From NCBI GenBank assembly GCA_030539495.1, contig JAUNRX010000007.1:1-56053 (forward strand): a stretch of DNA of 56,053 nt, given 5' to 3'. A program made the translations under genes and the position numbers. This DNA is from a bacterium (GTDB lineage Bacteria; Bacillota; Clostridia; Lachnospirales; Lachnospiraceae). This document shows, piece by piece, positions 1 through 56,053 of this stretch (the first letter of the stretch is position 1; each line of letters begins with the position of its first letter). Under the pieces are notes generated by a model, which saw only the letters and a program-made list of their open reading frames with translations, had not been told where the DNA came from and ran no database searches.

Positions 1-126
1 TCCACACACTCTCGCGTCTTAAATCCTTTACAAGGAACACACACTTTGCCCGCACTCTCAGCTCCCCCATCGTTCATTCATGAGGGTGTAAAAACTTCAG
101 GTCGAGGAGAACTTTCCTACCAATAA
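1..126 (+). other. Open frame running in from the left edge; nature unknown
   Basis: Frame 1 is open from the window edge to a TAA at 124-126, giving about 41 residues ending in GRGELSYQ. It could be the last part of a plus-strand gene sharing the bidirectional terminator just after it. It has no recognisable domain, is rich in Ser, Pro and Thr, and is less A+T-rich than its surroundings. It could equally be non-coding or part of a dispersed repeat. Confidence 0.15.
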
Positions 127-181
127 AAAAAGAGCTATCCAGAAAACCATTTGATTGGTTCTGCATGAATAGCTCTTTTTT
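125..181 (-). terminator. Intrinsic terminator after the transketolase pair
   Basis: AAAGAGCTAT near 128-138 pairs with ATAGCTCTTT near 169-178 and is bordered by A and T runs. On the minus strand it follows the transketolase stop at 203. The flanking runs make it potentially bidirectional. Confidence 0.8.
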
Positions 182-202
182 ATAAATGCTTTTTATAATT
201 GA

Positions 203-1144
203 TTATTTCACGAATGCTTTTACTTTTTCAGCAATGCTTTCGCCATCTAATCCATATTTTTTAATTAAGGCAACGGCTGGACCAGATTCACCGAATACGT
301 CGTTTACGCCAATTTTTAAAACTTTTGTTGGGTAATTTTCAGAAAGCACATCACAAACAGCACTTCCAAGACCACCGATTACAGAATGTTCTTCTACAGT
401 TACAACTTTACCAGTTTCTTTTGCAGAAGCAATGATTAATTCTTTATCGATTGGTTTGATTGTGTGGATATTAACTACTTTCGCACTGATTCCTTCTTTT
501 TCAAGAAGATCTGCAGCGATTAAGGATTCATTTACTTCAAGACCGGTAGCAACGATTGTTACGTCTTTACCTTCTTTTAAAACAACACCTTTACCGATTT
601 CGAATTTGTAATCTTCACGATCGTTGATTACAGGTACTGCAAGTCTGCCGAAACGAAGGTAAACAGGTCCTTCATATTCATAAGCAGCTTTTACTGCAGC
701 TCTTGCTTCTACATCATCAGAAGGGTTGATTACAACCATGCCAGGAATTGCTCTCATTAAAGCAATATCTTCGTTACATTGGTGTGTTGCACCATCTTCG
801 CCTACGGAGATACCTGCATGTGTTGCACCAATTTTAACGTTTAAGTGTGGGTAACCGATAGAGTTACGAACTTGTTCAAATGCACGTCCTGCAGCGAACA
901 TTGCGAAAGAACTTGCGAAAGGTACTTTGCCTGTTGCAGCAAGACCTGCAGCAATACCCATCATGTTACATTCTGCGATACCACAGTCAATATGACGTTC
1001 TGGGAATTCTTTTTTAAAGATTACTGTTTTCGTAGCTTCTGCAAGATCGGCATCTAAAACATATAAATTTTCGTGTTCTTTTGCTAATTCAACTAAAGCT
1101 TTACCGTAGCTTTCTCTTGTTGCAACTTTTCTTACTTCTGACAT
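203..1144 (-). CDS. Transketolase, C-terminal half
   Basis: This 313-residue protein is the pyrimidine-binding and C-terminal part of a split transketolase. With the N-terminal half encoded just upstream it would transfer two-carbon ketol units between sugar phosphates in the cytosolic pentose phosphate pathway. GIAECNM (residues 55-61) carries the glutamate that activates the thiamine diphosphate aminopyrimidine ring, and GATHAGISVGEDG follows near 106. The length fits split clostridial transketolases, not the roughly 660-residue fused enzyme. The start at 1144 overlaps the end of the upstream half by 13 bases, which implies translational coupling. A DXS-like role is less likely because the partner has transketolase motifs. 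Confidence 0.92.
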   Translation of the reverse strand: MSEVRKVATRESYGKALVELAKEHENLYVLDADLAEATKTVIFKKEFPERHIDCGIAECNMMGIAAGLAATGKVPFASSFAMFAAGRAFEQVRNSIGYPHLNVKIGATHAGISVGEDGATHQCNEDIALMRAIPGMVVINPSDDVEARAAVKAAYEYEGPVYLRFGRLAVPVINDREDYKFEIGKGVVLKEGKDVTIVATGLEVNESLIAADLLEKEGISAKVVNIHTIKPIDKELIIASAKETGKVVTVEEHSVIGGLGSAVCDVLSENYPTKVLKIGVNDVFGESGPAVALIKKYGLDGESIAEKVKAFVK

Positions 1145-1971
1145 AATTCTTCACCTACCTTTTCTAAATCTGCTAAAGCGATTGCTAATTGTTCGTCATT
1201 AGGAGCAGAACCATGCCATTTGCATTGATTTTCCATAAAGGAAACGCCTTTACCCTTTGTACTCTTAGCAATAATTGCAGTTGGCATACCTTTGCATGCT
1301 CTTGCAGCTTTAAATGCACGGTCTAATTCTTCAAAGTCGTGTGCACATTCAACGTTAATTACATTAAAGTTAAATGCTTCGAATTTTTTATCAATTGGGT
1401 ATGGAGAACATACATCCTTGATACTTCCATCTATTTGTAATCCATTATTATCTACGATAACAACTAAATTATCTAATTTCTTTGCGCCTGCAAACATAGC
1501 AGCTTCCCAAACTTGACCTTCTTGGATTTCACCATCACCAAGTAATGTATATACACGGTAGTCATCATTTGTAAGTTTTGCAGATAACGCCATACCTACT
1601 GCTGCAGAAATTCCTTGTCCAAGTGAACCACTAGACATATCTACACCTGGAATATGTTTCATATCTGGATGTCCTTGTAAGTAGGAACCTACGTGACGTA
1701 ATGTTACAAGATCTTCAACTGGGAAAAATCCTCTGTGTGCAAGTGTAGAGTAGTAACCAGGAGCTGTATGTCCTTTTGATAAAACAAATCGGTCACGATC
1801 TGCTTTTCTTGGGTTCTTTGGGTCAATATTCATTTCTTCAAAGTATAAATAAGTATAAATGTCAGCAGCGGATAATGAACCGCCTGGATGTCCTGATTTT
1901 GCGCTATGCACTGCCTTAACGATACCTTTTCGTATCTCATTAGCAGTCTTTTGAAGTTCTAATGTATTCAT
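1132..1971 (-). CDS. Transketolase, N-terminal half
   Basis: This 279-residue protein is the thiamine diphosphate-binding half of a split transketolase. SGHPGGSLS (26-34) and KGHTAPGYY (66-74) are the family's histidine-containing active-site segments. GDGEIQEG (145-152) through DNN (174-176) is the metal/TPP-binding motif. A GGTGG ribosome site lies seven bases before the ATG. It is the first gene of a two-gene unit, and its stop lies inside the start of the C-terminal half, so the two subunits are probably made in equal amounts. A sigma-A-like promoter lies about 95 bases upstream. Confidence 0.93.
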   Translation of the reverse strand: MNTLELQKTANEIRKGIVKAVHSAKSGHPGGSLSAADIYTYLYFEEMNIDPKNPRKADRDRFVLSKGHTAPGYYSTLAHRGFFPVEDLVTLRHVGSYLQGHPDMKHIPGVDMSSGSLGQGISAAVGMALSAKLTNDDYRVYTLLGDGEIQEGQVWEAAMFAGAKKLDNLVVIVDNNGLQIDGSIKDVCSPYPIDKKFEAFNFNVINVECAHDFEELDRAFKAARACKGMPTAIIAKSTKGKGVSFMENQCKWHGSAPNDEQLAIALADLEKVGEELCQK

Positions 1972-2061
1972 CTTGATACCACCTTTACTATATTCGCGAC
2001 TTTGTCGACTAAAATACGTATTTTATTTTTATAAAATACACATTTTCACTAATTCTATTCT

Positions 2062-2089
2062 ATTATAACAGATTCTTTTTTTTGTACAA
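2062..2089 (-). promoter_or_regulatory. Sigma-A-like promoter of the transketolase pair
   Basis: On the minus strand TTGTAC (2084-2089) and TATAAT (2062-2067) are separated by 16 bases. Transcription would start near 2055, giving a leader of about 85 bases. Confidence 0.65.
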
Positions 2090-2296
2090 GCATAAGAGCT
2101 AGCAAGTTTTATATTAGATTTTTACCATTGTCTTGTAACATCTGCACAGTAATTTTTTCCCTGCTGTACATTTACCACATAACCTCTACAAATTGTACAC
2201 ATACCTTATAAAAACTTTGGACATTTCTTTCAAATCAAGTTTTTTCGCTGTCAGGTTTCCCTATTTACTATATCTCTTACTCTTTGGCTTGTTGGT

Positions 2297-2320
2297 CACC
2301 TCTAAAAATAGAGGTGTTTT
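2297..2320 (+). terminator. Small hairpin with T run between M18 peptidase and transketolase
   Basis: CACCTCTA and TAGAGGTG form a perfect eight-base stem around AAAA, followed by TTTT on the plus strand. On the minus strand, where the neighbouring genes lie, there is no clear T run, so it may be only a weak terminator for the aminopeptidase gene. Confidence 0.4.
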
Positions 2321-2352
2321 CACATTCAACAGCCCTTCCTATCAAAAAGCCA

Positions 2353-3639
2353 TTACAAACTAAAGTAAGCAGTTAATAAGCTTTCTAAATATTCCTGATC
2401 CTTTACACCCATTGTCTCTCTGCTGGAGTGCATTGCTAATAGAGGAATTCCAATATCCTGAGTAGGAATTGGCAAGATTGCATTTACAATCGCACCAAGA
2501 GTGGATCCACCTTTTACATCGGAACGGTTATAGAATTTTTGATATGGTATATTCATCTTTTCACAAATTCCAACTACCATGCCAACCATTGCCGTATCGC
2601 TGGCATAAGACTGGGAGCTGGCAATCTTAACAGCTACCCCTTTATTTAGGTAGACTTTATTTGTAATATCAGATTTCTCTTTTTTGTTTGGATGAAGTGC
2701 ATGGGCAACATCCACGCTAAGACAATTACTCTTAAGAAGTGCATTGTCATACTGCATCTTGCTTCCACCAAGAGTACGATATATTTTTTCTAGTAACATT
2801 CCAAGTAGATGGGAATCTGCACCTTTTTTACTTCTAGAGCCAACTTCTTCATGGTCGAAACATCCAATCACGTCAATTCCTTCTGCTCTTGTGCCATTTA
2901 CTAATGCTGTAATGCAAGCCTGTACACTGGAGATATTATCAATTCTTGGTGCGGAAACAAATTCATTGTTTAATCCAACCATAACACCTTCTTCGAAGCA
3001 GTAAATACCTAATTCATAATCTAAGATGTCTTCTTTTTTTACACCTGCTTCCTTCGCAAGGGCATCCATAAACGTTACGGTATCCATTTCTTCCCCTGAC
3101 ATTCCAAGAAGAGGGAGTAAGTCAACTTGATTATTAATCTCTACTCCGCTATTTACGCTGCGGTTTAAATGGATCGCAAGATTTGGAATTGTAATCACGG
3201 GACGCTTAAAATCAACCAATTTAATCGTTGGTGCGAATACGTCGTCACTCTTTACTGCTACCTTACCTGCAATGGATAAAGGGCGGTCAAACCATGTATT
3301 TAGGATTGGGCCTCCGTAAACTTCCACATTTAATTTCTTATATTCACCATCTACGATTTCCGGATTTCCCTTGATACGAAGTGCTGGTGAATCTGTATGA
3401 GCATGGGCAAAGCGGAAGCCTTGTCCTAACTTAAAGTCTCGATTAATGCGAAATGCCATAAACGAAGAGTCATATAAATCGATATAATATCCTTTTCCAA
3501 GCTCTAACTGCCATTCTTCTGAAAGAACAAGTTCTTTATATCCAGCTGCATCCAGCTGACGCTTACTCTCTTCAACACAATGCATTGGAGATGTAGATTC
3601 ACTAATTGTTGTTAAAAGTCTTTTTGTAATTTTATTCAT
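2353..3639 (-). CDS. M18 family aminopeptidase
   Basis: This 428-residue cytosolic zinc aminopeptidase (aspartyl aminopeptidase type) would remove N-terminal residues from peptides. HAHTDSP (79-85) holds a metal-binding His and Asp. DHEEVGSRS carries the catalytic and metal-binding glutamates, and VDVAHALHPN is another M18 signature with an active-site His. The length is typical of bacterial M18 enzymes. It appears to be a single-gene unit, with about 150 bases upstream before the next gene's terminator. The exact peptide preference cannot be read from sequence. Confidence 0.93.
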   Translation of the reverse strand: MNKITKRLLTTISESTSPMHCVEESKRQLDAAGYKELVLSEEWQLELGKGYYIDLYDSSFMAFRINRDFKLGQGFRFAHAHTDSPALRIKGNPEIVDGEYKKLNVEVYGGPILNTWFDRPLSIAGKVAVKSDDVFAPTIKLVDFKRPVITIPNLAIHLNRSVNSGVEINNQVDLLPLLGMSGEEMDTVTFMDALAKEAGVKKEDILDYELGIYCFEEGVMVGLNNEFVSAPRIDNISSVQACITALVNGTRAEGIDVIGCFDHEEVGSRSKKGADSHLLGMLLEKIYRTLGGSKMQYDNALLKSNCLSVDVAHALHPNKKEKSDITNKVYLNKGVAVKIASSQSYASDTAMVGMVVGICEKMNIPYQKFYNRSDVKGGSTLGAIVNAILPIPTQDIGIPLLAMHSSRETMGVKDQEYLESLLTAYFSL

Positions 3640-3772
3640 TTATAACCATCCTTTACTTATTCTGCCAAACTGACTGTCTATCAAAGTATATCATTAAACA
3701 TAGTATTTCTCCATAAGATTTCCACCCCGACACTAAAAATACTAGAAACACCAATAAGTTAAAATACTACAA

Positions 3773-3799
3773 AGGAGGCACAATACTTTGTGCCTCCTA
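3773..3799 (-). terminator. Hairpin after the small membrane protein gene
   Basis: AGGAGGCACAA pairs perfectly with TTGTGCCTCCT (11 bases each, short loop). On the minus strand it is followed by a T-rich stretch, which fits a terminator for the gene ending at 3813. Confidence 0.6.
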
Positions 3800-3812
3800 G
3801 TTAGAATTAAAA

Positions 3813-4271
3813 TTATAATGAATGCTTTAGTATTAGTCGATCTAATACTGACTTATAGATTATCACTATATGTGCATCGATAAAACAATATTTATTAACA
3901 ATAAACTCATACACCTTATAAAAGAATGCAATCGTCAACACACCTATACTAGCAATACCAATCCAAAAATTGACTCCTAGGAACAGTAATAACAAAACGC
4001 CGATAATATACGCACATACAGTAAATTTAAAGGTCTTGCTAATGCGCAATACATAAAACATTGCTTCTGATAAATTCTTCATCATTTTATTTAATGACTC
4101 TAAGTCCTTATCTTTCAACCTCAGATACATATCGGTATAGATTTCTTCATTTTCTAATACATGATGGTTATAGGCTTTGTCTGCAATTAACTTTTGGTAA
4201 CAAGCAAAATATCGATCGTAACACACATCACCTAATTCTTTGCTAATAAGCTTACGGAATACACTTGCCAT
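3813..4271 (-). CDS. Small membrane protein of unknown function
   Basis: I do not recognise this protein of about 152 residues. The first 75 residues are soluble and charged. Two hydrophobic stretches follow, roughly 85-105 and 106-125 counting from the chosen start, then a short C-terminal tail. That suggests a two-pass inner-membrane protein with cytoplasmic ends, superficially like SLATT or small effector membrane proteins. I chose the ATG at 4271 because a GGTGG stretch lies a few bases upstream. An in-frame TTG at 4289 would add six residues. It is flanked by terminators, so it is probably transcribed alone. Confidence 0.6.
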   Translation of the reverse strand: MASVFRKLISKELGDVCYDRYFACYQKLIADKAYNHHVLENEEIYTDMYLRLKDKDLESLNKMMKNLSEAMFYVLRISKTFKFTVCAYIIGVLLLLFLGVNFWIGIASIGVLTIAFFYKVYEFIVNKYCFIDAHIVIIYKSVLDRLILKHSL

Positions 4272-4582
4272 ATTTCGTCCACCCACCAAATTTCTTACGC
4301 GCTCTTTTTATTGTTACCAATAATTATCAATCCATACATATTTTGTTTCGAGCGTCTACTATATTATATTAGCGAATGTAAAATATGAAACCCGTACACT
4401 AAAGAAAAGAAATCTTTCTAAACATACTAAATATTCATAAAACGTTCATAATTTATCCATAGTCTTATCATATATGTCCAATATACTAAATACATCAAAA
4501 GCTAATAAGATAGTTTTTCATATAAAGCCTGGTAGTTGCTCCCCCTCTACCGGGCTTCTCCTCTGTTTAGTCCTATTTTCAT
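4272..4582. other. Intergenic region of about 310 bases
   Basis: Very A+T-rich. Apart from the terminator at 4526-4559 I see no convincing gene or regulatory element. The promoter of the small membrane protein gene must lie here but has no clear consensus match. Confidence 0.5.
4526..4559 (-). terminator. Terminator of the PAS-domain gene
   Basis: AAGCCTGGTAG and CTACCGGGCTT pair along 11 positions with one wobble. On the minus strand the stem is followed by TTTATAT, just past the stop at 4583. Confidence 0.6.
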
Positions 4583-5623
4583 CTAGCTATAAAACCCATC
4601 CAGCATCTGGAGTGCCTGCTCATATCGAAATAACAAGACTTCCTGTTTCACTTGTTTTAACAGAACTTGCTCATTACTTGGAGCAAGCGTTAGTAAATAT
4701 GTTAGGATTTCTGCGGCCTTCATATAATCATAACTCTCTATTGCCTGCCTTAGTTCTTTGACCAAATCGGTATATGCTTTCTTTTCCCAAACATTCATCT
4801 TTCGTCCTAAAATTTTATCTACATATGGTTTGATGCGCTTCTCATATCCTTGGTCCTGTCGTTCCAATACATAGGTTTCTTCTCTATTTCGTTTATGCAA
4901 GCATACGGCTATACCGCTCTTTATGGACTTCACCATAACGTTAAATGCCTGTAACTCATATTGTTCATAAGCTCCCTTATACTTTACCGCTACATCACGT
5001 ACAAAACTTTTTTCTTCACCCAATGTTTGAAATAACTCTCCAAGCAAGCCCAAAGACAGCCTATTTTGAAAAAAGGTGGTATAATGCATTCCTAACGCTT
5101 CAATTCGATTGGGAAATCCAAAAATACGAACCGCTTCCTCGGAACATTGAAGCAGACAGTTCTTATTATCAAAAAATAAGAATACATCACTGCTCAATGC
5201 CAGACTGGATTCCAAAATCATCTGAGCCTGATAGCTTTCCGTACAATCATAAAAAATCAGTAAATATTCTTCCTGACTTTTCTGGTTGGTTAAGGTCGTA
5301 ATCTCAATCTGATTCCATAAAAATATTCCTCTTTTACTATGTATTGCAACCAATTCTAGGGATGTACGGGCTGCCCTCTGCTCTTCCTCTCTTTTCCGAT
5401 GCTCCTTTACAAACTCACAAAGCGCACTACAATCTAGCAAGTCTAGAAGTGAAGTGCTCCTTACCTCCTCAATGGATAATGAAAAACGTTCTAATAACGC
5501 CCTTGTTACCTTCTTTGCCATCCCTTTGGCATCAATGACAGCACAAGCAATTAACTGAGAACGAAAGACTGCCTGATAGCTTTTTTCTACCCGATCTAGC
5601 TCCTCTTTCTCCACAATTTTCAC
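4583..5623 (-). CDS. PAS-domain protein with no output domain
   Basis: This 346-residue cytosolic protein has two regions reading like PAS sensor folds, roughly 15-125 and 135-245. Typical PAS wording is visible in the first (ending LLIFYDCTESYQAQM) and in the second (VFLFFDNKNCLLQCSEEAV). The last 80 residues are helical and resemble TPR-like repeats. There is no histidine kinase, GGDEF, EAL or DNA-binding domain. It has no membrane segment. It lies divergent from upp and may sense a small molecule and act through a protein partner. The function is unknown, and the PAS call rests on pattern only. Confidence 0.55.
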   Translation of the reverse strand: MKIVEKEELDRVEKSYQAVFRSQLIACAVIDAKGMAKKVTRALLERFSLSIEEVRSTSLLDLLDCSALCEFVKEHRKREEEQRAARTSLELVAIHSKRGIFLWNQIEITTLTNQKSQEEYLLIFYDCTESYQAQMILESSLALSSDVFLFFDNKNCLLQCSEEAVRIFGFPNRIEALGMHYTTFFQNRLSLGLLGELFQTLGEEKSFVRDVAVKYKGAYEQYELQAFNVMVKSIKSGIAVCLHKRNREETYVLERQDQGYEKRIKPYVDKILGRKMNVWEKKAYTDLVKELRQAIESYDYMKAAEILTYLLTLAPSNEQVLLKQVKQEVLLFRYEQALQMLDGFYS

Positions 5624-5706
5624 CTTCCTCTTGTTTATTTACATTTATCCCTTTATTTTACCATTATATAGAATGATTTTCTATATTTTAATTTTTAATA
5701 TTTCTC

Positions 5707-5734
5707 TTTTAACTTCCATAGAATATGGTATAAT
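5707..5734 (+). promoter_or_regulatory. Probable upp promoter
   Basis: A perfect TATAAT lies at 5729-5734, with a weak -35 (TTTTAA, 5707-5712) 16 bases before it. The leader would be about 55 bases with no obvious attenuator. The ribosome site AGGAGG is at 5785-5790. Confidence 0.6.
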
Positions 5735-5796
5735 ACTACTAGTTTTGAAACTTAGAAAACTACTACAAAAGTAAACCAAATTTTAGGAGGCATAAC

Positions 5797-6426
5797 ATGT
5801 CAAAAGTTATAGTAATGGATCATCCTTTGATTCAACACAAAATTGGTATCATGCGTGTAAAGACTACATCTACTAAGGAATTTAGAGATTTAGTAAGTGA
5901 AGTAGCAATGTTAATCTGCTACGAAGCAACTCGCGAACTTCCATTAGAGGACATTGAAATTGAAACACCACTTACAAAGGCAACTGTAAAAGAGATCGCA
6001 GGTAAAAAACTTTGTATCGTACCAATTTTAAGAGCTGGTCTTCATATGGCTGATGGTATCTTAAACTTAATTCCTAACGCAAAGGTTGGACATATTGGTT
6101 TATACCGTAATGAAGAAACACTTGAACCAGTAGAATACTTCTGCAAGCTTCCAATAGATGCTGCAGACCGTGAAATCTTCGTGGTAGACCCTATGTTAGC
6201 TACAGGCGGTTCCGCTATTGCAGCTATCGATTTACTTAAGAACAGAGGAATTAAAAAGATTCATTTCTTATGCTTAATTGCAGCTCCTGAAGGCGTTAAA
6301 AAATTCCAAGAAGCACATCCAGATGTTGATGTATTCATCGGTGCACTTGATGAACGTTTAAATGAAGATGGATATATCCTTCCAGGCTTAGGCGATGCTG
6401 GAGATCGTATCTACGGAACAAAATAG
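5797..6426 (+). CDS. upp: Uracil phosphoribosyltransferase
   Basis: This 209-residue cytosolic enzyme joins uracil to PRPP to give UMP in pyrimidine salvage. [11 protein letters not shown] (130-140) is the PRPP-binding loop. The C-terminal [15 protein letters not shown] is the uracil-binding end of the family. The length matches bacterial Upp (about 208-209). A strong AGGAGG ribosome site lies six bases before the ATG. It is a single-gene unit with its own promoter and a terminator shared with the convergent galM. Its product pool competes with the reductive pyrimidine catabolism encoded at 24-34 kb. Confidence 0.97.
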
Positions 6427-6465
6427 TTTAAAAAGTAGTGAAACAACATAATGTGTTTTTAACAC

Positions 6466-6508
6466 AAAAAAGACCAAGCTCTCAGTATTGAAAGCTTGGT
6501 CTTTTTCT
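6466..6508. terminator. Shared terminator between upp and galM
   Basis: AAGACCAAGCT (6470-6480) pairs with AGCTTGGTCTT (6493-6503), with A and T runs on both sides, so it can end both convergent transcripts. Confidence 0.85.
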
Positions 6509-7567
6509 TTATACAAATTTATAAATTGTGGTTGTCTGGTATTTCTCATCTGCTTGTAATATTGTAGATGGGAATGAAGGAATGTTACATGCATTTGGAA
6601 ATGCTTGTGTCTCTAAACAAACGGCACCTCTCACTGGATAGGACGCATGTTCTTTAAATGTACAGCCTTCCTCCGGAACAAGGAAATTTGCCGTATAAAG
6701 CTGCATTCCTTTGGCATCCGTATAAACTTCCATATGTCTGCCGGATGTCTCATCCACTAAATCTGCTACTTTCACTGTTAAATCACCACCATTTTCAAGA
6801 ACATAATTATGGTCATAACCAGAAGCATCTTTTAATGGCTTGTAATCTGCCTCAATATCTTTTCCAATTACCTTATACTCTCTAAAGTCCATTGGTGTAC
6901 CTGCTACCTCGAGATAACTCCCATCACAAATGCTCTCTTCATCACTTTCTGTAATCTTAGAGGCATGAATTCGAAGCTTATGATCCATAGCACTGCCGCT
7001 CTTATGTCCTTTTAAGTTGAAATAGCTATGGTTCGTCATATTTACAATAGTTGTCTGATCAGAAATCCCTTCATAACGGATGATCAGCTCATTGTCATCT
7101 GTTACCGTATAGCTCACCTGATACGTAAATGTTCCCGGGAATCCTTGTTCCATATTAGGACTTACACGATGGAACGTTACTGTATCCTGCCCTGCTTCTT
7201 CTTTTACGCTGGCAGTATAGTAAACTCGTCCATATCCTTCTTTACCGCCATGAAGATTGTTGTTTCCATCATTCTTATCCAGCTCATAAGTAACCCCTTC
7301 AATAACTACCTTTGCATCCTTAATACGGTTTGCATTACGTCCGATTGTAGCACCAAAGCTTGGACCATTGATCTCATAACTTTTTAAATCCTCAAATCCT
7401 AGTACCACATCTTCTTTGATATTATTTTTATCTGGAACGATCAGGCTCATTAATGCCGCTCCTTCATTAATCACATGAGCTTCCATTCCCTTGTTGTTCA
7501 TTATTTTGTAAATCGTTACTTCCTGGTTATCCTTTGTCATGCCGAAAGCTTCTTGTTTTATACTCAT
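6509..7567 (-). CDS. galM: Aldose 1-epimerase (mutarotase)
   Basis: This 352-residue cytosolic enzyme interconverts alpha and beta anomers of glucose or galactose. NNLHGG (103-108) and the segment MTNHSYFNLKG with His180 contain the two active-site histidines. ETQAFPNA near 320 carries the catalytic glutamate. The length is as expected for the GalM family. It is read from the minus strand 12 bases after the stop of the EAL-domain gene, so the two may share a transcript, though no functional link is evident. No galactose operon genes lie nearby. Confidence 0.9.
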   Translation of the reverse strand: MSIKQEAFGMTKDNQEVTIYKIMNNKGMEAHVINEGAALMSLIVPDKNNIKEDVVLGFEDLKSYEINGPSFGATIGRNANRIKDAKVVIEGVTYELDKNDGNNNLHGGKEGYGRVYYTASVKEEAGQDTVTFHRVSPNMEQGFPGTFTYQVSYTVTDDNELIIRYEGISDQTTIVNMTNHSYFNLKGHKSGSAMDHKLRIHASKITESDEESICDGSYLEVAGTPMDFREYKVIGKDIEADYKPLKDASGYDHNYVLENGGDLTVKVADLVDETSGRHMEVYTDAKGMQLYTANFLVPEEGCTFKEHASYPVRGAVCLETQAFPNACNIPSFPSTILQADEKYQTTTIYKFV

Positions 7568-7579
7568 TACTATCTACCT

Positions 7580-9469
7580 CTACCCTATATTCTCTTCTAC
7601 TATTTTTACGATATTTTCATAATTTAGTGGTACGCAAAAATAATTTCCTTGATAAGCCAGGAAGTCCTGCTTACATAAAAATTCATATTGACGTTTTAGT
7701 TCAACCCCATCCACGATGATGTCGATCTTACTTTCTGCCAGCGTTCCCATTACCATATCAAATTCGTCCTTACGCTGTTCTTCACTTTGAAACATTTGTA
7801 ATAACGCCTTGTCCGTCTTAATGAGATCCACCGGAAGTTCCTCAATACGATTTAAACTAATCTTGCATCCATTGAATTTACAGATTGCTATTTGAAATCC
7901 TTCTGCCTTGTAGCTGATTAACAGCTCTTTCATTAATCGAAAGTCCTCCACAGCCAGACTCTCCTTCATCTCAAGCACAATTTCCTCTGGGCACAAATGA
8001 AACTCTCTTGCCATAGAGGATATCAATTTTGCATAATTTGGCTGAATTAACTGCAATGAATTGACAGATAAATGAAGCTTCATTCCTTTATGAGGAATCG
8101 TGGAAAATAACTTCATTGTATTTTGCATGGAGTATTCCGCCAATGGCATTGTCATTTCCAAATATTCCGAAGCATTTAAATAATCCTTAGGATCAACGAT
8201 TCCATAGTCCTCGCTTTTATATCTAAGAATTGAGCCAAGTCCAATGATTCGATTGGTAGATGCTTCTACAATTGGTTGAAAATATGTACAAAACTTATGT
8301 AGTCTTGTCTTTAGCCTGTTTTCCACCTCATTCTTTGCGGTAGGAATAGAAACTTCAAACATACTAGTATTGCGTCCTAAAACAGGCGTTCCTTGTTGTA
8401 CGATTTCCTGAATAAAGCACTCATAATAGTAATTAAATCCATTTCTCTTGCTGACTCCAACATATAGCCTTACCCACACAAAACTTTCATCTGCTCTCTT
8501 GATTTGTACTTTCTGATGAAAAGAATTATTCTCTCCTTCTTCAATTGCCCGTAAATTATGCAAGAATTCCTCTCTTGATGCTTCACTTAAGATGCTTAAA
8601 AAACTAAGTTCACCACTATAGCATTGCTGTGCCGTGTAGCCTAATTTGCTCACATTGCTGGATACATACTGGATACTATAATGAATATCCTTCATCCAGC
8701 TGATTGCAATGATCTCGGTCTTACTTATCATTTGATTTAATATATTATTTTCTCTCATTGCAACACTATAAAAGTGTTCATATTCTTCACGATTAAAGAT
8801 AAGCATATAAACAGACAGTAATCCGACAACCGTATTATTCTTATTGAACACAGGAACACGATCAATTTTACAAAAGTATCCCTTATCATTTTTCGGTTTG
8901 ATTAACTGAAGCATATTATGAACAGGACGTTTCGTAGCAAATATCTGTTCCCTGTCCTCCACAAGCTTCTGCTGGGTTTCCTCATCCAGAATTTCTTCTA
9001 GATTAATTACGGACTGGTCACTTTCGCTATAGCCTAAATCTCTGCGAAAATTTTCGTTACAGCCCATAATTTGGTGCTTCTTATCAATCCAAAGAATACG
9101 TGGTAACCGATATTTATTATGGCGGACAAAATATTGCTTAAAGGAATATTCAAAAAATACAATAAGCAAATGTTGATCTTCGACCGCTATGGAATTCACT
9201 TCACAATCAATTTCAATCGTTACTTCATTGGAAGCATAAAACCGCTCATTATAAAATCTATGATTACCATTGTCTAAAATTTCTTCAGTAAGTTTCAATG
9301 TAGGATTGGCAGCTCTTAATCTGCTAACCGTCGTAATCGGCTTCCCAAGCATATCTAATGCTTGTTTATTATACGAAACAACCCTGCCTGTTTCGTATAT
9401 ATACACGATGGTTGGGAAGTTGATTCCATCTACAAACTGCTGATAAAACTGTTTTGTTAATGCCTTCAT
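7580..9469 (-). CDS. PAS-domain protein with a degenerate EAL domain
   Basis: This 629-residue soluble protein has two or three PAS-like regions in residues 1-370 and an EAL-type fold from about 375 to the end. Intact EAL enzymes hydrolyse cyclic di-GMP using a metal site of conserved acids. Here the EAL signature reads GSILRY. The segment usually containing the double aspartate reads CKFNGCKISL, with both acids missing. EMKES, IKTDKALL, VDGVELK and YQGNYF still mark the fold. It is therefore probably not a phosphodiesterase and may be a c-di-GMP-binding or purely structural sensor. The ribosome site AGAGGG lies before the ATG. It sits between a corrinoid reactivator gene and galM on the same strand. 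Confidence 0.75.
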   Translation of the reverse strand: MKALTKQFYQQFVDGINFPTIVYIYETGRVVSYNKQALDMLGKPITTVSRLRAANPTLKLTEEILDNGNHRFYNERFYASNEVTIEIDCEVNSIAVEDQHLLIVFFEYSFKQYFVRHNKYRLPRILWIDKKHQIMGCNENFRRDLGYSESDQSVINLEEILDEETQQKLVEDREQIFATKRPVHNMLQLIKPKNDKGYFCKIDRVPVFNKNNTVVGLLSVYMLIFNREEYEHFYSVAMRENNILNQMISKTEIIAISWMKDIHYSIQYVSSNVSKLGYTAQQCYSGELSFLSILSEASREEFLHNLRAIEEGENNSFHQKVQIKRADESFVWVRLYVGVSKRNGFNYYYECFIQEIVQQGTPVLGRNTSMFEVSIPTAKNEVENRLKTRLHKFCTYFQPIVEASTNRIIGLGSILRYKSEDYGIVDPKDYLNASEYLEMTMPLAEYSMQNTMKLFSTIPHKGMKLHLSVNSLQLIQPNYAKLISSMAREFHLCPEEIVLEMKESLAVEDFRLMKELLISYKAEGFQIAICKFNGCKISLNRIEELPVDLIKTDKALLQMFQSEEQRKDEFDMVMGTLAESKIDIIVDGVELKRQYEFLCKQDFLAYQGNYFCVPLNYENIVKIVEENIG

Positions 9470-9525
9470 ATAACCCTCTTTTCTTATGTGAAAACCATTG
9501 ATATTATTATAAACTAAACATTTTC

Positions 9526-11067
9526 TTAAAACAAGATACTACGAAAATTTAAACTGTTAATAAAGCATTCTCGAAACATTGGTGTATCTGCCAACTCAAT
9601 ATGTTGTATCTCATTCCTCTTCTCTAAATAATGCTCTCTTACCGAACTATTTAGTAAAAGTTCCTTTGCACCTGTAATTGCTGCATTTCCCACATTATCT
9701 ACTTTTCGTATATCCACGTCAGGAAGTAATCCAAGAATCATTGCATTTCTAACATCGATATTAGATCCAAAGGCTCCAGCAAGATAAATGCCGTCTAAGT
9801 CTTGTTTACGAATGCCTGCTTGTTTTAGTAAACAATCGATCCCTGCATAAATAGCACCTTTCGCTAACTGAATCTGCCGTACATCATTTCTTGTCACATA
9901 GGCATTTCCTGCAACTAAATATCCTTTTTCGCTACATATATCCTTATGAATGTATCCGGTATCATCCATCACCTGTAACTTTAACATTGCAGCTAATACA
10001 TCAATAATCCCGGAACCACTGATTCCTGCTGCCCTTAGGTGATCTACTACATTTACAACAATCTGGCCATCCTTTACCACGGCCTTCGTAATTGCTCCAC
10101 TGTCTGCCCTCATTCCACAAGATAATCCTGCCCCTTCAAAAGCAGGTCCTGCAGCTGTCGAACAAGCATATAATCCTCCATTTACCGATAACAGGATCTC
10201 TCCATTGGTCCCTACGTCCACTAACAAATAATTGCCTTTCAACTGATCCATCTTTGTAGCTACCAGACAGGCAAATGCATCTGATCCCACATGGCCACCA
10301 ATGATCGGAGCCATATAAATAGATGCTTCTGGACAAACCGTTAACCCAAAGTCCTGCCCAGTATAATGACAATCTCCTTTGTTACTAATTACAAATGGGG
10401 CCTTGGCTAATTCTTTCACATCAGTCCCCTGTGCAATATAACTCATAGTCGTATTGCATACCATGACGACTCTACTAATCTGTTTCACTGAAACTCCAAG
10501 AGTGTTACAACAATGTTCAATCTCCTCGTTAAGTTTTGAAAGGAGGCAGTCATGTAACATCTTCTGACCATCCTTATGATTTAAACAATACGTAATACGT
10601 GCAATTACATCTGCACCATAGGCAATTTGAGGATTATAGAAACGTTGCTTTCCTACAAGACGTTTTGTCTTCAGAGATAGGATATGGAATTCCACCGTAG
10701 TTGTCCCTATATCAATAGCAACTCCCAGTTGTTCCTGTAACTGAGCAGGCTCCTGTTTTATCTGTTTCGTAAGTGCAGTTCTATTTTTACTTTCCTTTCG
10801 GATAAACGCTGTTACTTCTTCATTGACTGTAAAAGAGCAGGCTAATCGCATGCCACGCATAATCTCTTCCTGTGTAAGAGCCATCTCTTCTTCTTTTGTG
10901 ACTCTCCGGTCATTTCCTTTTGTTACAAGGACCTTACATTTACCACATGTATGGTTTCCACCACAAGGACTTTCAATAAAAATCCCCATCTGGCGTATTG
11001 CCTCTAATAACGTCGTCTCTTTTTCCACTTCTATACTTTGATTTGCGGGCATTACTAAAACTTTCAT
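9526..11067 (-). CDS. RACo-like ATP-dependent corrinoid protein reactivator
   Basis: This 513-residue protein has an N-terminal 2Fe-2S ferredoxin domain with Cys35, Cys41, Cys44 and Cys77. An actin/Hsp70-like ATPase-type region starts at VAIDIGTTTVEF near residue 116. Relatives (DUF4445, RACo) use ATP to reduce inactive Co(II) corrinoid of methyltransferase proteins back to Co(I). The gene follows the MetH-activation-like gene by 16 bases, so the two are probably one operon. No corrinoid protein or methyltransferase gene is visible anywhere in the window, so the client must be encoded elsewhere. Confidence 0.85.
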   Translation of the reverse strand: MKVLVMPANQSIEVEKETTLLEAIRQMGIFIESPCGGNHTCGKCKVLVTKGNDRRVTKEEEMALTQEEIMRGMRLACSFTVNEEVTAFIRKESKNRTALTKQIKQEPAQLQEQLGVAIDIGTTTVEFHILSLKTKRLVGKQRFYNPQIAYGADVIARITYCLNHKDGQKMLHDCLLSKLNEEIEHCCNTLGVSVKQISRVVMVCNTTMSYIAQGTDVKELAKAPFVISNKGDCHYTGQDFGLTVCPEASIYMAPIIGGHVGSDAFACLVATKMDQLKGNYLLVDVGTNGEILLSVNGGLYACSTAAGPAFEGAGLSCGMRADSGAITKAVVKDGQIVVNVVDHLRAAGISGSGIIDVLAAMLKLQVMDDTGYIHKDICSEKGYLVAGNAYVTRNDVRQIQLAKGAIYAGIDCLLKQAGIRKQDLDGIYLAGAFGSNIDVRNAMILGLLPDVDIRKVDNVGNAAITGAKELLLNSSVREHYLEKRNEIQHIELADTPMFRECFINSLNFRSILF

Positions 11068-11083
11068 ACTCTCACCTGACTTT

Positions 11084-11746
11084 CTATCTTGCTTGTCTGA
11101 TCATGCAGTATTCACAGCCAATCTGTGCCTTACACTTTTTACACGGAATCTCTTGCGTAATTCGTTTTCTCGTCACATACAGACTTCCTACAAAAGAGCA
11201 CGCTGGATATAGACTATCCCCTTTCATCGCTACCCCCATTTGATCTGCGCCCACCAGCTCAACCATAGACTTCATGGTTTCTAACGGCTGTTCAAAAAGC
11301 CCTGGTCCGTAATAAGTCGTTACAAATGGCGCCTTTTCCTGAAAATAAAATTCATATAATCCTGGAAGCAGACTCTCCTTTATATACTCTCGCACCGCAT
11401 TTAAATAACTGATTTGTAATAAATGTATTAAAAATCCTTCTGTTATGCTATCTGTCTTATATTCTTTGCAGCTAAGCACAACAATAAACTGAGCCATAAT
11501 ATCTTCCTGTTCCACTGGCTGTCCCAGTTTTCTAACTTCATCCGTCAACACATATCTGCCCTTTGGAAGTAAATATTCCTTTTTATTCTGAAGCAGCCAT
11601 AGCGCCTCTTTTTGCTGCCTTCTATAGCTGTCTTTATTTTCTATGGAACTGGTTCCTAGCTGCTTATTTAGGTAACTTAGTACCTTTTCCTCTATCTTAT
11701 ATAAAATTATTTGATTGGATAGATCCAATGATTTGTTTTCTATCAT
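11084..11746 (-). CDS. Vitamin B12-dependent methionine synthase activation-domain-like protein
   Basis: This 220-residue protein resembles stand-alone activation domains of cobalamin-dependent methionine synthase. The segment YYGPGLFEQPLETM followed by MKGDSLYPACSF recalls the S-adenosylmethionine-binding and cap region of that fold. It ends in a four-cysteine cluster (Cys202, 205, 211 and 214; C-x2-C-x5-C-x2-C), which could bind zinc or an Fe-S centre. It immediately precedes the RACo-like gene, so the two probably cooperate to reactivate a corrinoid enzyme. The assignment is by motif resemblance and is moderately sure. TTAGGAG lies before the ATG, and a TATAAT is at 11780-11785. Confidence 0.65.
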   Translation of the reverse strand: MIENKSLDLSNQIILYKIEEKVLSYLNKQLGTSSIENKDSYRRQQKEALWLLQNKKEYLLPKGRYVLTDEVRKLGQPVEQEDIMAQFIVVLSCKEYKTDSITEGFLIHLLQISYLNAVREYIKESLLPGLYEFYFQEKAPFVTTYYGPGLFEQPLETMKSMVELVGADQMGVAMKGDSLYPACSFVGSLYVTRKRITQEIPCKKCKAQIGCEYCMIRQAR

Positions 11747-11856
11747 TCTAATCTCCTAATTTAGTCTCTATATTGATCTATTATACCATTATTCGTGATT
11801 ATGTACTATCTTCTTCCTTGCTATTTATCTGAATTCTCCCGTTGTTCGCATAAACT

Positions 11857-11903
11857 AAAAAAAGCATTGCAGAAACGATCTCTCGTCCTGCAATGCTTTT
11901 TTT
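11857..11903 (-). terminator. Terminator of the cold-shock gene
   Basis: AAAAGCATTGCAG pairs with CTGCAATGCTTTT, with A and T runs outside. On the minus strand it lies about 95 bases beyond the stop of the cold-shock gene. Confidence 0.8.
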
Positions 11904-11995
11904 AATAAATCGATCTAGTTTGTAACAATATAACTTAACTCTTTCTATGTTTACACACATCAGCGTTAAAGGTACACTGTAAAACTGTTGATAGA

Positions 11996-12196
11996 TTATA
12001 AAACTGTTACGTTAGTAGCTTGTGGTCCTTTTTCTCCATTAACTACATCGTATTCAACTGATTGGCCTTCTGTTAAGGATTTGAATCCATCCATAGCTAA
12101 TCCAGTATAGTGTACGAATACATCGTTACCAGCTTCATCAGAAATAAAGCCGAAACCTTTTTGGTTGTTAAACCATTTTACAGTACCTTTGTTCAT
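11996..12196 (-). CDS. Cold-shock domain protein (CspA family)
   Basis: This 66-residue RNA chaperone binds single-stranded nucleic acid through RNP1 (KGFGFI) and RNP2 (VFVHY) motifs on a five-stranded OB fold. The start at 12196 gives [10 protein letters not shown], the usual family beginning, and is preceded by GGAGG eight bases away. An in-frame ATG at 12211 would add five atypical residues and is rejected. It has its own consensus promoter and terminator. The leader is only about 40 bases, shorter than the long thermosensing leader of E. coli cspA. Confidence 0.95.
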
Positions 12197-12244
12197 GTGT
12201 AATTCCTCCAAAAAAATTAATACGTTGTCTATAACAACATGAAT

Positions 12245-12273
12245 ATAATACCATTTTTTATAAATTCTGTCAA
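12245..12273 (-). promoter_or_regulatory. Strong sigma-A promoter of the cold-shock gene
   Basis: On the minus strand TTGACA (12268-12273) and TATTAT (12245-12250) are exactly 17 bases apart, the best -35 match in the window. The start would be near 12238. Confidence 0.85.
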
Positions 12274-12280
12274 TTATAAT

Positions 12281-12562
12281 TTAATTTAGAAACAACCATA
12301 GGGCAGCGATAATTTGTATAATCAATATTGCCGGAAAACCGATTATAAACGAAATATGTTTGGTTTTATGGCGAAATTTCTGCATACCAAGGATACTTCC
12401 CACACTTCCTCCTACAATTGCTACTAAAAACAAGGTCTTTTCTGGAATTCTCCACTTATGTCTTATTGCTCTTTTTTTATCAATTCCCATAATTGCAAAT
12501 CCGGCAATGTTAATGAGTACCAGATAACCAATGATAATGATGTAAACCATATCCTGTTTCAT
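12281..12562 (-). CDS. DUF1294 family small membrane protein
   Basis: This 93-residue protein has about three hydrophobic segments and the DUF1294 core: the FAIMGIDKKRAIRHKWRIPE loop followed by GGSVGSILGMQKFRHKT. The biochemical role of the family is unknown. Some members are fused to cold-shock domains, and here the gene lies directly upstream of a cold-shock gene on the same strand. That gene has its own promoter inside the gap. It lies 43 bases after the haemolysin III gene, so it may be co-transcribed with it. Confidence 0.85.
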   Translation of the reverse strand: MKQDMVYIIIIGYLVLINIAGFAIMGIDKKRAIRHKWRIPEKTLFLVAIVGGSVGSILGMQKFRHKTKHISFIIGFPAILIIQIIAALWLFLN

Positions 12563-12605
12563 ATCTTAAATCTCCTTATCTCTTTGAAACCATATTCAGT
12601 AAATA

Positions 12606-13301
12606 CTAATACACAAATAGGTAAATGCCAAACCAATGTAAGATTGCTCCTGCCATTACAAAAAAGTGCCATATAAAATGATCATATTTCTTATCCTTTA
12701 CAAAAGGAATCATGCCCACGGTATAAATAACACCTCCGAGCAAAATCATCCCCATCAATGGCAGATCATTATGCAGCCAGTCTGGGAAGAACATAATTGC
12801 GCTCCATCCAATTACAAAATATAAGGTAAAGTGAAGCCATTTGATTCGTCCCGGTCCAAAAATACCAAGAATGGTAATACCAAGTCCAATTAATCCCCAT
12901 TGAATACAAAATAAAACGATCCCCAGTGTGTTTCCCCAATACACTAAATATAATGGGGCAAATGTTCCGCCAATCAAAAGATAGATGGACGAGTAATCAA
13001 ATCTTCTCCACAGCCGTTTTACCGTGGAGCCGCTTTTAAATGCATGATATAGACAGCTCATTAACATCAAGAAAAATAGGCTGATACCGTAAACACATGT
13101 CGCTAATACCTTAAGTCCTGTATCTGACTTTAATAATAATAGAATAAATCCAGCTAAGGCAAGCGCAGCACCAATGCCATGGGTCACTGAGTTACCAATC
13201 TCCTCCAGGATAGTTAGATGTGGTGGTTCATTCAGTTCTCGAATACGCTTCTTCCTTTCCTCCTTTTGCTGCTTCTTGTCTATCTCAATTTGTTTCTCCA
13301 T
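12606..13301 (-). CDS. Haemolysin III / PAQR family membrane protein
   Basis: This 231-residue integral membrane protein has seven predicted membrane segments after a charged N-terminus of about 35 residues. GNSVTHGIGAAL opens the first segment. A Ser/His motif (SCLYHAF) follows the second, and DHFIWHFFVMAG near the end carries the paired histidines. These are the residues that bind zinc in PAQR proteins. Bacterial members were first described as haemolysins, but their role is unsettled, and membrane-lipid homeostasis has been proposed. It is divergent from the glycan cassette. Confidence 0.88.
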   Translation of the reverse strand: MEKQIEIDKKQQKEERKKRIRELNEPPHLTILEEIGNSVTHGIGAALALAGFILLLLKSDTGLKVLATCVYGISLFFLMLMSCLYHAFKSGSTVKRLWRRFDYSSIYLLIGGTFAPLYLVYWGNTLGIVLFCIQWGLIGLGITILGIFGPGRIKWLHFTLYFVIGWSAIMFFPDWLHNDLPLMGMILLGGVIYTVGMIPFVKDKKYDHFIWHFFVMAGAILHWFGIYLFVY

Positions 13302-13504
13302 CTTATCCTTTACTCCTTTTTTTATTTTTCATACTTTCTACTTGAATACTAGAATTATACCTCAATCCAAAGCTGAATTCACCTAGTTAACAACATTTTT
13401 CACAATATTTTCCTTTATTTTTTACATTATCATGCCCTTAGATTTTACACAGGACCTATATGATAGAGACAGTCAATAAGAAAAAGGAAAGAAGGTAGTA
13501 AGTC

Positions 13505-14341
13505 ATGCAATTACAAGATCTCAAGAAATCCAAATTGGTAAGGATCGGTTCCTTTCCCTTCGTTAACCTATCTAGACAGTTTAGAAAACTATTCTTTCAA
13601 TACACACCCGATGCACAAAAACTGCGTGTCTTCAAAGACAGTCATATAGGCGAGCGTTGCTTTATTATTGGAAATGGCCCTAGTCTTTCTGTCCACGATT
13701 TAAATCAGTTAAAAGGCGAGTTCACCATAGCTTCCAATAAAATTCTTGAAATCTTTCCGGAAACAGAGTGGAGGCCTTCTATGTACATGTGCGTAGAGCT
13801 AAACACGTTACGCGATTGTAAAGAAGGGATTAGTAAGTTATCAATACCTACACTGATTATTAAAGAGGGGAAAAAGTATTTTCCTTCCCTTCCACCTCAT
13901 ATTATCTATATCTGTAATCATGTTCCTTTCCTTATTAACCGTTACAAACGAGTACATGGAATTTACTTAAGCAAAGACATCTCAAAGTATTTCATAGGCG
14001 GGGAGACTGTTGTATTTGATGCCATACAAATGTCCATTTATATGGGATTTAAAGAAATCTATTTGTTGGGTGTCGACCACCACTATTCCAAAAAGATTGA
14101 CTCAAAAGGAACGATTACCGTTGATAAAAACGTGAAAGATTATTTTGGAAATGTAAAGACAGCCCCTTATACGTTACAAACCGTGGATACAGTAAATGCA
14201 GCCTATCATTCATGTAAAGACTATTGTAATAACCATAACATCATAATTAAAAATCTGACACGGGGCGGAATACTTGAGATATTCGAACGTGACAGTCTTG
14301 ATCAAATTCTATCCAATGGAGGCGTAAAAAATGCAGGATAA
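13505..14341 (+). CDS. MptE-like (DUF115) protein, probable glycosyltransferase-type
   Basis: This 278-residue cytosolic protein has the DUF115/MptE-like domain: CFIIGNGPSLS (52-62), a nucleotide-binding-type glycine loop, then EIYLLGVDHHYS near 185 and RGGILEIF near 260. The same domain forms the core of Maf proteins, which attach nonulosonic or ulosonic acids to flagellin, and of archaeal pterin pyrophosphokinases. It is the first gene of a five-gene plus-strand operon containing a CMP-sugar synthetase and a KdsC-like phosphatase. Glycosyl transfer is therefore favoured over pterin chemistry. Its last 11 bases overlap the next gene. A paralogous domain sits in the fifth gene. Confidence 0.7.
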   Translation: MQLQDLKKSKLVRIGSFPFVNLSRQFRKLFFQYTPDAQKLRVFKDSHIGERCFIIGNGPSLSVHDLNQLKGEFTIASNKILEIFPETEWRPSMYMCVELNTLRDCKEGISKLSIPTLIIKEGKKYFPSLPPHIIYICNHVPFLINRYKRVHGIYLSKDISKYFIGGETVVFDAIQMSIYMGFKEIYLLGVDHHYSKKIDSKGTITVDKNVKDYFGNVKTAPYTLQTVDTVNAAYHSCKDYCNNHNIIIKNLTRGGILEIFERDSLDQILSNGGVKNAG

Positions 14342-14984
14342 AAAAATAGTAGCTATCATACCAATTAAATTAAACAATGCCCGTTTTCCAGGTAAAAATA
14401 CTAAGATACTTGGTGGACGTCCATTGATTAAATATGTTCTTTCTTATCTACAGCAAGTAAATGAGATTGATGAAATCTATGTCTACTGCAGCAACCCGTC
14501 AATCAAGCCTTTCCTAAAAGAAGGAATACATTTTTTAGAACGGCCGAAAAGCCTTGATGAGCCAACCTCTAACTTTACACAGATCTTCGAATCCTTTTCA
14601 AGCAAAGTCGATGCAGATGTGTACGTCTATGCCCATGCCACTGCTCCTTACATAAAGCCATCTACAATTAAACAATGCATTCACAATGTAACAGACAATG
14701 GTTATGACTCTTCCTTTACAGCAGAGAAGATTCAAGACTTTCTGTGGAAAGATGGCCAGCCACTCAATTTCGATGCAGCCAATGTACCACGTAGCCAGGA
14801 TATTAATCCGATTTACCGCGAGACCTCGGGAGTTTATGTTTTTACCAAACAAGTATTCAAAACTTACCATCGACGCATTGGCGCAATGCCTTGTCCTGTG
14901 GAGGTAACAAAAAAAGAACAAACCGATATCAATTACCCTGAAGACTTTCAAACTGCACAATTGTATTTTAACTATTGTGAATAA
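14331..14984 (+). CDS. CMP-sugar synthetase-like cytidylyltransferase (NeuA/KdsB-like)
   Basis: This 217-residue enzyme would activate a sugar acid with CTP to give CMP-sugar plus pyrophosphate. IPIKLNNARFPGKN near the N-terminus is a variant of the NeuA nucleotide-binding loop (usually IPARGGSKRIPGKN). YVYAHATAPYIKP carries the later family motif, and INYPEDFQTAQ closes the protein. The length fits the catalytic domain of acylneuraminate cytidylyltransferases. The loop changes (ARGGSK to IKLNNA) suggest an unusual substrate. It overlaps the preceding gene by 11 bases and precedes the aldolase gene by 17. Confidence 0.8.
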   Translation: MQDKKIVAIIPIKLNNARFPGKNTKILGGRPLIKYVLSYLQQVNEIDEIYVYCSNPSIKPFLKEGIHFLERPKSLDEPTSNFTQIFESFSSKVDADVYVYAHATAPYIKPSTIKQCIHNVTDNGYDSSFTAEKIQDFLWKDGQPLNFDAANVPRSQDINPIYRETSGVYVFTKQVFKTYHRRIGAMPCPVEVTKKEQTDINYPEDFQTAQLYFNYCE

Positions 14985-15001
14985 TTAAGGAGGATTATTT
15001 T

Positions 15002-16066
15002 ATGAGTACGATTTCAATTTTAGACTGCACGTTACGAGATGGGGGATATATTACCGGGTGGGACTTTGGAGATACCACCATTCGAACTATGATTTCTCGC
15101 TTAGTAGAAGATAATTTAGATTATATTGAGTGTGGTTATTTAAATCATAAAGATTATGTGCAAGGAAGCACCATTTTCCAGACGATTAAGCAGATTAAAG
15201 ACTTTCTTCCTGCTGATCGGAAGTCTACTAAGATTCTTGCCATGGCTGATGTAACCCAGTTTGATCCGGAAGACCTTACTCCTTATGATGGTTCTTCCAT
15301 CGATGGTATCCGCGTAGTGTTCTATAAACATCAGATCAAAGAAGCCATAAAGCTATGTAAAGCCGTTAAGAAAAATGGATATCAGTTATTTATCCAGCCT
15401 ATGGTAACCATCGATTATACCATTCAGGAGTATGCAAGCCTTACTGAAAAACTAAATAAGATTAATCCCTATGCCGTTGCTATTGTAGACAGTTTTGGGT
15501 ATATGAATAAAAATGACTTCCGAAAATATTTTATGATCTTAGATAATATCCTTGATCCTGAAGTCTATATTGGTTTCCACTCTCATAATAACATGCAGTT
15601 AGCCTTTATTACGGCACAAGATATTTTTGATTACAAAACAAGCCGTAACCTGATTATCGATGGTTCTTTATATGGAATCGGCCGTGGTGCCGGCAACCTG
15701 CACACAGAACTAATTACCAACTACTACAATATGGTGGCAGCTACCAAATACAATGTACCAGATATCCTTTCTTGCGTAGGAACATATATCCTTCCTATTA
15801 AGAAAACGAGAAACTGGGGATACTCCCCTTACTTATTTATTACTGCTCTTTATCATGTCCATCCCAATTTTGCATGTTACCTTTTAGAGAAACATGATTT
15901 AAGCGTTTCACAGTTTGAAAAGTATGTTCAGACAATTCCTAACGAGATGCGTACGAAATGTAAAAAACCTTATGTGGAACAGCTATACCAAGAATTTGTA
16001 GGTAGTGAGTCTACTCTTGCAACCAAAGACTATGGCCTAAATAAAATAGCCAAATACTCTTATTGA
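15002..16066 (+). CDS. DRE-TIM (HMGL-like) aldolase-domain protein
   Basis: This 354-residue protein begins with DCTLRDGG (8-15), the metal-binding signature of the HMG-CoA lyase / 4-hydroxy-2-oxovalerate aldolase barrel. GFHSHNNMQLA near 192 supplies the metal-binding histidines, and GIGRGAGNLHTEL closes the barrel. Relatives make or break bonds at a pyruvate-type enolate. In this operon it sits where KdsA or NeuB would be expected in a ulosonic acid pathway, which suggests it builds the keto-deoxy acid skeleton. That is inference. AAGGAGG lies before the ATG. About 70 C-terminal residues lie beyond the catalytic barrel and are unassigned. Confidence 0.8.
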   Translation: MSTISILDCTLRDGGYITGWDFGDTTIRTMISRLVEDNLDYIECGYLNHKDYVQGSTIFQTIKQIKDFLPADRKSTKILAMADVTQFDPEDLTPYDGSSIDGIRVVFYKHQIKEAIKLCKAVKKNGYQLFIQPMVTIDYTIQEYASLTEKLNKINPYAVAIVDSFGYMNKNDFRKYFMILDNILDPEVYIGFHSHNNMQLAFITAQDIFDYKTSRNLIIDGSLYGIGRGAGNLHTELITNYYNMVAATKYNVPDILSCVGTYILPIKKTRNWGYSPYLFITALYHVHPNFACYLLEKHDLSVSQFEKYVQTIPNEMRTKCKKPYVEQLYQEFVGSESTLATKDYGLNKIAKYSY

Positions 16067-16084
16067 TTATGATTGAGGTGAACT

Positions 16085-16552
16085 ATGAACTATTCGATTT
16101 TATGTCTAGATGTAGACGGAACCCTGACGGACGGAAAAGTCTACATGGGAAATAATGGCGAACTATTGAAAGCATTTAATATTAAGGATGGTTACGGCAT
16201 CTGCCAGTATATAAAAGCCGGCGGCATAGTCGCAATCATTACCGGCCGTAGTTCAAAAATTGTGGAGAATCGTGCCATGGAACTAGGCATCTCAGAAATT
16301 TATCAGAACATTACAAATAAAGCGCAAGTGATGGAACTTCTTGCAAAAAAATATCATACTACTATTGCCAACGTTGCCTATGTAGGGGACGACATGAATG
16401 ATCTTGAGGCTGTACAGGCTGCCGGAATAAGCTTTATGCCTAGTGATGGCTATGAAGGCTTAAAGCCATATGTTTTTGTCGTACTAAACCATAAAGGTGG
16501 AGAAGGTGCGGTGAGAGAGGCAATAGATTGGTTGTTAGGTGAAGGAATGTGA
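16085..16552 (+). CDS. KdsC-like HAD phosphatase
   Basis: This 155-residue enzyme belongs to the capless HAD group whose best-known member dephosphorylates KDO 8-phosphate. CLDVDGTLTDG holds the nucleophile Asp9 and the acid Asp11. IITGRSS is motif II, and YVGDDMNDL holds the metal-binding acids. The length is slightly below the usual 170-190 and is typical of NeuB-associated or stand-alone forms. It follows the aldolase gene by 18 bases and precedes the fusion gene by three. In context it probably removes phosphate from the sugar acid before CMP activation. Confidence 0.88.
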   Translation: MNYSILCLDVDGTLTDGKVYMGNNGELLKAFNIKDGYGICQYIKAGGIVAIITGRSSKIVENRAMELGISEIYQNITNKAQVMELLAKKYHTTIANVAYVGDDMNDLEAVQAAGISFMPSDGYEGLKPYVFVVLNHKGGEGAVREAIDWLLGEGM

Positions 16553-16555
16553 GTT

Positions 16556-18610
16556 ATGATACGAAAATTATATTATAGACTATCAAGATTAAAACGAAAG
16601 ATATCCAGAAAACTTTCTCATAGCAACATATATATGAAACTTAGGTTTTCCTTATTCTCTATTGGTGGAATTAAGGAAAACCTGATTGTTTTTGAATGTA
16701 ATCTTGGACAAGGATATTATGGAGAATTGCGGGCGATTTATGAGTCCATGCTGCAAAACCCTGCCTACAATAATTTTTATTTTATATGGTGTGTAAAGAA
16801 ATATATTACGAATCAGGCATTGTCAGAAAACGAGCGGACCTGCTTAGTTAAAATAGGAACTCCGCTCTGGCTTAAAGCCTATGCAAAAGCGAAATATATT
16901 TTTACCAATAAACCGGTATCTTCCTTTGTACATAAGTGTAATGGGCAATGCTATATCCTTTGTGCGGATGAGTTACTTGACTATGGAACAGCAAAGTATC
17001 CTGCTTTACAATGGCCGGTTTATGATTATGTGATCAATAGCAAGAATGGGCGGCTGTTAAATCAATATAAGACCGTAAGTGGAATAAATAAGCTTCTTCT
17101 TGATCATTTTTCTGCAAACTCCTATATCACAACTGCTAATTTGGAATCCTATTTATTAACCAAGGTCACAGAAGATGATATTCAGGCCGCCTTACAGAAT
17201 ATTCACTTTAAGCGTCCTGACCAATCGTTTCAGATTATTGGCACTTTCCTAGAACATACAAAACAGATACCGCCATTAAACTCCAATCATTATCAAAGCA
17301 GACAGTATTACTTTTGCAAGCCTGACACTTCTTTGGATTATTATGTACTGCTGCATATTGCTGACATTATCGTCACTGACTCCATCCATGTAGTGAGCAA
17401 AGCAAACTTGTTAAACAAACAATGTGTTTATATCAATCAATATGGCACAACTCCTTCCACTGATTCTCTTATCTTTACAGAAGTAAAGAGTTTTCTTGAT
17501 GTGTATATGCTACTGTCTCTCGCACATTATACCAATAAAGATATTTGCTCTATTGATCTATATAAGACATGGGGCCAAAGCGGGACAGCATATGATCTGA
17601 TAGACTATTATGCTGCAATTGGGAAAAATATAAATGTGCCAAAGACATGCCATAAATTATTTGAACACAGTGAAATTCTTTGTAATACAATGGACGCTTT
17701 GTTAACAACTATTATAACGCCTGTTCCTGAGACGATTTCTGCTCCTTTTTGTATTAAGAACTCAAACACTAGACAATGGATAAAACAAGTGTTAAAGACA
17801 ATGGACATTAGACTTTATCAGTGCAAGCTTACCCTTTCCTATTTAATGAAACGGAAGGGCTATTGTCTAACATCCAATGATCAAAAACTTTTATCTTACA
17901 AACATAAGTATAAAGGAAAAAAGTGTTTTCTGATCGGCAATGGCCCCAGCCTTTCTACAGATGATTTAGAACTGCTTGATCACGAATATACCTTTGCCTG
18001 CAACCGTATTTACAAACTATTTGCTTCTACTACCTGGCGGCCTTCTTTTTATTGCCTGATTGATGGAATCATAAGTAAATATGAGTCCAATGATATCGCA
18101 AAATATATTCAATGTCCGATTTTTACAAACAAAAGCATTAGCAGACGTCTGATGAAAAAGGGAATGATTGATGAGCGAATTATCTATTCCAATAATCTGG
18201 GACTTTCTAATTATAAGATCAGCAAGGATTTCTTTAACTATTATATCCCATCCGGTGCAACCGTTATGACTTATATGATTGAGCTTGCCATTTATATGGG
18301 CTTTCATGAAATCTACCTGCTCGGTGTGGACTGTACTTCCGGTATTACGACAGAAGGGGGCCATTGTGTAAAAGACTATATCTCTCCTGAGATTCTCAAT
18401 AAGGATAAAGAACGTATCCGAAAACGCCTTGGTGTCAATACAATCTCAAACGAAGATGTGGCCGATTACTATTTTAATAAATCCACCTTTGCCTATCGCA
18501 TTATTCAAAATGACCTTATTAAAGACCATAAAGACGTGCAGATCTTTAATGCAACGAGAGGCGGCATGCTGGAAGTATTCCAACGTACAACTCTGGAAGA
18601 TGTGGTATAA
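16556..18610 (+). CDS. Fusion: degenerate CDP-glycerol-transferase-like region plus MptE/DUF115 domain
   Basis: This 684-residue protein has two parts. Residues 1-380 resemble teichoic acid CDP-glycerol glycerophosphotransferases: GYYGELRAIYESML near 57, AKAKYIFTNKP, then a donor-site-like ADIIVTDSIHVVSKANLLNK. The usual HGTP motif, with its catalytic histidine, is not seen. Residues about 440-684 are a second MptE/DUF115 domain, with CFLIGNGPSLS near 458, EIYLLGVDCT near 585 and RGGMLEVF near 668. These match the first gene's motifs closely, so the domain probably arose by duplication. The likely role is glycosyl transfer onto a protein or wall polymer. It ends two bases before the convergent DUF1062 stop, with no terminator visible between them. 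Confidence 0.7.
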   Translation: MIRKLYYRLSRLKRKISRKLSHSNIYMKLRFSLFSIGGIKENLIVFECNLGQGYYGELRAIYESMLQNPAYNNFYFIWCVKKYITNQALSENERTCLVKIGTPLWLKAYAKAKYIFTNKPVSSFVHKCNGQCYILCADELLDYGTAKYPALQWPVYDYVINSKNGRLLNQYKTVSGINKLLLDHFSANSYITTANLESYLLTKVTEDDIQAALQNIHFKRPDQSFQIIGTFLEHTKQIPPLNSNHYQSRQYYFCKPDTSLDYYVLLHIADIIVTDSIHVVSKANLLNKQCVYINQYGTTPSTDSLIFTEVKSFLDVYMLLSLAHYTNKDICSIDLYKTWGQSGTAYDLIDYYAAIGKNINVPKTCHKLFEHSEILCNTMDALLTTIITPVPETISAPFCIKNSNTRQWIKQVLKTMDIRLYQCKLTLSYLMKRKGYCLTSNDQKLLSYKHKYKGKKCFLIGNGPSLSTDDLELLDHEYTFACNRIYKLFASTTWRPSFYCLIDGIISKYESNDIAKYIQCPIFTNKSISRRLMKKGMIDERIIYSNNLGLSNYKISKDFFNYYIPSGATVMTYMIELAIYMGFHEIYLLGVDCTSGITTEGGHCVKDYISPEILNKDKERIRKRLGVNTISNEDVADYYFNKSTFAYRIIQNDLIKDHKDVQIFNATRGGMLEVFQRTTLEDVV

Positions 18611-18612
18611 TC

Positions 18613-19185
18613 TCACTTTATATAGAGCATGATCTTTTTTTGATGAACTGACTGTTCTACCAAAATTCTTCCTTCTTGCTCGGCCTTCTTCTCCTGGCTC
18701 CTAGTCATTTGTAATAGATTGCTGATCACTTTATCCACCCTGATCTTTATTGCATGTTCATTGTTAATCTCAATGCAGGACTTATGTATCGATTTTTCAT
18801 TTCCTTTTACAACCGGCTTTTCTTTGTCCTCTTGCAGCAGATAAGATATTTGTTTCTGGTCAATCATCTTTTTATTTCGTGAGAATAAAAGCTTGTCCAT
18901 TCCATACTGACGGCTTAATTCCTTGTCATTTTCTAAAAATTTTTGATACTCCTCTGGGGGAATCGAACTTGGATTTATTCTCTCATAGATTGTCAGATTA
19001 AGCGTATGCTTACATACCATACATTGATAAATCAGCCACACATCTACTCTGTTACCATTTGCATTTACTCGAAATGTATTAGTATTGATAAAATGTGACT
19101 TGCCGCCACATCCTGGACAGTTATGGATTACCTGATAGGATTCCTGGGGTACTATTTTATAACTTATTATTTTTGAATAGCTCAT
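18613..19185 (-). CDS. DUF1062 family protein
   Basis: This 190-residue cytosolic protein carries two CxxC pairs (CPGCGG near 24 and CMVCKH near 55) forming a probable zinc ribbon. An acidic and basic helical C-terminal half follows. QCMVCKHTLNLTIYERI is typical of DUF1062. The function is unknown. AAAGGAG lies eight bases before the ATG. Upstream lies an elaborate leader with a nine-codon ORF and competing hairpins, nearly matched by the leader of the next gene. This suggests expression controlled by translation of the leader. The 3' end meets the glycan operon's stop with a two-base gap. Confidence 0.85.
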   Translation of the reverse strand: MSYSKIISYKIVPQESYQVIHNCPGCGGKSHFINTNTFRVNANGNRVDVWLIYQCMVCKHTLNLTIYERINPSSIPPEEYQKFLENDKELSRQYGMDKLLFSRNKKMIDQKQISYLLQEDKEKPVVKGNEKSIHKSCIEINNEHAIKIRVDKVISNLLQMTRSQEKKAEQEGRILVEQSVHQKKIMLYIK

Positions 19186-19193
19186 ACGTGCAT

Positions 19194-19302
19194 CTCCTTT
19201 TATTAAAATCGGATCTGCAAAGGCTATTGCATGGTTTTATTTGCGATAGCCTCTGCTATGCAAACTGTACTGGTGTAGTCATATAATTCTCCTTTTTCTA
19301 TG
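19194..19302 (-). promoter_or_regulatory. Short-ORF leader of the DUF1062 gene
   Basis: On the minus strand this leader contains a ribosome site AAAAGGAG (19289-19296), a nine-codon ORF, and three related segments. Segment 1 (19255-19264) reads TTTGCATAGC and includes the ORF's stop. Segment 2 (19240-19250) pairs with segment 1 across four bases, or alternatively with segment 3 (19223-19232). CCTTT just after segment 3 can pair with AAAGG in the gene's own ribosome site (19194-19200). A TATAAT lies upstream at 19324-19329. The arrangement resembles translational attenuation. Confidence 0.5.
19256..19282 (-). CDS. Leader peptide MTTPVQFA
   Basis: The ORF is ATG, seven more codons and TAG, encoding MTTPVQFA. 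The ribosome site AAAAGGAG lies six bases upstream. The last codons TTT GCA TAG fall inside the first arm of the leader hairpin. The next gene's leader has an ORF of identical length ending in the same three codons, which argues against chance. Confidence 0.5.
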   Translation of the reverse strand: MTTPVQFA

Positions 19303-19367
19303 TATTTTCTAGCTTCTTTTTAAATTATATCTTTAAAAGAGGCTTGTCTCCACCTCAAATATTAGTT

Positions 19368-19413
19368 AAAAAAAGAATGAGCCGGCACCTTTTATATGCC
19401 AGCTCATTCTTTT
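19368..19413 (-). terminator. Terminator of the CD3324-type gene
   Basis: AAAGAATGAGC-GGC pairs with GCC-GCTCATTCTTT with one mismatch, followed on the minus strand by seven T residues. It overlaps the stop codon. Confidence 0.85.
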
Positions 19414-19687
19414 ATGCCACATTTTTCATTTCGCGTAAAATTCGCTGTATGCTTTTCTCCGATAAAAAATACTTTTCCGCCAGACTCATGACACACATTC
19501 CTGTTTGATAATCCTGATAAATACTCTTATTCCTCTTATCTAACTGCTGCCTGGCCTGTGTTTGCTGGCCCCATTCTTTCCTATTTCCTTCTTTTCTTGG
19601 AATGTAAAGCATCTCTCCATCCACATACTGTTGAATTAATTTAATTATTTCTATAGGAAGAATATCTTCCGCTTTTCTATAGCCCAT
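19412..19687 (-). CDS. CD3324 family HTH protein
   Basis: This 91-residue protein resembles the CD3324 family, which is related to Mor-type transcription activators. GYRKAEDILPIEIIKLIQQY opens it. SLAEKYFLSEKSIQRIL near the C-terminus is a clear helix-turn-helix. It probably binds DNA as a dimer, and its target is unknown. An AGGAGG ribosome site sits at 19693-19698. TTAGGA of that site is complementary to TCCTAA 12 bases further upstream, so initiation may be blocked in the default fold. Its leader resembles that of the DUF1062 gene. Confidence 0.75.
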   Translation of the reverse strand: MGYRKAEDILPIEIIKLIQQYVDGEMLYIPRKEGNRKEWGQQTQARQQLDKRNKSIYQDYQTGMCVMSLAEKYFLSEKSIQRILREMKNVA

Positions 19688-19692
19688 AATTG

Positions 19693-19808
19693 CCTCCTAA
19701 TTTTATATTCGTTAGGATTAGCACTGGCTATTCATCTATGTACTTCTAAATGCAATAGCAAGCGCTATGCAAACATAACATCTGTCCCCATATAACACCG
19801 CTCCTTTC
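19693..19808 (-). promoter_or_regulatory. Short-ORF leader of the CD3324-type gene
   Basis: The leader has a ribosome site GAAAGGAG (19801-19808), a nine-codon ORF, and TTTGCATAGC (19764-19773) pairing across four bases with GCTATTGCA (19751-19759). GCTATT can alternatively pair with AATAGC (near 19727-19732). A six-base perfect stem (19712-19717 with 19695-19700) hides the ribosome site of the gene. Order, spacing and sequence of the elements parallel the DUF1062 leader. Confidence 0.55.
19765..19791 (-). CDS. Leader peptide MGTDVMFA
   Basis: The ORF is ATG, seven codons and TAG, encoding MGTDVMFA, with GAAAGGAG nine bases upstream. It shares M-x-T-x-V-x-F-A with the other leader peptide and ends in the same TTT GCA TAG inside a hairpin arm. 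Confidence 0.5.
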   Translation of the reverse strand: MGTDVMFA

Positions 19809-19823
19809 ACTCTATCTATCTTG

Positions 19824-19852
19824 ATTTTACATAAACTTCATTAAAATCACAA
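19824..19852 (-). promoter_or_regulatory. Promoter of the CD3324-type gene and its leader
   Basis: TTGTGA (19847-19852) and TAAAAT (19824-19829) lie 17 bases apart. Transcription would begin near 19817, about nine bases before the leader ORF's ribosome site. Confidence 0.6.
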
Positions 19853-19907
19853 GCTTTACAGTTCTACCCCCTTATTCTATACTACCAAAATAGGATCCAA
19901 TGTTGAA

Positions 19908-20552
19908 TTATTTCATTTCTACACTCCGTGCCTGCAAAACTTCTTCTGCCCATGGATCATGTGATGTAATAATCATTGTCTTCCCCATCTTTTGCAGCTG
20001 ACACAGCAGTTCCTGTACTTTTTTTACTGTTTTATTATCTAATCCACTAAATGGCTCATCAAAAATCAATACACTAGGATTTGCCGTAAGAACACTTGCA
20101 ATGGCTACCTTCTTTTTTTCTCCTGAGCTTAGTGTATAGGGTGCACGCTTCCTTAGTTTCTCCAGTTCAAATAAAGTAATGACGTCCTCTACCCGTGTCG
20201 TCACTTCATCTGAATTAAGGCCCATTTGTTCAGGCGCAAAGCTTAACTCCTCCTCCACACTTGCACAAAACAACTGTATTGTGGAATCTTGAAATACATA
20301 TCCAATCTGTTGATGAAACCACTTTGAGAATTGTTGGTCTCTAAGAAGCTCTTTTGTAACCTTATCTCCTTCAAAATAATAGTCTCCATACTCTGCAAAC
20401 AGCAAACCATTGATTATCTTTAATATAGTTGTCTTACCGCATCCATTAGGCCCGTTTAATAAAATACTTTCTCCCTTTTTAATATCAATCGAGAAATAAG
20501 ATACCACTGGTTCCTCTTCATAGGAAAAACAGATTTCTTCTAACTGAATCAT
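19908..20552 (-). CDS. cbiO: ECF-type Ni/Co transporter ATP-binding protein
   Basis: This 214-residue peripheral ATPase powers the metal transporter encoded upstream. GPNGCGKTT is the Walker A loop, SSGEKKKVAIA is the ABC signature and VLIFDEP is Walker B. It is somewhat shorter than the usual 270-residue CbiO and lacks the C-terminal extension. Its start overlaps the permease stop by four bases (ATGA type), showing coupling. The gene order M-Q-O is typical of group I energy-coupling-factor metal transporters. Confidence 0.9.
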   Translation of the reverse strand: MIQLEEICFSYEEEPVVSYFSIDIKKGESILLNGPNGCGKTTILKIINGLLFAEYGDYYFEGDKVTKELLRDQQFSKWFHQQIGYVFQDSTIQLFCASVEEELSFAPEQMGLNSDEVTTRVEDVITLFELEKLRKRAPYTLSSGEKKKVAIASVLTANPSVLIFDEPFSGLDNKTVKKVQELLCQLQKMGKTMIITSHDPWAEEVLQARSVEMK

Positions 20553-21292
20553 TTTTTATTCTCCTTGATTTTTCTATGTGTTACACGATACTCCCCACTG
20601 TATCCCCGACAGATCATTGCATCATACATTTCTTCACTCATTCTCTTAGACTTAATAAATGTAATCCCAAGAATGTTTGCTTGTTCTTTGCTCTTTTTTT
20701 TCTTTCTTCCAATAGAACGAACTTTCAATGCCTGTAACATATTCACACATTCTTCTCCCAATACTACAATATATTTTATGGTAAGATCAAAGGTAAACAA
20801 AAACAGATCTGGTATATGTACTTTTGAAAGTCCCTTTGTAATTTCATTCCACTTAACGGTTGCAGCAAAAGTATTTACATATAACAGGGTCACTGTAATT
20901 TTAAGCAGGATACGAATTACGGTAACCTGATGTCCTAAAAAATATGCCGGCAAAAGAATGACTACACTAATTAATTCTCCCATGCTTAATTTCTTTAATA
21001 TAATACCAATTGTTCTTGCCGATAGTAAGCTAATTCGTACCAATATGATAACAAGAAAAATAATCGGGATAAAAGAGTGCTCTGTCAATGCAACGATAGT
21101 TATTACAAAAAAAAGGACTGCCGTTTTTACGCCAGCCCTCCCCTCTCTTCTCTCTGGTCCATCCTCTTTAAAGTAATGAAGCAGAGAAAAGAGTTTTAAT
21201 AATGTCTTATCAATATAAAGGTGATTATCTTTGATTGGCTTGTACACTTCTTCTCTTTTTAGCCATTCTAGAGGCCTCTCTTTATCTTGCAT
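20549..21292 (-). CDS. cbiQ: ECF transporter transmembrane protein CbiQ
   Basis: This 247-residue protein has a long soluble N-terminus with LKRE and HLYIDKTLLKLF, about five membrane segments from 45 onward, and a C-terminal coupling region. ALKVRSIG and MYDAMICRGYSGEYR are the two Ala-Arg-Gly-type motifs that contact the ATPase. It links substrate capture by CbiM to ATP hydrolysis. It overlaps the CbiM-like gene by 11 bases and the ATPase gene by four. Confidence 0.9.
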   Translation of the reverse strand: MQDKERPLEWLKREEVYKPIKDNHLYIDKTLLKLFSLLHYFKEDGPERREGRAGVKTAVLFFVITIVALTEHSFIPIIFLVIILVRISLLSARTIGIILKKLSMGELISVVILLPAYFLGHQVTVIRILLKITVTLLYVNTFAATVKWNEITKGLSKVHIPDLFLFTFDLTIKYIVVLGEECVNMLQALKVRSIGRKKKKSKEQANILGITFIKSKRMSEEMYDAMICRGYSGEYRVTHRKIKENKK

Positions 21293-22286
21293 ACTTTCCC
21301 TTACTCTTCATAAAGCTACTGATAATTTTAAATAAGATTACTAAAATTGCAGTTCCTGCAACTGCACTCAAGATATAACCAAGCCATTCCGGCATTCCGG
21401 AAATCGAGTAATCCGGGAATATGCTATTAAATGTAAATCCGCTTTCCATCTTTGCTGGTGTATACCCTAATGCCTTTCCACCAGACATGACACTGACAAT
21501 TTCATCTGCACCCCATTCTCCCCATGCAGTTCCTGCTGCAAGCAGACCTAATGGTGTTAATGCGATTAATGCAAGTAATAACCCATATAAAGGTTTATAG
21601 TTCTTCTTAGTTTCCTGTCGTTTATAAATCAGTCCTGGTGACGTCTTTTCTACAAATTCCAATACTGCTACAGTTACTACCGCTTCTAAAACTCCTGCAA
21701 TTAATAAATGTCCAGCCAACATTGCTGGAATAGATACGTTCAAAGGATAAGGACAATAAAGGGCATGTCCAGCTGAATCTTGAAACAAGTAAGGCTGAAT
21801 TCCAAATTCAATTGCTGCACATAAAGCTGCTATATTTATACCTATATAGGAGCCAACTGCACGTCCAATATTCTTTCTTACTCTGGAAACATTTCCTTGT
21901 GTAATTGCTTTTGTTATGTAATATCCAACAAACGGTAGCACAAATGCCATATTAAAGCAATTTGCCCCAAATGCCAAAATCCCTCCATCTCCAAAGATTA
22001 ACGCTTGAATTAGGAGCGCTATCGTTACCGCAATACATGCCGCATACGGTCCACATAAAAGAGCAAGAAGGGTTCCTCCTACAATATGACCGGTTGTTCC
22101 TCCTACTAATGGTACATTAAACATCATTCCCAGAAAGGACAAGGCTGCCCCAACGCCGATTAAAGGCATTTTCTCCCTTGTCACTTCCAATCGTACTTTC
22201 TTAACGGATATGGCCCAAACTGGAACCATTGCTGCCGCCATTACTGCACAAGTAGATGGGCTTAAATAATTATCTGGTATATGCAT
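21282..22286 (-). CDS. cbiM: ECF transporter substrate-capture protein (CbiM/NikM with CbiN/NikN-like C-terminus)
   Basis: This 334-residue membrane protein starts MHIPDNYLSP. In solved NikM/CbiM structures the N-terminal amine, His2 and His67 hold the metal, and both histidines are present here (His67 in TTGHIVGG). After about seven membrane segments (to about 225) a C-terminal extension of about 100 residues ends in a single membrane helix. It resembles the separate CbiN/NikN subunit, so this appears to be a fusion. Nickel and cobalt cannot be distinguished by eye. A GGGGGAG ribosome site precedes the ATG. The gene is divergent from a metal-sensor-like gene. Confidence 0.88.
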   Translation of the reverse strand: MHIPDNYLSPSTCAVMAAAMVPVWAISVKKVRLEVTREKMPLIGVGAALSFLGMMFNVPLVGGTTGHIVGGTLLALLCGPYAACIAVTIALLIQALIFGDGGILAFGANCFNMAFVLPFVGYYITKAITQGNVSRVRKNIGRAVGSYIGINIAALCAAIEFGIQPYLFQDSAGHALYCPYPLNVSIPAMLAGHLLIAGVLEAVVTVAVLEFVEKTSPGLIYKRQETKKNYKPLYGLLLALIALTPLGLLAAGTAWGEWGADEIVSVMSGGKALGYTPAKMESGFTFNSIFPDYSISGMPEWLGYILSAVAGTAILVILFKIISSFMKSKGKYAR

Positions 22287-22325
22287 ATACTCTCCCCCTT
22301 ATTTATTTTATAGCTTCATTATATC

Positions 22326-22354
22326 ACTATACATATTTTTTTAAACCCTGTAAA
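22326..22354 (-). promoter_or_regulatory. Promoter of the metal transporter operon
   Basis: TTTACA (22349-22354) and TATAGT (22326-22331) lie 17 bases apart on the minus strand. The -35 box almost touches that of the divergent promoter, so one bound regulator could affect both. Confidence 0.6.
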
Positions 22355-22356
22355 AA

Positions 22357-22384
22357 TTTGCATTCCCATTATAATTGGTATAAA
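22357..22384 (+). promoter_or_regulatory. Promoter of the CsoR/RcnR-like gene
   Basis: TTTGCA (22357-22362) and TATAAA (22379-22384) lie 16 bases apart on the plus strand. The leader is about 40 bases with AAAGGAG ahead of the ATG. Confidence 0.5.
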
Positions 22385-22431
22385 ATTACAGTATCTTCTA
22401 ATTAAGAAGAACGAAAGGAGATAGCATTTAT

Positions 22432-22713
22432 ATGGAACAAGTAAAGCATCGACATCATCATGTCAACTCACAGGCAGAAATTGATAGTTTAGCTGAGGCA
22501 ATCAGTCAATTATCTTCTGCAAAACAAATGATTGAAGAAATGCATGACTGCAGCGAAGTTCTAAACATGATTGCAGCCGTAAAAACCGACCTCAACAATA
22601 CAGCCGCACTAATCTTAGATGATCATATCAATCATTGTGTTGTAGATGCTGTAGAAACAGGGGATAAGCAGACCTTAAAAGATCTAACTGCTTCCATCCA
22701 TAATTTACTATAA
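22432..22713 (+). CDS. CsoR/RcnR-family metal-responsive protein
   Basis: This 93-residue four-helix protein resembles the CsoR/RcnR/FrmR repressors. Cys40, His65 and Cys69 have exactly the spacing (25 and 4) of the copper ligands of CsoR, and HRHHH at 6-10 may add ligands as the N-terminal His does in RcnR. Helix 1, usually rich in arginine for DNA contact (RLRRIEGQ in relatives), here reads EIDSLAEAISQLSSAK with no arginine, so DNA binding is doubtful. It is divergent from the Ni/Co transporter, which it may sense for or serve as a metal carrier. AAAGGAG precedes the ATG. Confidence 0.7.
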   Translation: MEQVKHRHHHVNSQAEIDSLAEAISQLSSAKQMIEEMHDCSEVLNMIAAVKTDLNNTAALILDDHINHCVVDAVETGDKQTLKDLTASIHNLL

Positions 22714-22742
22714 TGAAAATAAATAAATTACATAGGATATAT

Positions 22743-22782
22743 AAAAAGGAGTTGTTCCACATTTTTGTGGACAACTCCTTTT
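22743..22782. terminator. Shared terminator between the CsoR-like gene and the MATE gene
   Basis: AAAAGGAGTTGT-CCAC pairs with GTGG-ACAACTCCTTTT. It is bidirectional between convergent genes. Confidence 0.85.
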
Positions 22783-22814
22783 GTATTTTAGATATTACTA
22801 TTTCATTCATGTTG

Positions 22815-24188
22815 CTATGCTGTTTGCTTAATTACATTACGAATCCATTTTCCTGATTTTAAACGTTGTAGTACGAAGAATATTTTCACGACTTCTTCTG
22901 CACATACTGCTAAAAATACTTGCTCAACAGAAAGCTTAAATACTGCTGCACAGATAAATGCTAATGGTACTGCAAATACCCATACGGTACAGGATTGTAA
23001 GATTGTTGTATACAACGTATCTCCACCACCACGGTAAACACCGATAATCATTACAACATTAAAGAAACGAAGCGCAGATACTACTGCCATAATTCGAAGA
23101 ACATTTGTTGTAGCAATTGCCGTTTCTGGCTGTACATCAAATAGGCTTGTAATAAATGGTGCAGTAATCCAGATTATGATACCTAGGATAAATCCGCATA
23201 ATGGTGCCAAGATCCCAATCTTATTTGCATAATCTCTGGCAACCTCTTCTTCATCTGATCCAATCTTATTTCCGATCATAATGGATGCAGATACTGCAAG
23301 GCCGATACAGATTACTAAAAACATATTATTTAATGTAGTTGCAATTTGCATCGTTGCCACTGCATTGGTTCCGATTAAGGCATATGCCATGGAGAACGCC
23401 ATTAATCCAAAGGACCAAACAAGCTCATTTAAAATAGCGGATGTAGAAACGCTAAAGTAACGGGCAACATCTTCTCTTGTATAAGAAAACATTTGCTTTA
23501 TCTTGGTAGATACAAGGTTTCTTCTAACATAAACCATGCTTACGATAAATACCATCTCGATCACACGGGCAATCGTAGTCGCAATCGCTGCACCGGCAAC
23601 TCCCATTGCAGGCGCACCTAAGTTACCAAAGATAAATATCCAGTTTAAGAAGGCGTTAATTGCGACACCAATCAGACTGCCAAACATCGGAAGCTTTGGC
23701 TGCTCGGTACTTCTAAGTGCAGTGGAAAATCCTTGTGTGATATTAATAAAGATAGCACTCACTGATACAATTCTCATATAAGTGGCACCTTGGCTAATTA
23801 CCTCTGCATCTTTTGAAAACAGTCCCATAATCTGTGTTGGGAAGCAGATTCCCGCAATCCCAAATACTATCGTTGCTGCAAACCCAACGGATAATACGAT
23901 GCCTAACATCTTTTTGATATTTTCAATATCTTTCTTTCCCCAATACTGTGCCATAAATACATTTGCCCCAGCATTTACCCCAGCGATACATAATAAGAAA
24001 ATATAGAAGAACTGATTTGCCAGCCCAACTGCTGCAATTGGTGTTTCCCCCAATTTACCAATCATTAAATTATCTACTAAGTTTAATGATGATGTAATAA
24101 AGTTCTGTAACGTGATTGGTATTGCTAATGTAATCATCGTCGATAAAAACACTTTATCTTTCCAAATATTTCGCATAACTCTCTCCAA
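22815..24188 (-). CDS. MATE family efflux transporter
   Basis: This 457-residue membrane protein has about twelve hydrophobic segments. Family wording includes IPITLQNFITSSLNLVDNLM near the start and GAAIATTIARVIEMVFIV in the middle. Members export cationic drugs or dyes using a sodium or proton gradient. The substrate is unknown. It reads toward the shared terminator. Upstream lies a leader with a good promoter, an intrinsic terminator and a long hairpin, so expression probably depends on read-through. Confidence 0.92.
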   Translation of the reverse strand: MERVMRNIWKDKVFLSTMITLAIPITLQNFITSSLNLVDNLMIGKLGETPIAAVGLANQFFYIFLLCIAGVNAGANVFMAQYWGKKDIENIKKMLGIVLSVGFAATIVFGIAGICFPTQIMGLFSKDAEVISQGATYMRIVSVSAIFINITQGFSTALRSTEQPKLPMFGSLIGVAINAFLNWIFIFGNLGAPAMGVAGAAIATTIARVIEMVFIVSMVYVRRNLVSTKIKQMFSYTREDVARYFSVSTSAILNELVWSFGLMAFSMAYALIGTNAVATMQIATTLNNMFLVICIGLAVSASIMIGNKIGSDEEEVARDYANKIGILAPLCGFILGIIIWITAPFITSLFDVQPETAIATTNVLRIMAVVSALRFFNVVMIIGVYRGGGDTLYTTILQSCTVWVFAVPLAFICAAVFKLSVEQVFLAVCAEEVVKIFFVLQRLKSGKWIRNVIKQTA

Positions 24189-24208
24189 ATCTTAAGTAGT
24201 CTAACGGA

Positions 24209-24268
24209 GCGTTTTTTAATACATAGGAGGCTTCTTGAAGAGAAGTTTCCTATGTATTAAAAAAGCGC
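24209..24268 (-). repeat. Long inverted repeat in the MATE leader
   Basis: About 20 bases at 24209-24228 (GCGTTTTTTAATACATAGGA) are complementary to 24248-24268 with one extra base. The 19-base loop holds a smaller CTTCT/AGAAG stem. It fills nearly all the space between the terminator and the MATE start. It could be an anti-terminator alternative, an RNA-stabilising hairpin or a small mobile palindrome. Confidence 0.7.
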
Positions 24269-24310
24269 AAAAAAAAGAAGCACATGGGTTAGTCTAGCCG
24301 CCCATCTGCT
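24269..24310 (-). terminator. Intrinsic terminator inside the MATE leader
   Basis: On the minus strand AGCAGATGGG pairs with CCCATGTGCT (one mismatch), followed by eight T residues at 24276-24269. It lies downstream of the MATE promoter and also stops read-through from the PucR gene. Confidence 0.75.
24294..24305 (-). CDS. Possible three-residue leader ORF (MGG)
   Basis: ATG GGC GGC TAG lies within the ascending arm and loop of the leader terminator, with AAGGAG (24309-24314) three bases upstream, which is closer than usual. If translated, the ribosome would occupy the terminator stem. This may be chance. Confidence 0.25.
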   Translation of the reverse strand: MGG

Positions 24311-24348
24311 CCTTGTGATCCGTTCTTTGTCTTATGACATTTCCTATT

Positions 24349-24377
24349 AATATACTAAAGAAAGTAAGGTACGTCAA
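24349..24377 (-). promoter_or_regulatory. Promoter of the MATE gene
   Basis: TTGACG (24372-24377) and TATATT (24349-24354) are 17 bases apart on the minus strand. The start would be near 24342, about 150 bases before the MATE ATG. Confidence 0.7.
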
Positions 24378-24406
24378 TCTATCAATATTTTCCATTATTT
24401 GCAATG

Positions 24407-25561
24407 CTATAAAAGCTCTTTAATCTGATAGGCCATCATTAGTTTTACCTGATACTTTACCGACGTAATATCATGTCCAACAATACTCTTAATCTTACTA
24501 ATTCTATAATTGATCGTATTGCGATGAACATACTCCATAGATGCAATCTTTTGAACACAACAGTCATTTTCCAGATAACGTTTCAAAAATTCCAAATGAT
24601 CCGTATCATTTTCCCTGTCATAGCGTTCTAGCTTTCCTAAGACTTCCTCGTAATACTCCTGTAGGAGCTCCGGTTCATTTACAGATAAGAATATTTTATT
24701 CATTCCAAATCGCTCATAGTAAATCGGTGACTTCTTTTTCTTTTCTTCTAAAGCTAGAATTGCGTTGGTCTTTTGATAAGAATTAAATAATGTATGAATA
24801 CGTCGATTTTGTGGTCCAATTGCAATAAAAAGTTGTTTCATCCAGCTATAACTATATTGTAATAGCTGAATTTGGCTGACTGCCTCTTCTACCTCTTTCT
24901 CAATATAATCACATAAGACGAAGTAAAAGACGTCCCCGTGAAGAAAGTATCCTACATTATGCTTAAAGCGATATAGTTGATTTTCGATTTCTGCCTTAAG
25001 TCGCTCCCTATTTATTGTATTATCTTTTGCAACAATAGGATGAACCGCTATCATACTGTACGTTGAAGAAGCTTTAAAGTCATAACGCTCTAACACCTTA
25101 ATTGCATCCTCTCGTTCATTTGGTGAAAATATAACAGCTTCAAAGGCATCTCCAATGTTACCTTCTTCCTTTTCACTTTGAATAATCTGATTACAAAAAT
25201 CTCTAGTCATATCCACAATATGTGTCTTCCAAGGAATCTCCAGCAACGGAAATCCTACTTGGTTACAATAGGTTATGACTTCCCTAGGTATCTCTGCTAA
25301 GTAGGGGCCGAAATTAACAATTAATCCGCTGGCCTTTTTTATCTTCAACTGTTGGATAAAGGCTAACAGCCAACTATTATCCTGATAGGCAATTCCTGTG
25401 GTAAAGATCAGCTCTCCTCCATGTAAGAACTCACTTGCCTGCACCTCCTCTAGGGTATGGGTCCATTGGACGATATTCTTCATCCCCTCTTCCCCTGCTA
25501 GAATTCGCAGTCCATATTGATAACTTGCCTTTTCACATAACTTTTGAAGTGTTATAGCCAT
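24407..25561 (-). CDS. PucR-family transcriptional regulator
   Basis: This 384-residue cytosolic regulator has the PucR N-terminal sensor domain (about 8-125), with typical wording ELIFTTGIAY and FPLLEIPW. A middle GGDEF-like or unassigned region follows. The C-terminal PucR helix-turn-helix (about 325-384) contains YVHRNTINYRISKIKSI. Family members activate purine or allantoin catabolism in response to a pathway metabolite. It is the last gene of the pyrimidine-type catabolic block on the same strand, 15 bases after the kinase-like gene, so it probably regulates that block. Confidence 0.9.
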   Translation of the reverse strand: MAITLQKLCEKASYQYGLRILAGEEGMKNIVQWTHTLEEVQASEFLHGGELIFTTGIAYQDNSWLLAFIQQLKIKKASGLIVNFGPYLAEIPREVITYCNQVGFPLLEIPWKTHIVDMTRDFCNQIIQSEKEEGNIGDAFEAVIFSPNEREDAIKVLERYDFKASSTYSMIAVHPIVAKDNTINRERLKAEIENQLYRFKHNVGYFLHGDVFYFVLCDYIEKEVEEAVSQIQLLQYSYSWMKQLFIAIGPQNRRIHTLFNSYQKTNAILALEEKKKKSPIYYERFGMNKIFLSVNEPELLQEYYEEVLGKLERYDRENDTDHLEFLKRYLENDCCVQKIASMEYVHRNTINYRISKIKSIVGHDITSVKYQVKLMMAYQIKELL

Positions 25562-25576
25562 ATATTCACCCTATTC

Positions 25577-26200
25577 TTATTGAAATTTTAGTTTTATGTA
25601 ATCCTTGATTACTTCTACACATCGTTCTCGCCCAATCTTAGATGTATTAAGTGTCATATCATAATTAATTGGATTTCTCCAGTCATTTCCTGAAGTATAG
25701 TATTTATAATAGTTTGCACGATACTTGTCAGTCTTTCTGATCAATGTATTGGCGCGTTCCTCAGAAACATACATCTTTTCCATGATCGATCTGACGCAGT
25801 CTTCCCGCTCAGCTTCAATATAGAGGCTGATCACATTGCGCCGCTCTCTCAAAATGTAATCAGCGCATTTTCCAATAATAATACAGGACTCTGTTCTTGC
25901 CAATTCCCCAATAACCTCTGCCTGGATATTAAACAGATTGATATCAGACACAAACTCTTTGTCCTGAGGCTCTAATAGATTACTATAAGGAATCTTAGAA
26001 AGAAGATTCTTAAGATAGCTTCCTCTTAATTTTTCATCTACCTCTACGAATTCACTTTCATCAATACCGCTCTGCTTAGATGCCAATGAAAGAAGCTGCC
26101 GTTCATAACAAGGAATATGTAATTCCTCAGATAGTCTCTTTCCTATGTACTTTCCGCCGCTGCCAAAGCCTCTCGCAATGGTAATTACGTAATTGCCCAT
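25577..26200 (-). CDS. Cytidylate kinase-like family protein
   Basis: This protein of about 207 residues has a P-loop variant GFGSGGKYIGKRL near its N-terminus and belongs to the cytidylate-kinase-like group common in anaerobes. Its substrate is unknown. ESCIIIGKCADYIL and a lid-like arginine-rich segment (RKTDKYRANYYKYYT) support a nucleotide kinase fold. I chose the ATG at 26200 because GGGAGGAA lies just upstream. An ATG at 26218 would add six residues. It lies between the M20 hydrolase and PucR genes, so it may act on a nucleoside derivative or nucleotide in this pathway. Confidence 0.8.
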   Translation of the reverse strand: MGNYVITIARGFGSGGKYIGKRLSEELHIPCYERQLLSLASKQSGIDESEFVEVDEKLRGSYLKNLLSKIPYSNLLEPQDKEFVSDINLFNIQAEVIGELARTESCIIIGKCADYILRERRNVISLYIEAEREDCVRSIMEKMYVSEERANTLIRKTDKYRANYYKYYTSGNDWRNPINYDMTLNTSKIGRERCVEVIKDYIKLKFQ

Positions 26201-26236
26201 ACGATTCCTCCCTTTCATCTTTTATTCTTATTCTTT

Positions 26237-27499
26237 TTATTCGGCATCTGCTTTTAATACTGCATTTAACATAACCGTAGCACCTTCTGTACAATGTTCT
26301 GGAGTAGAGTATTCTGGCTCACAATGGGATAATCCGTCTTTTGATTGTACAAAGATCATTGTTGTTGGTAACATATAGGAAGCAAATTGAGCATCATGGC
26401 CGGCACCGGAATGAATAAATTGATGTTTGATTCCTGCTTCTGTTGCAGCTTCTTCTACATAACCTACTAATTTCTTGTTCCAATAAACAGTATCCCTGTT
26501 CCAAGCTTTTTCTACGACACATTTACAGCCTGCCCATTCACGGTCTTCACAGCTTTTCACAATTGCCAATACTTTCTCTAACACCTTAGGATCTTCATGT
26601 CTTGCATCAATTGAGAAATCTACAAAATCAGGAATTACAGTATGTACACATGGATGGCAAACGATCTCGCCTGTCGTATATACTAATTCTGGATGATTTA
26701 ATTTATCAATTTCTTCATGAATATAGCAAAGTGCCTGCGCTGATGCAAATAAGGCATCTTTTCTTTTTGCCATTGGAAATGTCCCTGCATGAGCTGCCTG
26801 TCCATAGAATTTTACCCTATAGTTAAACATACCAAGTACACAGTCAACCACACCAATATCATTTCCTGCATCTTCAAGGATAGGGCCTTGTTCAATATGT
26901 GTCTCAAACATATATTCATATTGATCTGGGTTTAATCGATATTTCTTATCTCCTTTAAATCCAGAAGCATCCAGAGCCTGGCCAAATGTCTTGGTTGGAT
27001 CTAAAATACTTTTTGATGCCATCATATCTTCATATTTGAATTTTCCACGGATATCCTCTGGAAGGTAATCATAGCAAACGATACCGGATACCATCATTGC
27101 TGGTGGATATAAAGAACCTTCTTCATTGGTCCAGATCATTGCAGTAAGTGGGTGTTTATGAGGGATTTGTTGTTCTGCTACTGTCTCTAACACTTCCATT
27201 GCAGACATAACCCCTAAGATCCCGTCGTAGTTACCACCATTTTTAACAGAGTCACAATGGGATGCCATAACGATTCTCTTAGCCGTTGGATCTGTTCCTG
27301 GTAAGGTCGCATACATATTTGCAACATCATCTACTTCAATAATAGCTCCGATTGCCTCCATTCTTTTTTTAAACTCATTTCGTGCCATAATTGCTTCTTC
27401 GGAAAGAGAATATCTTGTAATTCCACCGTGACCGGCATCACCGTAAGTTGAAAACGTTTTAATCTTATCTGACATTCTTTCTAAACTACATTTATACAT
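26237..27499 (-). CDS. M20-family N-carbamoyl amidohydrolase (beta-ureidopropionase/allantoate-type)
   Basis: This hydrolase of about 420 residues belongs to the hydantoinase/carbamoylase branch of peptidase family M20. ASHCDSV and NYDGILGV supply metal-binding His and Asp, and WTNEEGS the catalytic and metal glutamates. HIEQGPILED is the branch signature, and GAGHDAQ is near the C-terminus. In this operon it most likely cleaves N-carbamoyl-beta-alanine (or the methyl analogue) to the beta-amino acid, ammonia and CO2, the third step of reductive pyrimidine breakdown. Allantoate amidohydrolase is the main alternative. The start at 27499 has AGAAGG 12 bases upstream. The ATG at 27509 has no room for a ribosome site. 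Confidence 0.88.
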   Translation of the reverse strand: MYKCSLERMSDKIKTFSTYGDAGHGGITRYSLSEEAIMARNEFKKRMEAIGAIIEVDDVANMYATLPGTDPTAKRIVMASHCDSVKNGGNYDGILGVMSAMEVLETVAEQQIPHKHPLTAMIWTNEEGSLYPPAMMVSGIVCYDYLPEDIRGKFKYEDMMASKSILDPTKTFGQALDASGFKGDKKYRLNPDQYEYMFETHIEQGPILEDAGNDIGVVDCVLGMFNYRVKFYGQAAHAGTFPMAKRKDALFASAQALCYIHEEIDKLNHPELVYTTGEIVCHPCVHTVIPDFVDFSIDARHEDPKVLEKVLAIVKSCEDREWAGCKCVVEKAWNRDTVYWNKKLVGYVEEAATEAGIKHQFIHSGAGHDAQFASYMLPTTMIFVQSKDGLSHCEPEYSTPEHCTEGATVMLNAVLKADAE

Positions 27500-27540
27500 A
27501 ACAAGCACCATCCTTCTTCTTTTTTATAACATCCTAATTA

Positions 27541-29046
27541 TTATTTTTCTATTCTTAGCCCTGGGCTGATTGCCTGGGCAGGACAAACTTTTACACATAA
27601 CTGACATCCCACACATTTCTTTGGATTTAAGACTGGCTGTCCTTTTTCATTCATAACAAGCGCCTGATGACCACCATCATAGCAGGAAAGATAACACCTT
27701 CCACAGGAAACACACTTACTTCGATCAAACTTTGGATAACTGATACTATGGCGATTTAACTGGTCGGTAGGCACAATGTTATATAATGCTTTTCCGATTA
27801 ACTCCTCCACACTGCCTAGTCCGCTTTCTGCCAGATAAATAGATAACCCCTCAATCAGATCATCAATAATTCGATAGCCATACTGCATAATTGCGGTTGT
27901 TACCTGAATTGTGGAACATCCCAGCGCAATAAACTCTGCTGCATCTCTCCAAGTCTCAATTCCGCCCATTCCACTAATATCGACATTCCTTAATGCCTCA
28001 CATTGTTTCATATCCTGAATAAAACGCAGGGCAATTGGCTTTACTGCCTTTCCTGAATAGCCACCCACAGAAGATTTTCCATCAACTACCGGACCCGATA
28101 CAAACTGTTCCAAATCAATGTTCATAATGCTCTTGATTGTATTGATAGCTGCAATTCCATCAGCACCTGCTTCAATCGCCGCTATCGCCGGCACCTCCAT
28201 GTTTGTAATGTTCGGTGTCATCTTTGCAAGGATCGGTAAGCTGGTTCCCCTTCTTGTTGCTCTTGTATACGCAGCTACCAACTCTGGATTAGTTCCCACA
28301 TCACTTCCTAAGCCATGTCCACTCATATGAGGACATGAGAAGTTACATTCGATAATGTCCGCTCCTGCCTCCTCTACCAAGCTGGCTAATGTGGTCCACT
28401 CCTCTTCATTCTGCCCCATGATAGAAGCAATAATGACCTTGTTTGGATAGTCTTTCTTCAATCTTCTAAATACCTCTAGATTTTCTTCTAGTGTATGGTC
28501 GGAAATCTGTTCTATATTCTTAAACCCAATAAATGGATTGCTTTCTTTTTTTAGACAGTCAAATCGAGGCGATACCTCTTTGGGAACAAACATGCCGACA
28601 GTCTTAAAGGCAACGCCTGCCCAGCCCATCTCAAATGCTTTGGCTACCATCTCATAATTGCTTCCTACCACGGAAGATGATAGAAAAAATGGATTTTCAC
28701 AAGTTACTCCACAGACATTGGTAGTAAGGTCAACCTGGTCTTCTTCTGGCTCCTGTTCTGATTTTATGGAACATAATACACTCTTTATCTCTACCGGGGC
28801 GTCAATCTTACCTCGATTACATGCACTCATGCAAACGGTTTCTTCACACTCCGTACAAGGAAGCGGACCTGAAAGTTTTCTTTGTGCACCTTTCATATTT
28901 TCAAATCGTAAAGACCGTAACGTATCCGCTATCTGGACACCATAAGGACAGGCATCCGTACATGGTGTATCATGACATAAAAGGCAGTTGCTTGTCTGCG
29001 TCTGCACGGTAATCTCTTTGTATTTCTCTTCTACTACACTTTCCAT
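27541..29046 (-). CDS. preA: Dihydropyrimidine dehydrogenase-like Fe-S/FMN protein (PreA with N-terminal Fe-S domain)
   Basis: This protein of about 500 residues would reduce uracil or thymine. An N-terminal domain has two C-x2-C-x4-C-x3-C clusters ([13 protein letters not shown] and [13 protein letters not shown]). A dihydroorotate-dehydrogenase-like FMN barrel follows, with NFSCPH carrying the expected catalytic cysteine. Two C-terminal 4Fe-4S motifs ([11 protein letters not shown] and [11 protein letters not shown]) complete it. This equals domains I, IV and V of the full enzyme. The FAD and NADPH domains, normally in PreT, are absent and no PreT gene is nearby. The start at 29046 follows AAAGGCGG. 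An ATG at 29070 lacks a good ribosome site. Confidence 0.85.
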
Positions 29047-29081
29047 ATCATAACCGCCTTTCTTTTTCATATTTTTTCTGC

Positions 29082-30449
29082 TTATTTTCTTGGACTTCTC
29101 TTAATGTAAGCACCATTTCCCGGTGTTCCAACAAATTCACCATTGTCGTATACAAGACTTCCTCTTAAATAAGTCTGTACTGGATAGCCATGAAGCTTCT
29201 TTCCTTCCCAGATCGTATGGTCGCAGTCAGAATGCATATTGTTTACACTTACTGTAAACTCCTTATCTTTATCATAGATAACGATATCTGCATCTTTACC
29301 AATCGCTAAGGAACCTTTCGTTTTACATCCGAAAATCTTTGCCGGATTTGTGGAACAAAGCTCAACAACTCTCTCAAAGGATAACTTTCCGGAGTTTGCA
29401 GCATCCAGCATATAAGGATACATATTCTCTATGCCTGCACAGCCATTTGGAATTTTCGTAAAGTCCTCTTTTCCCCAATCCTTTTCATAACTTTGGAATG
29501 GACAGTGATCCGTTGCAATCGTATCGATTAATCCAGCTTTTAATGCCGTCCATAAGGCATCTTGGCTTTCCTGTCCTTTCATTGGTGGAGAACATACGAA
29601 GTTTCTTCCATCCTCTCTCTTATAGACATCACACGTAAACTCAAGATATTGTGGACAAGTCTCGATAAATACGTCATTTCCTTCTTCTTTGGCTTTAATA
29701 CAAGCCTCTAATCCTTCTTTGTCTGCCATATGTACAAGGTATAATGGAGCTTTTAAGTTGGTTGCCAGGTGGACTGCTCTCTTATCTGCTTCTGCTTCCA
29801 CAAATTCCGGACGGCTTAAGTAGTGATACCAGGCACTTGTCTTTCCTTCGCTTAAGAACTTTTCAATATTTAAATCAATCAGATCTGGATTCTCTGCATG
29901 AACATTGATCATAGCTCCTAACTCTTTTGCACGTAAGAGTAATCTTGCAAGTGTTGCATCGTCTACCATCATATTCTCTTTCTTGTATACTAAAAAGCAT
30001 TTAAAACTAGTAATGCCTTCTTCCACTGCTTTCTCCATTTCATCTAAGATCTGTCCACCATTTAAGTCAGTGATGCAACAATGAAACGCATAATCTACAC
30101 AAGCCTCTTTTTCTAAGATTTCTTTTTTCGATCCTACCAATCCTAAAATGGTCTCTCCCTTATGCTGAACTGGATAATCAAAGATTGTGGTAACTCCGCC
30201 ACAAGCTGCTGCTCTTGTTCCTGATAAATAACTATCACTGGATACAGTTCCTCCAAATGGCATTGCCAAGTGGGTATGGGCATCGATTGCTCCAGGAAGT
30301 ACTAATTTTCCTGTGGCATCCACTTCTTTTTCTGCCTCTACTTCTAAGTCTTTTCCAATTGCTACAATCTTACCGTCCTTTACTGCAAGGTCAGCAATAA
30401 AGCTTTCCTTGGCAGTCACGATTGTTCCATTCTTAATTAATAAATCCAT
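29082..30449 (-). CDS. hydA: Dihydropyrimidinase
   Basis: This 455-residue cyclic amidohydrolase opens dihydrouracil or hydantoin rings to N-carbamoyl amino acids. DAHTHL near 57 binds the two metals. SFKCFLVYK near 150 contains the lysine that becomes carboxylated. LVHMADKEG and TDHCPF supply the remaining metal ligands. The length is typical. It is sandwiched between the binding-protein gene (11-base gap) and the dehydrogenase gene, so it provides the second step of the reductive pathway. A D-hydantoinase role is possible, but the neighbouring dehydrogenase favours pyrimidines. Confidence 0.92.
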
Positions 30450-30460
30450 ACTACTACCTC

Positions 30461-31603
30461 CTATTTAAAACTATCTAATTTATATACAAGCACTAAGCCT
30501 GATCTTTGATATATTTGGGCAACCTCTAATAGATTCATTCCTCCTGCATTTGCAGCGATCAGGTTGGATACCCAAGTTACACCGAAATCAACGGTTCCAT
30601 TATTGACAGCAGTTGTCTCACTGATATCACCACCACCTGGTACGATGTTAACCTTTAAGCCGACCTCATCATAATATCCTAATTTAAGAGCTACATAATA
30701 TCCCATGAACTGAGCTTGTGGAAGCCATTTTAACTGGATGGATACGTCTGTCTTTTCCGGCGTGCCAAACTTACCATCTTTAGAAGCTGATACTGCGTCC
30801 ATATAAGAATTGTCTCTTACGTTATCTAATGTAAACTTAGATAATTTATCTGTCGCAGCAGAGTCATCTAATTTGATATACTTTTTCGCAAGATCCAATG
30901 TCTGTTGCATTGCCTCTTCATTCATGGCACCAATTTGGCTTACTGCTTTTCCTTTTGTATCGTTGGTTACCAACTTTTGAACCTCATTTGCCATATAACT
31001 TTGATGCTCTCCCGATACGGAAGATCCATATTCATATACGATCTTTGCAGCCTCATCCGGATGCTCACATGCATATTTCCATCCTTTTACGGATGCATAT
31101 AAAAATGCTTTTACGGTATTTGGGTTTTTCGTCGCAAAGTCCTTGGTACAGAAAATATTATCTTCCAGCATTGCTACGCCTTCATCATTCATATCAATGG
31201 TTCCAACCGTATCTCCGTATTTATAACCGCCATCATAAGAATTCTTTACCAAGCCGAGTTCGTTATATGTCATGGCAGATGCCAATGTAATGGAATCATC
31301 ATCAAAACCATCCATATCGAATGCCTGACTTAAGTAGTCGGTACCTTGTCCATATTTAGTAAGTAATGCTTTGATCTCATATTCATTTCCAAGGCCCCAG
31401 TTACCAACCTTTCCTTCTCCTGCTGCCTTTTTAATAATATCTTCACTGCTCATACTGGATTTTGCTGCAACTGTTGCAGCAGCCTCAGGTGCGTTTGTCA
31501 CCTTCTCTTCCACTGTTTCTGAACTGCTGCAAGCGGTTACTGTGGACATAGACATTGTTGCCATACATAAAGTTGCAATTATTTTTTTCGTTGATTGTTT
31601 CAT
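30461..31603 (-). CDS. ABC transporter binding lipoprotein (NMT1/THI5-like), apparently circularly permuted
   Basis: This 380-residue extracytoplasmic lipoprotein has a signal peptide and lipobox TVTAC, with acylated Cys25. In relatives the mature protein begins with a segment like VSIQLKWLPQAQF. Here that segment starts near residue 287 and runs, with GGGDISETTAVNNG and DFGVTWVSNL, to the C-terminus. The part that normally follows it (KVGNWGLGNEYEIKALL) begins near residue 65, just after the signal and linker. Both lobes are complete, but their order is swapped. It lies between permease and dihydropyrimidinase genes, so the ligand is probably a pyrimidine-like compound. Confidence 0.85.
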   Translation of the reverse strand: MKQSTKKIIATLCMATMSMSTVTACSSSETVEEKVTNAPEAAATVAAKSSMSSEDIIKKAAGEGKVGNWGLGNEYEIKALLTKYGQGTDYLSQAFDMDGFDDDSITLASAMTYNELGLVKNSYDGGYKYGDTVGTIDMNDEGVAMLEDNIFCTKDFATKNPNTVKAFLYASVKGWKYACEHPDEAAKIVYEYGSSVSGEHQSYMANEVQKLVTNDTKGKAVSQIGAMNEEAMQQTLDLAKKYIKLDDSAATDKLSKFTLDNVRDNSYMDAVSASKDGKFGTPEKTDVSIQLKWLPQAQFMGYYVALKLGYYDEVGLKVNIVPGGGDISETTAVNNGTVDFGVTWVSNLIAANAGGMNLLEVAQIYQRSGLVLVYKLDSFK

Positions 31604-31670
31604 ACATATTCCTCCTTAAATAAGTTGGGTTTCTAGTTACATCTATGTAATTGCTTTCCGCCGTATGGTA

Positions 31671-32498
31671 TTACCGACGTCTTAACAAAATACGCTCTGC
31701 AATCATTAAGATCACATACATCACAATACCGATCAGACTTGCAACGGTGATATATCCCCAAGCTGCTGTATACTGGGCCAGCACAATATTTTCTCTGATC
31801 TGTCTTCCTACACCAATGACATACTCCGCAAAATACTCACTAACGACTGCGGTAATTACACTGGCCGGTATGCTTACCCGAAGTGCCGTAAAGATATAAG
31901 GTACACTGTTTGGAATTCGAAGCTTGAAAAATACAGTTCTGCGTTTCGCATTATAGGACTTCATAAGATCCAGTGAAAATGGCTTTAATTCGGTAAGTCC
32001 TCGATACGCATTCACACTCATGGATGCAATACAGATAATCATGACCACCAAGGTCTTTGCCACCATGCTTCGAATATTGGCATCTTTACTGACATCCTTG
32101 GTCCAGTTGGTCATAACCGGCGCAAGGGCAACAATTGGGATAGCATTACATGCTGCCACGATGGATAATCCTCCACCGCCCCATCTCGGAAATAAGGTAG
32201 CAATAATGGCCACCAGATAACCAATCACAGAACCAATGACCAATCCAATCACTGCCACGGTTACCGTTGCGACGACATTTTGAATTACCTTATCCGGATT
32301 ATCTACAATAACCGATAAAATCCTGGTTGGAACCGGAAGGGTAAAGGTATCGGTATGGAAGATCTTATGAAGCACCTCTGTCTGCCACAGAGCAAACAGG
32401 ATTACTCCAAATGCCATAGGAAGTAAGAGCCCGCTGGTTGCTTGTATGTAAGTGTTTTCATTCACCCGTCGCCAAAGACTTTTCCTTTTCTTTCTCAT
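31671..32498 (-). CDS. ABC transporter permease
   Basis: This inner-membrane permease of about 275 residues belongs to the nitrate/sulfonate/thiamine-precursor class. It has about six membrane segments and the EAA-type coupling loop (YRGLTELKPFSLDLMKSY followed by LRIPNSVPYIF) that docks with the ATPase. I chose the ATG at 32498 because AAGGAGG lies seven bases upstream. Its first 41 bases overlap the upstream permease gene. It forms a pair with that permease and precedes the binding-protein gene by 67 bases. Confidence 0.9.
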   Translation of the reverse strand: MRKKRKSLWRRVNENTYIQATSGLLLPMAFGVILFALWQTEVLHKIFHTDTFTLPVPTRILSVIVDNPDKVIQNVVATVTVAVIGLVIGSVIGYLVAIIATLFPRWGGGGLSIVAACNAIPIVALAPVMTNWTKDVSKDANIRSMVAKTLVVMIICIASMSVNAYRGLTELKPFSLDLMKSYNAKRRTVFFKLRIPNSVPYIFTALRVSIPASVITAVVSEYFAEYVIGVGRQIRENIVLAQYTAAWGYITVASLIGIVMYVILMIAERILLRRR

Positions 32499-33351
32499 AT
32501 TGTGCCTCCTTTCTCCTTGCAAATATGGAATTTTGTTTTCTTTCAATCCGCTTCATTGGTGAAACTATCTTCTCAATCCATCCCATCAATGTACAGCTTA
32601 AAATACCCACTGCCGCACTAAATAGAACGATTTGCCAGAAAACATAGATGGACATGGCATGTTTTAAGGATTGGGATAAGATACATCCTAGTCCGCCATC
32701 CCCCTGTAATGTATCTACTAAGATGGATGCCGTGATTGCCATTGGAGCAGATATCTTTAATCCGGTAAATAAATATGGAATGCAGGCTGGAATTAACATC
32801 TTTCTATAAATGGTCCATTTGGATGCGGAATAGGAATACATCAGTTCATATTTCTCCTTCTGTACTGAATTCAGCCCTGCCAATGTATTTGTTGCAATCG
32901 GATAAAATGTCAGGATTGCTGCAATAATAATGCGGCTTGCTCCAATATCATGGGTCATTGCTAAGATAATTGGTGCCATTCCTAAGATTGGGATCATCTG
33001 AATTAACATCAGATACGGAAAAATTGTCTTTTCCACGATTTTTGATAGTTTCATTAAGATTGCCAATAAAAAACCTACAATTGCTCCAATCAAAAATCCC
33101 CAGAATGCTCGAAGCAACGTATCCGAAGCATTACTTAATACCAATTGAACCGCTGTCATATTATTGCTTACCATCTTTGCATCAAAGATGGATTTTACTA
33201 TGTCTCCAATATGAGGAAGGATATTCGCCGGGGTCCTCTTTGTTTCTGCCACCCTCATCGCCATGACTTCCCAGATTGCTGCAATTCCAAACAGCCATAC
33301 AAGCGTTACGACTACTTTAGATGAGGCCGCCTTTTTTATTCGTTCTTTCAT
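32458..33351 (-). CDS. ABC transporter permease
   Basis: This 297-residue permease is the paralogue of the following one, with six membrane segments. Its coupling loop has LAGLNSVQKEKYELMYSYSA followed by LIPACIPYLFTGL. Its ATG overlaps the ATPase stop by four bases (ATGA), indicating translational coupling. Two different permeases suggest a heterodimeric membrane domain. Wording such as IPILGMAPIIL is typical of the SsuC/ThiX group. Confidence 0.9.
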   Translation of the reverse strand: MKERIKKAASSKVVVTLVWLFGIAAIWEVMAMRVAETKRTPANILPHIGDIVKSIFDAKMVSNNMTAVQLVLSNASDTLLRAFWGFLIGAIVGFLLAILMKLSKIVEKTIFPYLMLIQMIPILGMAPIILAMTHDIGASRIIIAAILTFYPIATNTLAGLNSVQKEKYELMYSYSASKWTIYRKMLIPACIPYLFTGLKISAPMAITASILVDTLQGDGGLGCILSQSLKHAMSIYVFWQIVLFSAAVGILSCTLMGWIEKIVSPMKRIERKQNSIFARRKEAQYEKEKEKSLATGE

Positions 33352-34136
33352 AGGCTCCCTCCTTCAAAACTATTTCTTACTTTTGCAACTAACTCGTTAA
33401 AATGTGGAGTATCTCTCATTTCTAATGTCCTAGGTCTTGGAAGATCAATATCAACCACAGCAGATAATCGACCCGGATGAGGAGATAAGACACATACACG
33501 GTCAGACAAAAATACTGATTCTGCGATATTATGTGTTACAAAGATAACCGTCTTATTTGTCTTTGCCCAAATACGAAGCAGATCCTCATGTAACTTTTCT
33601 TTTGTGAACTCATCAAGTGCACTAAACGGTTCATCCATCAAAAGGATTTCCGGCCGAATGCCAAATGCTCTGGCAATTCCAACTCTCTGCTGCATACCAC
33701 CACTAAGCTGTCCCGGATAATGATTTGCAAATTCTTTTAGTCCGACAAGCTCCAGCATCTGATTCGCTCTTTCTGAGCGTTCTTTTTTATTCCAATACAT
33801 AATTTCCAGTGGAAGTTCAATATTTTCCTTTACTGTCCTCCATTCAAATAATACTGGGCTTTGAAATACAATTCCGAACTTCTGCTGCATACGGACTTCC
33901 TTTGGGGTTAATCCACTAATTCGAACACTTCCATCCGTCGGGTCTAATAAGTCGGCAATGGTTCGAAGCAATGTTGTCTTACCACAACCAGAAGGTCCTA
34001 ATAATGAAATAAACTCTCCTTTTTTGATATCTAAGTTTACATGGTTTAATGCTGGCACATTATTTCCCTTATTATCTTTAAACGTAACGGATACATCATT
34101 AATTTTGATTTCAACTTCCTGTTTGACACTCTCCAT
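33348..34136 (-). CDS. ABC transporter ATP-binding protein
   Basis: This protein of about 262 residues powers the importer. GPSGCGKTT is Walker A, LSGGMQQRVGIARAF is the ABC signature, LLMDEPF is Walker B, and VTHNIAES carries the switch histidine. It is closest in wording to the SsuB/TauB/ThiZ group. The ATG at 34136 has AAAGGAG nine bases upstream. The ATG at 34145 abuts that site and is unlikely to be used. It is the first gene of the catabolic operon and sits directly behind two leader terminators. Confidence 0.92.
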   Translation of the reverse strand: MESVKQEVEIKINDVSVTFKDNKGNNVPALNHVNLDIKKGEFISLLGPSGCGKTTLLRTIADLLDPTDGSVRISGLTPKEVRMQQKFGIVFQSPVLFEWRTVKENIELPLEIMYWNKKERSERANQMLELVGLKEFANHYPGQLSGGMQQRVGIARAFGIRPEILLMDEPFSALDEFTKEKLHEDLLRIWAKTNKTVIFVTHNIAESVFLSDRVCVLSPHPGRLSAVVDIDLPRPRTLEMRDTPHFNELVAKVRNSFEGGSL

Positions 34137-34156
34137 AACCTTCATCTCCTTTAAAT

Positions 34157-34206
34157 AAAAAAGAAGACAAACGCGGTTTACCTGGCGCCTTTGCCTTCTT
34201 CTTTTT
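34157..34206 (-). terminator. Second leader terminator, adjoining the ABC operon ribosome site
   Basis: On the minus strand AAGAAGGCAAA pairs with TTTGTCTTCTT (one wobble) around an 18-base G+C-rich loop containing GGCGCC. Six T residues follow, ending only about ten bases before the ribosome site of the ATPase gene. Confidence 0.75.
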
Positions 34207-34237
34207 ATTAATATTCTATTATTTATCTGTTAAATGC

Positions 34238-34284
34238 AAAAAAGAGACAAGGTTTTCCTATTTGGGACCACCTTGTCTCTTTTT
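34238..34284 (-). terminator. First leader terminator of the ABC/catabolic operon
   Basis: AAAAAGAGACAAGGT pairs with ACCTTGTCTCTTTTT. On the minus strand six T residues follow. It lies between the operon promoter and the second terminator, so it must be bypassed for expression. Confidence 0.8.
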
Positions 34285-34306
34285 ATCTTTGATTTAACTT
34301 TTAATT

Positions 34307-34335
34307 ACTATAACACTTATTTTTTTACATTTCAA
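34307..34335 (-). promoter_or_regulatory. Promoter of the ABC/catabolic operon
   Basis: TTGAAA (34330-34335) and TATAGT (34307-34312) are 17 bases apart on the minus strand. Transcription would start near 34300 and cross both leader hairpins. Confidence 0.7.
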
Positions 34336-34431
34336 CCAACATTTGTATATTATTTATTGTGCATCTGCACAAAAAATATATTATTTACACAAAACTAATA
34401 AAAATATGTTCTATTCTTACTATGTAAGATA

Positions 34432-35091
34432 CTAACCAATATTCTCTCCGGCCTCTAGCTCTGATAGGCTGTATACATACTGTTCAGCTATCTTTGCAAT
34501 TTTCTCCTTATTCTCTATAAATGTTTCGTCATATACCCCAATTGTTCGAAATCCGGCCTGAGATGCCGACTGGATTGCTGTCAAAGAATCCTCAAAAATA
34601 ACGGTATTTTTCTTTTGACCTCCAATTCGCTCTAGTGCTTGTTCAAAGATCAATGGAGAATGCTTGTCTTCTCCAACTTCAGGGCAGGTAAGAACAAACT
34701 CAAAGTAATTACTCAATCCAAGCTTATTTAATATATACTCTGTCAGCTCCCTGCATGTTCCAGTCGCTACACACATAGGAACTCTCATTCCCTTTAAGTA
34801 TAATAAAAAATCAAATACCCCCTGTTTTGCAAATACATTATTTTTATAACTATATTTCATAATGTCAAAGAACTGATTTTCCAACTGTACACCTGTAAAA
34901 TCAGTACCATATTGCTTATTTAATGTCTTGCTGATCTCCTCATAAGACGCAGTACGAATTAACTGCAGTAATTGTTTCCTTGGCTCAATCCCTACTTTTT
35001 TCAAAAAAATTCTCCCTGTATCCCTCCATTGTCTCATTGAATCCACTAGCGTTCCATCCATATCAAAAATAGCATACTCAAACTCTAACAT
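34432..35091 (-). CDS. HAD-superfamily phosphatase (beta-phosphoglucomutase-like subgroup)
   Basis: This 219-residue cytosolic HAD hydrolase carries DMDGTLVDSM near its N-terminus (nucleophile and acid aspartates). A helical cap, ATGTCRELTEY as motif II, a conserved Lys (EDKHSPLIF) and VIFEDSLTAIQSA follow. This pattern fits phosphoglycolate-phosphatase or beta-phosphoglucomutase-like enzymes, and the substrate is unknown. It appears independent of the catabolic operon, whose promoter starts about 100 bases beyond its stop. Confidence 0.88.
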   Translation of the reverse strand: MLEFEYAIFDMDGTLVDSMRQWRDTGRIFLKKVGIEPRKQLLQLIRTASYEEISKTLNKQYGTDFTGVQLENQFFDIMKYSYKNNVFAKQGVFDFLLYLKGMRVPMCVATGTCRELTEYILNKLGLSNYFEFVLTCPEVGEDKHSPLIFEQALERIGGQKKNTVIFEDSLTAIQSASQAGFRTIGVYDETFIENKEKIAKIAEQYVYSLSELEAGENIG

Positions 35092-35208
35092 TCCATCATC
35101 CTCTCCCTAATCATACTTTTCCTTTTTCCATATATCAGAATAGGCTTCTCACATAAAGAACAGGAGATATCTACATGAAATCTAGATTATATTTTTTTTA
35201 ACTCATAC

Positions 35209-35802
35209 TTATTCTCTTTCTTCCACCGGATAATGCTCATTTATATACGCATATCGATAACAGTCTCTGTCATGATCATTGATCATACCACACGCCTGTA
35301 GATGAGAATATATTGTAATCGACCCCAAATACTTAAATCCACGCTTCTTTAACTCTTTCGAAATCTGGTCTGACAGTTCATTATGATCCGGCAGCTGATT
35401 ATATGTGTGGCTTTTATATACAATCGTCTTATATCCCGAATGTCTCCATAAAAATTCATCAAAAGATCCATACTCCTCAATGATCTTCAAAAACAACTTG
35501 GCGTTCTGAATAATGGCCGTAATCTTTCTTATGGAATGAATCATGCCTTCCGTCTGCATAATCTGATCAATTTTCTCTTGGTCATATTGTGCAATCTTAT
35601 AAAAATCAAAAGCATCAAAACAGGATCGAAAGATTTCCCGTTTCTTTAACATCATCGTCCAGTTGAGCCCACACTGCATGACTTCCATTAATAGATATTC
35701 AAAATGTACTTTGTCCTCATGAACAGGGATCCCCCACTCCTGATCATGATAGGCCTGTACAATTCCATGGTCTATACCCCATCCACATCGATGTTCTTCC
35801 AT
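35209..35802 (-). CDS. tag: DNA-3-methyladenine glycosylase I
   Basis: This base-excision enzyme of about 197 residues removes 3-methyladenine from alkylated DNA. RCGWG near the N-terminus and CGMINDHDRDC near the C-terminus supply the cysteines and histidines of the Tag zinc site. GLNWTMMLKKREIFR and the helix-hairpin-helix region follow family wording. I chose the ATG at 35802 because AAAGGAG lies nine bases upstream. The ATG at 35826 is less well placed. It follows the DUF4846 gene on the same strand by about 38 bases. Confidence 0.92.
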   Translation of the reverse strand: MEEHRCGWGIDHGIVQAYHDQEWGIPVHEDKVHFEYLLMEVMQCGLNWTMMLKKREIFRSCFDAFDFYKIAQYDQEKIDQIMQTEGMIHSIRKITAIIQNAKLFLKIIEEYGSFDEFLWRHSGYKTIVYKSHTYNQLPDHNELSDQISKELKKRGFKYLGSITIYSHLQACGMINDHDRDCYRYAYINEHYPVEERE

Positions 35803-35839
35803 ATCCTTATTCTCCTTTCTTATCATTTACTTAAATATT

Positions 35840-36763
35840 TTAATATTGTGGTCGTTTACAGACACTATCAGTAAACGTATATTCAGCTGTTTGAAATGGA
35901 CTTTTGATTTCATCCTCATAATACCAAGGATCTTCGCTATGTCTTGGGTTAGTGATCACATGGAACTCTTGTGCCGGCATATATCCTTGGGCAAGAAGTA
36001 CGGCTTTCTTTCCTTCCTGATTGGTACATACATCTACTACCATAACAACATGCCCCGGGCTTCCTGCATTAATAAATACATCACCAATCTTCACATCTTT
36101 GAGCTTAATCTCCTTACACTCTTTTTCTAGAGAAATGGTACTGGCGTACGCGAATACGACAGTAAGATACTTTTCAAAACTCTCATAGGAAGTATCTTTT
36201 CCTGTACTCTTTTTCCAAGAAGCTTTTTCATTAGAAAATGCTACCCTGTATCCTTCTGACCATTTCTTATAAGAACATTCAAATCCATCTACAAAATGAA
36301 AGTTCATATGGTCATATTGCTTCGTCTCATAGAAATATTCTGCATACATACGAATTACAGAATCTGCACATTGCTGCAAGTCCCGATCTCCAACTTTCAT
36401 AGAAAAAACGGCTGCTGCAGAAGACTGATTCCCCTTTTCCCTTCCATCATAAAGGTGAACCTTTGCCTTATCTTTCTGCATGGAATAGTTACGTACAAAT
36501 GCACCAAAACTGTCTTTTTTATACGCATCCTTCGTATACCCTGTAGGTGCTGCAAACCGGTCATTAAGATTTACTCCTGATGATTGAATGATTGCTTTTT
36601 TTTCCTCCTTCGGTGGCTCGGTTTCTTTACTCTGTTGCGTCACAACAGGTTTCTCTGTTTCCTGTAAAGCCTCCTCTGAAGTTTTCGACTGACATGCTGC
36701 CATTCCTATTGTATTTACTGCCAGTACCACTACAATGCCCACTCTTATTCTATTTTTCCTCAT
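35840..36763 (-). CDS. DUF4846 lipoprotein
   Basis: This predicted lipoprotein of about 307 residues has a signal peptide with lipobox GMAAC (Cys24). A low-complexity Glu/Lys/Thr linker follows, then a DUF4846 domain (VNLNDRF to VVFAYAST) and a C-terminal part with INAGSPGHVVMVVDV and QEFHVITN. The Gly-His-Val segment resembles NlpC/P60 or CHAP-type hydrolase histidines, but DUF4846 has no established activity. I chose the ATG at 36763 because TTAGGAG lies upstream and the signal peptide then begins properly. The ORF extends 14 residues further upstream. Confidence 0.8.
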   Translation of the reverse strand: MRKNRIRVGIVVVLAVNTIGMAACQSKTSEEALQETEKPVVTQQSKETEPPKEEKKAIIQSSGVNLNDRFAAPTGYTKDAYKKDSFGAFVRNYSMQKDKAKVHLYDGREKGNQSSAAAVFSMKVGDRDLQQCADSVIRMYAEYFYETKQYDHMNFHFVDGFECSYKKWSEGYRVAFSNEKASWKKSTGKDTSYESFEKYLTVVFAYASTISLEKECKEIKLKDVKIGDVFINAGSPGHVVMVVDVCTNQEGKKAVLLAQGYMPAQEFHVITNPRHSEDPWYYEDEIKSPFQTAEYTFTDSVCKRPQY

Positions 36764-37000
36764 ATTTTCTCCTAATATTTCTTCTCTATCACTGATTTTT
36801 CTCAACTTTTTATGTAACTATGCTTTTTAACATTACTAACGATTATATTGGATAACAAATAGCTCGTCAACGACAAACTATCGGATCAAAGAACTGCTCA
36901 CACAAAACTCTTTGTTTTCATATAATGGAATCTTTTCTCAGTTGTGTATCGCCTAAATCTAATCCATAATAATACTAGTATTACTTTAAGGAGAAACTAC

Positions 37001-37426
37001 ATGAAAATTATTTTTGATAACGAAGAGTGGAACGTTGAAGATTCCTCTAAAAATATCGTAGAATTAGCAAAAGAGCATGAAATCTATATTCCAGCTCCAT
37101 GCTACTACAAAAAGATTGAAAATGGCTGCTGTAACTGCTGCTTAATTCTAGTAGATGGTACAATGGCAAGAGCGTGCAGCACACTTCCAGCGGATGGAAT
37201 GAATATTACATTCAACACTAGCGATTTACTTGCAAAAAGAGAACGTAATTTAACATGCTATGCACTTGGCATTCCTACAGAATTAGAAACTGGTCATGCA
37301 CACGACCATGCTCATCACGATCATGACCATGATCACGATAGCTGTGGAGATGACTGCAGTTGTGGAGACAATGGCTGTGGAGACGACTGCAGCTGTGGCG
37401 GAAACTGCGGATGTGGTTCCCACTAA
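37001..37426 (+). CDS. 2Fe-2S ferredoxin-like protein with His/Cys-rich metal-binding tail
   Basis: This 141-residue protein has an N-terminal domain resembling the 2Fe-2S fold of NuoG-type and hydrogenase subunits, with Cys34, Cys43/44, Cys46/47 and Cys59 in the expected order (PAPCYYK and ACSTL). Residues 98-141 form a tail with nine histidines and eight cysteines in HDHD and CGDDCSCG repeats. The tail could store or deliver Ni, Zn or Cu. The start at 37001 has AAGGAGAA eight bases upstream. An ORF extension to 36944 is unlikely. No partner dehydrogenase or hydrogenase gene is nearby, and a terminator follows directly. Confidence 0.7.
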   Translation: MKIIFDNEEWNVEDSSKNIVELAKEHEIYIPAPCYYKKIENGCCNCCLILVDGTMARACSTLPADGMNITFNTSDLLAKRERNLTCYALGIPTELETGHAHDHAHHDHDHDHDSCGDDCSCGDNGCGDDCSCGGNCGCGSH

Positions 37427-37430
37427 ATTC

Positions 37431-37472
37431 AAAAAGAAAGAGCAAAGATATTCCTTTGTTCTTTCTTTTTTT
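37431..37472 (+). terminator. Terminator after the 2Fe-2S/His-Cys protein gene
   Basis: AAAAAGAAAGAGCAAAG pairs with CTTTGTTCTTTCTTTTT around a short A+T loop, followed by T residues. Confidence 0.85.
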
Positions 37473-37525
37473 CATACTATAGACCTCATTTTACAAATAT
37501 TGAGTAGTTTTTACATTTCCAAACA

Positions 37526-37553
37526 TTGCCTTTCATACTTTTTTCCTTATAAT
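37526..37553 (+). promoter_or_regulatory. Promoter of the 49-residue ORF and UMF1 transporter
   Basis: TATAAT at 37548-37553 with TTGCCT (37526-37531) 16 bases upstream. AAGGAG at 37569-37574 follows shortly after the predicted start. Confidence 0.55.
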
Positions 37554-37583
37554 AGAAATATAACTAATAAGGAGTGAAAAAGC

Positions 37584-37733
37584 ATGCCATTAATCAGTTT
37601 ACATAGGCACGGTATTTCAGTTAACTATCGTCCACTACAACCAAATCCCCCACTGTCTCTACGGTTTAATCGAACCTTTGATCCAAATCCGATAGAGCGA
37701 AACCGTTACCAACAGGAGGTCAATTATGTTTAA
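37584..37733 (+). CDS. 49-residue ORF upstream of and overlapping the UMF1 transporter gene
   Basis: This unrecognised ORF begins MPLISLHRHGISVNYRPL, is rich in Pro, Arg and Asn, and has no membrane segment. It has an AAGGAG ribosome site nine bases before its ATG and a promoter just upstream. Its stop overlaps the transporter start by eight bases, so ribosomes ending here could restart at the transporter, whose own site AGGAGG lies inside this ORF. It may be a real small protein or only a coupling leader. Confidence 0.5.
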   Translation: MPLISLHRHGISVNYRPLQPNPPLSLRFNRTFDPNPIERNRYQQEVNYV

Positions 37734-39003
37734 ACTTACAAAACAGGAGAAGAGCTGGATCTTATATGATGTAGGTAATTCTGCATTTATACTGCTTGTC
37801 TCTACGCTACTCCCGCTATTCTTTGAACAACTTGCTACAAAAGACGGAGTTTCCTCCGTAACTTATCTTGCCTATTGGGGCTATGCCACCTCAATTGCTA
37901 CCATACTGACTGTACTCCTAGGTCCTATCCTTGGTGCTAAAGGAGATCAGAAAGACAGAAAACGAATTCTATTTTTAATTGTGGTAGTAATCGGAGCGAG
38001 CTGCTGTGCTCTTACAGGATTTATCTCTCACTGGCTGGTATTTTTAGTAATGTTTATTGTAACAAAAACAGTATACACCTTAAGCCTTATTTACTATGAC
38101 TCCATGCTAATGGAAGTGACTACAAAAGAACGAATGGACCGCATCTCCTCCATGGGATTTGCATGGGGCTATATCGGTAGCTGCATCCCATTTGTACTAA
38201 GTCTTGCGTTAGTCCTTCTCTATGAGAAAATCGGCATTTCAATAAGTCTGGCCTTTTCCCTGGCATTCCTTATCAATGGTGCATGGTGGGCCCTTCTAAG
38301 CTGCCCTTTGCTTAAAAATTATAAGCAGCAGCATTACCGTAAAGAGACCGATAAAGACAGCAATGTATTTCTTGAAATCTTACATACACTGAAAGACATT
38401 AAACATGATCGAAAAGTATTTCTATTCCTTATTGCATTCTTCTTTTATATGGACGGAGTATATACAATCATTGATATGTCTACCATCTATGGTAAATCAC
38501 TTGGACTAAACAGCTCTGGGCTTTTGCTTGCCCTACTGTTAACGCAGCTAATTGCTTTCCCATGTGCCTTACTATTTGGCCGTCTCTCCTGTCGTTTTAA
38601 GACAGAAAGACTAATTACAATATGTATTCTTGCCTATACCGGAATTTCGATCTTTGCAATCTTTATGGATCAAGTAATCGAATTCTGGATTTTAGCGGCT
38701 CTTGTAGGTATTTTCCAAGGTGGTATTCAAGCACTATCCAGATCCTATTATGCCAAGATCATCCCTGCAGATAAGTCCTCAGAATACTATAGTATTATGG
38801 ATATTTGCGGAAAAGGTGCTTCTTTCCTTGGCGTAACCTTAATTAGTATTATCACTCAACTCACAGGCAATGGTACAAAAGGAATTTCTGTAGTCTCACT
38901 TCTTATCATTACCGGCCTTATTCTATTCCGTATTACAATACGAACAGAAAATGGGGACAGTGACACTGCAGTTGAAGTTATGTCTTTAGCTGAAGAAGAT
39001 TAA
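37726..39003 (+). CDS. MFS transporter, UMF1/Atg22-like
   Basis: This 425-residue membrane protein has about twelve hydrophobic segments. The N-terminal SWILYDVGNSAF is the hallmark of the UMF1 (Atg22-like) family. GDQKDRKR is the cytoplasmic loop between helices 2 and 3. Yeast Atg22 exports amino acids from the vacuole. Bacterial members are mostly uncharacterised, so the substrate is unknown. It has a ribosome site AGGAGG before the ATG and is translationally coupled to the small ORF. A strong terminator follows. Confidence 0.88.
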   Translation: MFKLTKQEKSWILYDVGNSAFILLVSTLLPLFFEQLATKDGVSSVTYLAYWGYATSIATILTVLLGPILGAKGDQKDRKRILFLIVVVIGASCCALTGFISHWLVFLVMFIVTKTVYTLSLIYYDSMLMEVTTKERMDRISSMGFAWGYIGSCIPFVLSLALVLLYEKIGISISLAFSLAFLINGAWWALLSCPLLKNYKQQHYRKETDKDSNVFLEILHTLKDIKHDRKVFLFLIAFFFYMDGVYTIIDMSTIYGKSLGLNSSGLLLALLLTQLIAFPCALLFGRLSCRFKTERLITICILAYTGISIFAIFMDQVIEFWILAALVGIFQGGIQALSRSYYAKIIPADKSSEYYSIMDICGKGASFLGVTLISIITQLTGNGTKGISVVSLLIITGLILFRITIRTENGDSDTAVEVMSLAEED

Positions 39004-39010
39004 ATATAAC

Positions 39011-39060
39011 AAAAAAGGATTACACACCTCTCAATGCTGAGGGTATGTAATCCTTTTTTC
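39011..39060. terminator. Terminator after the UMF1 transporter gene
   Basis: AAAAAAGGATTAC pairs with GTAATCCTTTTTT. It may also serve the convergent kinase gene ending at 39127. Confidence 0.85.
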
Positions 39061-39126
39061 TATAGATTCTCCAATTACTTCTATCTGAATGCCTCAGTAT
39101 AGTATTACCTATTGCCATACGGATAC

Positions 39127-40458
39127 CTAGCATGGAAGCTTTACTAATATTTGAAACTCTTTTTTTGCATTATCGGGTTTAAGTAACACCATTCCTCCGG
39201 CTCCTTCTACCGTCTGTCGAATACTTTCTACTCCAATCCCATGCATTCTTCTATCCTCTTTGGAAGTAAGTAATTTTCCACCTGTCATTACTGCCTTTCC
39301 ATTATAAGAATTCTTCGCATAGAGAATAAAGTTGTTATCTCTTCGATAACTTTTAAAACTAATATATTGTTTTTCTCCTGCTTCCTGGCGCTTACAAGCC
39401 TCATAAGCATTACTTTTCATATTATTTATAATTCTGCCTAGTTCAAATTCTGTTATTGCTAATTTCTCAGGAATATAGCAGTCAGCACAAAATTCTATTC
39501 CCTCTTCTTTGCATACATTTGCCAGACTACATAGTATTGAATCTGCCAACAAATGATTGGAATAACGTTTTACTTTGCTGTTTAACTGATCAATCTTTGT
39601 CTCAAACTGATACAGGATCTTCTTTGCCCCATCAATATCACCACAATTTAAATAACTCACCACATTGCTCATAATCGCTTTATAATCATGATTATACATA
39701 CGTAAGACTTTTTGGTGTTCCTGCTGATTTTTATATAGTTTTTGCTGATACTTTAACTGTACACATGCAATCTCATATTTGTTTTCCTTCTCAATCCACT
39801 TCGTGCTCTTGATTGCTACTACAAATAAGCAATAATATCCTGCTGCAATAAGTACACCATTGCAGAGAGCAATCATTTTCCTAAGCCCATCATCAAGTGG
39901 ATAATAATTGATATAGTAAGAATTAATCATTAACAGAAGTAAGACGGATAACACTAAAAATATGCTTATAATTGCTCTCTTACACTTTAAAAGCCGGGAA
40001 ATCCCAGTATATCCATAGAGTTTAATCACTATAAGCGCCATTGCCATCATAATCGCCCTAGTAATACATAAAGACCATAATGATAATTCGAAACTTTGAA
40101 CAATCTCATACTCGCTAGTATGAAAACATACGGAAATCAGCTCTATCGTAAAATGTCTCACATAACATACATGAAACAGATTATTTCCACATAAAATCAA
40201 GATATTATAAAATGAGTCTTTAAATGCAAATAAAAAGACTATGATGTAAAAGAGAAAGGTTATGATATTAGAAAGTGGAAACTGCATTCCAACACTAAGT
40301 AAAAGTGTTACAAATAGACTAACCACAATCGGACAGATCAACAAGACTGTTCTCTTTCTAACTCTGGTATTTAACAGATTAATCGCGTAATTAAAATAAA
40401 ATACATTATATAGATATAAAATTATTCCAGCTATGATTAACCAACTCATTTTATTCAT
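39127..40458 (-). CDS. GHKL-domain sensor histidine kinase (AgrC-like), orphan
   Basis: This 443-residue protein has about six membrane segments in residues 1-215, a coiled region, and a GHKL ATPase domain. MYNHDYKAIM contains the probable phosphorylated histidine followed by Asp, as in AgrC-type kinases. INNMKSNAYEAC is a variant N box, and HGIGVESIRQ is the G box. AgrC kinases usually sense a secreted peptide and act with a LytTR regulator. Here no regulator, AgrB or peptide precursor is adjacent. The phosphate acceptor is therefore encoded elsewhere or missing. Confidence 0.8.
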   Translation of the reverse strand: MNKMSWLIIAGIILYLYNVFYFNYAINLLNTRVRKRTVLLICPIVVSLFVTLLLSVGMQFPLSNIITFLFYIIVFLFAFKDSFYNILILCGNNLFHVCYVRHFTIELISVCFHTSEYEIVQSFELSLWSLCITRAIMMAMALIVIKLYGYTGISRLLKCKRAIISIFLVLSVLLLLMINSYYINYYPLDDGLRKMIALCNGVLIAAGYYCLFVVAIKSTKWIEKENKYEIACVQLKYQQKLYKNQQEHQKVLRMYNHDYKAIMSNVVSYLNCGDIDGAKKILYQFETKIDQLNSKVKRYSNHLLADSILCSLANVCKEEGIEFCADCYIPEKLAITEFELGRIINNMKSNAYEACKRQEAGEKQYISFKSYRRDNNFILYAKNSYNGKAVMTGGKLLTSKEDRRMHGIGVESIRQTVEGAGGMVLLKPDNAKKEFQILVKLPC

Positions 40459-40621
40459 GGTATCCTCCTACCTTTATCGCTAATTGTGACGCATTATCCC
40501 TTGCCAACCTAAAAATAGGATAATTATACTTTACGTCATTATAAATTACAATAGTGCTAGTTGATACTAAATGATAAAACTTTTTAATGTTATAGATTAA
40601 TTTCTTACTTAGCAGGATTAG

Positions 40622-40708
40622 TATAATGAATTAACAGCGGTCTACAAATGTAGATACTTGCTTGTGTTCTTGACTGAGCAAGGGAGCCATTTTCCCTTGC
40701 TTTTATTT
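40622..40708 (+). ncRNA. Candidate short transcript with promoter-like box and terminator
   Basis: TATAAT (40622-40627, weak -35) is followed after about 50 bases by a perfect stem GCAAGGGA/TCCCTTGC (40678-40685, 40693-40700) and TTTTATTT. A smaller TCTACA/TGTAGA stem lies between. This could be a small RNA of about 75 bases. The promoter evidence is thin. Confidence 0.3.
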
Positions 40709-40756
40709 ATTGTCACGTTAATATTAGGGTTAATCCTATCCGTTATTTATACACTC

Positions 40757-40790
40757 AAAAAAGCCCCATATCTACTAAGAGCTATGGGGC
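40757..40790 (-). terminator. Terminator of the relA-hisS-aspS gene row
   Basis: GCCCCATA pairs with TATGGGGC. On the minus strand six T residues follow, just beyond the aspS stop. Confidence 0.85.
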
Positions 40791-40816
40791 AATCTTTTAA
40801 TCTATTTTAATCAATC

Positions 40817-42616
40817 TTATTCTTCTACTTCTTCAACTTTTTCAATATTGATCTTTAATTCTTCTAATTGAGCAACATCTACTGGAGCTGGTGCATTTGT
40901 CATAAGGTCAGATGCATCTTTTACTTTAGGGAATGCAATTACGTCACGGATTGAATCGCAGTGAGCCATGATCATAACTAAACGATCAAGACCGTAAGCT
41001 AAACCAGCGTGTGGTGGAACACCATATTTGAATGCATTTAATAAGAATCCAAATTGATCGTAAGCTTGTTCTTTTGTAAAGCCTAATTTATTTAACATTG
41101 TTTCTTGAACGTCATCTTGGTGAATTCTTACGCTACCACCACCGATTTCAGTACCGTTAAGTACGATATCGTAAGCTTTTGCACGAACTGCTCCAAGGTC
41201 AGTGTCAAGAAGGTGAAGATCTTCTTCCATTGGCATTGTGAATGGATGGTGCATTGCAAGGAATCTTCCTTGTTCTTCAGACCATTCAAATTGAGGGAAT
41301 TCAGTAACCCATAAGAATTTGAATACATTTTTATCAAGAAGGTCAAGTTGTCTTGCGATTTCTAAACGAAGTGCGCCAAGAACATCCCAAACTACTTTGT
41401 TTTTGTCTGCAGCGAATAATAATAAGTCGCCTGGTTTACCGTTCATTGCTTCGATTAATCCAGCCATTTCTTCTTCTGTCATGAATTTAGCAAAGCTTGA
41501 TTTGATAGAACCGTCTTCTTGTAATGCGATATAAGCTAAACCTTTTGCACCGTAAGTCTTAGCAAAGTCTACTAATGCATCGATTTTCTTTCTTGGCATA
41601 GCGCCTTGTCCTTCGGCGTTGATACCACGAACGGAACCGCCGTTTTCTAAAGCACCTTTGAATACTACGAATTCAGAGTCTTTTACAACTTCAGAAACAT
41701 CTTTTAATTCCATACCGAAACGAAGGTCTGGCTTATCAGAACCGAAACGGTCCATAGCTTCTTGCCAAGTCATTCTTTGGATTGGTAATTCAACATCTAC
41801 ATTTAACACTTCTTTGAATAATCTTTGTAATAAACGTTCGTTTACTTCAAGTACATCATCGATATCAACGAAAGATAATTCCATATCGATTTGTGTAAAT
41901 TCTGGCTGACGGTCAGCACGTAAATCTTCATCTCTAAAGCATTTAGCAAGTTGGAAGTAACGGTCATATCCGGAACACATTAATAACTGCTTAAATAACT
42001 GTGGAGATTGTGGAAGTGCGTAGAAGCTGCCTGGGTGTACACGGCTTGGTACGATGTAGTCTCTAGCGCCTTCTGGAGTAGATTTGATAAGCATTGGAGT
42101 TTCAATTTCAAGGAAACCTTCTTCTGCTAAGAATTGACGAGTAAGTGTTGCCACTTGGCTTCTCATCATCATGTTTCTTTGAAGATCTGGTCTTCTAAGA
42201 TCAAGGTAACGATATTTTAAACGAAGATCATCTTTTGTTTTGGAGTTTTCTTCGATTGGGAAAGGTGGTGTTTCGGATTCAGAAAGAATACGAAGGTCAG
42301 TTGCTACAACTTCGATTGCACCAGTCTTTAAATTATCGTTTGTTGCACCGGAACGAGCTTCTACTTTACCTACTACAGCTACAACGAATTCACTTCTTAA
42401 TTTACCAGCTTTTTCGAATACTTCTGCGTTTACAGAGCTTTCTTCGAAGATTACTTGGATGATACCGGAACGATCTCTAAGATCTAAGAATACTAATCCA
42501 CCTTTATTACGGTTCTTTTGAACCCATCCCATTAACGTTACTTCTTGGCCGATTAAAGCACTTGTAACTTCTGTACATCTATGGCTTCTGTGTAAGCCTT
42601 TCATTGATTCTGCCAT
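40817..42616 (-). CDS. aspS: Aspartyl-tRNA synthetase
   Basis: This 599-residue class II synthetase charges tRNA-Asp (and possibly tRNA-Asn). The N-terminal OB anticodon domain (about 18-105) is followed by the catalytic core with YALPQSPQLFKQLLM and RYFQLAKCFRDEDLRADRQ (motif 2). The bacterial GAD insertion (about 300-420) and motif 3 (GLAYGLDRLVMIM) complete it. The length is standard for bacterial AspRS. It follows hisS by 55 bases and ends the gene row. No T-box leader lies ahead of either synthetase gene. I cannot tell from sequence alone whether it is discriminating. Confidence 0.97.
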   Translation of the reverse strand: MAESMKGLHRSHRCTEVTSALIGQEVTLMGWVQKNRNKGGLVFLDLRDRSGIIQVIFEESSVNAEVFEKAGKLRSEFVVAVVGKVEARSGATNDNLKTGAIEVVATDLRILSESETPPFPIEENSKTKDDLRLKYRYLDLRRPDLQRNMMMRSQVATLTRQFLAEEGFLEIETPMLIKSTPEGARDYIVPSRVHPGSFYALPQSPQLFKQLLMCSGYDRYFQLAKCFRDEDLRADRQPEFTQIDMELSFVDIDDVLEVNERLLQRLFKEVLNVDVELPIQRMTWQEAMDRFGSDKPDLRFGMELKDVSEVVKDSEFVVFKGALENGGSVRGINAEGQGAMPRKKIDALVDFAKTYGAKGLAYIALQEDGSIKSSFAKFMTEEEMAGLIEAMNGKPGDLLLFAADKNKVVWDVLGALRLEIARQLDLLDKNVFKFLWVTEFPQFEWSEEQGRFLAMHHPFTMPMEEDLHLLDTDLGAVRAKAYDIVLNGTEIGGGSVRIHQDDVQETMLNKLGFTKEQAYDQFGFLLNAFKYGVPPHAGLAYGLDRLVMIMAHCDSIRDVIAFPKVKDASDLMTNAPAPVDVAQLEELKINIEKVEEVEE

Positions 42617-42671
42617 TACAGATTCTCCTTTGAAATTAATTATTATTTTAGTATAAATTTAAATGTATTCC

Positions 42672-43919
42672 TTATTTACCGAAATACTTTACAATATCAT
42701 CAATAGACATTTCCACTTGTTCATGAGTTTCCATGTTCTTAATTGTTGCTGTGTTAGAAGCAATTTCATCTGCACCTAAGATTACTGTGTTAAGAGCACC
42801 GATCTTATTTGCATATTTCATTTGCGCTTTTACGCTTCTGTCAAGGTAATCTGTTTCAACAACGATTCCTTGGTGACGAAGATCTGTTACAATCTTATAT
42901 GCTTTTCCTTTTGCTTCTTTACCTAAGATACCAACATATAATTGTGGTTTTGGCTCTGCTTCTAATTCTACACCTTCTTGATCTAAGAAGTAAATAATTC
43001 TTTCAAGACCCATACCAAATCCAACACTTGGAATATCTTGTTTTCCATCGATTTCTTTTACAAGACCATCGTAACGGCCACCACCACATAATGTGAAGCC
43101 ATCTTTGTTAACAAATTCAAATACAGTCTTAGTGTAGTAATCAAGACCACGAACGATTCCTGTATCTACTTCAAATGGAATGTTAAGCTCTGTTAAAAGT
43201 GCTTGTAACTCTTCGAAATGTTCTTTACATTCGTCATCAAGGTATTCAATTGTTCTTGGAGCATCTTTTACGATTTCTTTACAAGTTGGGTTCTTGCAGT
43301 CAATAACACGTAATGGATTTTTTTCCATACGTTCAAGGCAAGTGTTACATAAACATTCTTTATGAGTGTTAAGATATGCTTGTAATGCATCGTTGTAAGC
43401 TTTACGGCAATTTGGACATCCAATGCTGTTGATGTGTAATTTTGCATCGCTAAGGCCTAATTCTTTAATAAATGTAGTAATTAATGTGATTAATTCTACT
43501 TCTGCAAGAGGGCTTTTGCTTCCTACAAATTCAACACCAAATTGGTGATGTTGACGTAAACGTCCACTTTGTGGTTGTTCATAACGGAATGCTGGTGTTA
43601 CGTAAAATAATTTTGTTGGTTGAGCTTCCGCATATAAGCTGTTTTCAAGGAATGCACGGATTGCACCTGCAGTACCTTCTGGTTTTAATGTAATACTACG
43701 GTTTCCCTTGTCTTCGAAAGTATACATTTCTTTTTGTACAACGTCAGTTGTTTCACCAACACCACGTTGGAAAAGAACTGTATGTTCGAATACAGGAGTA
43801 ATAATTTCTTTTATATTATAGGCTTTACAAAGTTCTCTGGCTTTTGCTTCAATTACAGTTCTTTTATGCATATTAGCACCATACCAGTCTTGTGTTCCTT
43901 TTGGTCTTTGAGTAATCAT
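42672..43919 (-). CDS. hisS: Histidyl-tRNA synthetase
   Basis: This 415-residue class II synthetase charges tRNA-His. [11 protein letters not shown] opens it, motif 2 reads [22 protein letters not shown], split around the catalytic arginine, and [13 protein letters not shown] is the histidine-A signature. The C-terminal anticodon domain follows from about 325. An insertion near 175-215 with several CxxC pairs (CPNC, CNTC) is common in clostridial HisRS and may bind zinc. It lies 67 bases after the HD-domain gene. Confidence 0.96.
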
Positions 43920-43986
43920 AATATATCCTCCTATTTTAAGTAAGAATCTCTTTTACAAGAAACGCTTTACAATTATATTTTATTTT

Positions 43987-44604
43987 TTAAGTAGCTTTAT
44001 TGCATAAGGTTACTAATTCTCTTATCTTTTCAAATTCACTACTATGTACGACTTCTAAAAACGCTAAAAATACGCGCATATCAAAGTTCTTCACTTCATC
44101 AATCATAAGTTCTAAGGCCGTGTCCACATCAAATGCTGCCCGATATGGTCTTGTGGAAACCAATGCTGCAAAGACGTCACAACAACGTATGATCCTTGCA
44201 CTAAATGGAATAGCCGTCCCGACAAGATTGTCGGGATAGCCGGACCCATCAAAGTTCTCATGATGATGATATACTGTGGATAACACAAATTCACTAAATT
44301 GCTCTTTTTTCAACACTTCATAACTGAATGTGGAATGCATACGTACGTATTTCATTTCTTCAATTGCAAGCGTATCTTCCCGTCTTCCATATAGATATTT
44401 ACCAAGCTTCAGCTTACCAATATCATGCAGCAAGCCTGCAATAGCTATCTCATGGATAAACACGTCTTCCATCTTAAGGTGTTTGGCAATCAGTACTGCT
44501 AAGTTGCTTACAAGGATTCCATGTTGCACGGCATCCTGCAAATCTTCTTTTAAAACCTCTTCTTCCAAAGGCGGCTCTAACTTACTTGCAACTGTCCCCT
44601 CCAT
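43987..44604 (-). CDS. Small HD-GYP-type phosphohydrolase
   Basis: This protein of about 205 residues carries the HD metal motif (LLHDIGKLKLG) and the extended signature HHHENFDGSGYP typical of HD-GYP enzymes that degrade cyclic di-GMP. It has no receiver, PAS or GAF domain. I chose the ATG at 44604 because AAAAGGAG lies five bases upstream. It then overlaps the hemZ end by 23 bases. It shares a strand and probably a transcript with relA, hemZ and hisS, placing a possible cyclic-dinucleotide enzyme beside (p)ppGpp metabolism. The substrate is not proven. Confidence 0.8.
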   Translation of the reverse strand: MEGTVASKLEPPLEEEVLKEDLQDAVQHGILVSNLAVLIAKHLKMEDVFIHEIAIAGLLHDIGKLKLGKYLYGRREDTLAIEEMKYVRMHSTFSYEVLKKEQFSEFVLSTVYHHHENFDGSGYPDNLVGTAIPFSARIIRCCDVFAALVSTRPYRAAFDVDTALELMIDEVKNFDMRVFLAFLEVVHSSEFEKIRELVTLCNKAT

Positions 44605-46063
44605 AATACTCCTTTTCAATCAGCTTTTGTTTTCTGCCGATCATTTCATCAACTCTTGTTACATATTCTTTTACATCTTTTACATTTTCTACACGTTCAA
44701 TACGTCTTTCTTCCGGGAATACAAACTTGGAAGATGCTCCTGCACCTAGCGCAAGGATTGTCTGCTTTTCTTCCATGATCAGAATATTATAGATACATTC
44801 TTTTCCTGGCTTTGCATATCCAACGTTTTCAAGATTCGCACTCATATTCTTTTGACGATATAGGTAATAAGGCACATAACCTTCTTCTTTCGCAAACTCA
44901 CTTGTAAGGTGAAGCATCTTAGAAGCATCCCCAAACTTTAAGTTTTCGTATTTATCCTTATACATATTCAAATATGCTGCACGTTTGATTGCAAGTGTAT
45001 GAACTGTCAGATCATCCGGATTAAGTGCCTTTAGTTCTCTAAGAGTATGTTTTACTTCCTCTTCATCTTCACCAGGCAATCCAATGATTAAGTCCATATT
45101 TATATTGTCATGGCCAAGTTCCCTTGCCATTTTAAATGTCTCTTTAATCTCTTCCACCGTATGCTTTCTTCCGATGATATCAAGTGTTTCCTGATTCATC
45201 GTCTGAGGATTGATGGAAATTCTAGTTACACCATATTCTTTTAATAAACGAAGTTTTTCAAACGTAATCGTGTCAGGACGACCGGCTTCTACTGTAAACT
45301 CATGAATAGAATCTAGGTCATACGTATCTCTAATCTTGATTAGCAATCTTTCTAACTGCTCTTCGTCTAAGGTAGTCGGAGTACCACCACCGATATAGAT
45401 GCTTGTCAGCTTTTTATTTAGACCATCAAAGCAATTTACAGAATAGTCAATTTCCTTAAATAAGGCATCCAAATAACTATCTACATAATCTTTATAGGCA
45501 CTTACAGAAAAGGCCGTAAATGAGCAATATAAGCATCTTGTAGGGCAAAATGGAATGCCGATATAGATACTATATCCATTTTTATAGTCTATCTTACGTA
45601 AGATGTCAAGCTCAAGGCTTGCAATATCAAAGCTTAAGTCTGTTTTTTCTTTTGAACAAAGATAACGGTCATAGAAATAAGATTCAATCTCTTCCTTAGA
45701 CGCTCCCTGCTCTAATTTAGTAAGTGCTTGCTTTGTTGGTCGAATTCCTGTTAATGTTCCCCAAGGAAGTGTCTTTCCTGTAATCTCAGATAATCCTTGG
45801 TATAACAAGATCTTTAACTGGTTTTTATATTCTGCGCGCTCTTCTAAATTGGCTTTACACATGAGCGACGTAATAGGTACCCCATTTTTCTCAAATGAGA
45901 TACCTACCGCGTTCTCTCCCATGCTGATTTCAATTGTAAGCGTCACTTCTTCTTCAAATTCTTCGTCATTTTTTGTGGAGATCTTTTCCCCTTTAAAAAA
46001 TGCCATTGTCAGAGCACGAACTTCATATTCAAATTCTTCTCTTGTTCGCTTAATGTGAATCAT
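44582..46063 (-). CDS. hemZ: Oxygen-independent coproporphyrinogen dehydrogenase HemZ
   Basis: This 493-residue radical-SAM enzyme is of the HemZ type. It has an N-terminal domain of about 160 residues, then the barrel with CPTRCLYCSF (CxxxCxxC, 4Fe-4S and SAM), GGGTPTTL, and a C-terminal HemN-like domain. Family members act on coproporphyrinogen III in anaerobic haem synthesis, though related proteins (HemW) are haem chaperones. It lies 15 bases after the MBL hydrolase gene. Neighbouring relA, hisS and aspS are typical for clostridia. Confidence 0.92.
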   Translation of the reverse strand: MIHIKRTREEFEYEVRALTMAFFKGEKISTKNDEEFEEEVTLTIEISMGENAVGISFEKNGVPITSLMCKANLEERAEYKNQLKILLYQGLSEITGKTLPWGTLTGIRPTKQALTKLEQGASKEEIESYFYDRYLCSKEKTDLSFDIASLELDILRKIDYKNGYSIYIGIPFCPTRCLYCSFTAFSVSAYKDYVDSYLDALFKEIDYSVNCFDGLNKKLTSIYIGGGTPTTLDEEQLERLLIKIRDTYDLDSIHEFTVEAGRPDTITFEKLRLLKEYGVTRISINPQTMNQETLDIIGRKHTVEEIKETFKMARELGHDNINMDLIIGLPGEDEEEVKHTLRELKALNPDDLTVHTLAIKRAAYLNMYKDKYENLKFGDASKMLHLTSEFAKEEGYVPYYLYRQKNMSANLENVGYAKPGKECIYNILIMEEKQTILALGAGASSKFVFPEERRIERVENVKDVKEYVTRVDEMIGRKQKLIEKEYYGGDSCK

Positions 46064-46078
46064 ACTATTCCTCGTTTT

Positions 46079-46705
46079 CTATAGCTCGCTGTTATACTGC
46101 TTTTCATATCCGATCGTTGTAATGTCTTCATGTCCAGGAAGCACCTGTACTTTATCATCTAACTGGAATAAACGTGTCTTAATGAATGTTAGAAGTGTAT
46201 CGTAATCTCCTGTTGGGAAATCCGTTCTTCCAACTGTTCCTTTAAATAACGTATCTCCGCTGATCAATAACATATGCTCTGGGAAGTAATAACAACATCC
46301 GCCTCTCGTATGTCCCGGCGTATAGATGACCTGGATCTTGATGCCAGCTAACGTAAGCTCTTCTTTATCCTTTACATAGATATCTGCTTCCGTGCTTACA
46401 GGACGACCTGTAAATGAGGTAGACAGATTTAGTTCCGGACTCTTTAAAAGTTCCTCTTCATTTTCGTGGGCATATAACTTGCACCCACAGTGCGCACGTA
46501 ATTCATCCGCTGCGCTTATATGATCAAAATGTCCATGAGTAAGAAGAATTCCTTTTACGGTAACTCCTTCTTTCTCGATACATTTTATAATTTCTTTTGC
46601 ATTGTCTGCAGGATCAAATACAATTGCTTCCTTTGTATCTTCATTTTCAACAATATAACAATTTGTTTGCACTGGTCCTAAGACAAGTCGATTTATATTA
46701 AGCAA
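46079..46705 (-). CDS. MBL-fold hydrolase (glyoxalase II-like)
   Basis: This metallo-beta-lactamase-fold hydrolase of about 208 residues has LTHGHFDH (HxHxDH), the CYY-PGHTRGG segment with the next metal histidine, and SGDTLF and LPGHED for the rest of the binuclear site. The substrate is unknown, with thioester or glyoxalase II-like activity likely. The best start is a TTG at 46705, seven to eight bases after AAGGAGG. Using it leaves a 19-base gap after relA, while ATG-based starts would overlap relA. The YcbL-like family is usual in this cluster. Confidence 0.88.
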   Translation of the reverse strand: MLNINRLVLGPVQTNCYIVENEDTKEAIVFDPADNAKEIIKCIEKEGVTVKGILLTHGHFDHISAADELRAHCGCKLYAHENEEELLKSPELNLSTSFTGRPVSTEADIYVKDKEELTLAGIKIQVIYTPGHTRGGCCYYFPEHMLLISGDTLFKGTVGRTDFPTGDYDTLLTFIKTRLFQLDDKVQVLPGHEDITTIGYEKQYNSEL

Positions 46706-46724
46706 TCGCTTTTCCTCCTTGTTA

Positions 46725-49037
46725 TCAGCCACTGGTACGTTGAATATCAAGCACGCTCTCTACGTTTTGAAGCTTGCCGACTAAGATCTGAAGCTGACTT
46801 ACGCCATTTACTTCGAATCCTACTGCGATCGTAGCCGTACCTTGCTTGTTGGTACGAACATTCATACTAGTCACACTGATTTTATTTTCTGTAAATACTT
46901 TGGAAATATCCACTAAGACACCATTTCGGTTATTAGCAAAAATCTTAAGCTCTGCAACATAAAGCTCATCTTTGGCTTTTTCCTGGTTTGCAGGAATCTG
47001 CCAATCAGCTTCAATTAGACGGGCACGATCATCTTCCGGTAGATTCATCATATTGATGCAATCCGTTCTATGGATGGATACCCCTCTTCCTCTTGTTACA
47101 TAGCCGACAATCTCATCACCAGGTACCGGTGAACAACATTTACTAAAACGAACTGCAACATCATCAATTCCTCGAACGATGATACCGCCCTTTTTCTTAT
47201 TCTTAGTAAGTTTGCCTTCTTTTTGGATATCTCCCATTTCATCAAGAATATTGGCATCTGTAATTTCTTTCTTCTGCTTCTTACGGTATTCCTCAGATAA
47301 CTTGCTAATGATCTGACCTTCTTTTAAACCGCCATGACCAACCGATGCATAGACACTATCCCAGTCCTTAAAACCGTATTTTAACATAACAGGCTTCATA
47401 AACTCTGTCTTTAAAAGATCGCTAAGAACAATATTCTTGCTCTTACAATAAGCAGTAATAAGTTCCTTACCTCGGATAATATTATCCTCTTTTAACTGTG
47501 CCTTAAACCATTGATTGATCTTGTTCTTTGCCTGTGTCGATTTCACAAGCTTTAACCAGTCCCTGCTAGGTCCTTTAGAATTTTGACTTGTAATAATCTC
47601 GATACGGTCACCATTCTGGATCTTGTAGTCGATTGTAACAAGTCTCCCGTTGACTCTTGCACCAACCATCTTGTTGCCGACAGCACTATGGATGGAATAT
47701 GCAAAATCAATTGGAGTCGAACCGTTTGGAAGGGTCTTAACATCTCCGGTAGGAGTAAATGCATATACACTTTCAGAGAATAAATCCAAGTCACTCTTAA
47801 GCAGACTTAAGAACTCTCTGTTGTCTGATAAATCTCGTTGCCATTCCAAAATCTGACGAAGCCAAGTAAGTTTAGCTTCTTCATTATCTTTGGAATTCTT
47901 GCCGTCTTGTGCCTCTTTGTATTTCCAATGGGCTGCAATACCATATTCCGCAGTACGGTGCATTTCAAACGTACGAATCTGGATTTCAAATGGCTGACCA
48001 TTTGGACCCATTAATGTCGTATGAAGTGACTGATACATATTTGGCTTTGGCATTGCGATATAATCTTTAAAACGTCCTGGTACCGGAGTATACATCTCAT
48101 GAATGACACCAAGGGCTGCATAACAATCTCTAACATTATCTACAATAATTCGAACTGCAAATAAGTCATAAATTTGATCTAATGTCTTATTTTGATTTAC
48201 CATCTTTTTATAAATACTAAAGAAATGCTTTACACGTCCATAAATATCTGCATCAATTCCTGCTTTTTCAACATGGTAGCTTACATCATCAACAATACTG
48301 CTGATAAATGCTTCTCGTTCGCTTTTTTTCGATGCAATTTTAGTTGTTAACTCTTTATATACATCTGGTTCTAAATATTTTAAGGATAAATCATCTAACT
48401 CAATCTTAATTTTGGAAATACCCAGTCTTTGTGCAATTGGAGCATAAATGTCCATTGTCTCTCTGGCTTTTTCTTTTTGCTTTGCAGGCTTCATATATTG
48501 AAGCGTACGCATATTATGAAGGCGATCCGCTAATTTTACGATAATTACACGGATGTCTTTCGCCATGGCAAGAAACATCTTTCTAAGATTCTCTGCCTGT
48601 ATTTCTATTTTATCTGCATCATAGTTTAACTGAGTTAACTTTGTAACACCATCAACCAATAATGAGATTTCTTCACTAAACTCTTTTGTAAGTTCTTCTG
48701 TTGTAAGCACTGTATCTTCTACGACGTCATGTAGGATACCTGCTACAATTGTTTCCTTATCAAGCTCCAGCTCCGCCAAAATAATACCAACGCATAATGG
48801 ATGGATGATATAAGGTTCCCCAGACTTACGTCTTTGGTCTTTATGTGCATTATACGCGATTTTATATGCTTTTTCGATCATGCTTAAATCGGCAGATGGG
48901 TGATAGCCTCTAATTATATCAATTAATTGTTGATATAAAACCTCTGGATCAGTAAAATCTGCTGGTTGCAGAATTTCGCCAGTTTCATCAAATTCATTTG
49001 TTACCTTCTGTTTACTTTTCGCTTTACTCTTTTCCAT
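46725..49037 (-). CDS. relA: Bifunctional (p)ppGpp synthetase/hydrolase
   Basis: This stringent-response enzyme of about 770 residues has an HD hydrolase domain (GILHDVVEDT and LADRLHNMRTL), a synthetase domain (FFSIYKKM to MPKPNMYQSLHTT), a TGS domain (KTLPNGSTPIDFAYSIHSAV), a helical and Cys-containing region (SKCCSPVPGDEI) and a C-terminal ACT domain. Intact HD residues suggest both synthesis and hydrolysis, as usual for Firmicute Rel. I chose the ATG at 49037. The ATG at 49067 lies at or before the predicted transcription start. It heads a row running to aspS. Confidence 0.96.
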   Translation of the reverse strand: MEKSKAKSKQKVTNEFDETGEILQPADFTDPEVLYQQLIDIIRGYHPSADLSMIEKAYKIAYNAHKDQRRKSGEPYIIHPLCVGIILAELELDKETIVAGILHDVVEDTVLTTEELTKEFSEEISLLVDGVTKLTQLNYDADKIEIQAENLRKMFLAMAKDIRVIIVKLADRLHNMRTLQYMKPAKQKEKARETMDIYAPIAQRLGISKIKIELDDLSLKYLEPDVYKELTTKIASKKSEREAFISSIVDDVSYHVEKAGIDADIYGRVKHFFSIYKKMVNQNKTLDQIYDLFAVRIIVDNVRDCYAALGVIHEMYTPVPGRFKDYIAMPKPNMYQSLHTTLMGPNGQPFEIQIRTFEMHRTAEYGIAAHWKYKEAQDGKNSKDNEEAKLTWLRQILEWQRDLSDNREFLSLLKSDLDLFSESVYAFTPTGDVKTLPNGSTPIDFAYSIHSAVGNKMVGARVNGRLVTIDYKIQNGDRIEIITSQNSKGPSRDWLKLVKSTQAKNKINQWFKAQLKEDNIIRGKELITAYCKSKNIVLSDLLKTEFMKPVMLKYGFKDWDSVYASVGHGGLKEGQIISKLSEEYRKKQKKEITDANILDEMGDIQKEGKLTKNKKKGGIIVRGIDDVAVRFSKCCSPVPGDEIVGYVTRGRGVSIHRTDCINMMNLPEDDRARLIEADWQIPANQEKAKDELYVAELKIFANNRNGVLVDISKVFTENKISVTSMNVRTNKQGTATIAVGFEVNGVSQLQILVGKLQNVESVLDIQRTSG

Positions 49038-49070
49038 ACGCTCACCACCGACTTTAGACTTTATCATTTT

Positions 49071-49099
49071 ATTATAAAGACTTTCTACGTAAAAATCAA
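49071..49099 (-). promoter_or_regulatory. Promoter of relA
   Basis: TTGATT (49094-49099) and TATAAT (49071-49076) are 17 bases apart on the minus strand. The start near 49064 gives a leader of about 27 bases and supports the relA ATG at 49037. Confidence 0.7.
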
Positions 49100-49295
49100 A
49101 TTATTTATGCGAATAATGTCACTTTAAAGCCCATCCAATGGCCCTTTACCGAAATTTATGTATGACATGTATTAAATTTGTTTTGATTTCTAATATTTCA
49201 TAATATTCATTGCCTGATCCATTTGCCACCATACCTTCCAAAAGAGATAATTATTCTTTGCTACAACTATCACAGGGAAGCTTCAGAAAGGGCTT

Positions 49296-49506
49296 GGGGA
49301 ACGGAGTTCCCCATTTAATTCAGAACGGTGAAACCGCGCTTTTGCCGTTCTGAACTAGCACCTCTAGGTCAGCCCTGCTGACTTGCACGAGGAGGGGCTA
49401 GTTGCTCCTTATTTTTTTTTTAACCGGATGAAATCCTGATTTCATCCGAAGCCTAGCGTCCAGCTAGGCGCATAAAAAAATGGGGATGTTCTAAACATTC
49501 CCCATT
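49296..49506. repeat. Array of six consecutive hairpins between apt and relA
   Basis: Perfect or near-perfect palindromes follow each other: 49296-49312 (GGGGAA/TTCCCC), 49321-49352 (CAGAACGG/CCGTTCTG), 49353-49403 (AACTAGC/GCTAGTT, with nested stems), 49425-49448 (CGGATGAAAT/ATTTCATCCG), 49451-49469 (GCCTAGC/GCTAGGC) and 49479-49506 (apt terminator). A ten-T run (49412-49421) follows the third on the plus strand. The stretch is more G+C-rich than its surroundings. It may be a dispersed palindromic repeat or a structured RNA. Confidence 0.65.
49474..49506 (-). terminator. Terminator of apt
   Basis: AATGGGGA-TGTT pairs with AACA-TTCCCCATT. On the minus strand a run of T residues (complement of 49474-49480) follows. 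Confidence 0.8.
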
Positions 49507-49528
49507 TCTTTTATATCTATACGTTATT

Positions 49529-50053
49529 CTATTTACCTTCGTATTGAAGAACAGCTTCTACATCATAGCCTTCAAGTTTCTTTCTACCTTCAAGACCTTT
49601 TAATTCCATTAAGAATGCGATGCGAACTACTTCACCACCAAGTTGTTCAATTAATTCGATAATTGCTTCGATTGTACCGCCAGTAGCGATTAAATCGTCA
49701 ATGATAACAACTTTTTGGCCTGGTTTGATTGCATCTTTATGGATTTCAATTGTAGCTGTACCATATTCAAGTGAATATTCTTTTTCGATTGTTTCACAAG
49801 GAAGTTTTCCTTTTTTACGAACAGGAACAAAAGATTTTTTTAAGTTATATGCGATAGGTACCCCAAAAATGAATCCTCTTGATTCTGGACCTACTACTAC
49901 ATCAAAATCTAAATCTTTTACTAAATCTTGCATTTGGTTAATTGCAAGTTGAAGACCATCTGGATCTTGTAAAATACTTGTTATATCTCTAAAAATAATC
50001 CCTTCTTCAGGAAAATCTGGAATACTTCTTACATATTGTTCTAATTCTTTCAT
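49529..50053 (-). CDS. apt: Adenine phosphoribosyltransferase
   Basis: This 174-residue cytosolic enzyme converts adenine and PRPP to AMP in purine salvage. VVIIDDLIATGGT is the PRPP-binding motif. RSIPDFPEEGIIFRDITSIL is the family's N-terminal signature, and PESRGFIFG a substrate-binding segment. The length is standard (about 170-175). It lies 76 bases after recJ on the same strand and ends at its own terminator. The order recJ-apt-relA is common in Firmicutes. Confidence 0.97.
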   Translation of the reverse strand: MKELEQYVRSIPDFPEEGIIFRDITSILQDPDGLQLAINQMQDLVKDLDFDVVVGPESRGFIFGVPIAYNLKKSFVPVRKKGKLPCETIEKEYSLEYGTATIEIHKDAIKPGQKVVIIDDLIATGGTIEAIIELIEQLGGEVVRIAFLMELKGLEGRKKLEGYDVEAVLQYEGK

Positions 50054-50129
50054 CTCTTTGGCTCCTTTAAAATACCATAATTATTACCGCAACAGCTATT
50101 ATAACAAAATTCAAAGAAAAATACAAATA

Positions 50130-51899
50130 TTATCGATAATTTTGTACCATAAGTTGTATTGTCTGAACTCCATTGTACTCATTAATGTCTGGATAAAATA
50201 CCATATCAAGGTATACCGGACTGGCAAATCCGCCGTATAACGCCCTTAAACCATCTTCTCCATATTTACGGATTACTGTCTCTTCAAATCCATCTACATT
50301 CGAAAAGATCATCGCTGTAAATCTAGCAGAAACTTGATCATCATCCACTACTGTCATCTTTAAAACATTTTTATTTTTACCGATAACGGAAGCTTTTATT
50401 ACATGAACATTACGTAATGCAAATAATGGCTTTGTATTTCCTTTTCCATAAGGCTCTAATAAGCCTATTTCATGAATTAATTTATAATCAATCGCAGGAA
50501 GTGGAAGCTGCATATCGATCGACACCTTTGGTATCATTTCATCGTCAGTTAAAGTCGTACATTCATTTAAACGACATCTTAATACATCAATATCTTCTTC
50601 CGCAAGAGATAATCCTGCTGCCATTGGATGTCCACCAAACTTGGTAAGTAAATCTTTGCATTTTGTAAGTTCTTCGAACATATTGTACTCTTCAATGGAT
50701 CTGGCACTCCCCTTAACGCCTTCGTGAGCTTTTGTAAGCACAATTGTCGGCTTATGGTAACGCTCTTTTAGACGGCCTGCAATAATACCTGCTAAACTTT
50801 CATGACAGCTTGGTAAGTACACGACTAATACCTTATCATCCTGATTTTCAGACTCCTCAATCTTAAGGATTGCTTCCTCCACTCCATTGATTGTCATTTC
50901 TTTACGGTCATCATTTAATTCTTTTAGCTCTTTCGCAAGTGCCTTTGCAAATTCTTTATCCTTACTTAAGAATAGCTGGAGTGCAAGTTTAGCACTTTCC
51001 AAACGTCCGGATGCATTGATACATGGTCCGATTACAAATCCCAAATGGTATACTGCAATCTTCTTTCCTGTAATTCCAGTTGCATCAATTAACGCCTGAA
51101 GTCCAAGATTTGTTGTCTTATTAATTCGATCTAAACCATAATATACAATATCACGATTTTCATTTGTAAGATCCATAACGTCACATACCGTTGCAATCGC
51201 TGCAAACTCTAACAGCTCGTCCATAGCAGATGATGGTACTCCCATAACACTATATAAGTACTCTACTAATTTATAAGCAACGACACCACCGCAGATCCCT
51301 TCAAATGGATACTCACAGTCATGTTGTTTTGGATTTACCACAGCATCTGCTGCCGGAAGGATAAAGGTTCTTTCTCCATCTTCTGCTTCCACAAATGGAA
51401 TATCATGATGATCTGTAATAATTACAGTAAGTCCTTTTTCTTTGGCATGCTTTACCTGCTCAATGGCAGCAATTCCATTATCGCAAGTAATAATCGTATC
51501 AATGCCATCAGCAATTGCCGCATCAATAATAGAAATGTTAATTCCATATCCATCTTTGATTCGTTCTGGAATTTCAAAATCCACGTTAGCTCCGCAACGG
51601 GAAAGTCCAGTATATAAAATATACGTAGACATTACACCATCCACATCATAGTCGCCCACAATACGGACCTTACTTCCATCTGCAATTTTATCTTTAAGGA
51701 TTTCACAAGCTTCCTTCATACCCTTCATAAGTTCTGGCTTATGAAGATGAGTTAAGGATGGATGTAAATATGCCTTTAACTCTTCATTACTCTTTATTTC
51801 TCTATTTACAACAAGTTTGGCAAGAATTTCACTGATGCCAAATGTTTGTGCAATTACTTTAAAATTTGCTTTTTTATTTTTTAAAAACCACTTTTCCAT
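50130..51899 (-). CDS. recJ: Single-stranded-DNA-specific exonuclease RecJ
   Basis: This 589-residue DHH-family nuclease degrades single-stranded DNA 5' to 3' in recombination and repair. GDYDVDGVMST, TCDNGIAA and TDHHDIP supply the metal-binding aspartates and histidines of the DHH domain. GGHPMAAG near 420 is the DHHA1 signature, followed by the RecJ OB domain. The length fits the RecJ core without the C-terminal extension seen in Bacillus. It is the gene before apt on the same strand. Confidence 0.95.
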   Translation of the reverse strand: MEKWFLKNKKANFKVIAQTFGISEILAKLVVNREIKSNEELKAYLHPSLTHLHKPELMKGMKEACEILKDKIADGSKVRIVGDYDVDGVMSTYILYTGLSRCGANVDFEIPERIKDGYGINISIIDAAIADGIDTIITCDNGIAAIEQVKHAKEKGLTVIITDHHDIPFVEAEDGERTFILPAADAVVNPKQHDCEYPFEGICGGVVAYKLVEYLYSVMGVPSSAMDELLEFAAIATVCDVMDLTNENRDIVYYGLDRINKTTNLGLQALIDATGITGKKIAVYHLGFVIGPCINASGRLESAKLALQLFLSKDKEFAKALAKELKELNDDRKEMTINGVEEAILKIEESENQDDKVLVVYLPSCHESLAGIIAGRLKERYHKPTIVLTKAHEGVKGSARSIEEYNMFEELTKCKDLLTKFGGHPMAAGLSLAEEDIDVLRCRLNECTTLTDDEMIPKVSIDMQLPLPAIDYKLIHEIGLLEPYGKGNTKPLFALRNVHVIKASVIGKNKNVLKMTVVDDDQVSARFTAMIFSNVDGFEETVIRKYGEDGLRALYGGFASPVYLDMVFYPDINEYNGVQTIQLMVQNYR

Positions 51900-52000
51900 A
51901 TCGCGTTTCCTCTCAAGTGCAATGTTAACGTATCAAAAATACATGCAACAAAATATAAATATACTGCATTTTAAAGAAAAAGTAAAAGGGAACTTTCTTC

Positions 52001-53140
52001 CTAGCTTATTTGATCCAACTCCTCTATTCTTTCCTTTAAATAATCTAACAATCCCTTTTCAAGAATCGCTTCTCCATAATAAGGAGCCTTTGCTGCTGTC
52101 TCAGCTCCCATCTTGTAGCACTTTAAGGCCGTAATAAAATCGTGATTATAATACATTTCATACGCCATCTGTACCCTATAGCTTGACACTTCATACTTCA
52201 TTGCCTTTAAATACTTTTGCGTTTCCTTTGTATAGAATTGTTCAACCACTTCTCTTCTATTTTCGCCAACCAACTCTAAGAATGCCATCTCTACAGAAGC
52301 TCCCTGTTTATGAATGCCGTTCAAATTCTCTTTATTGTTATAAATCAATTCGACATACTCCCTTGCCCCTGCAAAGTCCCTTCTGTTATAAAGCATATTG
52401 ATTGTGTAAGTTAATTTGATCATGGTAAAGGAATTTACTTCTTCCTTTTCCTTGTCAAACACGAATTTCTCTTGGTCCATCTCATCCCACGTTTTCCCCT
52501 TTGCAAGCTGGGCTACGACATAAAGCTGTAAATAAAGATATCTTAGCTTTTCAGGATGACGATGGCAGTTTCGTAAATTACATCCATCACTCACCCCTTT
52601 TTCAGAATAAGGAACACCGTTTGTAATTGCAAGAAATATACCAACTACAATACACATAGTAAAGAAAAAGCGAACATAATAATTCGTAGTAACCGCATTC
52701 ACTGCCAGGGAAATAATAATCAATAGCAGATTAAACAACACGCCACCAAGATTGTACCAGACATAAGGCATCTTTCCATCCCCTCGCTCCGGTGGTTCTA
52801 ACAATGCCTGCCCCATAGTTCCAGGAACACTATAGCGTTTTAATGCAATCCCCTTCTCTTTCTTCTGAATGACAAAGGAAAGAAAACGATACGAGATAAA
52901 ACGATATCCTGTAAGCAATCCAAATACCACATGCCCCAGCTCATGGAATGCAATATGTATAAGCAGTGTAATAAATATACACAAATACAATAATACCAAA
53001 GACACTCCTATATTTAATTCAACCCCATCTGAAAACCCCAGCTGGAATTGATCAAGGCCAATTAAAATTACAGCCATTCCCAATCCACCGCCAAGTGCAC
53101 CGACAGCACCAAGCGCAATATTTTTTAATATCTTTTTCAT
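52001..53140 (-). CDS. M50-family (site-2-protease-like) membrane protein
   Basis: This 379-residue protein has a hydrophobic N-terminal half with about five membrane segments and a soluble helical C-terminal half (about 225-379) that may form TPR-like repeats. HELGH at about 66-70 is the zinc-binding motif of M50 intramembrane metalloproteases. The usual LDG motif is not obvious (NGVPYSEKGVSDG near 180 is the nearest segment), so activity is uncertain. Members cleave membrane-anchored substrates such as anti-sigma factors. It lies between recJ and secDF, with no obvious substrate gene adjacent. Confidence 0.7.
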   Translation of the reverse strand: MKKILKNIALGAVGALGGGLGMAVILIGLDQFQLGFSDGVELNIGVSLVLLYLCIFITLLIHIAFHELGHVVFGLLTGYRFISYRFLSFVIQKKEKGIALKRYSVPGTMGQALLEPPERGDGKMPYVWYNLGGVLFNLLLIIISLAVNAVTTNYYVRFFFTMCIVVGIFLAITNGVPYSEKGVSDGCNLRNCHRHPEKLRYLYLQLYVVAQLAKGKTWDEMDQEKFVFDKEKEEVNSFTMIKLTYTINMLYNRRDFAGAREYVELIYNNKENLNGIHKQGASVEMAFLELVGENRREVVEQFYTKETQKYLKAMKYEVSSYRVQMAYEMYYNHDFITALKCYKMGAETAAKAPYYGEAILEKGLLDYLKERIEELDQIS

Positions 53141-53194
53141 TCTTTCCTCCTAGTAAAGGCAAAGCATCACTTTGGCTCGTTGTTCACGTAAATC

Positions 53195-53232
53195 AAAAAG
53201 GTTGAAGCAATGCATAATGCACTGCTCCAACC
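53195..53232 (-). terminator. Terminator of secDF
   Basis: On the minus strand GGTTG-AGCAGTGCAT pairs with ATGCATTGCT-CAACC (small mismatches), followed by five T residues. Confidence 0.8.
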
Positions 53233-53252
53233 CATTTTATAATTACTTATGC

Positions 53253-55403
53253 TTACGCACTAATTTTCTTTTTACCAACTCTAGTCTTTAAGATATACCA
53301 TAAAGAACCTGTGATACAGATGGATGAGTATCCACCACCAATGATACCTACCATTAATGGTAATGCGAATTCACGTAAGTCTGTAACACCAAAGATATAA
53401 AGAACAAATACCATGATAAATGTTGTTAAGGAAGTATAAATACTTCTTGTAAATGTTTGAGAAATACTTTGGTTTACAACATCACGTAATCCTTCACGAT
53501 TTCTATTACCTTTATAGTTTTCACGAATTCTATCGAAGATAACGATTGTCGCATTGATTGAGTAACCTACGATTGTAAGGATACATGCGATAAACGTATT
53601 ACCAACGGATAATCCTCTGAGTACAGCATAAACAGTTACTACGATCATAACGTCATGAAGTAATGCAATTACAGCTGCAGAACCGAAACGAATATCTTTG
53701 AAACGGATCCAGATATAAAGCAACATAAATACAGCTGCCACTAATACAGCTTGTACTGCTTTTGTCTTTTGATCATTACTGATTGTTGAAGAAATACTTG
53801 TAAAGCTGATTTGATCTTGATCTACTTTATAAGTATCTACGAACATCTTAGATAATGCTTCTTGTTTGTCTGCATCAAGTAATGTTGTCTTGATGTTGAA
53901 TTGGTTTCCTTGATCTACTTTGGAGATTTGAGGAACCTCACCAACTACTGCTTGAACAGAATCACTTACTTTATTCTTTAATTCTTCTGTACATTCTTCT
54001 TTCATTGTTACTTGAGTTCCTGTACCACCTTTGAAATCAAGGCCGAAGTTTAAGATATCGGAACCGTTTGCTTTATGGAATACCATAGAGCCAATACCAA
54101 CTAAGATAATCACACCGGAAATAGCAGCAAATTTGCCAAAGTTTCCAACGTAGTTTCTTGTTTTGTATTCTTTTACTTGACCATAAAGAGTTTCCTTTGT
54201 AAGACCTAAAGTAAAGAATGCATTTAAGATAAATTTAGTTACTACTAATGCAGTAAACATGGATAAAATAATACCGATTGCTAATGTCTGAGCAAATCCT
54301 CTGATTGTACCTGTACCGATAAAGTAAAGAACTGCTGCAGCGATTAATGTTGTAATGTTACCATCCACGATTGCGGATAACGCTTTTTCAAAACCTAATT
54401 TGATAGCGGAACGAACTGTCTTTCCTTTACCAATTTCCTCTTTGATACGAGTAAAGATGATAACGTTGGCATCTACTGCCATACCAATGGAAAGGATGAT
54501 ACCTGCAACACCAGGTAATGTTAACGTGATATTTAAACCATTTAAAGCAAGAAGTACTAATAATACATAGATTACTAATGCAATACTAGATGCTAAACCT
54601 GGAATACGGTATACAACGATCATAAATGCTAATACAATAAGGAAACCGATTACACCGGCAAATAAACTCTTTTCAAGAGCATTAGAACCTAATTTCGCAC
54701 CAACTACTTGTGTACTTACTTGTTCTAATGTAACAGGTAATGCACCAATGTTGATGTTAGTTGCTAATTCTTTTGCTTCTTCTAATGTTTCTTGACCTTC
54801 AATGTAACATTCTCCACCTGTTATTGCTGATTTAACTGTTGGAGATGAAATATCTTTTCCATCATAAAAAATGTGGATTGCTTTACCAATATTAGCAGAT
54901 GTTGCTTCTGCAAACTTCTTAGCGCCTTCTTCATTAAATACTAATTGAACTACGTTTTGATTTACGCCTTGTTCATTAGTCTGAGTAACACCTTTTGCAC
55001 TCTTAATGTCAGAACCAGTACATACAACTGTTCCATCATCTAATTGAAATTCTAATTTTGCAGGCTTACCTAATGTTTCAAGAACTTTCTTGGCATCATT
55101 TTCACCTGGAATATCTACAGTGATTCTATTCTCACCTACTAAGTACACGTCTGATTCAACAGAAAAGCCTTGTACACGTTGTTTCAGCTTTTCTAACGCT
55201 AAATTCATATCTTCGTTAGATACATTATCTTCTTTTGCTTGATAAGTGATACTAACACCACCGGCAAGATCAAGTCCAAGGTTAATGTTATTCACTTGAC
55301 CACGATGCCATTTACCAATACCTAAGGTAATGATCGCAGTAAGTGCTCCAATTACAGCAACTATACAAACTAATTGCAGTAACCCCTTCTTTTTGTTTTT
55401 CAT
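53253..55403 (-). CDS. secDF: Fused SecD-SecF protein-export membrane protein
   Basis: This 716-residue protein joins SecD and SecF in one chain, each with about six membrane segments. Together they use the proton or sodium gradient to help preproteins leave the Sec channel. NLGLDLAGGVSITYQ is the SecD start, and the periplasmic P1 region spans about 60-235. AVDANVIIFTRIKEEI is SecD motif D4, FGLDFKGGTG opens SecF, and GYSINATIVIFDRIRENY is the SecF counterpart. The fused form is usual in many Firmicutes. AAAGGAG precedes the ATG. Confidence 0.96.
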   Translation of the reverse strand: MKNKKKGLLQLVCIVAVIGALTAIITLGIGKWHRGQVNNINLGLDLAGGVSITYQAKEDNVSNEDMNLALEKLKQRVQGFSVESDVYLVGENRITVDIPGENDAKKVLETLGKPAKLEFQLDDGTVVCTGSDIKSAKGVTQTNEQGVNQNVVQLVFNEEGAKKFAEATSANIGKAIHIFYDGKDISSPTVKSAITGGECYIEGQETLEEAKELATNINIGALPVTLEQVSTQVVGAKLGSNALEKSLFAGVIGFLIVLAFMIVVYRIPGLASSIALVIYVLLVLLALNGLNITLTLPGVAGIILSIGMAVDANVIIFTRIKEEIGKGKTVRSAIKLGFEKALSAIVDGNITTLIAAAVLYFIGTGTIRGFAQTLAIGIILSMFTALVVTKFILNAFFTLGLTKETLYGQVKEYKTRNYVGNFGKFAAISGVIILVGIGSMVFHKANGSDILNFGLDFKGGTGTQVTMKEECTEELKNKVSDSVQAVVGEVPQISKVDQGNQFNIKTTLLDADKQEALSKMFVDTYKVDQDQISFTSISSTISNDQKTKAVQAVLVAAVFMLLYIWIRFKDIRFGSAAVIALLHDVMIVVTVYAVLRGLSVGNTFIACILTIVGYSINATIVIFDRIRENYKGNRNREGLRDVVNQSISQTFTRSIYTSLTTFIMVFVLYIFGVTDLREFALPLMVGIIGGGYSSICITGSLWYILKTRVGKKKISA

Positions 55404-55445
55404 CTTTTTGTCTCCTTTAATTCATATTTCCCTTTTATAAAGGTA

Positions 55446-55485
55446 TATGTGGTAACTAACATCAGTTCAAGTTAGCTACCACATA
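55446..55485 (-). promoter_or_regulatory. Strong hairpin in the secDF leader
   Basis: TATGTGGTAGCTAAC pairs with GTTAGTTACCACATA (15 bases, one wobble) around a ten-base loop. It lacks a T run on either strand, so it is not a simple terminator. It lies between the secDF promoter and start. Confidence 0.6.
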
Positions 55486-55511
55486 TTGGTTCTAAATGAC
55501 GATATAGACTT

Positions 55512-55540
55512 ATTTTACTTCTTTTTTATACGTCTGTCCA
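55512..55540 (-). promoter_or_regulatory. Promoter of secDF
   Basis: TGGACA (55535-55540) and TAAAAT (55512-55517) are 17 bases apart on the minus strand, giving a leader of about 100 bases. Confidence 0.6.
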
Positions 55541-55613
55541 CTTTTAGAACCTGTAAAGTTCAACAATTTTTCTAAAAATTATTATTAAAAATGACTATTA
55601 TCATCGATTTTTA

Positions 55614-56053
55614 TTATTCTTCGTCGAAAGTCTCTGCAACTTTAATCATAATTGCACTTTCTACACGTTTTCTTTGTAATTTACATCCAATTTCATATGG
55701 CTTATTAATTGTACCATTGAAGTTGTAAGAGTTTGCTGCACATCCACCGCTACAATAGAATTTTGCGAAACAATGTTTACAATCATCTTTTGTATAAACG
55801 TTACAACATTTGAATTCATCTTGAAGTTCTGGAGTATTAATTCCTTCGAATACAGTTCCCATTTTGTATTCTTCAGTACCAACGAATTGGTGACATGGGT
55901 ATAAATCACCCCAAGGAGTTACTGCAAGGTATTCAATTCCTGAACCACAGCCGGATAAACGTTTATAAACGCAAGGACCACCAGTAAGATCAAGCATAAA
56001 GTGGAAGAAGTTAAATCCGTTGCCTTCTTTTTTACGTTTGATCATTTCTTTTG
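55614..56053 (-). CDS. scfB: SCIFF peptide radical-SAM maturase, C-terminal part (runs off the right edge)
   Basis: Only the last 146 or so residues are in the window, and the frame continues past 56053. They match the SPASM-type C-terminus of the radical-SAM enzyme that forms thioether bonds in the six-cysteine SCIFF peptide. Visible pieces are FNFFHFMLDLTGGPC, RLSGCGSGIEYLAVTPWGD, LYPCHQFVG and the cluster CNVYTKDDCKHCFAKFYCSGGC. These cysteines would hold the auxiliary 4Fe-4S clusters. The peptide gene scfA, usually just upstream, lies outside the window. The ATG at 56045 is internal and not the true start. Confidence 0.88.
   Translation of the reverse strand, partial: KEMIKRKKEGNGFNFFHFMLDLTGGPCVYKRLSGCGSGIEYLAVTPWGDLYPCHQFVGTEEYKMGTVFEGINTPELQDEFKCCNVYTKDDCKHCFAKFYCSGGCAANSYNFNGTINKPYEIGCKLQRKRVESAIMIKVAETFDEE

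Follow-up and report, generated by a model that had tools for sequence, protein, structure and literature searches.

Why do two neighbouring genes from families of unknown function carry leaders of one design? The window (the whole 56,053-nt stretch of Lachnospiraceae DNA that was analysed) holds two units on its minus strand, each with a promoter-like site, an eight-codon ORF with a ribosome site and a gene, and the first base of the leader's stop codon lies 73 or 80 nt from the gene's ATG. An earlier note on this DNA had reported paired short leader ORFs with ribosome sites before a DUF1062 gene and a CD3324-type HTH gene, and we found both in place. We propose that both genes are probably under translational attenuators of one family, which are opened when a ribosome stalls early in the leader.

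The HTH gene (19412..19687; minus strand, as are all features below) encodes a 91-aa protein of the CD3324/Mor family, with 120.4 bits for NF040785 (cut-off 65) and 31.5 bits for PF08765 (cut-off 24.9). Its leader ORF, MGTDVMFA* with the ribosome site AAGGAG (19765..19791), was read directly, and its end forms a hairpin that we call ALT, TTTGCATAGC-gctt-GCTATTGCA (19751..19773; read directly, with covariation over 35 sequences), in which TGCATAGC stands opposite GCTATTGCA across the spacer GCTT. Region 3 follows with an anti-ribosome-site strand, AATAGCCAGTGCTAATCCTAA (19712..19732), and has two alternative partners, the 5' arm of a helix that we call P2 or the ribosome site and codons 2-3 of the gene. 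The gene's ribosome site, TTAGGAGG to ATG GGC TAT (19679..19700), has codons 2-3 complementary to region 3, and its TTAGGA is covered by TCCTAA over 6 bp, exactly the stem that had been described for this gene. Upstream of the leader is a promoter-like site, TTGTGA-17-TAAAAT (19824..19852), which is a consensus match only; it would put transcript starts 5' of the leader ORF. Promoter-like sites are not enriched in the stretch, with 18 found vs 16.9 expected in shuffles. Downstream of the gene is a likely intrinsic terminator, AAAAGAATGAGCtGGCA..TGCCgGCTCATTCTTTTTTT (19368..19413), which was read directly and was not listed by a terminator scanner that allows only loops of 3-8. This hairpin with its T run (19413-19368) suggests that the DUF1062 unit is transcribed separately.

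The DUF1062 gene (19185 down to 18613, i.e. 18613..19185; PF06353, 120.5 bits) encodes 190 aa with an N-terminal CxxC..CxxC zinc ribbon and a C-terminal S4-like motif. A consensus scan placed a TGAGGT box adjoining the promoter-like site TGGAGA-17-TATAAT at 19324..19357. The leader ORF, MTTPVQFA* with the ribosome site AAGGAG (19256..19282), was read directly, and MTTP-type leaders also precede DUF1062 in other genomes. Its ALT hairpin, TTTGCATAGC-agag-GCTATCGCAAA (19240..19264), was likewise read directly and is supported by covariation. Region 3, GCAATAGCCTTTGCAGATCC (19211..19230), is a partner of P2 or, in masked folds, of the ribosome site and codons 2-3. In the stretch that runs from AGGAG, the ribosome site of this gene, through ATG AGC TAT (19177..19198), ATGCA pairs with TGCAT of the leader (a helix that we call P1) and GCTAT pairs with region 3. 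The possible five-base stem over this ribosome site was borne out in part: a cover exists, and it is a weaker one, ATCC on GGA.

Both leader ORFs end TTT GCA TAG, and this end is the first arm of a hairpin with a four-base spacer (AGAG and GCTT), as had been claimed. In the 3.96-Mb genome, TTYGCATAGCNNNNGCTAT occurs twice, both times at these leaders, and a reversed control pattern occurs 0 times. A contig scan with the HTH protein gave two loci only. The covariance model R1, built from 22 leaders, matches the HTH switch RNA as far as the ATG (19685..19776; cmsearch 68.4 bits, E 2.5e-15) and the DUF1062 switch RNA (19183..19267; 70.1 bits, E 8.8e-16), each of which is one of its 22 training sequences. 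Across 145 related genomes, R1 gave 34 matches at E < 1e-3, of which 32 lie just 5' of a CD3324 or DUF1062 gene on the same strand and two are antisense shadows. Since these matches are largely training sequences, they show only that no other gene in the 145 genomes has a strong match. The match at L073 (E 1.5e-5) is a CD3324 leader. Weaker matches (E about 0.001-0.02; L074-L082 inspected) were judged by eye to be chance, L078 excepted; the match at L078 overlies no visible leader.

Relatives of both genes were searched for the same design. DUF1062 (PF06353) occurs in 18 of the 145 genomes and CD3324 (NF040785) in 41, 36 of them above the curated cut-off; in genomes of the class, CD3324 occurs in 49 of 291, 42 above the cut-off. 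A DUF1062 alignment search of viral contigs gave one locus. Upstream reading classed the element (types I and III) at 36 of 78 CD3324 loci and 9 of 18 DUF1062 loci, with types I, II and III assigned by eye, with a locus set that covers part of the CD3324 paralogue matches, and with L100, L108, L091 and L109 set aside since their genes were not located. In a further set, type II, the arm is GCAAAG and the leader ORF over it is longer. At 39 of 45 loci, the stop in the arm terminates an ORF that has a ribosome site, compared to 1 and 6 for the other two frames. The six misses are L132, which does have an ORF; L036, L040 and L046, which by reading have an in-frame ORF without a good ribosome site; and L090 and L106, where none was seen. 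The resulting 40 leaders stop at TAG (35), TAA (4) or TGA (1), and 27 of them have 8 codons. Sensing specific to RF1 through UAG was rejected, as 5 of the 40 use TAA or TGA.

Four pairings recur in these leaders. ALT joins the leader end to region 2, P1 joins it to the GCAAA beside the ATG, P2 joins the stop region plus region 2 to region 3, and P3 is the anti-ribosome-site stem. ALT and P2 are mutually exclusive because they use the same strand, and in folds the gene's ribosome site is covered by P1, by P3 or by pairing of region 3 with region 4 (the gene's ribosome site and codons 2-3). Over 22 sequences, 88.9% of ALT cells are paired, with 11 both-side changes, and 84.1% of P1+P2 cells, with 25; over 35 sequences, ALT is 89.2% paired with 27 cells changed on both sides and P2 is 87.0% paired with 30. 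For percentage paired and covariation score, 0 of 500 shuffles, which leave common descent uncontrolled, reach ALT or P1+P2 (22 sequences) or ALT or P2 (35 sequences), and no slid version does. The number of ALT pairs with a both-side change is reached by 81 of 500 shuffles with 22 sequences and by 48 of 500 with 35, and the number of further ALT pair types by 15 and 63, respectively; some slid ALT versions equal or beat ALT on these two counts, and one slid P2 has 9 both-side-change pairs vs 8 for P2. Among 3450 column pairs ranked after average-product correction, P2 20-74 is first, ALT 8-31 third, ALT 7-32 fourth, P2 21-73 tenth and ALT 9-30 23rd; 20 of the top 25 lie outside any named helix. 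Low variation puts many of the ALT and P2 pairs far down the ranking. RNAalifold alone predicts P2.

The claim that the second arm has an alternative downstream partner holds for the family, for both competing helices are kept in relatives. The check proposed with it, conservation and compensatory change in relatives, also came out in its favour: the leader ORF is kept, and ALT and P2 covary. Translational attenuation by a short leader ORF and competing hairpins is thereby supported through conservation and covariation, and two of the defining parts of an attenuator are present, namely a predicted short ORF with a ribosome site 5' of the gene and mutually exclusive stems, one of which hides the gene's ribosome site. 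We are highly confident that a family of conserved leader-ORF attenuators stands behind both genes. Two pairings had been missed earlier. TTTGC of the leader has a further partner in the GCAAA that separates the gene's ribosome site from its ATG, with pairing in 18-20 of 22 sequences at the three central pairs, and region 3 (ATAGCC..TTTGC) is able to pair with the gene's ribosome site and codons 2-3.

Inverted repeats 5' of both genes could instead be DNA operators of the CD3324 HTH protein, a relative of Mor, which would autoregulate and also control DUF1062, with RNA pairing secondary. A fold search with CD3324 listed Mor and C of phage Mu among its first five matches (E 0.2), with no match below E 0.001, and the TGAGGT box lies upstream of 11 of 43 leaders (shuffles: mean 1.4, maximum 5), with none in the upstream stretch of the window's HTH unit. 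However, an operator would require neither pairing that extends to the ribosome site, nor long-range covariation, nor the conserved ORF seen here, and we consider operators as the main explanation highly improbable. Operator action at the TGAGGT box may be a second layer.

A ligand-binding riboswitch or an RNA thermometer, with the short ORF incidental, would also account for a junction-like fold, alternative pairings and a sequestered ribosome site. Yet no conserved unpaired core is seen in alignments A1 and A7, the ORF is kept in frame, and its stop changes letters while staying a stop. Nor does the window contain an Rfam match at curated score; with E allowed up to 10, all matches fall well short of such scores. 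This reading is very unlikely.

The peptides of the 40 leaders are diverse. The earlier note had taken M-x-T-x-V-x-F-A as a shared pattern, and this did not survive comparison: there are 36 distinct peptides, 35 leaders end in Ala and 13 in Phe-Ala. Hence, there is no common arrest sequence. The final Ala codon is part of the RNA arm. The leader works like an attenuator; with no conserved nascent-peptide arrest sequence among the 40 leaders, it falls outside the erm-like arrest-peptide group. Position-specific preferences exist: 16 of 40 leaders have Pro as their fourth codon (17 Pro in all), which 0 of 2000 permutations reach, and codon 3 is enriched in Arg/Lys (17 of 40) and Ser/Thr (14 of 40), again with 0 of 2000 permutations each and with descent uncontrolled. 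Phe-specific attenuation was rejected on the count of leaders ending Phe-Ala. Ribosome bypassing, with take-off at the GCA that precedes the stop and landing at the GCA ahead of the gene, was rejected as well, because the GCA-to-ATG spacing is not kept in frame.

We modelled ribosomes on the 40 leaders, which were chosen for having an ORF (L036, L040, L046, L090 and L106 excluded), by masking a footprint from P-15 to P+15 and calculating the cost of opening the gene's ribosome site through the ATG. In the free RNA, this cost is 8.2 kcal/mol, vs 5.3 for shuffled leaders. Placing the P-site 18 nt 5' of the stop changes this cost by a mean of -1.8 kcal/mol (25 of 40 leaders fall by >1 and 2 rise by >1), and placing it at the last codon changes the cost by a mean of +2.8 kcal/mol (30 of 40 rise by >1 and 2 fall). 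Shuffled leaders change by about 0 under the footprint, and the two positions differ by more than 1 kcal in 36 of 40 real vs 29 of 160 shuffled leaders. The deepest opening is 21-15 nt before the stop in 35 of 40 leaders, and since Pro at codon 4 falls in this stretch, a slow codon sits there. A smaller or larger footprint moves the opened stretch by about one codon, so stalling at the start codon may also contribute; with the P-site 24 nt before the stop, the start of an eight-codon ORF, the mean change is +0.5, or -0.65 with the larger footprint.

In the window, opening costs 6.6 kcal/mol in the free DUF1062 leader, 4.3 with the ribosome at codon 4 and 10.3 with it at the leader's end. The HTH leader has a minimum of 4.7 vs 4.8 kcal/mol when free and 7.3-8.9 from codon 5 on, so closing only, and no opening, is predicted for it. 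Fourteen type II leaders were also modelled; 8 have a codon that drops the cost by at least 3 kcal/mol, and L041, L105 and L114 have no clear opening.

These calculations bear on the idea of a classical arrest at the leader's end, in which a nascent peptide ending Phe-Ala, or a drug acting with it, stalls the ribosome at the stop and opens the gene; the earlier note had named stalling at the Phe-Ala-stop end as a possible trigger. The ORF does end exactly in the arm, the terminal residues are as frequent as given above, and erythromycin arrest at the end of the MsrDL leader is cited in the excerpts of PMC12121999 used here. Against this, the residue that precedes the final Ala is variable, five leaders have other ends (AQ, AS), the frame in which the arm is read differs among type II leaders (HAK, SSMQRL, SSEQRL), and the site is predicted to close further when the ribosome stands at the last codon. 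The predicted opening at codons 2-4 with closing at the last codons and the stop argues against the Phe-Ala-stop trigger, which we regard as quite unlikely and do not retain. Opening of the gene upon early stalling, with closure at termination, is predicted by computation, and we believe this likelier true than false.

The following mechanism is consistent with these folds. Region 1 would be the 3' end of the about-eight-codon leader ORF (TTTGCA and the stop), region 2 would be GCTATTGC, region 3 would run as ATAGCC..TTTGC..ATCC, and region 4 is as defined above. Region 1 would have two possible partners, region 4 (P1) and region 2 (ALT), and region 3 could pair with the stop-codon stretch and region 2 (P2) or with region 4. 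Region 4 would be held closed in the resting state and also when translation of the leader runs normally to its stop. A ribosome held at codons 2-4 would cover region 1 and leave the P2 strand free, so that P2 would form; region 3 would thus be withdrawn from region 4, and the gene would be translated. A point against this mechanism is that the P3 stem is able to persist in the ON fold.

Codons 2-3 of the genes themselves are apparently part of the RNA element. An NGC codon 2, encoding Ser, Gly or Arg, is found in 34 of 36 switch CD3324 genes vs 0 of 42 others (Fisher p 4e-20, uncorrected for descent; counted without L115, a near copy of L114, L133, which has a fused frame, L023, which is the same place as L001, and L073). 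Later Ser, Gly and Arg codons of the same switch genes are NGC in 94 of 623. The DUF1062 and CD3324 proteins of these loci both start Met-(Ser/Gly/Arg/Asn)-Tyr despite belonging to different families. In masked folds, region 3 pairs with the ribosome site, the ATG region and codons 2-3 (ATAGC with GCTAT), and the locus D_L012 has TAGT in region 3 and AACTAT in the gene, which is one compensatory pair. The covariation of the helix between region 3 and codons 2-3 is not beyond shuffles because this helix varies too little. Conservation of the ORF, the stop, both competing helices and the NGC codon 2 is observed.

The products and the genes nearby bear on what these genes may do. S4 domains are carried by ribosome factors of the RqcP and MTRES1 type. 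The C-terminus of DUF1062 resembles them in what appears from sequence to be an S4-like RNA-binding motif (hhalign with S4 domains of the same genome, 80.7%, E 1.3e-5); unlike them, DUF1062 adds a zinc ribbon, with invariant Cys 23, 26, 55 and 58 in 14 sequences, and lacks a significant match to Pfam S4 (E 0.19, 2 of 14 sequences; MTRES1_C gave E 0.0045 in 1 of 14). Sequence searches of the PDB found no relative, and the AlphaFold model of DUF1062, with pLDDT 53, was not good enough to be used in searching for similar folds.

The next ORF after CD3324 (at least 100 codons, a ribosome-like motif and a start within 900 nt) was found at 63 of 76 loci, with none at 13. Among the 62 scanned (L001 was left out), it encodes DUF1062 in 10, a GNAT acetyltransferase (Acetyltransf_1) in 10, RNHCP in 5, a FusB-type EF-G-binding protein in 4 and an ABC transporter ATPase in 2, some of these ORFs being too distant for one operon with CD3324. 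The two ABC genes, whose sequences are cut by locus ends, fall short of the cut-off of 380 bits for ribosomal protection-like ABC-F, at 342 and 287 bits, and the neighbour at L105 resembles RlmB/TrmH/NshR rRNA methyltransferases, below their cut-offs. As judged from their sequences, the features of DUF1062 and the neighbours of CD3324 point to translation, and many neighbours have no known ribosome role.

We infer that, in nature, ribosome-targeting compounds or a similar translation stress provide the signal by stalling ribosomes early and that the products help ribosomes, with ribosome-targeting compounds as the likeliest natural inducer. The ribosome-targeting signal put forward earlier is thus upheld in part: it fits the FusB-type, ABC-F and rRNA-methylase-like next genes, and many other kinds of gene follow CD3324. 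The same mechanism could instead gauge the general supply of translation, taking its input not from a drug but from initiation on the leader, slow Pro codons or a shortage of amino acids, so that the signal alone differs. The diversity of the peptides and the Pro preference at codon 4 are in keeping with such a gauge, but the FusB-type, ABC-F-like and rRNA-methylase-like genes after CD3324 fit ribosome inhibitors better, and we hold the gauge to be unlikely. The data suggest an early-stall attenuator of a translation-stress regulon.

Drug-inducible attenuators of the erm/cat type have a leader ORF, competing stems and a hidden ribosome site. Compared to these, the present leaders have no shared arrest peptide, have the stop inside the switch arm, apparently include gene codons 2-3 and are predicted to be ON at codons 2-4. 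FusB is described, in the portion of PMC12190993 used here, as probably controlled by erm/cat-type attenuation. In excerpts of PMC12121999, the toiL uORF of E. coli topAI is a multi-drug sensor, for which the proposal is that the ribosome site of the gene is shut by pairing with the uORF region and freed by stalls at a range of codons. The likeness, as far as these excerpts go, is a short ORF that controls access to the gene's ribosome site; the genes and host are different, and the toiL pairing runs along the ORF so that stalls anywhere are thought to relieve it, whereas the present RNA is predicted to be closed by the late codons and the stop, with a third strand (P2/ALT) that picks the state. 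The same excerpts describe cplR, vmlR and vga(A) as having uORFs with start-codon stalls; by this description they share an early-stall response, and their ABC-F guards resemble the two CD3324 loci with ABC-F-like next genes, whereas here a ribosome at the start codon gives little modelled opening. The uORFC-6-1 motif before hflX, likened by its description in part of PMC8632094, shares a uORF with a covarying RNA downstream, there placed before a ribosome-rescue gene in Bacillales, and differs in its conserved Arg-Leu-Arg peptide motif and its gene. The main text of PMC8632094, which covers structured RNAs of 26 genomes, does not name CD3324.

Searches of the open-access literature found no description of this DUF1062/CD3324 leader element. 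In the records returned, DUF1062 is named once each in two transcriptome papers, the matches for CD3324 and RNHCP are off-topic by title (nematodes, chemistry), and nothing judged relevant was returned for the Mor transcription activator.

Macrolide stalling at R/K-X-R/K and chloramphenicol stalling after Ala, Ser or Thr are cited in the excerpts of PMC12121999, and we speculate that the sensing codons are tuned to such drug-stall contexts. A broader reading, which we offer tentatively and rate at somewhat below even, is that these leaders form a class of peptide-independent early-stall sensors. The about-eight-codon ORF would act as a ruler: a compound that holds the ribosome after 2-4 codons would open the gene, termination at the stop within the arm would close it, and codons 2-3 of the gene would be the sequestering strand, with leaders maybe tuned by Pro at codon 4 and by Arg/Lys or Ser/Thr at codon 3. 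Such a class would be widespread among the relatives searched and would mark a hidden, CD3324-led translation-protection regulon, with DUF1062 and RNHCP as new ribosome-acting factors beside the FusB-type, ABC-F-like and rRNA-methylase-like members. If the early-stall ruler is true, it would be a drug sensor independent of an arrest peptide, with normal termination as the OFF signal, and a simple design for reporters of ribosome inhibition. DUF1062 and CD3324 gain a testable role in translation stress, and a sequence signature is available for finding more such genes. Among the FusB-type cases, one lies on an annotated plasmid of Pseudalkalibacillus.

We found type II leaders (assigned by eye), in which a longer ORF runs over a GCAAAG arm, upstream of the CD3324 gene at loci L035, L037, L038, L041, L043, L102, L105, L112, L113, L114 and L127. 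Because the GCAAAG arm is read in differing frames (LHAKP, SSMQRL and SSEQRL), conservation in these leaders looks, from sequence, to lie on the RNA rather than on the peptide. Upstream of one DUF1062 gene (L003), the leader was divergent, MITPVQMCSYSIQ, and retained the MxTPVQ start and not the FA-stop arm. There is also a second kind of CD3324 gene (L124, L136, L138, L140 and L141), for which reading the upstream stretches revealed no such leader; this kind is present in the window's own genome (contig 206) and elsewhere.

In the window, a TGAGGT box (19352-19357, minus strand) abuts the -35-like hexamer of the DUF1062 unit. The box was found upstream of 11 of 43 leaders, relative to a mean of 1.4 and a maximum of 5 after shuffling, and was in 5/9 upstream stretches for DUF1062 and 6/34 for CD3324. 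It is a possible activator site, and the candidate activator is perhaps the Mor-like CD3324 protein itself.

Downstream of CD3324, the next gene encodes a FusB-type EF-G-binding protein at four loci (L083, L086, L088 and L113), one of which is on a Pseudalkalibacillus plasmid and the others in three further genomes. At L036, L040, L045, L046 and L048, the next gene instead encodes an RNHCP-domain zinc protein, which overlaps CD3324 or lies within 15 nt of it at all of these loci except L045 (242 nt). Our search of one open-access library returned no paper on the RNHCP domain.

The DUF1062 protein (gene at 18613-19185) carries a putative C-terminal S4-like RNA-binding motif, IRxDKxI..L..SRSQ.....G.I, at residues ~148-179. 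Adjoining the HTH-DUF1062 pair is a minus-strand ATP-binding/permease gene set (19908-22286), which we take to resemble an ECF-type transporter for a metal, either cobalt or nickel.
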